This document shows positions 1 through 34,124 of a stretch of DNA of 34,124 nt, piece after piece. Location: IMG/VR virus record IMGVR_UViG_3300032286_000366, positions 1-34,124 of that record; one strand, written 5' to 3'. The translations under genes and the position numbers were made by a program. This DNA is from a virus. The notes under the pieces are model-generated. The model had not been told where the DNA came from, ran no database searches, and worked only from the letters and a program-made list of their open reading frames with translations. Within the stretch, counting starts at the first letter, position 1. Each line of letters starts with the position of its first letter.

Positions 1-123
1 AAGAGGGAGCTAAACAAGCCTCCCTCATTCGGTTAGATATTGCTGTAGATTCCAGCGAACGACTGAACTTCTACCGAAGATCCTGAACCAGAGTCAGTCG
101 TAAGACCAACAAGGCCGGTGATA
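1..123. repeat. Terminal direct repeat, left copy (circle junction)
   Basis: Bases 1-123 are identical to 34002-34124. The repeat covers the last 30 codons of the gene ending at base 33 and the short spacer beyond it, so it sits inside the structural operon rather than next to the terminase genes. An exact repeat of about k-mer length at both ends of a contig is the usual sign of a circular assembly. A real terminal repeat is possible but less likely in the middle of a head operon. Confidence 0.97.
3..26 (-). terminator. Hairpin after the putative decoration gene (weak terminator)
   Basis: GAGGGAG (3-9) pairs perfectly with CTCCCTC (20-26) around a 10-base loop. On the minus strand the hairpin follows the stop codon of the 33-521 gene and is followed by TTCTTT, a poor U-tract. 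It could partly terminate or stabilise the 3' end of capsid mRNA, lowering expression of the genes beyond. The same hairpin appears at 34004-34027 in the repeated end. Confidence 0.45.
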
Positions 124-521
124 ACTCCAGCAGTTGAAGCATCGTCAAGAACGCCAGCAGTAGCTGTGGTGTAAAGCTTAGTTCCAGCGGCATACGACGC
201 TGCAACCTTAACCTTAATACCAGAACCTGTTCCTCCACCTTCTCCAACAAATACCCAAAGGTACTCGTTGGTAGCAGCAGCAACCTGAGCAATTCCAACT
301 CCCTTTGGAGGTGTGCTTGCGTTAGTTGTAGTAATAGGAGTGAACCCACCATCCTTGTCTACGATTCCAGCCTGATACTGAGTAGTAGTAGTAGTAGCTT
401 TAACAAACATGAACTTGCCACGTTTGTCAGAACCAATATCTAATACTTTTGCAGGGAGTGGAATTGTTGTTCCATCCCATGTTCGATTTGAATTAATTCC
501 AAACGATCCTGAAAATGACAT
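33..521 (-). CDS. Putative capsid decoration or head protein
   Basis: This 162-residue protein follows the major capsid gene by 18 bases and has the strongest ribosome site in the operon (AAGGAGGT), which implies high expression. The sequence is rich in Gly, Thr, Ala and Val with a run of five Thr near residue 43. It looks like a beta-rich capsid-surface protein, with no catalytic motif. Position directly after the capsid gene, high predicted expression and composition fit a decoration or cement protein; this is inference from context rather than a recognised family. The start is fixed by the ribosome site. A hairpin follows the stop codon, consistent with a capsid-level transcript ending partly here. 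Confidence 0.6.
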   Translation of the reverse strand: MSFSGSFGINSNRTWDGTTIPLPAKVLDIGSDKRGKFMFVKATTTTTQYQAGIVDKDGGFTPITTTNASTPPKGVGIAQVAAATNEYLWVFVGEGGGTGSGIKVKVAASYAAGTKLYTTATAGVLDDASTAGVITGLVGLTTDSGSGSSVEVQSFAGIYSNI

Positions 522-539
522 ATTCTGTTACCTCCTTAA

Positions 540-1496
540 TTAAGCGTAAATAACAGCCTGAAGAGCTGGAGCTGAACAGCAGAGATTTCCTTCCACAATG
601 ATCACTGTGAAGAAAGCATCCTGATCTACTGGACGAGCCATTTCCTGCTGGAGAGGCTTGAAGTCTGCGCCACGAACTACGTCAAACGACCAATACTTAG
701 TATTGAGAAGTCTGATTGAGTTTGTCTCAAGCACTGAAGAACCATATCCACCGTCGAATACGAAATCGGCTCCGTCGTAGCTCAATGCACGGAATCCAGC
801 AGTAGCTTTCTTGGTAGGAAGCTGAATGCGCTGAATAGCTGTGAGAGAGCTGTGGAGGAACTTCCAAGCTGTACGATCACAAAGTGCAAGGTCTGGCTGC
901 TCATCACCACGAACGATCTGGCTGATTGCATCCGACACCTGCTCTTGTACGTTAGCAGCAGAAAGAGTCACGTTTACCGCAAGGTTACGAGCCCATGTGT
1001 TGCTAGTACGGTCGATCTGACCATATGTTCCTGAAGAAGGTGAAGTCGAAACTGCCTTCTTGATACCGTCGAACTCAAGTCCACCGCTTCCAGTTCCATC
1101 GCCACGAAGCGAGGTAGAAACAGTATTCTTGAGACGGCTGATAGCAGCCTTCATCTTCATCTCAGCGAGATCGAGCAACATAGCCTGATCACGGTTAGCA
1201 CGACGATCACGTCCGCTGATTGCTACTGGTTCATAAACCTGCTTAATAGCAAATCGGAACGCAGTTGCATCGTCGATTGCGTCAAGGTTGAACGAAGAAA
1301 ATCCAGCGTAGAAACCACCGACAGCCGCATCATTGTACATGATTGGCTTACGAAGTTCATATCCACCAGAGAACTTACGGATGAGACCTTGATCGTCAAG
1401 AGACTTCAGAAGAGGATTATGGTGCATAATCTCATCTGCGATCTGATCGCTTTGATCAAACAAGGTCGCTACAATTGCTTCCTCTAAATTTGGCAT
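540..1496 (-). CDS. Major capsid protein (HK97-fold type)
   Basis: The 318-residue product is the best candidate for the shell protein. It follows the scaffold gene by 51 bases and precedes a small abundant head protein, the standard order. The C-terminal segment DAFFTVIIVEGNLCCSAP, the central ISGRDRRANRDQ region and an N-terminal helix (LEEAIVATLFDQSDQIADEI) resemble HK97-fold capsid proteins of short-tailed phages that use a separate scaffold. There is no N-terminal delta domain or protease gene, so maturation probably does not involve prohead proteolysis. The ATG is preceded by AGGAC. Family assignment rests on recognised sequence style plus gene order; a structure prediction would show the fold. 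Confidence 0.85.
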   Translation of the reverse strand: MPNLEEAIVATLFDQSDQIADEIMHHNPLLKSLDDQGLIRKFSGGYELRKPIMYNDAAVGGFYAGFSSFNLDAIDDATAFRFAIKQVYEPVAISGRDRRANRDQAMLLDLAEMKMKAAISRLKNTVSTSLRGDGTGSGGLEFDGIKKAVSTSPSSGTYGQIDRTSNTWARNLAVNVTLSAANVQEQVSDAISQIVRGDEQPDLALCDRTAWKFLHSSLTAIQRIQLPTKKATAGFRALSYDGADFVFDGGYGSSVLETNSIRLLNTKYWSFDVVRGADFKPLQQEMARPVDQDAFFTVIIVEGNLCCSAPALQAVIYA

Positions 1497-1547
1497 TTTA
1501 ATGTCCTATAAAGTTTTTGCTTACAGGACAACCAAACTAGCGTTTAG

Positions 1548-2609
1548 CTAATCGCCGCCAAATCGACGACGAAGGTTATCCCGTAAATCTTTTGATACTA
1601 CCCTCGGAGCCCCACTACCTGCGGACCCAGAGATTGAGCGTGAGGCGGATTTAGCCTTTTGGACTACCGCCTGTTTTTGATCCATCACTACCTTTGCAGT
1701 CATTGCTTGATTCAGACTGGAAAAGGTCGGGTTGCCAGCAACAACATAGTTATAGGCGGTTTCCAGTATCTCTTCTGGAGAGCTGTACTTGCCTGTACCT
1801 GTGAGAGCACTCACTATTGGAGCCATCTCAGCCTCTAACTGCGAAGCTGTTTCAGGGTCTCTAAAGAGAGGCTTGGCTGACATGAACGATTCTACAACCC
1901 GCTCGTTATAATAGGCAACGGCAGATTGTTGCTGCTGCTGTTGGTAGGATTGGAACTTTTCTTCTGCTATGCGCTCAGCATCTTCCCGTGTGAGATAGTT
2001 TTGCTCTTGTGGTTGATACCCTTGCTGTAATGCCTGCTGTTGGCTTGCCGTAAGATCATCAAGAGTTAACCCATAAGAGTCGAGCCATTCTAACGCCGTT
2101 TGAACAGGGTTGTTTTGCATGGCGCGATCCCATGCCACCGACCGCTTGGCTATATCGCCAAGGGAAATGCCTTGCTTGGCATAGTCGTTCTCGTACTCTT
2201 TGATTGTATCAACAATGCTAGAAGTCTGCTTTTTAAGCTGTTCAACCTCTACCATGTGCCGCTGATGATCGCTTCTAAGCTCATAAGCTCTGCGATTCAT
2301 ATACTGCTGCAAGATATGGGAATTGGCTGGTGTAGGGTTTAGAAACGCCTCTTTTTCAGCCTTGTTCATATCGGCTGGAGGAACAACAGGAATTCTCTCT
2401 ACCTGTGGAGCAACCTCAACGACCTCAGGCTCTTCTTCTGTCTCAGGGTTGTTATGCTCTGGAGCATCATTTACAACCGCATCATCCTCTTTCTTAAATT
2501 GCTTAGAAAGAGCCCGTCGAATGCTTACCTTTGCCTCTTCGCGCTCTGGGACAATCTCAGTATCCTGCGGCGTTAAGTCCTGTTCTACGTCTGTTTCTAT
2601 ACTATCCAT
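1548..2609 (-). CDS. Capsid scaffolding protein
   Basis: The 353-residue protein lies immediately upstream of the capsid gene. It has the composition of a scaffold: an acidic disordered N-terminus (about residues 1-75, many Glu and Asp), a Gln-rich helical middle (ALQQGYQPQEQ, then a run of Gln near residues 225-230) and a short basic C-terminal helix (KDLRDNLRRRFGGD). In P22-like phages such a basic C-terminal hairpin docks on the capsid protein during procapsid assembly and the scaffold leaves before packaging. The start overlaps the end of the preceding 106-residue gene by 8 bases. No enzymatic motif is visible. Confidence 0.85.
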   Translation of the reverse strand: MDSIETDVEQDLTPQDTEIVPEREEAKVSIRRALSKQFKKEDDAVVNDAPEHNNPETEEEPEVVEVAPQVERIPVVPPADMNKAEKEAFLNPTPANSHILQQYMNRRAYELRSDHQRHMVEVEQLKKQTSSIVDTIKEYENDYAKQGISLGDIAKRSVAWDRAMQNNPVQTALEWLDSYGLTLDDLTASQQQALQQGYQPQEQNYLTREDAERIAEEKFQSYQQQQQQSAVAYYNERVVESFMSAKPLFRDPETASQLEAEMAPIVSALTGTGKYSSPEEILETAYNYVVAGNPTFSSLNQAMTAKVVMDQKQAVVQKAKSASRSISGSAGSGAPRVVSKDLRDNLRRRFGGD

Positions 2610-2922
2610 TTAGTCTCTCCTTTACCTGTCTCATAAAATTGGCCACAACCTGCTTTTCACGCGCTTCCGCATGACGTTCAGGGTTGTAGCCACGGTCAAA
2701 CTCTGTGCCTACTTCTTCAGCACCAGCAGCACGATATGCTGCCCTTAACTTGCTTTTGCTTGTATAAATCTCTCTGGGATTAAGAGGGTTTCTGGTTGGT
2801 GGCATTTCATCATGAATGAAGTGATGCGCTGCATTGGCATGAACTCGCACCATCACTTCCTCTACTGGCACAACTTTTTTTTGTATGTGACACCACTGAA
2901 ATAGTTTGTGTTTTTCTGTCAT
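2602..2922 (-). CDS. Conserved head-region protein of unknown function
   Basis: This 106-residue protein begins MTEKHKLFQWCHIQKKVVP and contains a His-rich stretch (AAHHFIHDEMPP) and a NPREIYTSKSKLRAAYRAAG segment. Small proteins of this kind occur just upstream of scaffold genes in several short-tailed phages, where their role is unknown. Cys and His residues could bind a metal, but there is no clean zinc-finger pairing. It is tightly coupled: its start shares one base with the end of the upstream gene and its 3' end overlaps the scaffold start by 8 bases, so it is co-translated with the scaffold. Confidence 0.7.
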   Translation of the reverse strand: MTEKHKLFQWCHIQKKVVPVEEVMVRVHANAAHHFIHDEMPPTRNPLNPREIYTSKSKLRAAYRAAGAEEVGTEFDRGYNPERHAEAREKQVVANFMRQVKERLNG

Positions 2923-3383
2923 TAGTCATCCATTATACTTAAAAAGAACAATACTTTTATTTTCTTCGCTTTAATCTTTTGCTTGCGTTTTTGTTGAAAA
3001 ACATCTTTTGCTTGTTGCAGTTGATTAATAAATTCTATTACCATTGCTTGAGTTTCTAGCTGAACCTGCCGCTGATATTCAGCCATAACACGAGCAACAT
3101 CAGCTCGCACTTCTTCGGTAAACTCAAACTTTGGCTCTTCTGCTATTATCTGCGCAGAAAGCTCTGCTGCAATCTCTACAGTAGTTTTACCAGCCTCTAG
3201 CTGTTTCTTTATCTTCTTCTTAAAAGATAACTGCTTGCGCTTTTCTTGCTGTTTAGTCTGCCTTTCTTTAAGGATTTTTATTGCGTAAGCTTCTTCGAGT
3301 GCCGACGAATGCTTTTTAAATCCGTCAGGATCTAGCAGTTGTACCTGCAAATAACTCTGAGGTGGCTTAAAGATTAAAAACAT
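2922..3383 (-). CDS. Basic coiled-coil protein of unknown function
   Basis: A 153-residue protein not recognised as any family. About a quarter of the residues are Lys, Arg or Gln. A strongly basic stretch (KRKQLSFKKKIKKQ, about residues 49-62) is followed by helical heptad-like sequence (residues 65-135) and a second basic run (KRKQKIKAKKIK), then a short hydrophobic end. It looks like an elongated nucleic-acid- or capsid-binding helical protein. AGGGT precedes the ATG, and the upstream gene ends only 3 bases away. Position between a fibre block and the scaffold suggests a head or assembly role, but this is inference. Confidence 0.6.
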   Translation of the reverse strand: MFLIFKPPQSYLQVQLLDPDGFKKHSSALEEAYAIKILKERQTKQQEKRKQLSFKKKIKKQLEAGKTTVEIAAELSAQIIAEEPKFEFTEEVRADVARVMAEYQRQVQLETQAMVIEFINQLQQAKDVFQQKRKQKIKAKKIKVLFFLSIMDD

Positions 3384-3386
3384 ACC

Positions 3387-3902
3387 CTAAAACCTTTGCC
3401 GAGATAGCGCATCAAACTCATTTATAAAATTTGCTTGCTTTGGATACCCAATTCCAAACCGTTTAATAACTGACTGGTATAGATCGATATGATCCTTGCA
3501 AACGATTAGTTCTGAATTTTTGCCTGCATGCATCGACACTAAAAACTTACGTCGTTCATAGTATTTTTCCGCAAGCTCATTCTTAACAGCATTTACTATT
3601 CGTTCTCGAAACGGATGAGCGACGTGCCGCAATGCTTCGCCAAACTGCCTAACCGCTTGTCGATCCGAGAATTCATGCTTCAGGTTAATGGGATGAAACT
3701 CCACAAAAACGCCATTAACTAAAAAGTCGCATTGTTTATTGTGACCTATCGGCACTTGGAACGTGTGTCCCATTTTCAATTCATAATCGCCAATGTAACG
3801 CTCTAGCAACATTCCCGCCGCATACTCCGCATAGCTGGCAAACGTAATAGGACGATCTGGTAAAGTGGGTAATCGTGCTCGTGGCTGATTAAATTGACTC
3901 AT
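3387..3902 (-). CDS. Possible endonuclease-fold protein in the head operon
   Basis: A 171-residue protein, not firmly recognised. After an N-terminal helix carrying YAEYAAGMLLERYIGDYEL it has two predicted beta strands with acidic residues and a His, HNKQCDFLVNGVFVEFHPI (about residues 54-72). The spacing of an upstream Glu, then D-FLV and V-EFHP, recalls the core of PD-(D/E)XK or EDxHD-type nucleases, with the usual Lys replaced by His. A basic helical region and a C-terminal recognition-like segment follow. It could be a free-standing homing nuclease in the structural operon or a packaging-linked nuclease; the evidence is a motif seen by eye. Its start overlaps the upstream gene by 14 bases. 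Confidence 0.5.
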   Translation of the reverse strand: MSQFNQPRARLPTLPDRPITFASYAEYAAGMLLERYIGDYELKMGHTFQVPIGHNKQCDFLVNGVFVEFHPINLKHEFSDRQAVRQFGEALRHVAHPFRERIVNAVKNELAEKYYERRKFLVSMHAGKNSELIVCKDHIDLYQSVIKRFGIGYPKQANFINEFDALSRQRF

Positions 3903-4218
3903 CTACTATCTCCGCAGTAGTGACTGCGTCTGTTATTTCGATAGGGAGTTTCACAATATTGTCTAATGCCGCATCTGCTGCCGCTGCCGCCGCAATCTCT
4001 TTATCTTTAAGAGCATTTCGATCTGCTTGCGTTGCAATCATTGGAACAAACGTTTTTACACGAGCACGAATAAATGCAGTTAGGTATTCTTGCGCTACTT
4101 CTTCCTTTGTTGCGGTGCCAGTTGGGTTATATTGACCATAGAAAGCCAAGGCATCAATCGCTGCCGCAATGTCGGCCTCTTCGCCTTCATATCGAATGTT
4201 AATTACTTTTCGTGCCAT
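3889..4218 (-). CDS. Small hypothetical structural-operon protein
   Basis: A 109-residue protein beginning MARKVINIRYEGEEADIAAAIDAL, then a helical segment with EEVAQEYLTAFIRARVKTFV and an Ala-rich helix (AAAAAADAALDNI). No family is certain. Small proteins of this type are common beside fibre genes in phages and may be chaperones or connectors. It overlaps the 52-residue coiled-coil gene upstream by 20 bases and the next gene downstream by 14, so it is part of the coupled late transcript. Confidence 0.65.
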   Translation of the reverse strand: MARKVINIRYEGEEADIAAAIDALAFYGQYNPTGTATKEEVAQEYLTAFIRARVKTFVPMIATQADRNALKDKEIAAAAAADAALDNIVKLPIEITDAVTTAEIVDESI

Positions 4219-4357
4219 CTGATAAGTCCTTCAACTTTTCAATCTCGGTTAAAATTGAATTGATTCTTTGAGCCAGTCGCTGCTGTGCCGCTTTGGTTTT
4301 TTCTAGCTCAATAAACAATCTTCCTACCTCGGCCTCAAGTATTAGCTTTTTATCCAT
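4199..4357 (-). CDS. 52-residue coiled-coil protein
   Basis: A short gene read from ATG at 4357 to TAA at 4199. The start codon directly follows the TAA of the fibre gene, and AGGAG in the fibre-gene end serves as ribosome site. The product is almost entirely one amphipathic helix with heptad spacing (LILEAEVGRLFIELEKTK, then LAQRINSILTEIEKLKDL), typical of a small trimerising or dimerising coiled coil. Position right after a fibre suggests a fibre-associated assembly factor; this is inference only. Confidence 0.7.
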   Translation of the reverse strand: MDKKLILEAEVGRLFIELEKTKAAQQRLAQRINSILTEIEKLKDLSDGTKSN

Positions 4358-6325
4358 TTATACTCCTACACATGGTTCATATTGCATTGTGGTTCCTGCG
4401 TAAATTGTCAGTTGATTTGACGTTACAGTAGCAGCTTGCAAAGTAATGTTTCCAGCCGTTGAGCTATTTGTCACCACAAACTCAAGTACGAATCCCACTT
4501 CAATGCTAATACCTGTAGCAAACGTAGTTCCTAGTGTGTTTATTCCAGGTATTAATGACGGCACTAAAGGAGCTGCTAACGTCGCTCCACCTCCGTATTG
4601 AACGCCTTTTATGGTGCAACCAGTCGGAGCTGCAATCGCAAGTTTTAATCCAGTGGCAGTAGTAGCTTTCGATGCCGTACCAGTTACTCTGACCTTAAAC
4701 GTTTCGTTAGCTGCAATAGGAAAACTAAGATTTGTATTAGTTGCTGTTGTGTTTGTCGTTTGAAAATTAGCTGTAAGAGTTTCTGAGCCTTTTGCAATAT
4801 CCTGCCAACTGCCACCGCTATTTTTAAATTGCATTGTTCCACTATTAGAGCGGAATCCATAACCGCTATCGCCAATAGTAGCGTCAAAATTTATGTGGTT
4901 TGTTGCTCGAATGGCATCAGCAAAGTAGTGAGCCGAGCCAGTACCGGTAGCGTTATATGTAATTAAGCCTGTTGAAGAAGAAGATATCTCTAAATGATTT
5001 GTAGTATTGAAACCAATTCTAACAGTACCAACGACGTCAAGCGGTTGATTGGGAGAACCATTTCTAATACCTACCCGAGAAAAAGCTGCTCTTACAGTAA
5101 GCGCATCTGGATTGCCGCTCAAATAACTGCTTACTATAAGGTCCATCGGATTAGGATATCCGTCGCCTATGTACACAGCGCTTGAGTTGACAAGAAAATA
5201 AATTCCTACGTCGTTGATGTATCGGATACCGTCAATACCCATTGAAGCCTGATAAACAAGATCCTTTACATAAAGATCATATCCATCATAAAAAAAACCT
5301 GTGTTGTTTGTTAATGTGTTTGAATCTGCAAAATACGCCACTGAATTGGTTGATCCAGTGCCATCAATAGCGTCTGTAATTCCGTAGCCTGCAAGCGTGG
5401 TAGGTCTGCTTGTTACTTTGCTCCACGCTACATCGTTTATTTTTGCATTAGTAACTGCAAGGTTGTCGATTGTCCAAGTAGCACCAGAGCCACTTACAGT
5501 TATGTCGCCTTTATCTCCGTCGGATACTCCTGCGGCAGTTGAATTAATCGTTACAGTGTCGGTAGTAGCGTTAGTTGTAATTGTAACGTTTGTTCCTGCT
5601 ACTAGAGTCAGAGTGTCCGATGTTGTATCAGCAACTACGTCGCTTTGACCTGCAACGGCAATTGTTGAAAACAGATTCTGATCGCCTGTGTTCGTTCCGC
5701 TAGAGGTACCAGAGAAAGTTCCACTTTGCGTCGCTAATGTTCCAAGACCAAGAGTAGTTCGTTGCGCTGCGGCATTAGCATCATCAATTAATGCTCTTCC
5801 TGCTGCGGTGCAGGTAATTTCTTCAATATCTCCAGCTCCTACTGATGAACGTCCTAAAAGCCTATCGGTTGCTGTGACGTTTTGAATTTTTGCGTAAGTA
5901 ACAGCGTCATTTGCAATAGTAGCTGCAAAAGATCCAGTGCCACTACCAGTAACATCGTTAGTAAGAGTGATGGTCTGATCCCCAGTATTAGTACCGCTCG
6001 ATGTTCCGGAAAATGTACCGCTTTGAGTCGCAAGCGTTCCCAATCCCAACGTGGTTCGCTGCGCAGAAGCATCTGCATCGTCAAGCAAAGCTCTTCCGGC
6101 GGCGGTACAAGATATTTCCTCAACAACTCCAGCGCCAACAGATTGACGTCCCAGAATTTTATCTGTTGCCGTTACGTTTTGAACTTTTGCGTAGGCAATT
6201 GCGTTATTGTCGACGGTCCACGTGGCACCTGAGCCGCTAACTGTGATGTCGCCTTTGTCGCCATCAGCTACTGAAGACTCAGTATAGTCTAAGGTTCCTG
6301 TAAACGGATTAAAAACGTAAGGCAT
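4358..6325 (-). CDS. Tail or head fibre with duplicated repeat blocks
   Basis: The 655-residue product has fibre features: Gly, Ser and Thr richness, repeated beta motifs and no catalytic signature. Residues 44-116 and 143-216 are a near-duplicate block (AYAKxQNVTATDxxLGRxSVGAG through SGTSSGTNTGDQ, period about 99). A second motif, DGDKGDITVSGSGATWT, occurs at 21-37 and again around 269-286. The C-terminal half has QPLDVVGTVRIG, a variant of the LGIGTSSP-LDV knots of long fibres, and a beta-rich tip. The gene lies between the portal-side 82-residue gene and small head genes, far from the S74 fibre at 21391-22812, so the virion may carry two adsorption proteins. The N-terminal MPYVFNPFTGTLDY is a common start of such proteins. 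Confidence 0.75.
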   Translation of the reverse strand: MPYVFNPFTGTLDYTESSVADGDKGDITVSGSGATWTVDNNAIAYAKVQNVTATDKILGRQSVGAGVVEEISCTAAGRALLDDADASAQRTTLGLGTLATQSGTFSGTSSGTNTGDQTITLTNDVTGSGTGSFAATIANDAVTYAKIQNVTATDRLLGRSSVGAGDIEEITCTAAGRALIDDANAAAQRTTLGLGTLATQSGTFSGTSSGTNTGDQNLFSTIAVAGQSDVVADTTSDTLTLVAGTNVTITTNATTDTVTINSTAAGVSDGDKGDITVSGSGATWTIDNLAVTNAKINDVAWSKVTSRPTTLAGYGITDAIDGTGSTNSVAYFADSNTLTNNTGFFYDGYDLYVKDLVYQASMGIDGIRYINDVGIYFLVNSSAVYIGDGYPNPMDLIVSSYLSGNPDALTVRAAFSRVGIRNGSPNQPLDVVGTVRIGFNTTNHLEISSSSTGLITYNATGTGSAHYFADAIRATNHINFDATIGDSGYGFRSNSGTMQFKNSGGSWQDIAKGSETLTANFQTTNTTATNTNLSFPIAANETFKVRVTGTASKATTATGLKLAIAAPTGCTIKGVQYGGGATLAAPLVPSLIPGINTLGTTFATGISIEVGFVLEFVVTNSSTAGNITLQAATVTSNQLTIYAGTTMQYEPCVGV

Positions 6326-6573
6326 TAACTCCTCACTACGCTAGTAAGATTTGAGCCTGTATAACCAAGTGTAAGAGTCGCAACAGTTACACCAGCCAAT
6401 TTATATACAACGCCAGTTAGATTTGTTCCTGTGTACGACAACGCAATCTCATCGTGCGGCTGATTTGCTATGCCAGCAACAATTTCTTGATACACACTGC
6501 CGTTACGAACTACGGTAGCAACAGGAATATCAGGATTAACCGCACCTGCTGAGTTGGATACTACAGTACTCAT
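6325..6573 (-). CDS. Small beta-repeat protein after the portal
   Basis: An 82-residue protein with two imperfect copies of a short beta motif, LSYTGTNLTGVV and LGYTGSNLTSVV (about residues 44-55 and 68-79). It overlaps the portal stop by 4 bases and its last base is shared with the start of the fibre gene, so it is expressed with both. Size, beta repeats and position suggest a small head-vertex or fibre-attachment protein; no family is recognised with certainty. Confidence 0.65.
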   Translation of the reverse strand: MSTVVSNSAGAVNPDIPVATVVRNGSVYQEIVAGIANQPHDEIALSYTGTNLTGVVYKLAGVTVATLTLGYTGSNLTSVVRS

Positions 6574-9068
6574 TCAATAATATCCTGAATGTCTATTCCA
6601 ATCGGGTTACCTTGAGTGTCGTTAATTATAGTTGCCTTTCTTTTCTTTTGAATAGCGTCCATGCTCATGCGGATTTGCTCAATCTGCTGCTCTTGCTGCA
6701 ATCTGCGCTCTTCTATCAATTTTTCTTGCTGAGACAATCGGAACTGGGTCTGTTGAGCTTCTAATTCTTGAACCTTTAACAATCCTTGCAGCCTGTTGTT
6801 TTCTGCTGTTATCTCATTCTTCATACTTTGACCTTCAGTCATAGCCTGAACTTTGAGCATATCAACTTGAACTGAATTAGCCTTAATCTGTAATTCTTGT
6901 TGCTTCAACGCCAACTCTTGTTCCGCAACATACTGTTCAAGCTGTGCTTTCTGCATCTGGATATTTCCAGATAATTGCTCACGTTGCATTTTCATCTGCT
7001 GCTCTTGAGCAGATAGCATATTCTTTTCATGGCTGTCTTGAGCTTGGATTTGAGTAGCTTGAATCCTAGCCTGAGCTTCCATTTGAGCAATCTGCATCCT
7101 AGCTTGCATTTCTTGCATAACAGGATCTGGAGGTGGTGGTTGTTTAGCTGCTTCCTCTTTAGCCTTAGAAATCTCACCAATCTGATTAAGTGCTTTGGTG
7201 AAGATGCCATCGAGTTCTTTGCCAGACTTAAATCGCTTGATCACGTTCTGGAACAGTTCGATTGAAAACCCTAAGAGTGGAGGGTATTGCTCAATGAGAG
7301 AACGCATCTGGTTGAAGAACTCTCCCGCAGTTGACATGAGCTGCGCGCCCTCTTGCTGCTCTTGCGCTTGGTCGATGGCAACCATGCTGTCAGAAGCAAT
7401 CTTAATGCGATAATTGATCCTATCGTCATCACGCAAGAACCCAAGGATTTGCTCCTTGTACATTGCAATTTGCATCTCTATAGGTGGCCCCATTGGCATG
7501 GGAGGTGGTGTCATACCCATATCACCTGGTGACATACCCTCTTGACCTTCTGGCATTGGAGGTGCAGGTGGCGGCTCTGGTGGGGGTGGCAACACAGCCT
7601 CAATCATTCTGTCGGCATCGCCAACATCGAAGATTGTCTCTGGGTCAAACTGCTCCGCAATAATCGTGCCAAGTTTTGCAATCGCATCAGAGATGAACTT
7701 GCAGAACATATTCTGTCGGACAACGAGACCAAGGGATGACCACTGCGATTCCAGCCTGTTAGCTGTCGCCGACTTATATTGCTCTGATGTTCCGCGAAGG
7801 AGATCAGACACTTTCAAAGTTTCGTAGAGTTGCTGGAGTGCTGATTGCCTAGCTGCCTGAAGCTGCTGGAGCGCATTAACATATGGAGCAATGTCCATGA
7901 ACTCAACGCCAGATTGCAGACCACCACGGCTCTTATAGGACGGCCAATTCATGACTGGGACCATCTTTAGGTCGCCAATCATAAGCTTTTCAACCTGCAA
8001 GCCTAGTGAGGCATCATATAGCGCATTGGTACGGATTGTCTGAGTGACGGCATGGATACGGGTCGTGAGTCGTTCAATCTCAAGGATTTGATCTTTTACG
8101 TGAGCATAATCAGAAACTGGAATGACACTGTCCGGGTCTGCTGATTGCGCGATTATCGAACAAGGGTAGAAGCCTTCAAAGTCGATAGGTGGCTCTGACT
8201 CATGGATGATGAACTTTTCTGCTGACTTGTGTCCCCAGTAAACCTTTTCGGTTTCCTCGCACCAAATCTCATAAACCTCAGCTTTGCCTTCGTACTTGTC
8301 AGAATCCTTGTTCCAATCCTTTGTTGCTTTGTCTGGAAACGAATCAAAGTGCATCTTGTCGGCAACTTCAGCGCCAAATAACTCTTCTGCTTGTGGTCGT
8401 GTCAGATATGCGCGACGTGAGCGCCATTCTATTTCTGTTTCGTTACGAGCATCGGAGCAGAAATAATCGTTGTATTGAACAACGTCCAAGCAAGCATCAT
8501 CGCTTTCTTTCTTTTCAATCTTAACCTTAGCAAGTATTAGACCACCTGGTCCTTCACGCTGCTCAAGTATTTCCTGCGTAAATGATTGTCCTTGGTCGTC
8601 CAATAGCGTTCCATCCGCCGACGGGAAGAGAGCGATTTCCATCTCTTCTTCCTCAATCTCAGCCTCATACCGTGCCCAAAGAACAGCACGACCAGTAAGA
8701 AGGAACTGCAACGCTGAGTTATATCCAACGTTATCAAATGGAAACTCACAGTCCATTACATACTGGATATTCCGCTCTAGAATAACAGCGGATAGTTCCT
8801 CAAGTGTGCCGCCAGTTCGCTTACGAAGACTTACTTCCGCTTTTGGCGTGGAAGAATAATAAGCAGGTAAGAGAGTATTAACACAATACCACCATACGTT
8901 AAGTCTTCGCTCTGTATCATTTAGAATGCCTACTTGCTTTTGCGCATTGTAAACGCGAATAGATTCTTCAGCCATTTCGATGAACTTTTTGGATCGCTCT
9001 TCCGCACGGGTTATTTCCGTTTTCCAATAAGTAGAAGAGAATCGTTCAACTAATGGCTTAATCTTCAT
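6570..9068 (-). CDS. Portal protein (P22 type)
   Basis: The portal forms the ring through which DNA is packaged and the tail attaches. At 832 residues it is long, in the range of P22-type portals (P22 gp1 is 725). The N-terminal two thirds has the usual portal helices (YWKTEITRAEERSKKFIEMA; NVWWYCVNTLLPAYYSSTPK). A Pro-rich linker (PPPPEPPPAPPMPEGQEG, near residue 495) leads to a long Gln-rich coiled coil (about residues 640-790: QMQIAQMEAQARIQATQIQ and onward), comparable to the C-terminal barrel of P22 portal. The start overlaps the large terminase stop as ATGA. Identification is strong by order and sequence style. Confidence 0.9.
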   Translation of the reverse strand: MKIKPLVERFSSTYWKTEITRAEERSKKFIEMAEESIRVYNAQKQVGILNDTERRLNVWWYCVNTLLPAYYSSTPKAEVSLRKRTGGTLEELSAVILERNIQYVMDCEFPFDNVGYNSALQFLLTGRAVLWARYEAEIEEEEMEIALFPSADGTLLDDQGQSFTQEILEQREGPGGLILAKVKIEKKESDDACLDVVQYNDYFCSDARNETEIEWRSRRAYLTRPQAEELFGAEVADKMHFDSFPDKATKDWNKDSDKYEGKAEVYEIWCEETEKVYWGHKSAEKFIIHESEPPIDFEGFYPCSIIAQSADPDSVIPVSDYAHVKDQILEIERLTTRIHAVTQTIRTNALYDASLGLQVEKLMIGDLKMVPVMNWPSYKSRGGLQSGVEFMDIAPYVNALQQLQAARQSALQQLYETLKVSDLLRGTSEQYKSATANRLESQWSSLGLVVRQNMFCKFISDAIAKLGTIIAEQFDPETIFDVGDADRMIEAVLPPPPEPPPAPPMPEGQEGMSPGDMGMTPPPMPMGPPIEMQIAMYKEQILGFLRDDDRINYRIKIASDSMVAIDQAQEQQEGAQLMSTAGEFFNQMRSLIEQYPPLLGFSIELFQNVIKRFKSGKELDGIFTKALNQIGEISKAKEEAAKQPPPPDPVMQEMQARMQIAQMEAQARIQATQIQAQDSHEKNMLSAQEQQMKMQREQLSGNIQMQKAQLEQYVAEQELALKQQELQIKANSVQVDMLKVQAMTEGQSMKNEITAENNRLQGLLKVQELEAQQTQFRLSQQEKLIEERRLQQEQQIEQIRMSMDAIQKKRKATIINDTQGNPIGIDIQDIIE

Positions 9069-10471
9069 ATTGTAGCTCTACCTCTTTGTGACCGCATTTG
9101 TGCTATATATGCTTGCAGCTTAATCACACCTTTGTTGAATACTTCCGCCGGCTGTTCCCACTTACTATCAACCAACCGTTCTTTGCAGAGGTATCTGAGT
9201 GCATCCGGCAAATGGTCATTGCCTTCTGTATCAACGTCCTCTGGTCTTCGTTTGTCAATTGCCAAACTAGGGAGAGATTCTAATAGTCCTGGGCAGTTGG
9301 TGGTAATATACAACAGAGCCGGCTTGCTCACCAACCGTTGTCTTATCTGCGACCACCCGGATAAACGATCATTATCGGCTTGCCTGAAGTTCGGATGCTT
9401 GTACTTTGCAAACACCGTATGGAACTGGTCTGCGATACTGGGTCCACCTTGATTATTAAATATGGAAGGATCAGCGGCTGCGTGGACGTTTTCGCCGATT
9501 GAGGCTGAGGCGATTCGTTCAGCTTGTTGGATATTATCAATTCCCTTTCCATGCATTTCTCGATAGATGACGATTGCTCCTTTTGGAAAAGGGACTTCAT
9601 TACCCTTATCATCCCTTCCAGAACTAACAGCGCCCCAGACAGCAGCAAAAGGGCTCCTGAAACCCCAATCATACCCAAGATAGCGAGGCCAGTGCTTAGG
9701 TACATTAAAAGGTGGGATAATGTGCCGCGAACTAAACTCTGGAAAGTAGCTGCCTTCATGAATCTCAAAGTCTCCTTCTAGCCATGCGCGTACTAACTCA
9801 GGACTACCAACCATGTGCAATCTGTTGATATATTCAGGGTCTTGAGCCAATAGAATCTTGTTGTCTCCAATTCGGCTGGGGATATAAATGTAGTCAAACG
9901 ATGAGCCGTTAGGCAGTTCTTTGGTAAGTATCTTCTTGCCGTTTGGTGCTGGTCTGATAAACAGCTCTTTAAGCCAGTGATGACCTACGCCGCCAGGGTT
10001 AAAGGTTAAAATAACCTGCCCACCGCCTCTACCTCGCAATGCTCCAAACAGTTTCCAAACTGGAGAAGGATTTGCATAGTTGCCCACTTCTTCCACAGCC
10101 GCATGACTCAAATTTTGCCCTTGAAATTTTTCTGCATCGCTATCGTCAGCTAATGGACGAAATCGCAACCGTGCGCCATTAGGAAACGTAAACTGCTTCT
10201 TCTGGTCCTGCCAATGAGCGCGAAGTGGCAGGTAAATCTGCTTGGCTCGCTCAATCAAGTCATCTGCTTGGGGTAACTCTTTACGAAAGAATATAGCGTT
10301 AAAAGCCTCACCAAGCTGCTCTTGGTTGATAGCGAACTTGCCCAACACTCCATCGGTCTTACCGCCGCCACGAGCACCACCAAATCCAATTAGTGTGATA
10401 GGACAATGTATAAGCATCTCCTGAGATCCAGGTTGAGGTGCCCATACTATGCGCTCAGTAACTTCATCCAT
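9065..10471 (-). CDS. terL: Terminase large subunit
   Basis: The ATPase and nuclease that packages DNA into the prohead. From the chosen start (468 residues) it shows a Walker A GGARGGGKT (about residues 33-41), a Walker B-like AAVEEVGN, a coupling segment ILTFNPGG, and a C-terminal RNase H-type nuclease with conserved acids in YLGYDWGFRSPFAAV, AAADPSIFNN and DHLPDALRYL. The frame is open for 15 further codons upstream, but ATG at 10471 overlaps the TAA of the preceding gene (TAATG), the same coupling used by its neighbours, so that start is preferred. The portal gene begins inside its stop codon. Confidence 0.96.
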   Translation of the reverse strand: MDEVTERIVWAPQPGSQEMLIHCPITLIGFGGARGGGKTDGVLGKFAINQEQLGEAFNAIFFRKELPQADDLIERAKQIYLPLRAHWQDQKKQFTFPNGARLRFRPLADDSDAEKFQGQNLSHAAVEEVGNYANPSPVWKLFGALRGRGGGQVILTFNPGGVGHHWLKELFIRPAPNGKKILTKELPNGSSFDYIYIPSRIGDNKILLAQDPEYINRLHMVGSPELVRAWLEGDFEIHEGSYFPEFSSRHIIPPFNVPKHWPRYLGYDWGFRSPFAAVWGAVSSGRDDKGNEVPFPKGAIVIYREMHGKGIDNIQQAERIASASIGENVHAAADPSIFNNQGGPSIADQFHTVFAKYKHPNFRQADNDRLSGWSQIRQRLVSKPALLYITTNCPGLLESLPSLAIDKRRPEDVDTEGNDHLPDALRYLCKERLVDSKWEQPAEVFNKGVIKLQAYIAQMRSQRGRATI

Positions 10472-10677
10472 TACAAATGCTTTAAACTCTGACAATAGAC
10501 CCAGAAGTCTTCCCACGTAGCTAAATTCTGATGCGGCTCTGACTTATCGCCACACTCGCTACACTTAACTCGCTGGTTCTTAGGCATATCGGTATCAAAC
10601 TCTTCAACAGCGCCACAATGCGGACACTTCCAGAAGTTGTCGTCAGTCTCATCCTTCATGCGATGCTCAATGCCCAT
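10471..10677 (-). CDS. Small zinc-ribbon protein upstream of terL
   Basis: A 68-residue protein with two Cys pairs, CPHC (residues 18-21) and CSEC (about 39-42), spaced as in a zinc ribbon. Nothing else in it suggests catalysis. It could bind nucleic acid or assist terminase. It is coupled on both sides: its ATG overlaps the previous TAA, and terL starts inside its own stop codon. The last codons of the upstream gene (CCGGAGGAA) provide its ribosome site. Confidence 0.75.
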   Translation of the reverse strand: MGIEHRMKDETDDNFWKCPHCGAVEEFDTDMPKNQRVKCSECGDKSEPHQNLATWEDFWVYCQSLKHL

Positions 10678-10916
10678 TATTCCTCCGGTGGCTTTGGGTG
10701 TTCAATTTGCGTCCACGCAATTATGCGATCACCTTCAACTAATGGTGCTGCATGATCCAAATCCCAAGCATCAGTTTCATGGTCAAACCAACATATAAAC
10801 AGCCGACCATGCTTGCTAACGGCTAAAACACGGCTGATAAACAGCGGTAATCCACACACAAAGTCTGGCGCATCGTAATCAACAAACTGCCAGTCATCAG
10901 CAATAACTTTAGCCAT
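10677..10916 (-). CDS. Diverged DUF551-like protein
   Basis: A 79-residue protein, last of three similar tandem genes. It resembles the DUF551 neighbours upstream in layout: a Trp-containing beta segment (RLFICWFDHETDAWDLD) and an ending IIAWTQIEHPKPPEE that parallels THWMPLPKSPEE of the gene before it. Similarity is weak enough that it may be only a paralogue in decay or a different small beta protein. It starts at TAATG shared with the 58-residue gene, and its own PPEE codons carry the GGAGGA ribosome site of the next gene. Confidence 0.65.
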   Translation of the reverse strand: MAKVIADDWQFVDYDAPDFVCGLPLFISRVLAVSKHGRLFICWFDHETDAWDLDHAAPLVEGDRIIAWTQIEHPKPPEE

Positions 10917-11092
10917 TACTCCTCCGGCGACTTAGGTAGCGGCATCCAGTGGGTAACCCATAGCAACATGCGTCCATCCCTGCACCACCCATCATCACAA
11001 AAACAAGCCTCTGAAACACCATCTGCCCAAGCAATCAATACATTGCTTGCATCTTCCGGCAACCGATCCTTTACACTGATCCATTCGCTCAT
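10916..11092 (-). CDS. Short DUF551-domain protein (58 residues)
   Basis: A minimal DUF551 protein reading from ATG at 11092 to TAA at 10916. It begins MSEWISVKDRLPEDASNVLI and ends VTHWMPLPKSPEE, the two signature ends of the DUF551 family, with Cys residues between (EACFCDDGWC). It is essentially the C-terminal domain of the 128-residue gene just upstream, so the pair looks like a tandem duplication. Function of DUF551 is unknown; it is common in phages and prophages of proteobacteria. AAAGGAGGA at the end of the upstream gene is the ribosome site and the start overlaps the upstream stop (ATGA). Confidence 0.8.
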   Translation of the reverse strand: MSEWISVKDRLPEDASNVLIAWADGVSEACFCDDGWCRDGRMLLWVTHWMPLPKSPEE

Positions 11093-11475
11093 ACTTCCTC
11101 CTTTGGCGCAGCAGGTAGCGGCATCCAGTGGGTGACTTGATCTTTATTATAATGTTTCCATCCACTGCACATATTAGGATCTCCTGATGCAGTTTCAATA
11201 AAAACATATTCGCTCGTTCCACATTTTATCCATGCCAATACATTAAGATTTCGCTCTGGCAACCGATCCTTCACGCTGATCCACTGCGGCGCTGCGGTTT
11301 GCACAGCTTCGCTGTTTGAGCGTCCCGCCTGGTAGCCAGCGACATATCCTTGTTTTTGAAACTCTATTGTATATTCGTCACGAAATGGCTCTGTATTCCA
11401 GCCGTTTGTTTCAATCCATTCCTCTGCCATCCGGCTTGCTTCGCAACCCTGCTTCTCTTCAGGTGTTTTACTCAT
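11089..11475 (-). CDS. DUF551-domain protein (128 residues)
   Basis: The C-terminal half is a clear DUF551 domain: QWISVKDRLPERNLNVLAWI followed by a beta segment and VTHWMPLPAAPKEE. The N-terminal half (MSKTPEEKQGCEASRMAEEW, then YTIEFQKQGYVAGYQAGR) is a helical region typical of phage DUF551 proteins, probably a small dimer or partner module. The preferred ATG at 11475 overlaps the upstream stop (TGATG); an in-frame ATG four codons earlier is possible. Function is unknown. It lies between terminase genes, unusual company for this accessory family. Confidence 0.8.
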   Translation of the reverse strand: MSKTPEEKQGCEASRMAEEWIETNGWNTEPFRDEYTIEFQKQGYVAGYQAGRSNSEAVQTAAPQWISVKDRLPERNLNVLAWIKCGTSEYVFIETASGDPNMCSGWKHYNKDQVTHWMPLPAAPKEEV

Positions 11476-11666
11476 CACAACCCCCATACACGTTTATAAA
11501 AAGGCTTTGAAACTGTATTTCTAAATCGAATAAACCTTATGCCGCACCATCGATTGCCACATGATAACCAATTATTAAAAGACACATAAATGCCTATATG
11601 AGCACACTTAGGACAGCGATAATGATATAGCCGCTCTTTTCTGATTTTAGAGGGATTGGAAGTCAT
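11475..11666 (-). CDS. Small Cys-rich zinc-ribbon-like protein
   Basis: A 63-residue basic protein with CPKC (residues 18-21) and SCGNRWC (about 35-41) pairs, compatible with one zinc ribbon. It starts at ATG 11666 after GCGAGACAC, a variant of the GGAGACAC leader seen in the early region. It ends on the start codon of the DUF551 gene. A DNA-binding or adaptor role is possible; no family is recognised. Confidence 0.6.
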   Translation of the reverse strand: MTSNPSKIRKERLYHYRCPKCAHIGIYVSFNNWLSCGNRWCGIRFIRFRNTVSKPFYKRVWGL

Positions 11667-11700
11667 GTGTCTCGCAAAGTTTTAAGTCTGCTCAACCTTA

Positions 11701-12210
11701 CTACTCTTCCTCTTCCTCTGCACTAGAATTAATATACCTTTGCTCGAACTCTTCACGGCTCAGAGGTCTAGCACTCACAACAGCGTTTATAGTGCCAACG
11801 TGCTCAACAACATTAGCCTCAGTCCAACCTAACTTACTCTTACCCAGGTACATCAATACCTGCGGATTGCCAGCCATAGCCTGCTCCATCAACCCTCTAG
11901 CCACAACCTCCTGCATGCCAGCCTGGCCAGCCGCATACTCCTCGCCATACCACTTGGTCAGCTCAGTAGGAGATAACCTACACGCTATAGCCACAGCACT
12001 CTTAGACAAACCCAACCGCGCTAGCCTAGTGACAGCACCCATAGTCTCTGGATCCTTCTCATAGCACTGATTGCTATAGTCCTTCCTACGAGGCGGGTTA
12101 ATAACTATAGTTTTAGTCTCAACGAATACTTTTGGATTTTTTTCAGCGGCCGTCTCTACAGAATCGACCGCCTGTTTCAAATCTGTTTCAGAATCGTTTT
12201 TTGTGCTCAT
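11701..12210 (-). CDS. terS: Terminase small subunit (putative)
   Basis: A 169-residue protein with a Lys- and Asp-rich N-terminus, then a helix-turn-helix-like segment (RLARLGLSKSAVAIACRLS, about residues 62-80) and a helical oligomerisation region (QEVVARGLMEQAMAGNPQVL, then MYLGKSKLGWTE). The combination of HTH followed by AMAGNPQVLMYLGKSKLGW is typical of small terminase subunits that recognise the packaging site and stimulate the large subunit. The C-terminus is a run of five Glu. It is the first gene of the late operon. No clear Shine-Dalgarno sequence precedes the ATG, so expression may be low. Confidence 0.8.
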   Translation of the reverse strand: MSTKNDSETDLKQAVDSVETAAEKNPKVFVETKTIVINPPRRKDYSNQCYEKDPETMGAVTRLARLGLSKSAVAIACRLSPTELTKWYGEEYAAGQAGMQEVVARGLMEQAMAGNPQVLMYLGKSKLGWTEANVVEHVGTINAVVSARPLSREEFEQRYINSSAEEEEE

Positions 12211-12470
12211 AGGTTAAAACAATGGTTGGGTGGATAAATTGGGGTTTTTATATGGGAGATGGGATATGTGGGTAAGCTGCTCGCGCCCCACTTTCAAATT
12301 AAAAACTTTTTCAAAAATCTGTGCCACGGCTACAAACTCTCCGCTAAGTTATTGAAACCATTATGCTACTTTCTTACTTAACTAGTTTTGTGGTTCTCGG
12401 TAGGTAGGATAGTCTAGTAATATTATATAGTTATGTATGTTATGTGTGGTTGGTGGTGAGTACATACCCT
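12211..12470 (-). other. Non-coding leader upstream of the late operon
   Basis: A 260-base, A/T-rich stretch without a convincing gene. On the minus strand a TATAAT hexamer lies at 12422-12427 but has no good -35 partner, so the late promoter may need an activator or may lie elsewhere. Poly-A and poly-T tracts around 12300-12320 are present. As the region just upstream of the small terminase gene it is also a natural place for the packaging recognition site, but no repeat set was found. Confidence 0.4.
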
Positions 12471-12728
12471 TTACTTTGCAATCTCACGCAGTAGCTCGCA
12501 CCATTCTGCGTCACTGAGACCACTAGCACGTTGCAATGCTACCAGCTCATGCGCTGTGTATACCCGCTTGCATCTCTCACGATTAACTATCGCCCACCTT
12601 GATACGCCTAGTAGAGCCGCCATATCGACTTGAGTTAAGCCGAGTTTACTACGCACCAAAGTATATAGGAGGCCAGGCGTTCGTTTAGCCTTGCGTATCT
12701 GAGAGGCTGTGAGACCACTCCTAACCAT
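12471..12728 (-). CDS. Cro/CI-type helix-turn-helix regulator
   Basis: The 85-residue form contains an XRE-like HTH: LVRSKLGLTQVDMAALLGVS (helices 1-2) then RWAIVNRERCKR (recognition helix), followed by a short C-terminal dimerising region. Such single-domain proteins act as Cro- or antitoxin-like repressors. It is transcribed away from the early plus-strand promoter at 13001-13029, so it probably controls that switch. A GTG start at 12755 (94 residues) is possible. ATG 12728 is chosen although its GGAG is unusually close. A TTGCAA-N16-TGTAAT promoter precedes it. Confidence 0.8.
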   Translation of the reverse strand: MVRSGLTASQIRKAKRTPGLLYTLVRSKLGLTQVDMAALLGVSRWAIVNRERCKRVYTAHELVALQRASGLSDAEWCELLREIAK

Positions 12729-12779
12729 ATCTCCAGTCACAATAAGGTTGTGCACTATTACAGCGTAAACGATCTAATC

Positions 12780-12807
12780 ATTACATGCCAGTGATTACTT
12801 ATTGCAA
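12780..12807 (-). promoter_or_regulatory. Candidate sigma70 promoter for the HTH regulator
   Basis: On the minus strand TTGCAA (12802-12807) and TGTAAT (12780-12785) are separated by 16 bases. Transcription would begin near 12773, about 45 bases before the preferred start codon of the regulator. Confidence 0.4.
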
Positions 12808-12813
12808 CTGAGT

Positions 12814-12856
12814 AGCATATAGGTATGAGCTATCAGTTATATGCTCGGCTATAGCC
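12814..12856. promoter_or_regulatory. Inverted repeats, candidate operators in the switch region
   Basis: AGCATATA (12814-12821) and TATATGCT (12838-12845) form an exact 8-base inverted repeat 16 bases apart. The adjoining GGCTATAGCC (12847-12856) is a perfect 10-base palindrome. They lie between the regulator gene and the early promoter, where a Cro-like repressor would bind. No gene is seen in 12857-13000, which is A/T-rich. Confidence 0.4.
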
Positions 12857-12990
12857 TGCGCGTTGTGTTCGCTACGCTCACGGATCGTAAGACGAAATGA
12901 ACCCTCATTTTATTCATAACTTTCCACACTTTTTTCCAACTATCTCACTATGCCTAATCTTGTTGCGTAGTTACCTACCATAAAAAAAGT

Positions 12991-13083
12991 ACATCTTTTG
13001 TTGCACACTGTCATCATAGTATGTATACTGTGATTATTGAGTGAGTTATTAAGACTTACTTAATTACTGGAGACACGACTATG
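12991..13083 (+). repeat. Promoter-leader module, copy A
   Basis: This stretch and 13825-13914 are diverged copies of the same module: CATCTTTT, TTGCAC, TGTCATCATA, TATGTAT, TTATTGAGTGAG and the leader GGAGACACGACTATG occur in the same order with near-identical spacing. Each drives a different small early gene. Confidence 0.85.
13001..13029 (+). promoter_or_regulatory. Early sigma70 promoter A
   Basis: TTGCAC (13001-13006), a 17-base spacer and TATACT (13024-13029). AGTAT-GT-ATACT, an inverted repeat, covers the -10 region and could be an operator. Start of RNA is expected near 13036, about 45 bases before the first early gene. Confidence 0.75.
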
Positions 13084-13290
13084 GTAACTAAAATATTCTG
13101 GAATACTTTGACAACTGGCACCGCTCAACTTTTCATTCAAGACCTCGATACTGTAAACCCTGAAAAACAAGTAATGGCGGTGCTTAAAACTCGCGCACCG
13201 ATAGCTCGATTCCTGACACGACTTGTTGTTACCTCAGAGTGTACCGACGGATCTTATGTAGAAATTACTTTTCACACTGCAATTCAGTAG
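13081..13290 (+). CDS. Early protein of unknown function (69 residues)
   Basis: First gene after the early promoter. The product (MVTKIFWNTLTTGTAQLFIQ at the start) looks like a small beta-rich protein, with no known motif. GGAG at 13069-13072 eight bases before the ATG is part of the repeated GGAGACACGACT leader. Being promoter-proximal and well translated, it may act on the host; this is inference from position alone. Confidence 0.65.
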   Translation: MVTKIFWNTLTTGTAQLFIQDLDTVNPEKQVMAVLKTRAPIARFLTRLVVTSECTDGSYVEITFHTAIQ

Positions 13291-13342
13291 TAACGACTAA
13301 TTTAAAACATAGAAGCATCAACGATTAACTGGAGACACGACT

Positions 13343-13489
13343 ATGAACTTAATTGCTTACATCATCATGAAAGTTACGGGCTACAGATTTCCGAAAGAGG
13401 GCTTGTTCGGCCGTGACACTACAAGCCGCGAAATCATTCAATGGATCGGAATCAACCCTGTATTCCTCAACCTCAGATTTTTTGAATAA
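13343..13489 (+). CDS. Early small protein (48 residues) upstream of the ribozyme
   Basis: A short gene with an exact GGAGACACGACT leader before ATG 13343. The product begins MNLIAYIIMKVTGYRFPKEG and ends NPVFLNLRFFE. It is hydrophobic at the N-terminus and has several aromatic residues; no family is recognised. The shared leader is the main reason to accept it as real. Its TAA stop (13487-13489) runs into the hammerhead ribozyme: the final A is a paired base of stem II, so terminating ribosomes should interfere with ribozyme folding. Confidence 0.7.
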   Translation: MNLIAYIIMKVTGYRFPKEGLFGRDTTSREIIQWIGINPVFLNLRFFE

Positions 13490-13540
13490 GTCGAAACGGT
13501 CGAAAGACCGTCTAGCCGTTATGCGGCTACTGATGAGACT
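13489..13540 (+). ncRNA. Type II hammerhead self-cleaving ribozyme
   Basis: All conserved hammerhead elements are present in order. Stem II is open: AGTC (13489-13492) pairs with GACT (13537-13540). Then comes G12-A13-A14 (13493-13495). Stem III is ACGGTC (13496-13501), loop GAAA, GACCGT (13506-13511), including the A15.1-U16.1 pair. The cleavage triplet is GUC (13510-13512), with cleavage after C13512. Stem I is TAGCCG (13513-13518), loop TTATG, CGGCTA (13524-13529). The core CUGAUGA is 13530-13536. Every invariant base matches, and all 16 base pairs are Watson-Crick. The order (open stem II) makes it type II, known from bacterial and phage DNA. Cleavage would leave the upstream mRNA capped by the stem III hairpin and the downstream mRNA starting with the stem I hairpin and a 5'-OH. 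Confidence 0.93.
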
Positions 13541-13557
13541 AAATGGAGACTAAGACT

Positions 13558-13818
13558 ATGATAGCTCGATTAAGCACTAAAAAAACCAGCTTAAAATCGT
13601 GGATACTTCATTGGGTAGGATGTAGCAGTTCACCTATAGGAGAGATCCTTGAGGGTCCGTGGCATCGTGTAACAGTACACCCAACGTTTACAGGACAACC
13701 AATAGAACAAGGCGAGTTACTTGGAAGATTTGAAGTCTATGACGTGCGGCGTGAGAAGGTTATCGGTCACGCCAATACGTTGAAACAATGTAAAGAATTA
13801 TTTGTTGCTTGCCTGTAA
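13558..13818 (+). CDS. Early protein of unknown function downstream of the ribozyme
   Basis: An 86-residue product starting MIARLSTKKTSLKSWILHWV. The ATG at 13558 follows GGAGACTAAGACT, a variant of the repeated leader; an in-frame ATG five codons earlier would destroy that spacing. The C-terminal half (LGRFEVYDVRREKVIGHANT) looks like a small beta protein; the N-terminal part is basic with Trp. No family is recognised. Its mRNA would be the 3' product of hammerhead cleavage, with a 5' hairpin 29 bases upstream of the start codon. Confidence 0.65.
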   Translation: MIARLSTKKTSLKSWILHWVGCSSSPIGEILEGPWHRVTVHPTFTGQPIEQGELLGRFEVYDVRREKVIGHANTLKQCKELFVACL

Positions 13819-13824
13819 CTTTCT

Positions 13825-13914
13825 GCATCTTTTACTTGCACTATGTCATCATAATATGTATGCTTTAGTTATTGAGTGAGTGATAAACACTTACCAGTTG
13901 GAGACACGACTATG
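13825..13914 (+). repeat. Promoter-leader module, copy B
   Basis: Diverged second copy of the module at 12991-13083, with the same order of elements. It ends in an exact GGAGACACGACTATG leader. The separation of the copies is about 830 bp, with three small genes between. Confidence 0.85.
13836..13864 (+). promoter_or_regulatory. Early sigma70 promoter B
   Basis: TTGCAC (13836-13841), 17-base spacer, TATGCT (13859-13864), matching promoter A except in the -10 box, where the inverted repeat over the -10 is lost. This implies similar strength but possibly different repressor control. Confidence 0.7.
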
Positions 13915-14166
13915 ACGACTGAAATTAAGCGAGATACTAAGCAGGCTGACCAATATACATGGGCGCAGTATTTGTCGTTTTGCAAGCGACTATGTCCTAA
14001 GCACATTAGTTTTGATGTGCTTACAATGCTTATTCCATTCTATCAGGCTTACACAAACAAAGTGCCCCACCGGCGGTTAATGTGCGAAATCGAGCACGTT
14101 GAATCACTTACGTGGCTTACTCCAGAACAGCGAATGAGCCGCATCAATCAAGTTATTAACAACTAG
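13912..14166 (+). CDS. Early protein of unknown function (84 residues)
   Basis: Product begins MTTEIKRDTKQADQYTWAQY and is mostly helical, with LSFCKRLCPKHISFDVLTML in the middle and ESLTWLTPEQRMSRINQVI at the end. ATG 13912 is chosen over an upstream GTG (13876) because the exact repeated leader precedes it. It is the first gene behind promoter B. A small helical regulator or host-takeover protein is possible; nothing identifies it. Confidence 0.65.
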   Translation: MTTEIKRDTKQADQYTWAQYLSFCKRLCPKHISFDVLTMLIPFYQAYTNKVPHRRLMCEIEHVESLTWLTPEQRMSRINQVINN

Positions 14167-14177
14167 GAGACATGACT

Positions 14178-14264
14178 ATGCTGACATTTATTAGCCACTT
14201 ACTTTTCGCAATCTTCAACTTAATCGGTTGGTACCTAATCATTGTAATGTTCTGGAGCTTCTAA
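14178..14264 (+). CDS. 28-residue single-pass membrane microprotein
   Basis: Reads from ATG 14178 (leader TAGGAGACATGACT) to TAA 14264. Almost all 28 residues are hydrophobic or aromatic (HLLFAIFNLIGWYLIIVMFW), one transmembrane helix. The conserved leader and tight packing (ends 2 bases before the next ATG) support it as a real gene. Function unknown; it may help insert or regulate the exported proteins beside it or act on the host membrane. Confidence 0.6.
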   Translation: MLTFISHLLFAIFNLIGWYLIIVMFWSF

Positions 14265-14266
14265 CC

Positions 14267-14599
14267 ATGAGAACCATATTACTTACCCTTACAGTGCTCA
14301 TGCCTATCGCGGCATCCGCACAACCAATCAATCCTTGGGTGCCTAACTATCAAATCCCACAGTACGGCGTACCCGTTGCGCCAATCGTGCCTGTGGTGCC
14401 TGTAGTGCCACCTGCTGACCTACCGCGCAACCCATACGGGACCGGATATAGCATCGTGACAACCGAGAAAACCCAACCGGATTACATCCAAAGGTATCTT
14501 GGCAACCGTGACGCTACAACACACACCACAACTACGAGCGTTGTACCTAACAATGCCTGGGGTCAACCTATCAGACCGATCAACCCGTTCTGGCCGTAG
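14267..14599 (+). CDS. Secreted Pro-rich protein
   Basis: A 110-residue product with a classic signal peptide (MRTILLTLTVLMPIAASAQP, cleavage after ASA) followed by a Pro- and Val-rich low-complexity segment (PVAPIVPVVPVVPPADLP) and a Thr-rich stretch. It should be exported to the periplasm or cell surface. GGAG 14253-14256 precedes the ATG. Early export of a proline-rich protein suggests modification of the cell envelope, such as exclusion of other phages; this is inference. No family is recognised. Confidence 0.7.
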   Translation: MRTILLTLTVLMPIAASAQPINPWVPNYQIPQYGVPVAPIVPVVPVVPPADLPRNPYGTGYSIVTTEKTQPDYIQRYLGNRDATTHTTTTSVVPNNAWGQPIRPINPFWP

Positions 14600-14601
14600 G
14601 A

Positions 14602-14676
14602 ACTATCCTTTGAGTATCCATGCGTGGGTACTCGCTAGGATAGTGACTCTATCCCGCTGGGGCAGTGAGACCAGCG
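14602..14676 (+). ncRNA. Structured intergenic RNA with competing helices
   Basis: ACTATCCT (14602-14609) pairs with AGGATAGT (14637-14644), enclosing a second stem GAGTATCCA (14612-14620) with TGGGTACTC (14625-14633) and loop TGCG. GGATAG (14638-14643) can instead pair with CTATCC (14649-14654), destroying the first helix. A further hairpin CGCTGG (14655-14660) with CCAGCG (14671-14676) follows, 14 bases before the next start codon. It has no U-tract, so it is not a simple terminator. It matches no riboswitch or ribozyme that I recognise. Confidence 0.6.
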
Positions 14677-14690
14677 ATTAAACAGGTGAC

Positions 14691-14957
14691 ATGATGAAAC
14701 GATTAATACTTATAATGACTATAGCAACTTGCAGTGGATGCGGCGTGCTTTTGCCTGATGTAATGGTTGTAGGTACTGAGCAGGGAATCCGTGCTTACAA
14801 CGATGGCCAAGCAGCATTAATTGCTCAGGCTAAGACAACCCACAAGCATGGCGAGACGCCTTATTGGTCTAACAGACGAGTGCAATCTGGTTACAGCTTC
14901 TGGGACCGCCTTAGCAAGGGTCTTGTAAACACCACAAAGGCTCAAGATGCTAAGTAA
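14691..14957 (+). CDS. Putative early lipoprotein
   Basis: An 88-residue product. The N-terminus MMKRLILIMTIATCSGCGVL has a basic start, a hydrophobic core and a possible lipobox ending CSG-C, suggesting a membrane-anchored lipoprotein, though position -3 is atypical. The rest is hydrophilic, with YWSNRRVQSGYSFWDRLSKG near the end. AGGTGAC is the ribosome site. It follows the structured RNA element and overlaps the next membrane gene by 11 bases, so the two are co-translated. Confidence 0.65.
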   Translation: MMKRLILIMTIATCSGCGVLLPDVMVVGTEQGIRAYNDGQAALIAQAKTTHKHGETPYWSNRRVQSGYSFWDRLSKGLVNTTKAQDAK

Positions 14958-15171
14958 AGCACTAACCTGGTTTCTGACCACCTCCACCATTGTTGGCGTA
15001 CCTGTAACAATTGCAATCCTACTGATTGGTATCGAACGGTCTGTGGCAACACTGACGTGCGAGACTGCGCGAGTACACTGTAGTCGCTCATTTACGCAAT
15101 CAATTGATTATATTGCAGAACAAGTGACTGACGAGACTGACGTAGTAATAACACCGAAGAAAAAGAGATAG
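14947..15171 (+). CDS. Small membrane protein
   Basis: A 74-residue product with one N-terminal transmembrane helix (ALTWFLTTSTIVGVPVTIAI, about residues 5-24, extending to 28) and a hydrophilic tail with two Cys (TCETARVHCS) and a Lys-rich end (TPKKKR). It overlaps the putative lipoprotein gene by 11 bases, so the pair may work together in the envelope. Inner-membrane/outer-membrane pairs of this kind recall spanins, but this pair is in the early block rather than with lysis genes. Confidence 0.65.
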   Translation: MLSKALTWFLTTSTIVGVPVTIAILLIGIERSVATLTCETARVHCSRSFTQSIDYIAEQVTDETDVVITPKKKR

Positions 15172-15174
15172 ACC

Positions 15175-15441
15175 ATGAATAAAGTGACTGAAAAAGCGAT
15201 GGACTTTTTCTACAAAGACGATGAGGCCAGCAAGGTACTTAAAAACCTGCTGGACAGTGGCAAACCTTGCCGAGTGATTGCGCAAGAGTTGGCCGATTAC
15301 ATAAAGCAATTAAATAAATTTGAGCTGATGGCAATTTATCATCAGTTAGAAGTATCAGTGACAGATGCCACTGATTGGGATGAGGTTGCCAATTTTGCAT
15401 TATGCGAATGGTACGGAGCACACTCGGATAATAACTACTAA
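15175..15441 (+). CDS. Early protein of unknown function (88 residues)
   Basis: A helical acidic protein (MNKVTEKAMDFFYKDDEASK at the start). No motif is recognised. It lies 3 bases after the membrane protein gene and 9 bases before the recombination gene, so it belongs to the same transcript. The AAAAAGAGA before the ATG is a modest ribosome site. Confidence 0.65.
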   Translation: MNKVTEKAMDFFYKDDEASKVLKNLLDSGKPCRVIAQELADYIKQLNKFELMAIYHQLEVSVTDATDWDEVANFALCEWYGAHSDNNY

Positions 15442-15450
15442 GGATATAAA

Positions 15451-16113
15451 ATGACTAAAGAAATTACAATTTACCAAGCATTTATCGCCGCGCAAAAGGC
15501 TTTTGGTCCTGCGCTTAAAAGCTCAACCAACCCACATTTTAGATCACGATATGCGGATCTGAGTGCCTGCGTAGAGGCTGTAATCGATGCGCTAAACGAT
15601 AACGGTCTGGGTCTTATACAAGTGACTCATCCCTGTGATGATGGAGTTACCGTAGAAACAATCTTAGTTCATGAATCTGGCGCTACAATGTCAAGCGGAT
15701 TGCTTCACTTGCCAGCAAGCAAACAAGATTGCCAGGGCTACGGTTCAGCTTTGAGCTATGGGCGTCGGTATAGTTTGATGGCAATTTGCGGCATTGCTCC
15801 CGAAGATGATGACGGCAATCGTGCTAGTAAACCGATAGAAATTAAGGCTAAGGATATAAAAGTTGAGCGTGTTTCAGTAGTTAGTAAGGTTACTGGTGAA
15901 GTTACTGAGATGTTATCAGCTAAGAAATCGCGGATTGAGAAAACGATCTACGATATCCGAACGCTATCTGAAGAACAGCAAGCACCAGCAGCAGAATACT
16001 TAAAGCAACACAGTTGCGAATACTCGGAAGCGCTAGGCGTGTGGACCTGTCCTATCAAACTCCAACGGCTTCAATCGTGTATTGTAGAAAAGGTAGAAAA
16101 TGAAAAGGCTTAG
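15451..16113 (+). CDS. ERF-family single-strand annealing protein
   Basis: Recombinase that anneals complementary single strands, used in phage recombination and circularisation. Family marks are clear: NPHFRSRYADLSACVEAV (about residues 28-45) and QGYGSALSYGRRYSLMAICG (about 94-113), followed by the acidic APEDDDGNRAS. The length, 220 residues, is typical for ERF proteins. No partner exonuclease of the lambda type is visible; the nuclease candidates at 17956-18441 and 18971-19333 may substitute. AAGGATATAAA precedes the ATG. The 3' end overlaps the next gene by 14 bases. Confidence 0.92.
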   Translation: MTKEITIYQAFIAAQKAFGPALKSSTNPHFRSRYADLSACVEAVIDALNDNGLGLIQVTHPCDDGVTVETILVHESGATMSSGLLHLPASKQDCQGYGSALSYGRRYSLMAICGIAPEDDDGNRASKPIEIKAKDIKVERVSVVSKVTGEVTEMLSAKKSRIEKTIYDIRTLSEEQQAPAAEYLKQHSCEYSEALGVWTCPIKLQRLQSCIVEKVENEKA

Positions 16114-16324
16114 GACTGAGACGGCAAAACCTAAAAAACCAATGCGTAAACCTGACGCACCAAGGCCAGGCTATCGCAGATGGACCACACAGATACGTTT
16201 GGAGTTGTTTGAGGACTTCCGAAAGGTAGCTGAGAACGAGGATAAGGTACTAATCGATGCAGTTGATGAGGCTTTGACCCATTGGACATATTTGGAGACG
16301 GACCCCGATGAACAAGCTAATTAA
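16100..16324 (+). CDS. Putative ribbon-helix-helix DNA-binding protein
   Basis: A 74-residue protein with a basic, Pro-rich N-terminal arm (KPKKPMRKPDAPRPGYRR) and then RWTTQIRLELFEDFRKVAEN followed by a second helix, the strand-helix-helix order of ribbon-helix-helix repressors such as Arc or ParG. It probably binds DNA as a dimer. It overlaps the ERF gene by 14 bases and the next gene by 17. Assignment is from pattern and is moderate. Confidence 0.6.
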   Translation: MKRLRTETAKPKKPMRKPDAPRPGYRRWTTQIRLELFEDFRKVAENEDKVLIDAVDEALTHWTYLETDPDEQAN

Positions 16325-16556
16325 CTCAGAAGCCCTAGAATACGTTATAAGCAAAGATCGTTACCTAGGTGATGGTAGGATAGCCATGAGAGAAAAAAAG
16401 GCCTACACGGCTGCTGTAGAGGCTATAAGAGGCATCTTAGCTAATAGGCTGGATAGGCTTTTATGGAAAGCAGAGAAAAGTGGATCAGATTATGACAATG
16501 CTAGACTCGATGGTGCGCTCTGGTTGTATCAGGTTTTAGAGGATGAGGATTTGTAA
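16308..16556 (+). CDS. Early protein of unknown function (82 residues)
   Basis: A helical protein beginning MNKLINSEALEYVISKDRYL and ending YQVLEDEDL. No recognised motif. It is the last gene of this plus-strand run before two hairpins and the opposite-strand genes, and is translationally coupled to the preceding gene by a 17-base overlap. Confidence 0.65.
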   Translation: MNKLINSEALEYVISKDRYLGDGRIAMREKKAYTAAVEAIRGILANRLDRLLWKAEKSGSDYDNARLDGALWLYQVLEDEDL

Positions 16557-16573
16557 TTCAGACGCATAAAAAT

Positions 16574-16629
16574 ACCGCACTCAGAGATGAAGCTGGGTGC
16601 GGTTAAAACCCAGGGACTAGCTGGATTTT
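16574..16629. terminator. Tandem hairpins, bidirectional terminator
   Basis: Hairpin 1 pairs ACCGCACTCAG (16574-16584) with CTGGGTGCGGT (16593-16603), one G-U pair. On the minus strand it is followed by ATTTTTA, so it should stop transcripts from 17139 downwards. Hairpin 2 pairs CCAG (16610-16613) with CTGG (16621-16624), flanked by AAAA and TTTT, and can act on the plus strand after the gene ending at 16556. Confidence 0.65.
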
Positions 16630-16736
16630 GAATGGAGACATGGAAAGACCATGACTCAATAACGGTATCACCTCAGAATTTCTTCTTCAATCCGAACCTC
16701 TCAGCAGCTTGATTGATCTGTTTTTAATTCGCTTAG

Positions 16737-16766
16737 GTAGTATATCTATGTAGTATATCTAGGTAG
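16737..16766. repeat. 13-base tandem repeats (iteron-like)
   Basis: GTAGTATATCTA occurs at 16737-16748 and 16750-16761, then a partial GTAG at 16763-16766, giving a 13-base period. The repeats are A/T-rich and lie beside the palindrome cluster. Confidence 0.7.
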
Positions 16767-16767
16767 C

Positions 16768-16826
16768 TGTCCACTTTGGACACATACCCTGTCCACTTTG
16801 GACACTTCAAATGACAATTTGGACAC
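16768..16826. promoter_or_regulatory. Palindromic TGTCC-N5-GGACA sites, candidate origin or operator
   Basis: TGTCCACTTTGGACAC at 16768-16783 and again at 16790-16805 are exact copies 22 bases apart, with a degraded third (TGACAATTTGGACAC, 16812-16826) in phase. The 22-base period is two helical turns, so bound dimers would line up on one face. The third copy lies inside the last codons of the winged-helix gene. Together with the 13-base repeats this looks like a replication origin or an autoregulatory site for the adjacent DNA-binding protein. Confidence 0.6.
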
Positions 16827-17139
16827 TTTGAGAAGCTAATTTAGTCTCTACATTAGCCAAAAACGAATCCGCAATTTTTAGTGTTCTAGCTCTACCTTTA
16901 TTTCCAGTATTAGCAGTGATTATTCCTTCAGCAATAGAACGATCTATTACTCTACGCATAGTTCTATATGGCAATCGTAACTCCTCACCTATTTGCTCTA
17001 CCGAAGCAAAACACTCGTTACCACCTCTGTTCCATTTCTCGATGTAGGCAATTAAAGCCGCTTGGTGGTAACTTAGTCCGAGATCCAAATAAGCATGAAA
17101 GAGTGGCACAAATGTGCCGTGTTGTGGTAATTTGGTCAT
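16807..17139 (-). CDS. Winged-helix DNA-binding protein, replication-initiator-like
   Basis: A 110-residue protein with a helix-turn-helix of the kind found at the N-terminus of phage and plasmid replication initiators: LGLSYHQAALIAYIEKWNRG, then ECFASVEQIGEELRLPYRTM and RRVIDRSIAEGIITANTG (about residues 17-80). It lacks any primase or loader domain, so it may be only the DNA-binding part of an initiator, or a repressor. It is on the opposite strand to its early neighbours, and its last codons carry one of the palindromic sites. AAAAGGAAAAG precedes the ATG. Confidence 0.65.
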   Translation of the reverse strand: MTKLPQHGTFVPLFHAYLDLGLSYHQAALIAYIEKWNRGGNECFASVEQIGEELRLPYRTMRRVIDRSIAEGIITANTGNKGRARTLKIADSFLANVETKLASQSVQIVI

Positions 17140-17153
17140 GCACTTTTCCTTTT

Positions 17154-17190
17154 AACCACTCCATGCCGCCAAGCTCAGGAGTGGTTTTTT
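17154..17190 (+). terminator. Intrinsic terminator for plus-strand reading
   Basis: AACCACTCC (17154-17162) pairs perfectly with GGAGTGGTT (17178-17186), followed by a T-run to 17190. On the plus strand this is a good terminator that would stop antisense read-through from the early genes. On the minus strand the hairpin has no U-tract and lies between the two winged-helix genes. Confidence 0.7.
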
Positions 17191-17193
17191 ACT

Positions 17194-17556
17194 TTATTTC
17201 CTTACCTGCTTCGCTACTTCTGGCCGATCATTTTTAGTAACTTCTAAAACGTGCATAAGTCCATTAACTTGGTGTTTCGTAAACTTATCTAAGTTGATCC
17301 AGAAAACATCGTTTATTTCTAATAAATAGCCATTTTGTTTTAGCTTTTTAATTGCTCTTACAACGGTCATGTATGAGTAGTGGGTGTTCTTTGCCAAGTG
17401 CTTCATATTTGCCGCATAGCCTCCTCTGTCGTGAAAATTATAAATGTAAGACAGCAAATAAATGGCGCTATGATTGAGCGGCAAGGCAAGAATTACATTT
17501 GGGAAAACATAGTACGGTTCAAAATAGTATTCTTCATGAAGACTTGTCGTTTTCAT
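17194..17556 (-). CDS. Second winged-helix-like protein
   Basis: A 120-residue protein beginning MKTTSLHEEYYFEPYYVFPN. Residues about 25-80 read as a winged helix (LALPLNHSAIYLLSYIYNFH, GGYAANMKHLAKNTHYSYMT, VVRAIKKLKQNGYLLEIND), parallel in layout to the neighbour gene (16807-17139) and probably a distant paralogue. The C-terminal part is basic. ATG 17556 is preferred over a longer reading because AAGGA lies 5 bases upstream. It is the first gene of a two-gene minus-strand unit divergent from the putative ssDNA-binding protein. Confidence 0.65.
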   Translation of the reverse strand: MKTTSLHEEYYFEPYYVFPNVILALPLNHSAIYLLSYIYNFHDRGGYAANMKHLAKNTHYSYMTVVRAIKKLKQNGYLLEINDVFWINLDKFTKHQVNGLMHVLEVTKNDRPEVAKQVRK

Positions 17557-17579
17557 ATTGTTCCTTTGCTTAACTAATG

Positions 17580-17607
17580 ATATTACCATTTTGCGTAAAG
17601 GTAACAA
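17580..17607 (-). promoter_or_regulatory. Candidate promoter for the two winged-helix genes
   Basis: Minus-strand TTGTTA (17602-17607), 16-base spacer, TAATAT (17580-17585). An inverted repeat TTACC (17583-17587) and GGTAA (17600-17604) overlaps both boxes and could be an operator. The intergenic space to the divergent gene is only 79 bases, so both directions may be co-regulated. Confidence 0.35.
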
Positions 17608-17635
17608 AAAGAATACCACTAAACAAGGAGATCAC

Positions 17636-17938
17636 ATGGCACGACCGTTACATACTTGGAAAAACAAAGGAATCGATATTGCAGCATGGCCAACTAATAA
17701 CGGTGGGGTGAGCTTTACTATTCGCAAAAGTTACAAGCCTAAAGACTCAAACGAATATAAAGAGACTAAAATTCTCTTTCCGAACGACGTGGCAGCGTTG
17801 ATAGACCTGCTCAAGCAAGCGCAAGACTGGGCACATAAGGAGTTTAGGGAACCTATACCATTTGTTGATACACGTCCTGCGCATCCGAAAGTAGAAGCAA
17901 TAATCAAAGATATGCTTGATGAAGATATTCCATTCTAA
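17636..17938 (+). CDS. Putative ssDNA-binding protein with SSB-like acidic tip
   Basis: A 100-residue product starting MARPLHTWKNKGIDIAAWPT after AAGGAGATCAC. The body (GGVSFTIRKSYKPKDSNEYK, then ETKILFPNDVAALIDLLKQA) has the strand-rich layout and ending helix of small ssDNA-binding proteins of the PC4/Whirly type found in phages; this is pattern recognition only. The last residues, MLDEDIPF, match the acidic tip of bacterial SSB (DDDIPF), which recruits host replication and repair proteins. The neighbours are recombination and nuclease genes, which fits. Confidence 0.65.
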   Translation: MARPLHTWKNKGIDIAAWPTNNGGVSFTIRKSYKPKDSNEYKETKILFPNDVAALIDLLKQAQDWAHKEFREPIPFVDTRPAHPKVEAIIKDMLDEDIPF

Positions 17939-17955
17939 GGCTGCTGGAGACGACC

Positions 17956-18441
17956 ATGACGCAATTTAGATTAGATTCTGGGGAAGCCTTTAATGCGGCA
18001 ATAGCGGGGCTACAACGGCAATTTAGGGCCATACAGCGCAATGCCAAAGACAATCAGGGAGACATAACAAGGGACGAGTTTTCGACAAACATTCATGGAG
18101 CGATTGCTGAGGCAACAGTAGCAAAGGTGTTAGGCGTATATTGCAATTTAGCCAGTTCGGATCGTTCGCTGCCTGATGCTGGCTTAAATATCGAGGTGCG
18201 AAGCAGTCCTAACGTGAATGCTAAAATGCCTATTCGTCCAAATGACCGTAATGATGCCAAGTTTTACTTTGTTGTAGGGATATATCCGGACACCAGAATA
18301 ATCGGGTGGTTGTACGGTAAAGATTGCAAGCAAGACCGTTTTTGGGTTGCTAATGATCGAGATGGAAAGCCGTTAAATAGACCATATTGGGCAGTGCCAC
18401 AATCTGAGCTTAATCAGGAACTTATCGAGATTTCACTATGA
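17956..18441 (+). CDS. Putative PD-(D/E)XK-like nuclease
   Basis: A 161-residue protein. An N-terminal helical part (EAFNAAIAGLQRQFRAIQRN) is followed by HGAIAEATVAKVLGVYCN with a Glu, then LPDAGLNIEVRSSP, resembling the D-xn-E-x-K core of restriction-like nucleases with Arg in place of Lys. The YFVVGIYPDTRIIGWLYGKD segment supports that fold. It could process recombination intermediates with the ERF protein. GGAGACGACC before the ATG is a variant of the repeated leader. It overlaps the next gene by 4 bases. Confidence 0.55.
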   Translation: MTQFRLDSGEAFNAAIAGLQRQFRAIQRNAKDNQGDITRDEFSTNIHGAIAEATVAKVLGVYCNLASSDRSLPDAGLNIEVRSSPNVNAKMPIRPNDRNDAKFYFVVGIYPDTRIIGWLYGKDCKQDRFWVANDRDGKPLNRPYWAVPQSELNQELIEISL

Positions 18442-18680
18442 AAATATATAGTCTGCATATTATTACTGATGGGAAATGGTCCGTGAGAATTACCATTCGT
18501 GAAAATGATGATTTTAAACACCAATATGAGTCTCGGCCGGATCTTCGTGTTTTAGTTGATACGCACTACAATGTAGAGCCTGAACAGCTTGCAAAAGTCA
18601 TTCTTGATAACGTCATGGCTTGCGAGGCAGTAGAGGTTAATCTGCTTTGTGGTCCTGGGATTTACATGGAGCGGTCATGA
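18438..18680 (+). CDS. Hypothetical protein (80 residues)
   Basis: Begins MKIYSLHIITDGKWSVRITI and ends CGPGIYMERS. A small alpha/beta protein with no recognised motif. Coupled by ATGA overlaps to the putative nuclease upstream and to the next small gene downstream. Confidence 0.65.
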   Translation: MKIYSLHIITDGKWSVRITIRENDDFKHQYESRPDLRVLVDTHYNVEPEQLAKVILDNVMACEAVEVNLLCGPGIYMERS

Positions 18681-18850
18681 AATCAGCTGAAGATTTGGCT
18701 AAGGAGTATATTAATTCCATGCCGCTGGGCACGTATGGCAAAGAGTATGATGCATTCCTAGCTGGCTATATTGCTTGCCTAAATAGTTGGATGTGGCCAA
18801 CAATGAGCTCAACCACATCTTTTGAGGACGATTCAGATGCCATTGAATAA
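18677..18850 (+). CDS. Hypothetical protein (57 residues)
   Basis: A helical protein starting MKSAEDLAKEYINSMPLGTY, with an acidic end (FEDDSDAIE). The ATG at 18677 overlaps the upstream stop (ATGA), preferred over an upstream start. No family is recognised. It overlaps the next gene by 14 bases. Confidence 0.6.
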   Translation: MKSAEDLAKEYINSMPLGTYGKEYDAFLAGYIACLNSWMWPTMSSTTSFEDDSDAIE

Positions 18851-18974
18851 GAAAGGTCTTAAAATCCGCGCAGCCATGGAAAAGTTCTACGGTAAAAAGC
18901 AGGGTGACGAGGTTTTTTACGCCAGCGAAAACAAGGGCACTATTAAAGGCGTCACTAAAAAGAAGAAAAAGTGA
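18837..18974 (+). CDS. Small conserved phage protein (45 residues)
   Basis: Runs from ATG 18837 to TGA 18974. The sequence KGLKIRAAMEKFYGKKQGDE, then VFYASENKGTIKGV and a Lys-rich end, is a pattern I recognise as common in small conserved phage proteins of unknown function. It overlaps the previous gene by 14 bases, and its stop shares bases with the GTG start of the VRR-NUC gene. Confidence 0.75.
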   Translation: MPLNKKGLKIRAAMEKFYGKKQGDEVFYASENKGTIKGVTKKKKK

Positions 18975-19333
18975 GACGGCCAGAGGAGCAGCAACAAACT
19001 GCTTTCTTTGACTACTGCCGCGCTATGGCTCATGTGCATAAAGGATATGAGTTAGCATTTGCTATTCCAAACGAGCGTAAAGCCTCTATACCGCGCCGTG
19101 TTGCAATGAAACGGGCAGGGCTAACCAAGGGCATCCCAGACATATGTGTTCCAGTAGCAAACGATAAGCACAGTGCTCTGTATATTGAAATGAAAGTAAA
19201 GCCTAACAAGGCCAGCCCGGAACAAATAGAGGTATTACGGAAACTAAACGCAGCTGGCAATTATGCAGTTATATGTTGGTCTGCCGATGAGGCGATAGAG
19301 ATCATAAGCAAATACCTCTCGAATGGGATATGA
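18971..19333 (+). CDS. VRR-NUC domain nuclease
   Basis: A 120-residue single-domain protein of the VRR-NUC nuclease family (PD-(D/E)XK fold). Marks in order: EEQQQTAFFDYCRAM, AIPNERKASIPRRVAMKRAG, TKGIPDICVP with the catalytic Asp, and YIEMKVKPNKASPEQ with the Glu-x-Lys, then YAVICWSADEAIEII. Stand-alone phage members may cut branched DNA such as Holliday junctions, useful for resolving recombined or packaged DNA. The start is GTG, overlapping the TGA of the preceding gene (GTGA). Confidence 0.88.
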   Translation: MRRPEEQQQTAFFDYCRAMAHVHKGYELAFAIPNERKASIPRRVAMKRAGLTKGIPDICVPVANDKHSALYIEMKVKPNKASPEQIEVLRKLNAAGNYAVICWSADEAIEIISKYLSNGI

Positions 19334-19815
19334 AAAGCTATATGTTTATATTTCAAGATGAGCAGACTACTCATGAAACACCAGAACGCAATCTCTGGTT
19401 TGCTGTAATTGAAAGAGCATTAAAAGATTATTGTTTCTTTTTCGATAAATTAGCCAATACAGGTACCAAGCATTTGTTTTGCTATGACACTCTCAACGAA
19501 AGCAATAGAAGGAACTTTCAGACTAAAGCAATCTATGAGTTTGATCGGCTTCAGTGGTTCCTATTTGAAAAAGAACCATATCAATTCAATCTCGCATATT
19601 TGACTGATCAATTATACGAAGATGGAGATGGGGCTGCTTCAAGCATTAGAAAAGAAGCCTCAAGGCAATTCAAATTGCATTTCAATGAAGCAGAAACACG
19701 CGGCAGATTCCTTGCTGTTATTCATTACATTAAGGAAAACACTAATATAATGAATGCTGAAGCAGCAGATAAACAATGCGCGTTACGAAGTAAGCGCTAT
19801 AGAATTAGCAATTAG
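19330..19815 (+). CDS. Hypothetical protein at the end of the early operon
   Basis: A 161-residue helical protein with many aromatic residues (MKSYMFIFQDEQTTHETPER at the start; FDRLQWFLFEKEPYQFNLAY in the middle). No family was identified. It starts with an ATGA overlap and ends so that its TAG interlocks with the TAA of the opposing late gene. Its position as last early gene resembles antiterminator or late regulator positions, but no motif supports that. Confidence 0.65.
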   Translation: MKSYMFIFQDEQTTHETPERNLWFAVIERALKDYCFFFDKLANTGTKHLFCYDTLNESNRRNFQTKAIYEFDRLQWFLFEKEPYQFNLAYLTDQLYEDGDGAASSIRKEASRQFKLHFNEAETRGRFLAVIHYIKENTNIMNAEAADKQCALRSKRYRISN

Positions 19816-19997
19816 CGCTTCTTCAGGTTTTTCAAAGATAAAACTTGAGATACGCCATACAAAACAGCACCAGAAACAACAGGAGTTGCTGCTTGTGCTA
19901 AATTTTGAGTATCAGCCTCACTAACTCCGATTGTAAGCAAACTACCAGCTGCAAGTGTTAAAAGATGACGAACTATCGAGAAGATAACAAGTTCCAT
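19812..19997 (-). CDS. Holin-like membrane protein (Pam3-gp28 type)
   Basis: A 61-residue protein with two hydrophobic segments (VRHLLTLAAGSLLTIGV and PVVSGAVLYGVSQVL). The start MELVIFSIVRHLLTLAAGSL resembles the small membrane proteins grouped as Pam3-gp28, found in phage lysis regions. A short cytoplasmic Lys-Arg tail (LKNLKKR) is present. As the last gene of the late operon beside an exported protein it is a plausible holin or antiholin. It overlaps the exported-protein gene by 25 bases. Confidence 0.7.
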   Translation of the reverse strand: MELVIFSIVRHLLTLAAGSLLTIGVSEADTQNLAQAATPVVSGAVLYGVSQVLSLKNLKKR

Positions 19998-20770
19998 GCA
20001 ATTTTCCCTGCCTTAGCAAATTTATAAACCATGTGATTGCAATCTCGTTTGCTTGGGTAATTCCAAACATCAGAATTGCAATTCATCCAAGATGACCAAT
20101 ACAACCTAAGATCACAATGCTTAGTGTTATTATAGAACCTAATTAAGTCAACAAGTGTTTTAGCTTCTGTTCCATCTAAATCCGCTATACACGGGACTCT
20201 AAGATTAGGATTAATTCCATGTCGTTCACAGACGGTTCCGCGTAAACAGGAGGATTTGAGAGGATTATCGACAATGATACAGCTAGGCAAATGAACAGAT
20301 ACAGCATTAACCAAATATCTTCTAGCAGTTCCATGCAAATCGCACTCCAAACAAGGCGAGACATAACAGGACAGCGAACCTTTAGACTGCTTAATCCGCT
20401 GTTTTAATTTAATTGCTAACGCATCAAGACGCTTCCTTAATCTTGATTCTGGTACTTTTGCAGCTCTATTAGCTGAAGCTATAGTATATCCATAAAACAC
20501 ATCATGCCGTTCACATCGTTTATTTCTAAGGCATGGTCCATTTGCTAAATGCACTCGAATGATCTTATGTTTCTTTTGTTGCAAGATAGTGTTTGCGCAT
20601 TCACATTGCTTGCCAAATGAATCTTCCAACCAGCCAGTTATTATAGGCCTATTACGCCAAGTAGCCAGCGATTTATTACAGTCCCATGTGCTATTACATA
20701 GTCCGATATAACTCGTTCCCTGAGCTTGTGCAGAGGCTATAAATGCCAACAGCACAATTAGCACTCTCAT
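19973..20770 (-). CDS. Exported Cys-rich protein in the lysis cassette
   Basis: A 265-residue protein with a signal peptide (MRVLIVLLAFIASAQAQG, cleavage after AQA) and about 16 Cys, an even number, so periplasmic disulfides are likely. Strand-like repeats such as HKIIRVHLANGPCLRN, SVHLPSCIIVDNP and HCDLRLYWSSWMNC suggest a TIM-barrel-like enzyme, but no family is certain. Since no classical endolysin is visible elsewhere and its neighbours are membrane and DUF5675 proteins, it may be a Sec-exported lysis enzyme. This is inference from place and export signal. Confidence 0.7.
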   Translation of the reverse strand: MRVLIVLLAFIASAQAQGTSYIGLCNSTWDCNKSLATWRNRPIITGWLEDSFGKQCECANTILQQKKHKIIRVHLANGPCLRNKRCERHDVFYGYTIASANRAAKVPESRLRKRLDALAIKLKQRIKQSKGSLSCYVSPCLECDLHGTARRYLVNAVSVHLPSCIIVDNPLKSSCLRGTVCERHGINPNLRVPCIADLDGTEAKTLVDLIRFYNNTKHCDLRLYWSSWMNCNSDVWNYPSKRDCNHMVYKFAKAGKIAWNLLSSR

Positions 20771-21009
20771 TTTTCTAATATCCTATCAATCTTTTGTTCG
20801 ATCCGTTGCAATCGGTCTTTAATAGCACCCATCTCGCTCTGCATGACTTCAACATGCATGGTAAGCTGATATTTGCTTTGCTCTAACTCTTTCAATGAGT
20901 TTTTGACCTGACGATAATCCATGCCAACTAATGAAATAACTATACCGATTGCTCCTTTAATAAGGAGATCCAGCCAGTAACGCAATTCTGTGACATCACC
21001 ATCCGTCAT
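20767..21009 (-). CDS. Single-pass membrane protein with coiled coil (spanin- or holin-like)
   Basis: An 80-residue protein: a transmembrane helix (LDLLIKGAIGIVISLVGM, about residues 13-30), then a coiled-coil tail (YQLTMHVEVMQSEMGAIKDR, then LQRIEQKIDRILEK). This layout fits an inner-membrane spanin subunit or an accessory holin. No outer-membrane spanin partner is evident. It overlaps the DUF5675 gene by 14 bases and shares ATGA with the exported-protein gene. Confidence 0.7.
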   Translation of the reverse strand: MTDGDVTELRYWLDLLIKGAIGIVISLVGMDYRQVKNSLKELEQSKYQLTMHVEVMQSEMGAIKDRLQRIEQKIDRILEK

Positions 21010-21394
21010 GGATTTCTAGCTCCGCTTCACTTATACCATTCATAGCAGTCATGAAATTAGCGAAAGCTGCACGGCTGGAAAGAATCGCCGTTTCTGTTCC
21101 TATCGTTCCATACATAAGTCCAAGTAAGATACACCCATGCGTATCTTCCTTAGTGTTACCAGCGTGAATTAGTATCTGGCTGCGATCTGGTACGTCACAC
21201 ACTTGGAATACTCGTCCAAATTTAGGCGAGTTATGAATCTTTATCTTGTATTTGCCAGCAGGGATACAGCTTATCTGCCGTTCGTTGTCGAACCAACGAT
21301 CTTCTAAAGTAACAAACATAGGACGAGCATCGAGACACAACACGCCTAGCGTAGCGTCTTTGTATTCCGATACTCGTACTAACTTTAGCTTCAT
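20996..21394 (-). CDS. DUF5675-family protein
   Basis: A 132-residue protein carrying the family marks TLEDRWFDNERQISCIPAGK (about residues 29-48), then YKIKIHNSPKFGRVF, ILIHAGNTKEDTHGCILLG (about 74-92). The conserved His and Cys in HAGN...HGCI recall the active site of L,D-transpeptidase-like enzymes. DUF5675 proteins often sit in phage lysis regions, and a peptidoglycan-related role is suspected but, to my knowledge, not proven. The ATG overlaps the fibre stop codon (ATGA). Confidence 0.85.
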   Translation of the reverse strand: MKLKLVRVSEYKDATLGVLCLDARPMFVTLEDRWFDNERQISCIPAGKYKIKIHNSPKFGRVFQVCDVPDRSQILIHAGNTKEDTHGCILLGLMYGTIGTETAILSSRAAFANFMTAMNGISEAELEIHDGW

Positions 21395-22812
21395 GCCGTC
21401 TCAAGCTCAGCAACGCGAACTTCCAATGCTTTAACCTTATCGTAAAGTTCTTGGAACGCTTTGATAAGACGAGCATCATTTTTGTTCATATCGGTCAAAG
21501 TAAGATAGCCATTACTTTCTCCAACTACGTCAGGATAAATGGCTTGAACCTCTTGAGCTATGAATCCAATCTGATGCCCTGAGCCATCTTTATAATCAAA
21601 CTCAACCGGACGTAGATTGCAGATTGATTCAATTTGCGATGGAAGATCCACAACATTCTCTTTAAGTCGAACATCGGAAAAACTACCAAAAGCCGCTGCA
21701 CTCGCTCCGTTAGCATTGATCTGTCCTTGACCAGTTGCTCCACCGTTCATCAAAAACCCTATAAGCACTTGGCTTGTGGTGGAATTGCTATCTCTTTTTG
21801 TAACAAGTAAAGGGTGAGTAGCTAAATCTCCGGCTACGTTGCTTTGTACGTTAAGAGTATTTACTCCATTACTTACATTATTTGTAATTTGAACATAACT
21901 AGATGGGCTAGTTACACCAATTCCAATCTTCCCGTCCTGCCTAATTACCATTTTCTGCGTAAGCGTTCCCGTTGCTTGCGCGCTGGTAAAAAAAGCTAAA
22001 TCACCAGCGCGAGTAGCAACTGACCCATCAACAAGCTGTCCACGTATTTCAGCCAATGGCTTTGAAGACGTTTGATTATGTCCAAATCTTAATACTCCAC
22101 CATCAGCAGGTGTAGTGCCTGTATTTTCTAAATTGAAAACAGGGTTAGCTCCTGTCTCTTGAATAAGGCCAGCAGAATCAATTCTTAGCCGTTCAGTTAG
22201 CGTACCTGAACCATCTGGAGTTGTATAAAACAACAATCGCCCAGGCATATCATTAGTAGCTCCTGGGGTACCATCTACTTCACCAGAAATTGCAGCAGCA
22301 GGTGTATACCCAGTCCCATTAGCACCTCTAAAATTTATTTGTCCAAGTATGTCTCCACTTTGCACGATTGTATTCGTGCCAACAGATGCAGTTCTGCTTT
22401 TGTTTAGCAAAAGATATGCGCCATTCGTATCAGTAGAGTAGTTTGTATTGTTTATGATTGAACTAGTAGACTGTACATCTAAAATAGTTCCAGGCGTTGA
22501 AGTTCCAATGCCCAAACGATTGTTGGCAGTGTCCATATACAATGGAATGCCATTTCTTATTTGGCCATATGCCATTGCATCAGTTGCATTCGTAGCATTA
22601 GCTAATGCAGTAATCTTAGAACTCCCAAGGTTCAGATTGCCAGTTGCGGAGTTGCTTCCATCTTTATTTAGGCACTGATTAATACCATTCATGAAATCAT
22701 CGTCTTGCGTGTCATGACGACCAGCTTCGATGCCGATACCTAGCGATGCATCGCCAGTCCATCCGTTAGTGCCATAATTACCTTTGCGATATGTTCCACC
22801 GCTCCATGCCAT
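21391..22812 (-). CDS. Tail fibre with C-terminal S74 chaperone domain
   Basis: The 473-residue fibre starts MAWSGGTYRKGNYGTNGWTG, a common virion-anchoring N-terminus, followed by RHDTQDDDFMNGINQCLNKD. A Gly, Ser and Thr-rich shaft contains the knot NRLGIGTSTPG (about residues 99-109). The end is a Peptidase S74 intramolecular chaperone: SDVRLKENVVDLPSQIESIC with the Ser, Asp, Lys motif, then IGFIAQEVQAIYPDVV and a coiled coil (YDKVKALEVRVAELE). In the family this domain drives trimer folding and then cleaves itself before the conserved Ser. This is likely the host-binding fibre. Confidence 0.9.
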   Translation of the reverse strand: MAWSGGTYRKGNYGTNGWTGDASLGIGIEAGRHDTQDDDFMNGINQCLNKDGSNSATGNLNLGSSKITALANATNATDAMAYGQIRNGIPLYMDTANNRLGIGTSTPGTILDVQSTSSIINNTNYSTDTNGAYLLLNKSRTASVGTNTIVQSGDILGQINFRGANGTGYTPAAAISGEVDGTPGATNDMPGRLLFYTTPDGSGTLTERLRIDSAGLIQETGANPVFNLENTGTTPADGGVLRFGHNQTSSKPLAEIRGQLVDGSVATRAGDLAFFTSAQATGTLTQKMVIRQDGKIGIGVTSPSSYVQITNNVSNGVNTLNVQSNVAGDLATHPLLVTKRDSNSTTSQVLIGFLMNGGATGQGQINANGASAAAFGSFSDVRLKENVVDLPSQIESICNLRPVEFDYKDGSGHQIGFIAQEVQAIYPDVVGESNGYLTLTDMNKNDARLIKAFQELYDKVKALEVRVAELETA

Positions 22813-22824
22813 TTTATCACCTAA

Positions 22825-23382
22825 CTATTTGATATTGTTATTCTTTTTAGCCATTCTTTTAGCGTTTGCTCGCTTCTGTACTTCTGCAAAACAAACTTCG
22901 CATCTTCTATGACCGCTACCAGGAGTAATATAAGTCGTTTCTAATTTCCACTCATGACCACGTCTGCAATGTGTAGCTGCTAGTTTTTTAGTTGCGGCCA
23001 CCTGCGATGCTTTTTTACTTACATTCTCCACAAATGCAGCTTTATCATCATCTGATAAGGCAACCCACCACTTTTTATAACCCTTAGCATTATGACGACT
23101 ACCGTTCTCTTCTCGTGTCACAGCTTCTAAGTGTTCTGGATTTACGCATCCTTTATTTTCGCATAGGTGATCGATAGTTAATCCAGCAGGTATTTTACCT
23201 TTATGCCACTCGTAACTAATGCGATGAGCTTTGTATAAGTTCTTTGATTTGTGAAATTGAGCATAACCATCACGATCATGGGAAGCATTCATTTCCCAAC
23301 AACCAGAAACAGCAACAGAAATACGGCTTATAAATCGCTCATACGATTTAGCCTCCCTGTTGATTGCTTCTATACACGTCAT
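22825..23382 (-). CDS. HNH endonuclease, free-standing
   Basis: A 185-residue protein with a complete HNH core: AHRISYEWHKGKIPAGLTID, then HLCENKGCVNPEHLEAVT (about residues 71-108) with paired Cys for a structural zinc. A C-terminal second Cys cluster, THCRRGHEW followed by RRCEVC, forms another zinc ribbon. This layout is typical of phage homing endonucleases that invade operons between essential genes. It is inserted between the transglycosylase gene (1 base away) and the fibre (12 bases), without breaking either. Confidence 0.9.
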   Translation of the reverse strand: MTCIEAINREAKSYERFISRISVAVSGCWEMNASHDRDGYAQFHKSKNLYKAHRISYEWHKGKIPAGLTIDHLCENKGCVNPEHLEAVTREENGSRHNAKGYKKWWVALSDDDKAAFVENVSKKASQVAATKKLAATHCRRGHEWKLETTYITPGSGHRRCEVCFAEVQKRANAKRMAKKNNNIK

Positions 23383-23383
23383 T

Positions 23384-26101
23384 TTATGCCTCTAATTGAT
23401 TACGCTTTGTAATTACTTTGCTGACATATTTCCGTGTTTCTGCTGGAACGTATGCAACATCTAATATATTTTCCCAAGTTGGTTTAAGTCCTTCTTTCTT
23501 AATCTTTGCAATAGCTCTTTGCACGTTAGCAGGCCCCCAGTTATATGCTGCAAGTGCTAGCTTCTCATCGCCAAACTGATCCATCATCTGATTGATATAG
23601 CGCGTTCCGCCTTCGATATTCTGCGCTGGGTCTGTTGGGTCAACACCAAGCTCTTTAGCTGTGCCAGGCATCAACTGCATCAAACCCTTTGCTCCTTTGC
23701 TGCTAATTGCTTGAGGCTTGCCAGCTGACTCAGTTTGAATGATTGCTCTGATCAGAGGTGGCTGTTCAGCAATTAACGTGTTTACATCTTTCTTTACTGC
23801 GGGAGACTCTGCCTCTGGTGTTTGCATAGCATCGACTGCGCCAGAATTGATTTCCAACATAAGTTGATCAATCTCTGGGACTCCCGTTGCCAACCCCACA
23901 CCACCAATCGCCATGCCAGATTTGCTTAATCCTTTTGTGGTAGCTGGAGATTTAGATTCTGGTTGTAATCTTCCAGCAGTTCTACGCCCCGCACGTTGAG
24001 CAATTTGGCCAGTAATCTCACCAGCTGCTTGCGAAGCCTGAAGTGCTCTCACTAATGGAGTCAATCCAGTCAACGTTTCACCAGCGCGAGGGTTAAAGTA
24101 TATGCTCGCTAGGTCCTCATAAAACTTTGCTTCTGGCTGGTTAAGAAGAGCTTTGGAAAGCAATCCAAGGAACTTACCAGTGATGCCTTCTTTCTTAGCT
24201 ATCTCTTGAGCAGTTCCAGCCACACCACTCAACTCTTCCTCTGCCGCTAATTGTGCACGAGTCGTAGAGCCTCCAAGATATTCGCGCTTTCCAGCCGAAA
24301 TCTTTTGCTCGATCTCAAGCGACTTAATCACACGTTCAGCTTTATCGCCTAACGCTGCCTCTAGTCGCCGCTTCATCACTGGGGTTGTAAACTGACTGGC
24401 TAGGTCAAACCCTTCGCGTTTAGCTTCAAGGCTCTTTTGCATAAAGCCACGGATACCAGCCTCAAAGTCTGATAGCTTGCCAGCATCAGCAAACGACTTG
24501 CGAAGCTCTGCGATCTGCTCTGGCTCATACCTGAATATGGTCCCAATCTTTTGGGTATCCTCTGGATCTATATCCATGAGCATTTTGAACTTTGTCTTTT
24601 CTAGCTCATTCAAGCCAGAACTTGCAGATTCAAACGCAGCTCTTGCCTCTTTATAAGTTGGCGAGGCTTTATCAAGTTGAGAAACCAACTCATTTTTAGT
24701 GCTTTCTAAAAGACGTGCTTTATTCGTAGCACCCTCTTTCTTAGCTGTTGCAATCTTATCATCGAGAATGCGTTTTGCTTGGTCTAAAACATCAAGAGAT
24801 GTCGTCGCTTTGTCAGCATTAGCACCAAACGACTTAACCTCTTTAATTGCAGAAGATAAGTTTTTATCTTTAGCGATAAGATTGCTTAAAGCCTCATTTG
24901 TAATCTCTGGAGCCTCTTCTCTAGCCTGATCATACAACGGCTTTGCTAATGCTGCTCGCTCGCTTTTTAGACCTTCCACAATATTCTGCGCAGCACTAGC
25001 CATACGCAAACCACCGCGGTACGGACTAACTTCAGGGCTCACCTCATTGAATACGCCGCTAAGACGATCCAGCTGTTCAGCAGCTCTGCCTTCTATCGCT
25101 CTCTTTGCAACGTCAATAGACTCAGGACGTTGAGCGACGATTTGTGCGCTTTGTCTAATCCCACCAGTTCCAACAGCTTCAGGAAGGAATAACGGAAGTT
25201 TAAGCCGCTCTGCCTCTGCTGCAATATCTTGCGCAGCTTGCAACTCTTCAGGACGTACGTTGCGCATTTGTCGCGCTGCTTCAAACGTAGCTGCACTTGG
25301 CTTTTCAAATGTAACTTTTACGTCTGGAGCCCACTGTGGAGGAACATCTCCAACAGCTCCACGTTCTGAACTAAGAAACTGAGCAAGTTTAGAACCAAGA
25401 GCTGGAATGTCTATGCCTTGTCTAGCAGCAAGATCCCCAATTCCTTGCACTGCTGCTTTACCGCCAAAGTATAAACCTGGAGTAAGTGTAGCTACAGCAA
25501 GTCCGCCGATGGTTGCGCCAGTTAATCGATTTTCAAGACCAGACTCAGCACTGCCAGCACCTTGCAACGCTCCAGTTGCTGCACCAGCTCTAATAAGATT
25601 CGGCAAGGTTGTTGCGGATTGAGTACCTAGAACAGTTGCTGCGCCAGGAATCTTTTCAACTAACTTTGTTACTGTCGGAAGATATTTAGGAGCCTGCGTT
25701 GCAGCTGCTCCAAGTCCAGTACCTAATGCACTACCAAGGATAGAGCCATATTGACCGATATTGTAAGCAGTTGGACTGACAGTCTCGGCACGTTTCAGCA
25801 AGTCCTGCTCTTCTTGTATCGCTTGAGAGTAAGGAGTGCCACCAAACAGAGAACGAATGCCAGCTATCATCTCATCTGAAAATGGATTAAGCCCTTGTCC
25901 GATTCCAGCACTAAGCGCAGCCAATCTATCCAAGCTTACAACTTTTTGTTCTAGTTGAGCTTGTTTAATTTTATTTGCTGCAGCTTCTGCTTTAACAGCA
26001 TCATATTTAGCCTGCTCTGCTTGTGGCAAAGGAAATATGGCAGTGTCTGAAGCAGATGAGCCAATGTCAGCAAGTAGCGCAAATGGATCTAAATCAGCCA
26101 T
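23384..26101 (-). CDS. Ejection protein with C-terminal lytic transglycosylase
   Basis: A 905-residue internal virion protein. The first 770 residues are Ala- and Lys-rich helices with Gly-Ala stretches (TGLGAAATQAPKYLPTV; ATIGGLAVATLTPGLYFGG). The C-terminal part from about residue 774 is an SLT domain: IRAIIQTESAGKPQAIS with the catalytic Glu near 791, GAKGLMQLMPGTAKELGV, ALAAYNWGPANV and AETRKYVSKV. It probably enters the cell envelope with DNA and cuts peptidoglycan locally. In T7 gp16 the same domain is N-terminal, so the domain order here is reversed. It is preceded by two other candidate ejection proteins. Confidence 0.9.
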   Translation of the reverse strand: MADLDPFALLADIGSSASDTAIFPLPQAEQAKYDAVKAEAAANKIKQAQLEQKVVSLDRLAALSAGIGQGLNPFSDEMIAGIRSLFGGTPYSQAIQEEQDLLKRAETVSPTAYNIGQYGSILGSALGTGLGAAATQAPKYLPTVTKLVEKIPGAATVLGTQSATTLPNLIRAGAATGALQGAGSAESGLENRLTGATIGGLAVATLTPGLYFGGKAAVQGIGDLAARQGIDIPALGSKLAQFLSSERGAVGDVPPQWAPDVKVTFEKPSAATFEAARQMRNVRPEELQAAQDIAAEAERLKLPLFLPEAVGTGGIRQSAQIVAQRPESIDVAKRAIEGRAAEQLDRLSGVFNEVSPEVSPYRGGLRMASAAQNIVEGLKSERAALAKPLYDQAREEAPEITNEALSNLIAKDKNLSSAIKEVKSFGANADKATTSLDVLDQAKRILDDKIATAKKEGATNKARLLESTKNELVSQLDKASPTYKEARAAFESASSGLNELEKTKFKMLMDIDPEDTQKIGTIFRYEPEQIAELRKSFADAGKLSDFEAGIRGFMQKSLEAKREGFDLASQFTTPVMKRRLEAALGDKAERVIKSLEIEQKISAGKREYLGGSTTRAQLAAEEELSGVAGTAQEIAKKEGITGKFLGLLSKALLNQPEAKFYEDLASIYFNPRAGETLTGLTPLVRALQASQAAGEITGQIAQRAGRRTAGRLQPESKSPATTKGLSKSGMAIGGVGLATGVPEIDQLMLEINSGAVDAMQTPEAESPAVKKDVNTLIAEQPPLIRAIIQTESAGKPQAISSKGAKGLMQLMPGTAKELGVDPTDPAQNIEGGTRYINQMMDQFGDEKLALAAYNWGPANVQRAIAKIKKEGLKPTWENILDVAYVPAETRKYVSKVITKRNQLEA

Positions 26102-26102
26102 G

Positions 26103-27314
26103 TTATTTTGCCTGTGGTGCTCTGGTTAATTGCCAAACCTTGCCGTACTTAGCCGCAAGATTATTCGCTTCAGTGATTAAGTTCTGCCTATCTTGTGGAG
26201 TTACATTAGGCGATTTTACCTGCTTACTGATTTCAGCAAGCCTATCAATAGCCTTTTCGCTGCCTGTCTTTCCTGGGAACTCAAAAGGCAGCAGCTTTGT
26301 ATTTATCTGTGCATCTGTAGCTTCTAAATGCTTGTTAGCAATAAGCCTATTCTTAGCAAGTTCAGCTTGAGACGTATAAGATGACTTAGAAGCATCTGCG
26401 TATACTTTGAATGCTTTTAACAAGTCAGCTCTAGCTTCATCAGTAAGTATCGAATTACCTTTGAGAACCTTCTCAAGCTCTTTTGAATACTGCTGAATAG
26501 TTGGCAGAACGCTGATTCGTGCTTTTGCTTCAGAGGGAGAAACAACAGAAGTGGGATCTCCAATCTTTGTACCAAGGCGAGCAATCTCATTATCTGCTGC
26601 CATGCTATCCTGACCCATTAACTCTTCAATAGAGTTGTACATATTAGAAATTTGAGCAGCATTCTCACCCTGTTTAGTGAGAGCAGTGCGCTCTTTATCA
26701 ATAGCATCCTGAGTGCGTTTTGGTCCTTCAATGATGTTTTGCTCTGCAACCTTAACTCGCAAATCACGTTGCTGCTTTGGATTCAATCCTTCCATGCCAG
26801 GCGTGGTTGGAGTGGCAGTTGGTGCCGTAATTGCTAACGGTTGCAATGCTTCAAACCCTGCCGGAAGGTTTCCAGTCTGCTTAACGTACTCAAGCGCAAC
26901 ATCCTGCTCTAGTTTTCTGCGTGCAGCTGCCTGTTCTGCCTTAGCTGCAATCTCATTTTGCAACAGAATAGGATTGATCTCCGTCAACCTACTCATAACG
27001 TTCGTAGGAGTATCTTGCTGTGCTAACGCATTAAGGAACGCCGTCCTATCTGCGGCAGGCTTATTCAGCATCTGACTTGCTAAGTCACTAACCTGCAACG
27101 ACTCTTCTGTTGCTTGCTTCTTAGCCTGATAGCCTAACAATCCAGAAAGTAATGCTTGACCGATTGCGATACCAAAATTAGTTGCAGGTTTACCATATGG
27201 ATTATACAAGTTTGGTGCTGCCTGATTGAGTGCGAGCAACCCCATACCATAAGGATTTTCTGCGCCAGTTATACGCAATCCGCTAAGTGCATCAGCAAGT
27301 GTTGTTGGTGCCAT
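26103..27314 (-). CDS. Putative ejection (internal virion) protein
   Basis: A 403-residue helical protein. ATG 27314 is chosen because AAGGA lies 6 bases upstream; a longer reading would overlap the upstream gene. The N-terminal MAPTTLADALSGLRITGAEN is followed by a Gly-rich hydrophobic segment (NFGIAIGQALLSGLLGY) and then long helices rich in Ala, Glu and Lys. Size, helical nature and position just upstream of the SLT protein are typical for one of the three DNA-ejection proteins of P22-like phages. No catalytic motif. Confidence 0.7.
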   Translation of the reverse strand: MAPTTLADALSGLRITGAENPYGMGLLALNQAAPNLYNPYGKPATNFGIAIGQALLSGLLGYQAKKQATEESLQVSDLASQMLNKPAADRTAFLNALAQQDTPTNVMSRLTEINPILLQNEIAAKAEQAAARRKLEQDVALEYVKQTGNLPAGFEALQPLAITAPTATPTTPGMEGLNPKQQRDLRVKVAEQNIIEGPKRTQDAIDKERTALTKQGENAAQISNMYNSIEELMGQDSMAADNEIARLGTKIGDPTSVVSPSEAKARISVLPTIQQYSKELEKVLKGNSILTDEARADLLKAFKVYADASKSSYTSQAELAKNRLIANKHLEATDAQINTKLLPFEFPGKTGSEKAIDRLAEISKQVKSPNVTPQDRQNLITEANNLAAKYGKVWQLTRAPQAK

Positions 27315-27322
27315 GTTAATCC

Positions 27323-28234
27323 TTATTTCAACGCCCAATTAGTTGCAGCCGCTCCAGCTCCAGTGCCTAACCCTTGAGCCACTCCACTCCCAAAACTTGG
27401 CTTTTGAGGTTGATTGTACTGGTTCATGTTCTGCATAGCTGCTGTGTCGCGCATAGCATCAGCTTGAATTTGCGCGGCTCTTACGGATGCGCCACTGCCA
27501 GACCTAGCTGCCGCAAGTTGTGCTTGCCGATTCTTTTCAGCTTGCTGTGCTTCCATTTGTGCGCTGTAAGGCAACGTCCACATCTTTTCTGTTGCAGCAT
27601 ACTGTTCAAACGGTAGCTTTTGACCACCGATAAACTGCTCATAGCCTTGCTGCTGATACTGTGAACCAAGTTGGAATGCTTGGGACCGCGCTTGATTGCG
27701 AGCGTTGTTTTGAGATTCCTTAATGGCTCTAAACTGCGCTTGGTACGCGCCACTATTAGGATCAATGCCTTGCTCTGCCATACGCTGCTGGAACTCAGCA
27801 TCCTGTCGCTGGAACTCTGGAGCCATGGTTCGCTCAAACTCTCCCATAACGCTCTGCCGAGCAGCTTCTAGCTGATCAGTGAAGCCTTGTTGCTGTGCAT
27901 TTGCCCAGGGATTGTTTGGATCGAACTGTGAAGCACGGCCAAGAATGTCCATGCCAAATTGACCAGATACATCAGCCATTTGATTGCCTTGTTGCTCAGA
28001 TGTTTGTTGAGCAAATGGCGTTGGACCCTTAGATGCTTTGTTTGGCTTTTCTGTTTTTACAGGACGCTGACGACTATCGATGCGCTGACCACGTGAATTA
28101 GTAAGTTGACCCTGCGGATTGCGATATACGCCAGGTGACAATCGTTTGAGACCTTTAGCTGCATCGTTTGAAGGTGCTGCATTACTAGGATTAGTTTTAA
28201 GAGCGCCACCTTTATTAGTTTTCTTTTCTGCCAT
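27323..28234 (-). CDS. Putative ejection or tail protein with RLSPGVYR motif
   Basis: A 303-residue, Gln- and Ala-rich protein. Residues 31-38 are RLSPGVYR, followed by NPQGQLTNSRGQRI. The same motif with GAAGQLVNQQG occurs at residues 18-25 of the protein at 29972-30541. A helical centre (EFERTMAPEFQRQDAEFQQR and MAEQGIDPNSGAYQAQFRAI) recalls internal virion proteins carried in many podoviruses. The C-terminus is Gly-Ala-rich. It lies between the tail nozzle and the ejection genes. Confidence 0.7.
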   Translation of the reverse strand: MAEKKTNKGGALKTNPSNAAPSNDAAKGLKRLSPGVYRNPQGQLTNSRGQRIDSRQRPVKTEKPNKASKGPTPFAQQTSEQQGNQMADVSGQFGMDILGRASQFDPNNPWANAQQQGFTDQLEAARQSVMGEFERTMAPEFQRQDAEFQQRMAEQGIDPNSGAYQAQFRAIKESQNNARNQARSQAFQLGSQYQQQGYEQFIGGQKLPFEQYAATEKMWTLPYSAQMEAQQAEKNRQAQLAAARSGSGASVRAAQIQADAMRDTAAMQNMNQYNQPQKPSFGSGVAQGLGTGAGAAATNWALK

Positions 28235-28236
28235 AA

Positions 28237-29880
28237 CTATACCTGTCCGCCTAAGTCGTATCTTATTTCAAACCCTAAAAACTGTAACGATGAATTTTTA
28301 ATGCTGCCGCCAACTCTAATTGCCGCACTATGCCCTTGCCCCGCTATAGCATAACGATCGTAGATATATTCAACATCTGCCGACCAAGGTTCAAAGTATG
28401 CTGGAACTGTAACTGTGGCTGGTGACGGAGCTACTGGAGGGACATCGCCAGGATAAACATAAGCAGTATGAGCAGCACCATCGCTTCCCCATCGTGCACC
28501 CCATGGCGTAAATGTGGCTGCTGGAGTAGTAACTTGACTTAGTACTGCACTACGCTTGAAGTCTGTGTCTAGTCCAAGATTAAGCGTGACGCCGCGCTTG
28601 CCTTTAAGCAACGGACGAATATCCTTAAATGCTTTGTAATTACCTCTAGCGCCATAAAATGAAAACGCTGTACGACAAGAGAACGCTATTGATTGTGATG
28701 AAGTTCCAGTTACTGCATCTGCATAACCAGTCTCGCCCTGGTATATAGTTCCAGTGTTTGAACCATAAAACGGTAGGTTAAGAAACTTGCACGAAGACAC
28801 CGCGTGCTCACCGCTGAACAGCACAAACTGCGTCCAGGATTTTGTATCAAGTGAATACACTAAAAGTGTTGCAGAGGATGCGCTATCAGGAAGCGTAATA
28901 TAAACGCGGCGACCTTGTGGCCAAAAGAACCCACCCCACAACTCTGCTGAGGATGCCTGAGTTGCGTATTGCGTTATAAGTGGATTAACTTTCAAACTGA
29001 CTATATTAAGCGCTTGCTCTGGATCAGTTTCAAACAGCGCACTTACGGGGATAATGCCTTGTTGTGTAATAATCCAAATATCTTGGTTTACTCTTACAAA
29101 TGCTTTGCGGCCTAATGGTTTGCCGATAATAAAGTGAGCTACTAGCGTCCAGTTTGCATCGTCTGGAGATGACCCACTATAAAACACAATTTCACCTTCC
29201 GATGAAACTGCCATGAACAAGTCTTGAGTACTTACGCCTTTAGTATTTGTGTAAGAACCAATAAATGAAAGAAAGCCACCACGACGAAATATGTATTGGA
29301 AATCGTAAGAGTGCATTAAATGGGAGCCAGTGGTAAGTGGGGTTTGCACTGTTCTGTGATACCACATCATAGCTGTATTTTTTTGAGCAAAGTAAAGTCG
29401 CTCTCTGTATGATGCTACTTGTGCAAGTGTTGCATTGCCTCCAGTAACTCCAGTTGCAGTGATGTTTATGGCTTGCCCTGTACCTGTGTATACCTGCGGC
29501 TCATTTGTGCCATTGCAGAGATATATATTTCCAGCGTACAGCTCTTTGTTCCAACTACCTGCGCTATAAGCACCAGTTGCACGAGTAATATCCGTAACAA
29601 CGCCAAGCGAAGAAACAGAATATAAAGCTGTATCGGTTGCTGCGATTAGCTGAGCAGTTTCATCTTTTAATGGATACTCATGCATGAAGCGAATAGGAGT
29701 GCTTGGAATAGTTGCACCACCAGTTCTAAAACTTGTATAGCCAAGGCGTACCGTTGGAGCACCAGCACCAGGAAAGATGTTAGTTAATTCCAATGCTGAT
29801 GCCGGATCCATGTTGTCGATAGGAGTTACAAGATCCAATCCCGAAGAGGGCGGTGGCATTGTGTAACCTTGAAAGCTCAT
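28237..29880 (-). CDS. Tail nozzle or hub protein (P22 gp10-like)
   Basis: The 547-residue protein starts with the family-typical segment SSGLDLVTPIDNMDPASALE, then LTNIFPGAGAPTVRLGYTSF, followed by repeated beta blades (TALYSVSSLGVVTDITRAT; LVYSLDTKSWTQFVLF) as in beta-propeller tail hubs. In P22, gp10 is 472 residues, closes the portal end and carries the tail tip; the length here allows an extra domain. It is flanked by virion proteins. AGAGGTAGG precedes the ATG. A 91-base gap separates it from the upstream gene. Confidence 0.8.
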   Translation of the reverse strand: MSFQGYTMPPPSSGLDLVTPIDNMDPASALELTNIFPGAGAPTVRLGYTSFRTGGATIPSTPIRFMHEYPLKDETAQLIAATDTALYSVSSLGVVTDITRATGAYSAGSWNKELYAGNIYLCNGTNEPQVYTGTGQAINITATGVTGGNATLAQVASYRERLYFAQKNTAMMWYHRTVQTPLTTGSHLMHSYDFQYIFRRGGFLSFIGSYTNTKGVSTQDLFMAVSSEGEIVFYSGSSPDDANWTLVAHFIIGKPLGRKAFVRVNQDIWIITQQGIIPVSALFETDPEQALNIVSLKVNPLITQYATQASSAELWGGFFWPQGRRVYITLPDSASSATLLVYSLDTKSWTQFVLFSGEHAVSSCKFLNLPFYGSNTGTIYQGETGYADAVTGTSSQSIAFSCRTAFSFYGARGNYKAFKDIRPLLKGKRGVTLNLGLDTDFKRSAVLSQVTTPAATFTPWGARWGSDGAAHTAYVYPGDVPPVAPSPATVTVPAYFEPWSADVEYIYDRYAIAGQGHSAAIRVGGSIKNSSLQFLGFEIRYDLGGQV

Positions 29881-29971
29881 CCTACCTCTTTATATTTTGA
29901 TTATATGGCATTTGGTATTGTGCATTTTGCATGGATTGATTCCATATGCGGATAATTATTAAACATTTTTA

Positions 29972-30541
29972 TTAGCTTTGATTTGTACCAAATCCCCAAC
30001 CAATAGGCTTTCCAGTCATTCCATACTGCATTTGCATTCCAGGCTGCGGTGGTGGTGTGTTTGGATTAAATGGCTGTTGCTGTGGTTGTCCAAACTGCTG
30101 TGGTTGTTGCTGTTGATATTGTTGATATGGAGCAAACTGTTGATTTTCCATGCCTGGCATTTGACCAAATTGTTGCATTCCTCTCATTGCTGCTTGAGTC
30201 ACTGCAAGTTTAGCTGGGTCATATTGTCCAGTCATTTCATTGAAATTAGGAGAACCTCCAGCAAATATTGGTTCAGATTGCTGCCATGGTTGCATTCCAC
30301 GCCCAATTCCAGCTATTACATTCCCAGCTAAATTTGGATTTTGAAAGTAGCCCGGGTCTTTATACATTCCTTGTTGTGGCTGTGGTTGTATTGAATGCGA
30401 TGGCATACGTTGCGGTTGATTTGGCAACATTTTACCCTGTTGATTTACAAGTTGTCCGGCAGCCCCACGATATACTCCAGGAGACAATCGCTGTGGCCGT
30501 GGCCCTACTGCTAATGCGCTTTTAAGTTGATTTCCTTTCAT
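29972..30541 (-). CDS. Gln/Pro-rich virion-associated protein
   Basis: A 189-residue low-complexity protein with the RLSPGVYR-GQLVNQQG motif at residues 18-35, shared with the 303-residue protein downstream. The C-terminal two thirds are Gln-, Pro- and Met-rich (YQQYQQQQPQQFGQPQQQPF), hence probably disordered. The start overlaps the upstream stop (ATGA). It may be a disordered ejection or tail-assembly partner that uses the shared motif for the same docking site; this is inference. Confidence 0.65.
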   Translation of the reverse strand: MKGNQLKSALAVGPRPQRLSPGVYRGAAGQLVNQQGKMLPNQPQRMPSHSIQPQPQQGMYKDPGYFQNPNLAGNVIAGIGRGMQPWQQSEPIFAGGSPNFNEMTGQYDPAKLAVTQAAMRGMQQFGQMPGMENQQFAPYQQYQQQQPQQFGQPQQQPFNPNTPPPQPGMQMQYGMTGKPIGWGFGTNQS

Positions 30542-31719
30542 TGTGTCACTCCTGCTTTATTTCTAAGTATATCACCTAATGATAATTTTTTATTTAATCG
30601 TTGTTGAACCGGTTGAGCTTGTGGCATCGGAGTTTTTGGTATTGGTCCTACTGTTGAAGTTACTTTAGCTGGTCCTTTTGGCGATATTGTTGCGCCAGCA
30701 CCTTTATCAAGACCAGACTTTCCAAGGAAAGCGTTGATATTAGCATCAACATCTTTCTCGTTCTTAGCGTTGCTAGTGGCAGCATTTACAAGCATTCCAG
30801 TGTATTGCTCTACAGGAATGCCAGCTTTTGCAGCTTCTTCTGTGTAAACACTGCGTACACGAGGATCGATCTTATCAACAGCGTATTTAGCAAGCGGGTT
30901 GTCCCAATCAACGTCCCAAGTGCGACGAGTAGTTTTACCGTCAATATTGGTCAACTTTGCTTTGCCATCTTTTCCAATGTCGTATTTATCGCCATTAGCT
31001 AGAGTGATATTATAATCTTTGTCGGCAACGCCAGTTTCTTGCAGCTTGCTTCTGAAGTCGTCGCGAAGTAGCTGCGGCTCTGATTTGCCAGATGTCACCA
31101 TTTTACCAATGGATCGTTTACCCATTAGTCGCAGCGCAAGATTTGGAAGACCTCCTCCCAACATATTTACGCCTTGATTGATCCAATCCTCTCTGGTACC
31201 ACGGCCGCGAAGGATATCCTTCATGCCTGTTTCCCATGCGTTATTTAGTACAAGACCTGTTGCCGCAACCGGCAAAGCCACTGCTCCTATAGAACCTAAT
31301 GTAGTTCCTCCAGCCGCCGCGCTACCACCAGCAGCTGCGCCACCACCAGCCGCAGTTCCTCCAGCGCCAGCCATGCCACCAACACCACCAGCATAAGCAC
31401 CGCCAGTAGCGGCACCAGTGCCAGCGGCGCCAGCACCGGCTGCAGTTCCACCAGCACCAGCTGCGCCACTTCCCATAAGTTGCCCAGCAATATAGGAGGT
31501 TCCCAATGCTCCACCAACCGTGCCAATAGTTTGACCTAATGCAGCTCTTTGTTCTGCTGCTGCCATATCTTCAGCCTGTTGCTCTGCGCTTGGAGGTGGT
31601 CCAAAGTTAGCTTCAACTTGCCTATATGCATCATACGGACGCATTCCTTGGCTGATTAGCTGGTTATAGTAATCCCTTGGCTGCATTCCTTTTGCTGGGG
31701 GTGCTATCTGTTGTGCCAT
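30538..31719 (-). CDS. Gly/Ala-rich virion protein (putative ejection protein)
   Basis: A 393-residue protein with the start at ATG 31719, just after the adaptor stop codon; a longer reading would run into the adaptor gene. Residues about 60-150 are a very Gly-Ala-rich stretch (AGGVGGMAGAGGTAAGGGAA), probably membrane-interactive, bordered by TVGGALGTSYIAGQLMG and GSIGAVALPVAATGLVL. The second half is soluble (LANGDKYDIGKDGKAKLTNI). Position and composition fit an ejection protein that inserts in the envelope. It ends with an ATGA overlap to the next gene. Confidence 0.65.
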   Translation of the reverse strand: MAQQIAPPAKGMQPRDYYNQLISQGMRPYDAYRQVEANFGPPPSAEQQAEDMAAAEQRAALGQTIGTVGGALGTSYIAGQLMGSGAAGAGGTAAGAGAAGTGAATGGAYAGGVGGMAGAGGTAAGGGAAAGGSAAAGGTTLGSIGAVALPVAATGLVLNNAWETGMKDILRGRGTREDWINQGVNMLGGGLPNLALRLMGKRSIGKMVTSGKSEPQLLRDDFRSKLQETGVADKDYNITLANGDKYDIGKDGKAKLTNIDGKTTRRTWDVDWDNPLAKYAVDKIDPRVRSVYTEEAAKAGIPVEQYTGMLVNAATSNAKNEKDVDANINAFLGKSGLDKGAGATISPKGPAKVTSTVGPIPKTPMPQAQPVQQRLNKKLSLGDILRNKAGVTQ

Positions 31720-31720
31720 A

Positions 31721-32584
31721 CTATGTCCATGTTCCAAATACTGCGGTGCCAGCACGAGCGAATAGCTCCGCACGAGTGTGGCCACCAGCATAAATTATTT
31801 TACTAACTTGCTGCCTTGAGTAATCTTCGTTCATCTGAGTTATGAATCGTGGTTGAACAGTATCAAGTCCATGAATCTCAGCAAATCGCTCAAGCATACC
31901 CTGCTCAAGAGTCTTCGGGTTAAATACAGTCTCATCGCTATCAGCTAAGAAATCGCTATAAGCTCCGCTATAGTAGGTCCAAATAACGCCACCATCTGAA
32001 ACCGATCCACTTGTATGCGTTGGAACAGTAGCGCCAGAAGTGCCGCCAGATGTAGTTTGATAGTAATTGCCGTTATAGAATGTGTAAGCACCAGCCGCAT
32101 AAACAGTGCCAGTGACCCACGTTGCAGGACGTACGCAACGATCCGCAATGTATTCAAAAATGATTATATTTCCGTTCTGCGATGCTGTGGGAGTTGGTGA
32201 GATCAACAACTCATTGTTGCTAAGTCCTCTAACCTGAAAACGCTGGTAAACGGTCGTGTTCAACCCATAGCCGCGGATTTCTGCATACTCCTGGGGTGAC
32301 ATAGGTCCCAAGATCCTCCAGCGTGTGGAGCTGTTCCAAAAGGTTTCATAGTGATACCACGAAAAGGCAGAGGGCAGCGGATAACTAGCCTGCCCTGCTA
32401 CCAACGTGATTGAGCCAGACGCATACAGTTTAGGCCACGGAAATGCATCCGCAATCTCTCTGTTTATGCGTTGAGCCATAACGCGCAGTTGCTTAGTAGT
32501 TGTTTCGGTAGAAGCTATCACGCCACTTTCGACGGTATAACCTGCCTCATTAGCTACGTTTTGAACTGCGGTTACTAAGCTCAT
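31721..32584 (-). CDS. Head-to-tail adaptor with inserted carbohydrate-binding-like segment
   Basis: A 287-residue protein whose ends are adaptor-like: MSLVTAVQNVANEAGYTVES, then RVMAQRINREIADAFPWPKL and PQEYAEIRGYGLN, as in head-completion adaptors of podoviruses (SU10 or P22 gp4 type). Residues about 152-205 (VYAAGAYTFYNGNYYQTTSG; VSDGGVIWTYYSG) have the repeating Trp, Tyr and Gly pattern of small carbohydrate-binding modules of the kind found in fibres, which is unusual in an adaptor. The gene shares ATGA with the previous gene. Confidence 0.8.
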   Translation of the reverse strand: MSLVTAVQNVANEAGYTVESGVIASTETTTKQLRVMAQRINREIADAFPWPKLYASGSITLVAGQASYPLPSAFSWYHYETFWNSSTRWRILGPMSPQEYAEIRGYGLNTTVYQRFQVRGLSNNELLISPTPTASQNGNIIIFEYIADRCVRPATWVTGTVYAAGAYTFYNGNYYQTTSGGTSGATVPTHTSGSVSDGGVIWTYYSGAYSDFLADSDETVFNPKTLEQGMLERFAEIHGLDTVQPRFITQMNEDYSRQQVSKIIYAGGHTRAELFARAGTAVFGTWT

Positions 32585-33279
32585 ACTTTCCTTGGTCTGC
32601 CTCTGCGTTTTGGTGCGGCCTCTTCCTCAAGAACCTCATCCTGGCTACCTTCTTCCAGCAGCTCTTCCTCAACCTCGATAGAACGGATCACCTCCTTTCG
32701 ACGTGAACGAAGGTCTGTGCCCTCGTTTCCTTCTACTCGTTGCAGTAACAACTCTACCTGTTCTTCTAGTTTAGCAGTCCTCTTCTGTTCGCGCTCAAGT
32801 TGTTGCTTAAGAGCAACCACGTTGAATTGGGAGGAATTTGCAGCATCAAGCCAATCCTTAGCCATCTTAATGAAACGACCAGTTGGACCAAGTTTTCGCT
32901 TGAGTTCATCATGCGCATCAGCAAGCTGCTCAACCGTCCTAAATCCAAGGTGCTGCAACTCACGAAGGGTTGACCCGTTCATGAGTGGCCACTCAGCAAG
33001 AGGCGTCCCGCTAACTGACACCTCGCTACCAGCCTTGAAAGCTGCGTAAAGTTCTGGGTAGTCAGCTACGTCTTGTGGCTCAATCTTACGAACCGTCTCA
33101 TCTCCACCAGGATACTGAATAGAGATGGATGGGATTTCGTCAAAGATTGCTCTGCCAGCTTGAAAGCTCTTTTCCTTGTTTTCGTTGTAAGAATTGAAGA
33201 AGCGAACATTTGCGCCATGGAATCGCTTGCGCTGTTGCGCTTGTCCGTTCATCAAAGTGTTCCAGTCTATCTGTGCCAT
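32581..33279 (-). CDS. Virion-region protein with coiled coil and AT-hook-like end
   Basis: A 232-residue protein. An N-terminal beta region is followed by a helix-hairpin-like segment (LRELQHLGFRTVEQLADAHD, about residues 105-124), a coiled coil (LKQQLEREQKRTAKLEEQVE, about 156-175), an acidic stretch and a basic end PKRRGRPRKV. The last resembles an AT-hook (core GRP flanked by Arg), which binds the minor groove. Role unknown; a DNA-contacting head or assembly protein is plausible given its place before the adaptor. Confidence 0.7.
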   Translation of the reverse strand: MAQIDWNTLMNGQAQQRKRFHGANVRFFNSYNENKEKSFQAGRAIFDEIPSISIQYPGGDETVRKIEPQDVADYPELYAAFKAGSEVSVSGTPLAEWPLMNGSTLRELQHLGFRTVEQLADAHDELKRKLGPTGRFIKMAKDWLDAANSSQFNVVALKQQLEREQKRTAKLEEQVELLLQRVEGNEGTDLRSRRKEVIRSIEVEEELLEEGSQDEVLEEEAAPKRRGRPRKV

Positions 33280-33324
33280 AGTTCTCCTAAGTTAATCCGC
33301 ATAATGCGTAACTAACTTATAGCA

Positions 33325-33642
33325 CTAGCCTTCTATAACGACCACGGTATTGAGAGTTGCTCCACTGGTCTGATATGCCGTTATAGCCCCAGATGGAAGA
33401 CTCATATCTTTTAAAACCAGCGTATTAGCTCCAGCAGATGATGGCAGTACATAACCCTTATTGGTGGCACTTGGGGTGATTCCAGTAAGAGTTTCCCCAT
33501 TCAATCCAATCATAATATTAGCTGCTGAATTATTCTGAATAATCAACAACTTACGATTAGGATTTGCCGCCAGAATTGTCGTGCTTGATGCAGTGTTAAT
33601 TGTTGGCGTTGTAGTAACAAGAGTGCCTGAATATATTGTCAT
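33325..33642 (-). CDS. Small beta-rich virion protein (possible decoration or stabiliser)
   Basis: A 105-residue protein: RKLLIIQNNSAANIMIGLNG (about residues 30-49) followed by beta-rich LPSSAGANTLVLKDMSLPSG. Proteins with the RKLLIIQNNS-type strand are frequent in phage head regions, where they act as small capsid or neck proteins of unknown role. GGTGAT precedes the ATG. It is separated from the upstream gene by the 33651-33676 terminator. Confidence 0.65.
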   Translation of the reverse strand: MTIYSGTLVTTTPTINTASSTTILAANPNRKLLIIQNNSAANIMIGLNGETLTGITPSATNKGYVLPSSAGANTLVLKDMSLPSGAITAYQTSGATLNTVVVIEG

Positions 33643-33650
33643 ATATCACC

Positions 33651-33676
33651 AAAAATGTGGGGGGATTGCTCCCCCC
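33651..33676 (-). terminator. Intrinsic terminator inside the structural operon
   Basis: GGGGGGA (33659-33665) pairs with TCCCCCC (33670-33676) around TTGC. On the minus strand the stem is followed by CACATTTTT, so transcripts should partly stop after the 33682-33987 gene. This would give stepped expression: capsid-side genes high, distal tail genes lower. Confidence 0.75.
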
Positions 33677-33681
33677 GTTGT

Positions 33682-33987
33682 TTACGAAGCCTTGGTGAAC
33701 TTCAAGTAAAAGTATGAAGTTCCGTTTGATACCACTACAAAGCAGTTAGTATCAGCGTCAGCATCTTTCACAACGCCAACAAATCCACTTCCTACAGAGG
33801 CAGGAGTTCCGAACGAAGTCGTAAGCTCTGCTGCTGTTGGAGTAGTATCGCCAACGTTGTTAATAGCTTGCTTAGTGCGAACTCCAGCGGCGGTAGCATT
33901 AACTACTGACGTATTTACGCCATCCGTTACCGCAGCCGCGAGCTCTCCTGGCATACCAAGACCCATAAGGGTTACTGAACTTGCCAT
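33682..33987 (-). CDS. Small virion-region protein (101 residues)
   Basis: Starts MASSVTLMGLGMPGELAAAV at ATG 33987, set by AGGAGG 4 bases upstream; a reading starting 14 codons earlier has no ribosome site. The rest is beta- and Ala-rich and ends NGTSYFYLKFTKAS. Small proteins with this start are, to my recollection, seen beside capsid genes in environmental podoviruses, function unknown. Across the circle it lies directly after the gene ending at base 33. Confidence 0.75.
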   Translation of the reverse strand: MASSVTLMGLGMPGELAAAVTDGVNTSVVNATAAGVRTKQAINNVGDTTPTAAELTTSFGTPASVGSGFVGVVKDADADTNCFVVVSNGTSYFYLKFTKAS

Positions 33988-34001
33988 AAATCCTCCTAAA
34001 G

Positions 34002-34124
34002 AAGAGGGAGCTAAACAAGCCTCCCTCATTCGGTTAGATATTGCTGTAGATTCCAGCGAACGACTGAACTTCTACCGAAGATCCTGAACCAGAGTCAGTC
34101 GTAAGACCAACAAGGCCGGTGATA
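34002..34124. repeat. Terminal direct repeat, right copy
   Basis: Identical to 1-123, so the window overlaps itself by 123 bases and the coding sequence of the putative decoration protein continues from here into base 123 and on. Confidence 0.97.

Follow-up and report, generated by a model that had tools for sequence, protein, structure and literature searches.

The 34,124-nt stretch of viral DNA analysed here (the window) carries on its plus strand, at positions 13489–13540, a compact type II hammerhead ribozyme without a pseudoknot. The ribozyme is located between the stop codon of one small gene and the ribosome-binding site of the next, where it is predicted to split a polycistronic mRNA after C13512, a reading of the sequence to which we assign a probability of roughly 0.8. 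Its identity as a type II hammerhead is confirmed at the level of sequence, and it probably cuts the viral message between C13512 and U13513. This kind of ribozyme is already known, including its occurrence in prophage operons, its arrays and the idea that it cuts mRNA to gene length (Perreault et al. 2011, PMC3088659), and the window element adds one member.

All hammerhead parts are present at the positions given by a first-pass annotation of this DNA, with direct reading and the minimum-free-energy fold in agreement. From 5′ to 3′, the plus-strand DNA of 13489–13540 reads AGTC, GAA, ACGGTC-GAAA-GACCGT, C, TAGCCG-TTATG-CGGCTA, CTGATGA and GACT. In the RNA, the 5′ half of stem II (AGUC, 13489–13492) pairs with the 3′ half (GACU, 13537–13540, assigned by direct reading and fold) and is followed by the core nucleotides G12, A13 and A14 (GAA, 13493–13495, read directly). 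The stem III hairpin ACGGUC-GAAA-GACCGU (13496–13511) comprises arms of 6 bp (13496–13501 and 13506–13511), which hold the A15.1–U16.1 pair, and a GAAA loop (13502–13505). The predicted cut, placed by the hammerhead consensus, falls between C17 (13512) and nucleotide 1.1 (U13513), the first base of the stem I hairpin UAGCCG-UUAUG-CGGCUA (13513–13529). The 6-bp arms of this hairpin (13513–13518 and 13524–13529) enclose the loop UUAUG, which conforms to UNANG, and the second core segment, CUGAUGA (C3–A9, 13530–13536), is again read directly. The circular order is complete for a type II hammerhead, with an open stem II, closed hairpins for stems III and I, a GUC triplet and a full core; the invariant positions C3, U4, G5, A6, N7, G8 and A9, G12, A13 and A14, the A15.1–U16.1 pair and H17 are all found by reading and by descriptor. 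Stems I and III are closed by loops and stem II opens to the flanks, with no core-adjacent mispairs by reading or fold.

The hammerhead structure is the minimum-free-energy fold of the 52 nt (–19.7 kcal/mol, z –3.65), and stems I and III are each predicted to be stable hairpins by themselves. Stem II comprises only 4 bp, and its predicted weight against upstream pairing is 0.70 in a transcript of 66 nt, 0.07 in 121 nt and ~0 in 218 nt, the values for longer transcripts coming from a program that leaves out tertiary contacts and ribosomes.

Screened with a descriptor that covers each of the three hammerhead types, the window contains a single copy (13489–13540); the same descriptor returns one relaxed match from 60 dinucleotide-shuffled windows, and none with comparable stems. 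The first-pass annotation had pointed to the Rfam covariance models as a check: RF02276 (Hammerhead_II) aligns the element end to end with 29.3 bits (E 4.4e-4 in 401 nt), but the cut-off of this model is 37 bits, and Rfam at gathering score gives no match in the window. We attribute the low score to membership of the compact subclass described below; the RF02276 cut-off is passed by 1 of 15 tested loci with compact hammerheads. Applied to 50 records with related terminases, RF02276 recovered relative L157 and missed relative L146, and a dedicated covariance model was therefore built. Trained on 60 compact hammerheads from other loci, with the phage family of the window excluded, it matches 13488–13541 with 72.6 bits (E 3e-18), in support of the type II assignment. 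Searches of isolated phages by blastn, with the region and with the ribozyme, returned nothing at E 1e-5 and chance-level matches only at E 3.

The gene set of the window record, classed as viral by IMG/VR conventions, includes terminase, portal, major head and Erf-like annealing proteins. Its terminase (9065–10516) defines a large uncultured phage family with 315 relatives in viral contigs, 80 of which were examined, and the best isolated-phage matches of its portal protein lie below 30% identity (Myxococcus, Bradyrhizobium, Stenotrophomonas, Rhizobium and others). The same element is carried by L146 (713–766, minus strand) and L157 (6262–6315, minus strand), which score 69.7 and 63.0 bits, respectively, with the family-excluding model; among 82 family loci, this model finds no match beyond the window and these two. 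Compensatory changes in related phages, which the first-pass annotation had said to look for, are indeed observed between the three elements in stems I and III, and the core is identical. It is thus extremely improbable that the region comprises two ordinary mRNA hairpins whose likeness to a hammerhead is fortuitous or that of a dead relic. Such hairpins would account for the stability of stems I and III alone and for an Rfam score under the cut-off, but not for a core that stays intact in three family members despite changed stems, nor for the E-value from an independent model when nothing as good arises in 60 shuffles.

A scan of viral contigs for the stem II and core pattern yielded at least 120 stretches with at least 168 distinct type II hammerheads, including that of the window. 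The compact form makes up about one third of the 168 matches listed. One group among these matches has a hairpin I of 22–24 nt and usually a stem II of 3 bp (81 of 97), and its loop I and tail are complementary over at least 4 bp in 94% of cases, versus 34% with other tails; this group corresponds to the hammerheads with a pseudoknot in Perreault et al. The compact group among the matches listed exhibits a 17-nt hairpin I, a 4-bp stem II (54 of 56) and an A directly 5′ of stem II (53 of 56), as well as UNANG pentaloops in 38 of the 55 members of a set unselected for loop. Here, loop–tail pairing of at least 4 bp shows no excess (7% versus 13% with other tails). Tetraloops of the GNRA or UNCG type cap stem III in about half of compact elements (54 of 112). 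The window element has the 17-nt hairpin I, the UNANG loop, the 4-bp stem II and the A at –1. A pseudoknot between loop I and the 3′ tail was considered for it and rejected, with at most 3 bp available where at least 4 are needed.

Additional pattern scans extended the compact form to more viral contigs and to contigs of bacterial genomes, the latter mostly metagenome-assembled; one of the viral scans took GACU-type stem II only and therefore provides no total count. Stems I and III are formed in each of the 55 distinct raw matches, even though the pattern made no such demand. Covariation across the 60 compact sequences is strong, with pairing kept in 99.7% of pair cells and 291 changes on both sides of a pair, stem formation being an entry condition of this set. 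We retain the compact, pseudoknot-free subclass defined here as a lead. It was not described in the literature searched, which took in subscription papers in part and the main text of the 2011 paper. The compact form also shows that current database thresholds undercount phage hammerheads, and the new covariance model finds them.

The window element resembles the type II (GSC-order) hammerheads of PMC3088659 and RF02276 in its permutation, its invariant core, the 10.1–11.1 and 15.1–16.1 pairs and the A 5′ of stem II, and it is likewise located between genes of phage operons (PMC3088659). It is distinct from them in its 17-nt UNANG hairpin I, rather than one of 22–24 nt, and its 4-bp stem II, rather than one of about 3 bp; it also has no loop I–3′ tail pseudoknot and lies under the Rfam gathering score. 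Perreault et al. already note that many hammerheads have no pseudoknot; in vitro self-cleavage has been observed for type II hammerheads built in this way, and a triple arrangement from A. tumefaciens cleaves in E. coli (PMC3088659). The first-pass annotation could match the genomic context to no described case, a view that does not hold, as hammerheads flank genes in prophage operons and sit in phage intergenic regions (PMC3088659). In prophage arrays at ardA and hypothetical genes (Agrobacterium, Azorhizobium, C. scindens), ribozymes also lie between small accessory genes, and their proposed function is to divide long phage transcripts into mRNAs of gene length (PMC3088659); these arrays contain several clustered ribozymes, whereas the window genome has one. 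The HHphage ribozyme of haloviruses HF1 and HF2 is similarly placed just 5′ of the start codon of an early phage gene, but is a hammerhead variant of archaeal viruses, 13 nt from a helicase start codon (PMC3088659), whereas the window element has a canonical core and orphan-ORF neighbours. The theta ribozymes of gut phages (PMC10879173) are likewise small self-cleaving ribozymes in phage genomes, but are HDV-like, an unrelated class, and are tied to tRNA-based recoding rather than to a gene junction. Hammerheads are enriched near Mu-like phage genes and other ribozymes, for a reason given as unknown (PMC10085705, 2023). On what hammerheads do for phages and prophages, a question left open in PMC3088659 and PMC10085705, the recurring stop-to-ribosome-binding-site placement and the hairpins that the type II layout alone leaves on both products offer two specific, testable ideas.

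Upstream of the ribozyme lies a 48-aa ORF (13343–13489, plus strand; ortholog in L009), and the final base of its UAA stop codon (13487–13489) is the first A of stem II. The downstream ORF of 86 aa (13558–13818, plus strand; ortholog in L002) begins with the AUG at 13558 and is preceded by a Shine-Dalgarno-like GGAG (13545–13548, plus strand, by reading; repeated leader GGAGACACGACTATG). Neither ORF belongs to a Pfam or PHROG family. The leader GGAGACACGACTATG is repeated at 13069, 13331, 13900 and 14166, before four early ORFs, and is common to L002 and L009; it is possibly a site for gene-cassette shuffling. A 64-nt promoter-like repeat (TTGCAC-17 nt-TATACT) is present at 12996–13059 (plus strand), upstream of the ribozyme and also in L002 and L009, and an 81% identical copy at 13831–13894 (plus strand) follows the 86-aa gene. 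The duplicated promoter behind which the ribozyme was first placed therefore exists as a repeat in two copies, but these flank the site and only one is in front. In a sigma-70 consensus scan of the region, the number of sites was not above that in shuffles, and the early character of the transcript is something that we infer.

Abutment on a stop codon is widespread among type II hammerheads: in the 238 with a readable upstream ORF, 170 (71%) have the upstream stop ending –3 to +2 nt from the ribozyme start, versus 5.2% of random positions in the same contigs, with offsets that are approximate since ORFs were called by a simple script. The next AUG preceded by a Shine-Dalgarno sequence follows at a median of 20–24 nt downstream of the ribozyme, and ordinary same-strand gaps in these contigs are broadly distributed (quartiles 1, 31 and 98 nt, from a simple ORF caller). 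We keep this putative abutment rule as a lead; it could reflect genome economy. The main text of PMC3088659 makes no mention of stop codons, and the abutment is undescribed in the literature searched, of which subscription papers were partly covered.

A ribosome that terminates on a stop codon occupies about ten further bases. With the ribozyme starting at this codon, termination on the upstream gene would mask stem II together with some of the core, and translation could thus gate the cut. Ribosomes terminating upstream would then hold the ribozyme open, so that mainly transcripts with an untranslated upstream gene are cut and translation is coupled to splitting. The shared UAA base in the window, the 71% of hammerheads abutting a stop against 5% of random positions, and the breadth of ordinary gaps are all consistent with such gating. 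However, in compact phage genomes any intergenic element may be squeezed against a stop codon, hammerheads fold and cut fast, and the gap survey relied on a simple ORF caller, such that we consider gating by translation a tentative and weaker proposal.

Splitting of the early polycistronic mRNA into segments with separate lifetimes appears the most likely role. By established hammerhead chemistry, the upstream piece would end in a cyclic phosphate and the downstream piece begin with a 5′-OH, and only the type II layout places closed hairpins on both new ends, as types I and III leave one bare strand. Self-cleavage after C13512 would take place while the RNA is being transcribed or shortly thereafter. 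The upstream product would contain the 69- and 48-aa ORFs and end 23 nt past the stop codon in the stable stem III hairpin with a 2′,3′-cyclic phosphate, and the downstream product would start with a 5′-OH and the stem I hairpin, 45 nt ahead of the AUG. Terminal hairpins of this type would be expected to slow 3′ exonucleases as well as 5′-end-dependent decay, and with one on each end the likely benefit would therefore be mRNA segments with separate, protected lifetimes. Release of the ribosome-binding site by cleavage was also considered and rejected: predicted accessibility of the Shine-Dalgarno sequence does not rise after the cut, and a translational switch is therefore not evident. A broader generalization, in which phages carry two subclasses and the compact one, largely invisible to Rfam, is a stop-codon-built and ribosome-gated mRNA splitter that leaves two protective hairpins, we regard as doubtful.

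In the phage family, a scan of whole records finds the element in 3 of about 14 records of at least 29 kb, a count that leaves out one further weak match of 12.8 bits. L009 keeps the upstream 48-aa gene (87.5% aa and 83% DNA identity) followed by a plain spacer, and L002 keeps the downstream 86-aa gene (73% aa identity) preceded by a different gene. Both are without the whole ribozyme, and neither shows the preserved genes with broken core bases that the first-pass annotation had named as counter-evidence. Since either neighbour can be kept without it, the ribozyme is an optional cassette of a mosaic region of small genes and not a conserved fixture, and since most relatives are without the element, it is dispensable for the family. 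The genes that flank it differ among the window, L146 and L157. Across loci, flanking proteins are mostly orphans, the named ones (the antirestriction proteins ArdA and ArdC, AAA ATPases, DUF932, NinX and RusA) being accessory or early-type. The families listed (in one list 25 of 46) include no virion proteins next to hammerheads, and a common function of the flanking genes was looked for across loci and not found.

This sporadic distribution, the varying neighbours and their lack of a shared function would also be expected if the ribozyme, although active, were a selfish or neutral RNA cassette that is carried along when gene cassettes recombine at the repeated leaders and brings the phage little or no benefit. 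Such an explanation seems to us rather unlikely, as compensatory changes maintain the stems, the core is kept and the orientation and stop-to-Shine-Dalgarno spacing recur. Use is further suggested by ribozyme–gene–ribozyme repeats and by arrays in which one locus holds as many as nine ribozymes.

Hammerheads are also able to ligate, and circular RNA is their role in viroids and retrozymes (PMC4918200), raising the question of whether the RNA is cut and ligated, or circularized, instead of being simply split. Perreault et al. detected neither spliced nor circular products when they looked for them (PMC3088659). With a single ribozyme, the window would define no circle of a given length, and we consider this outcome very unlikely here.

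Elsewhere, 5–9 type II hammerheads on one strand are observed between successive small genes within ~14 kb of phage DNA (L365, L221, L274, L267, L222 and L198). A further ten loci (L314, L315, L316, L317, L318, L319, L321, L330, L331 and L336), mostly Gastranaerophilales and rumen or gut metagenome contigs, have repeated units of a compact hammerhead, a small gene (87–102 aa) and a second hammerhead, with 292–329 nt between the ribozymes. Most of their small proteins appear mutually related by eye, and the units would be predicted to release single-gene mRNAs. Within the window itself, we note three near-copies of CACTTTGGACAC at 16767–16828 with a spacing of 21–22 nt, two of them within the palindrome TGTCCACTTTGGACA, which adjoin a leftward ORF (16807–17139) and look like an operator or iteron array.
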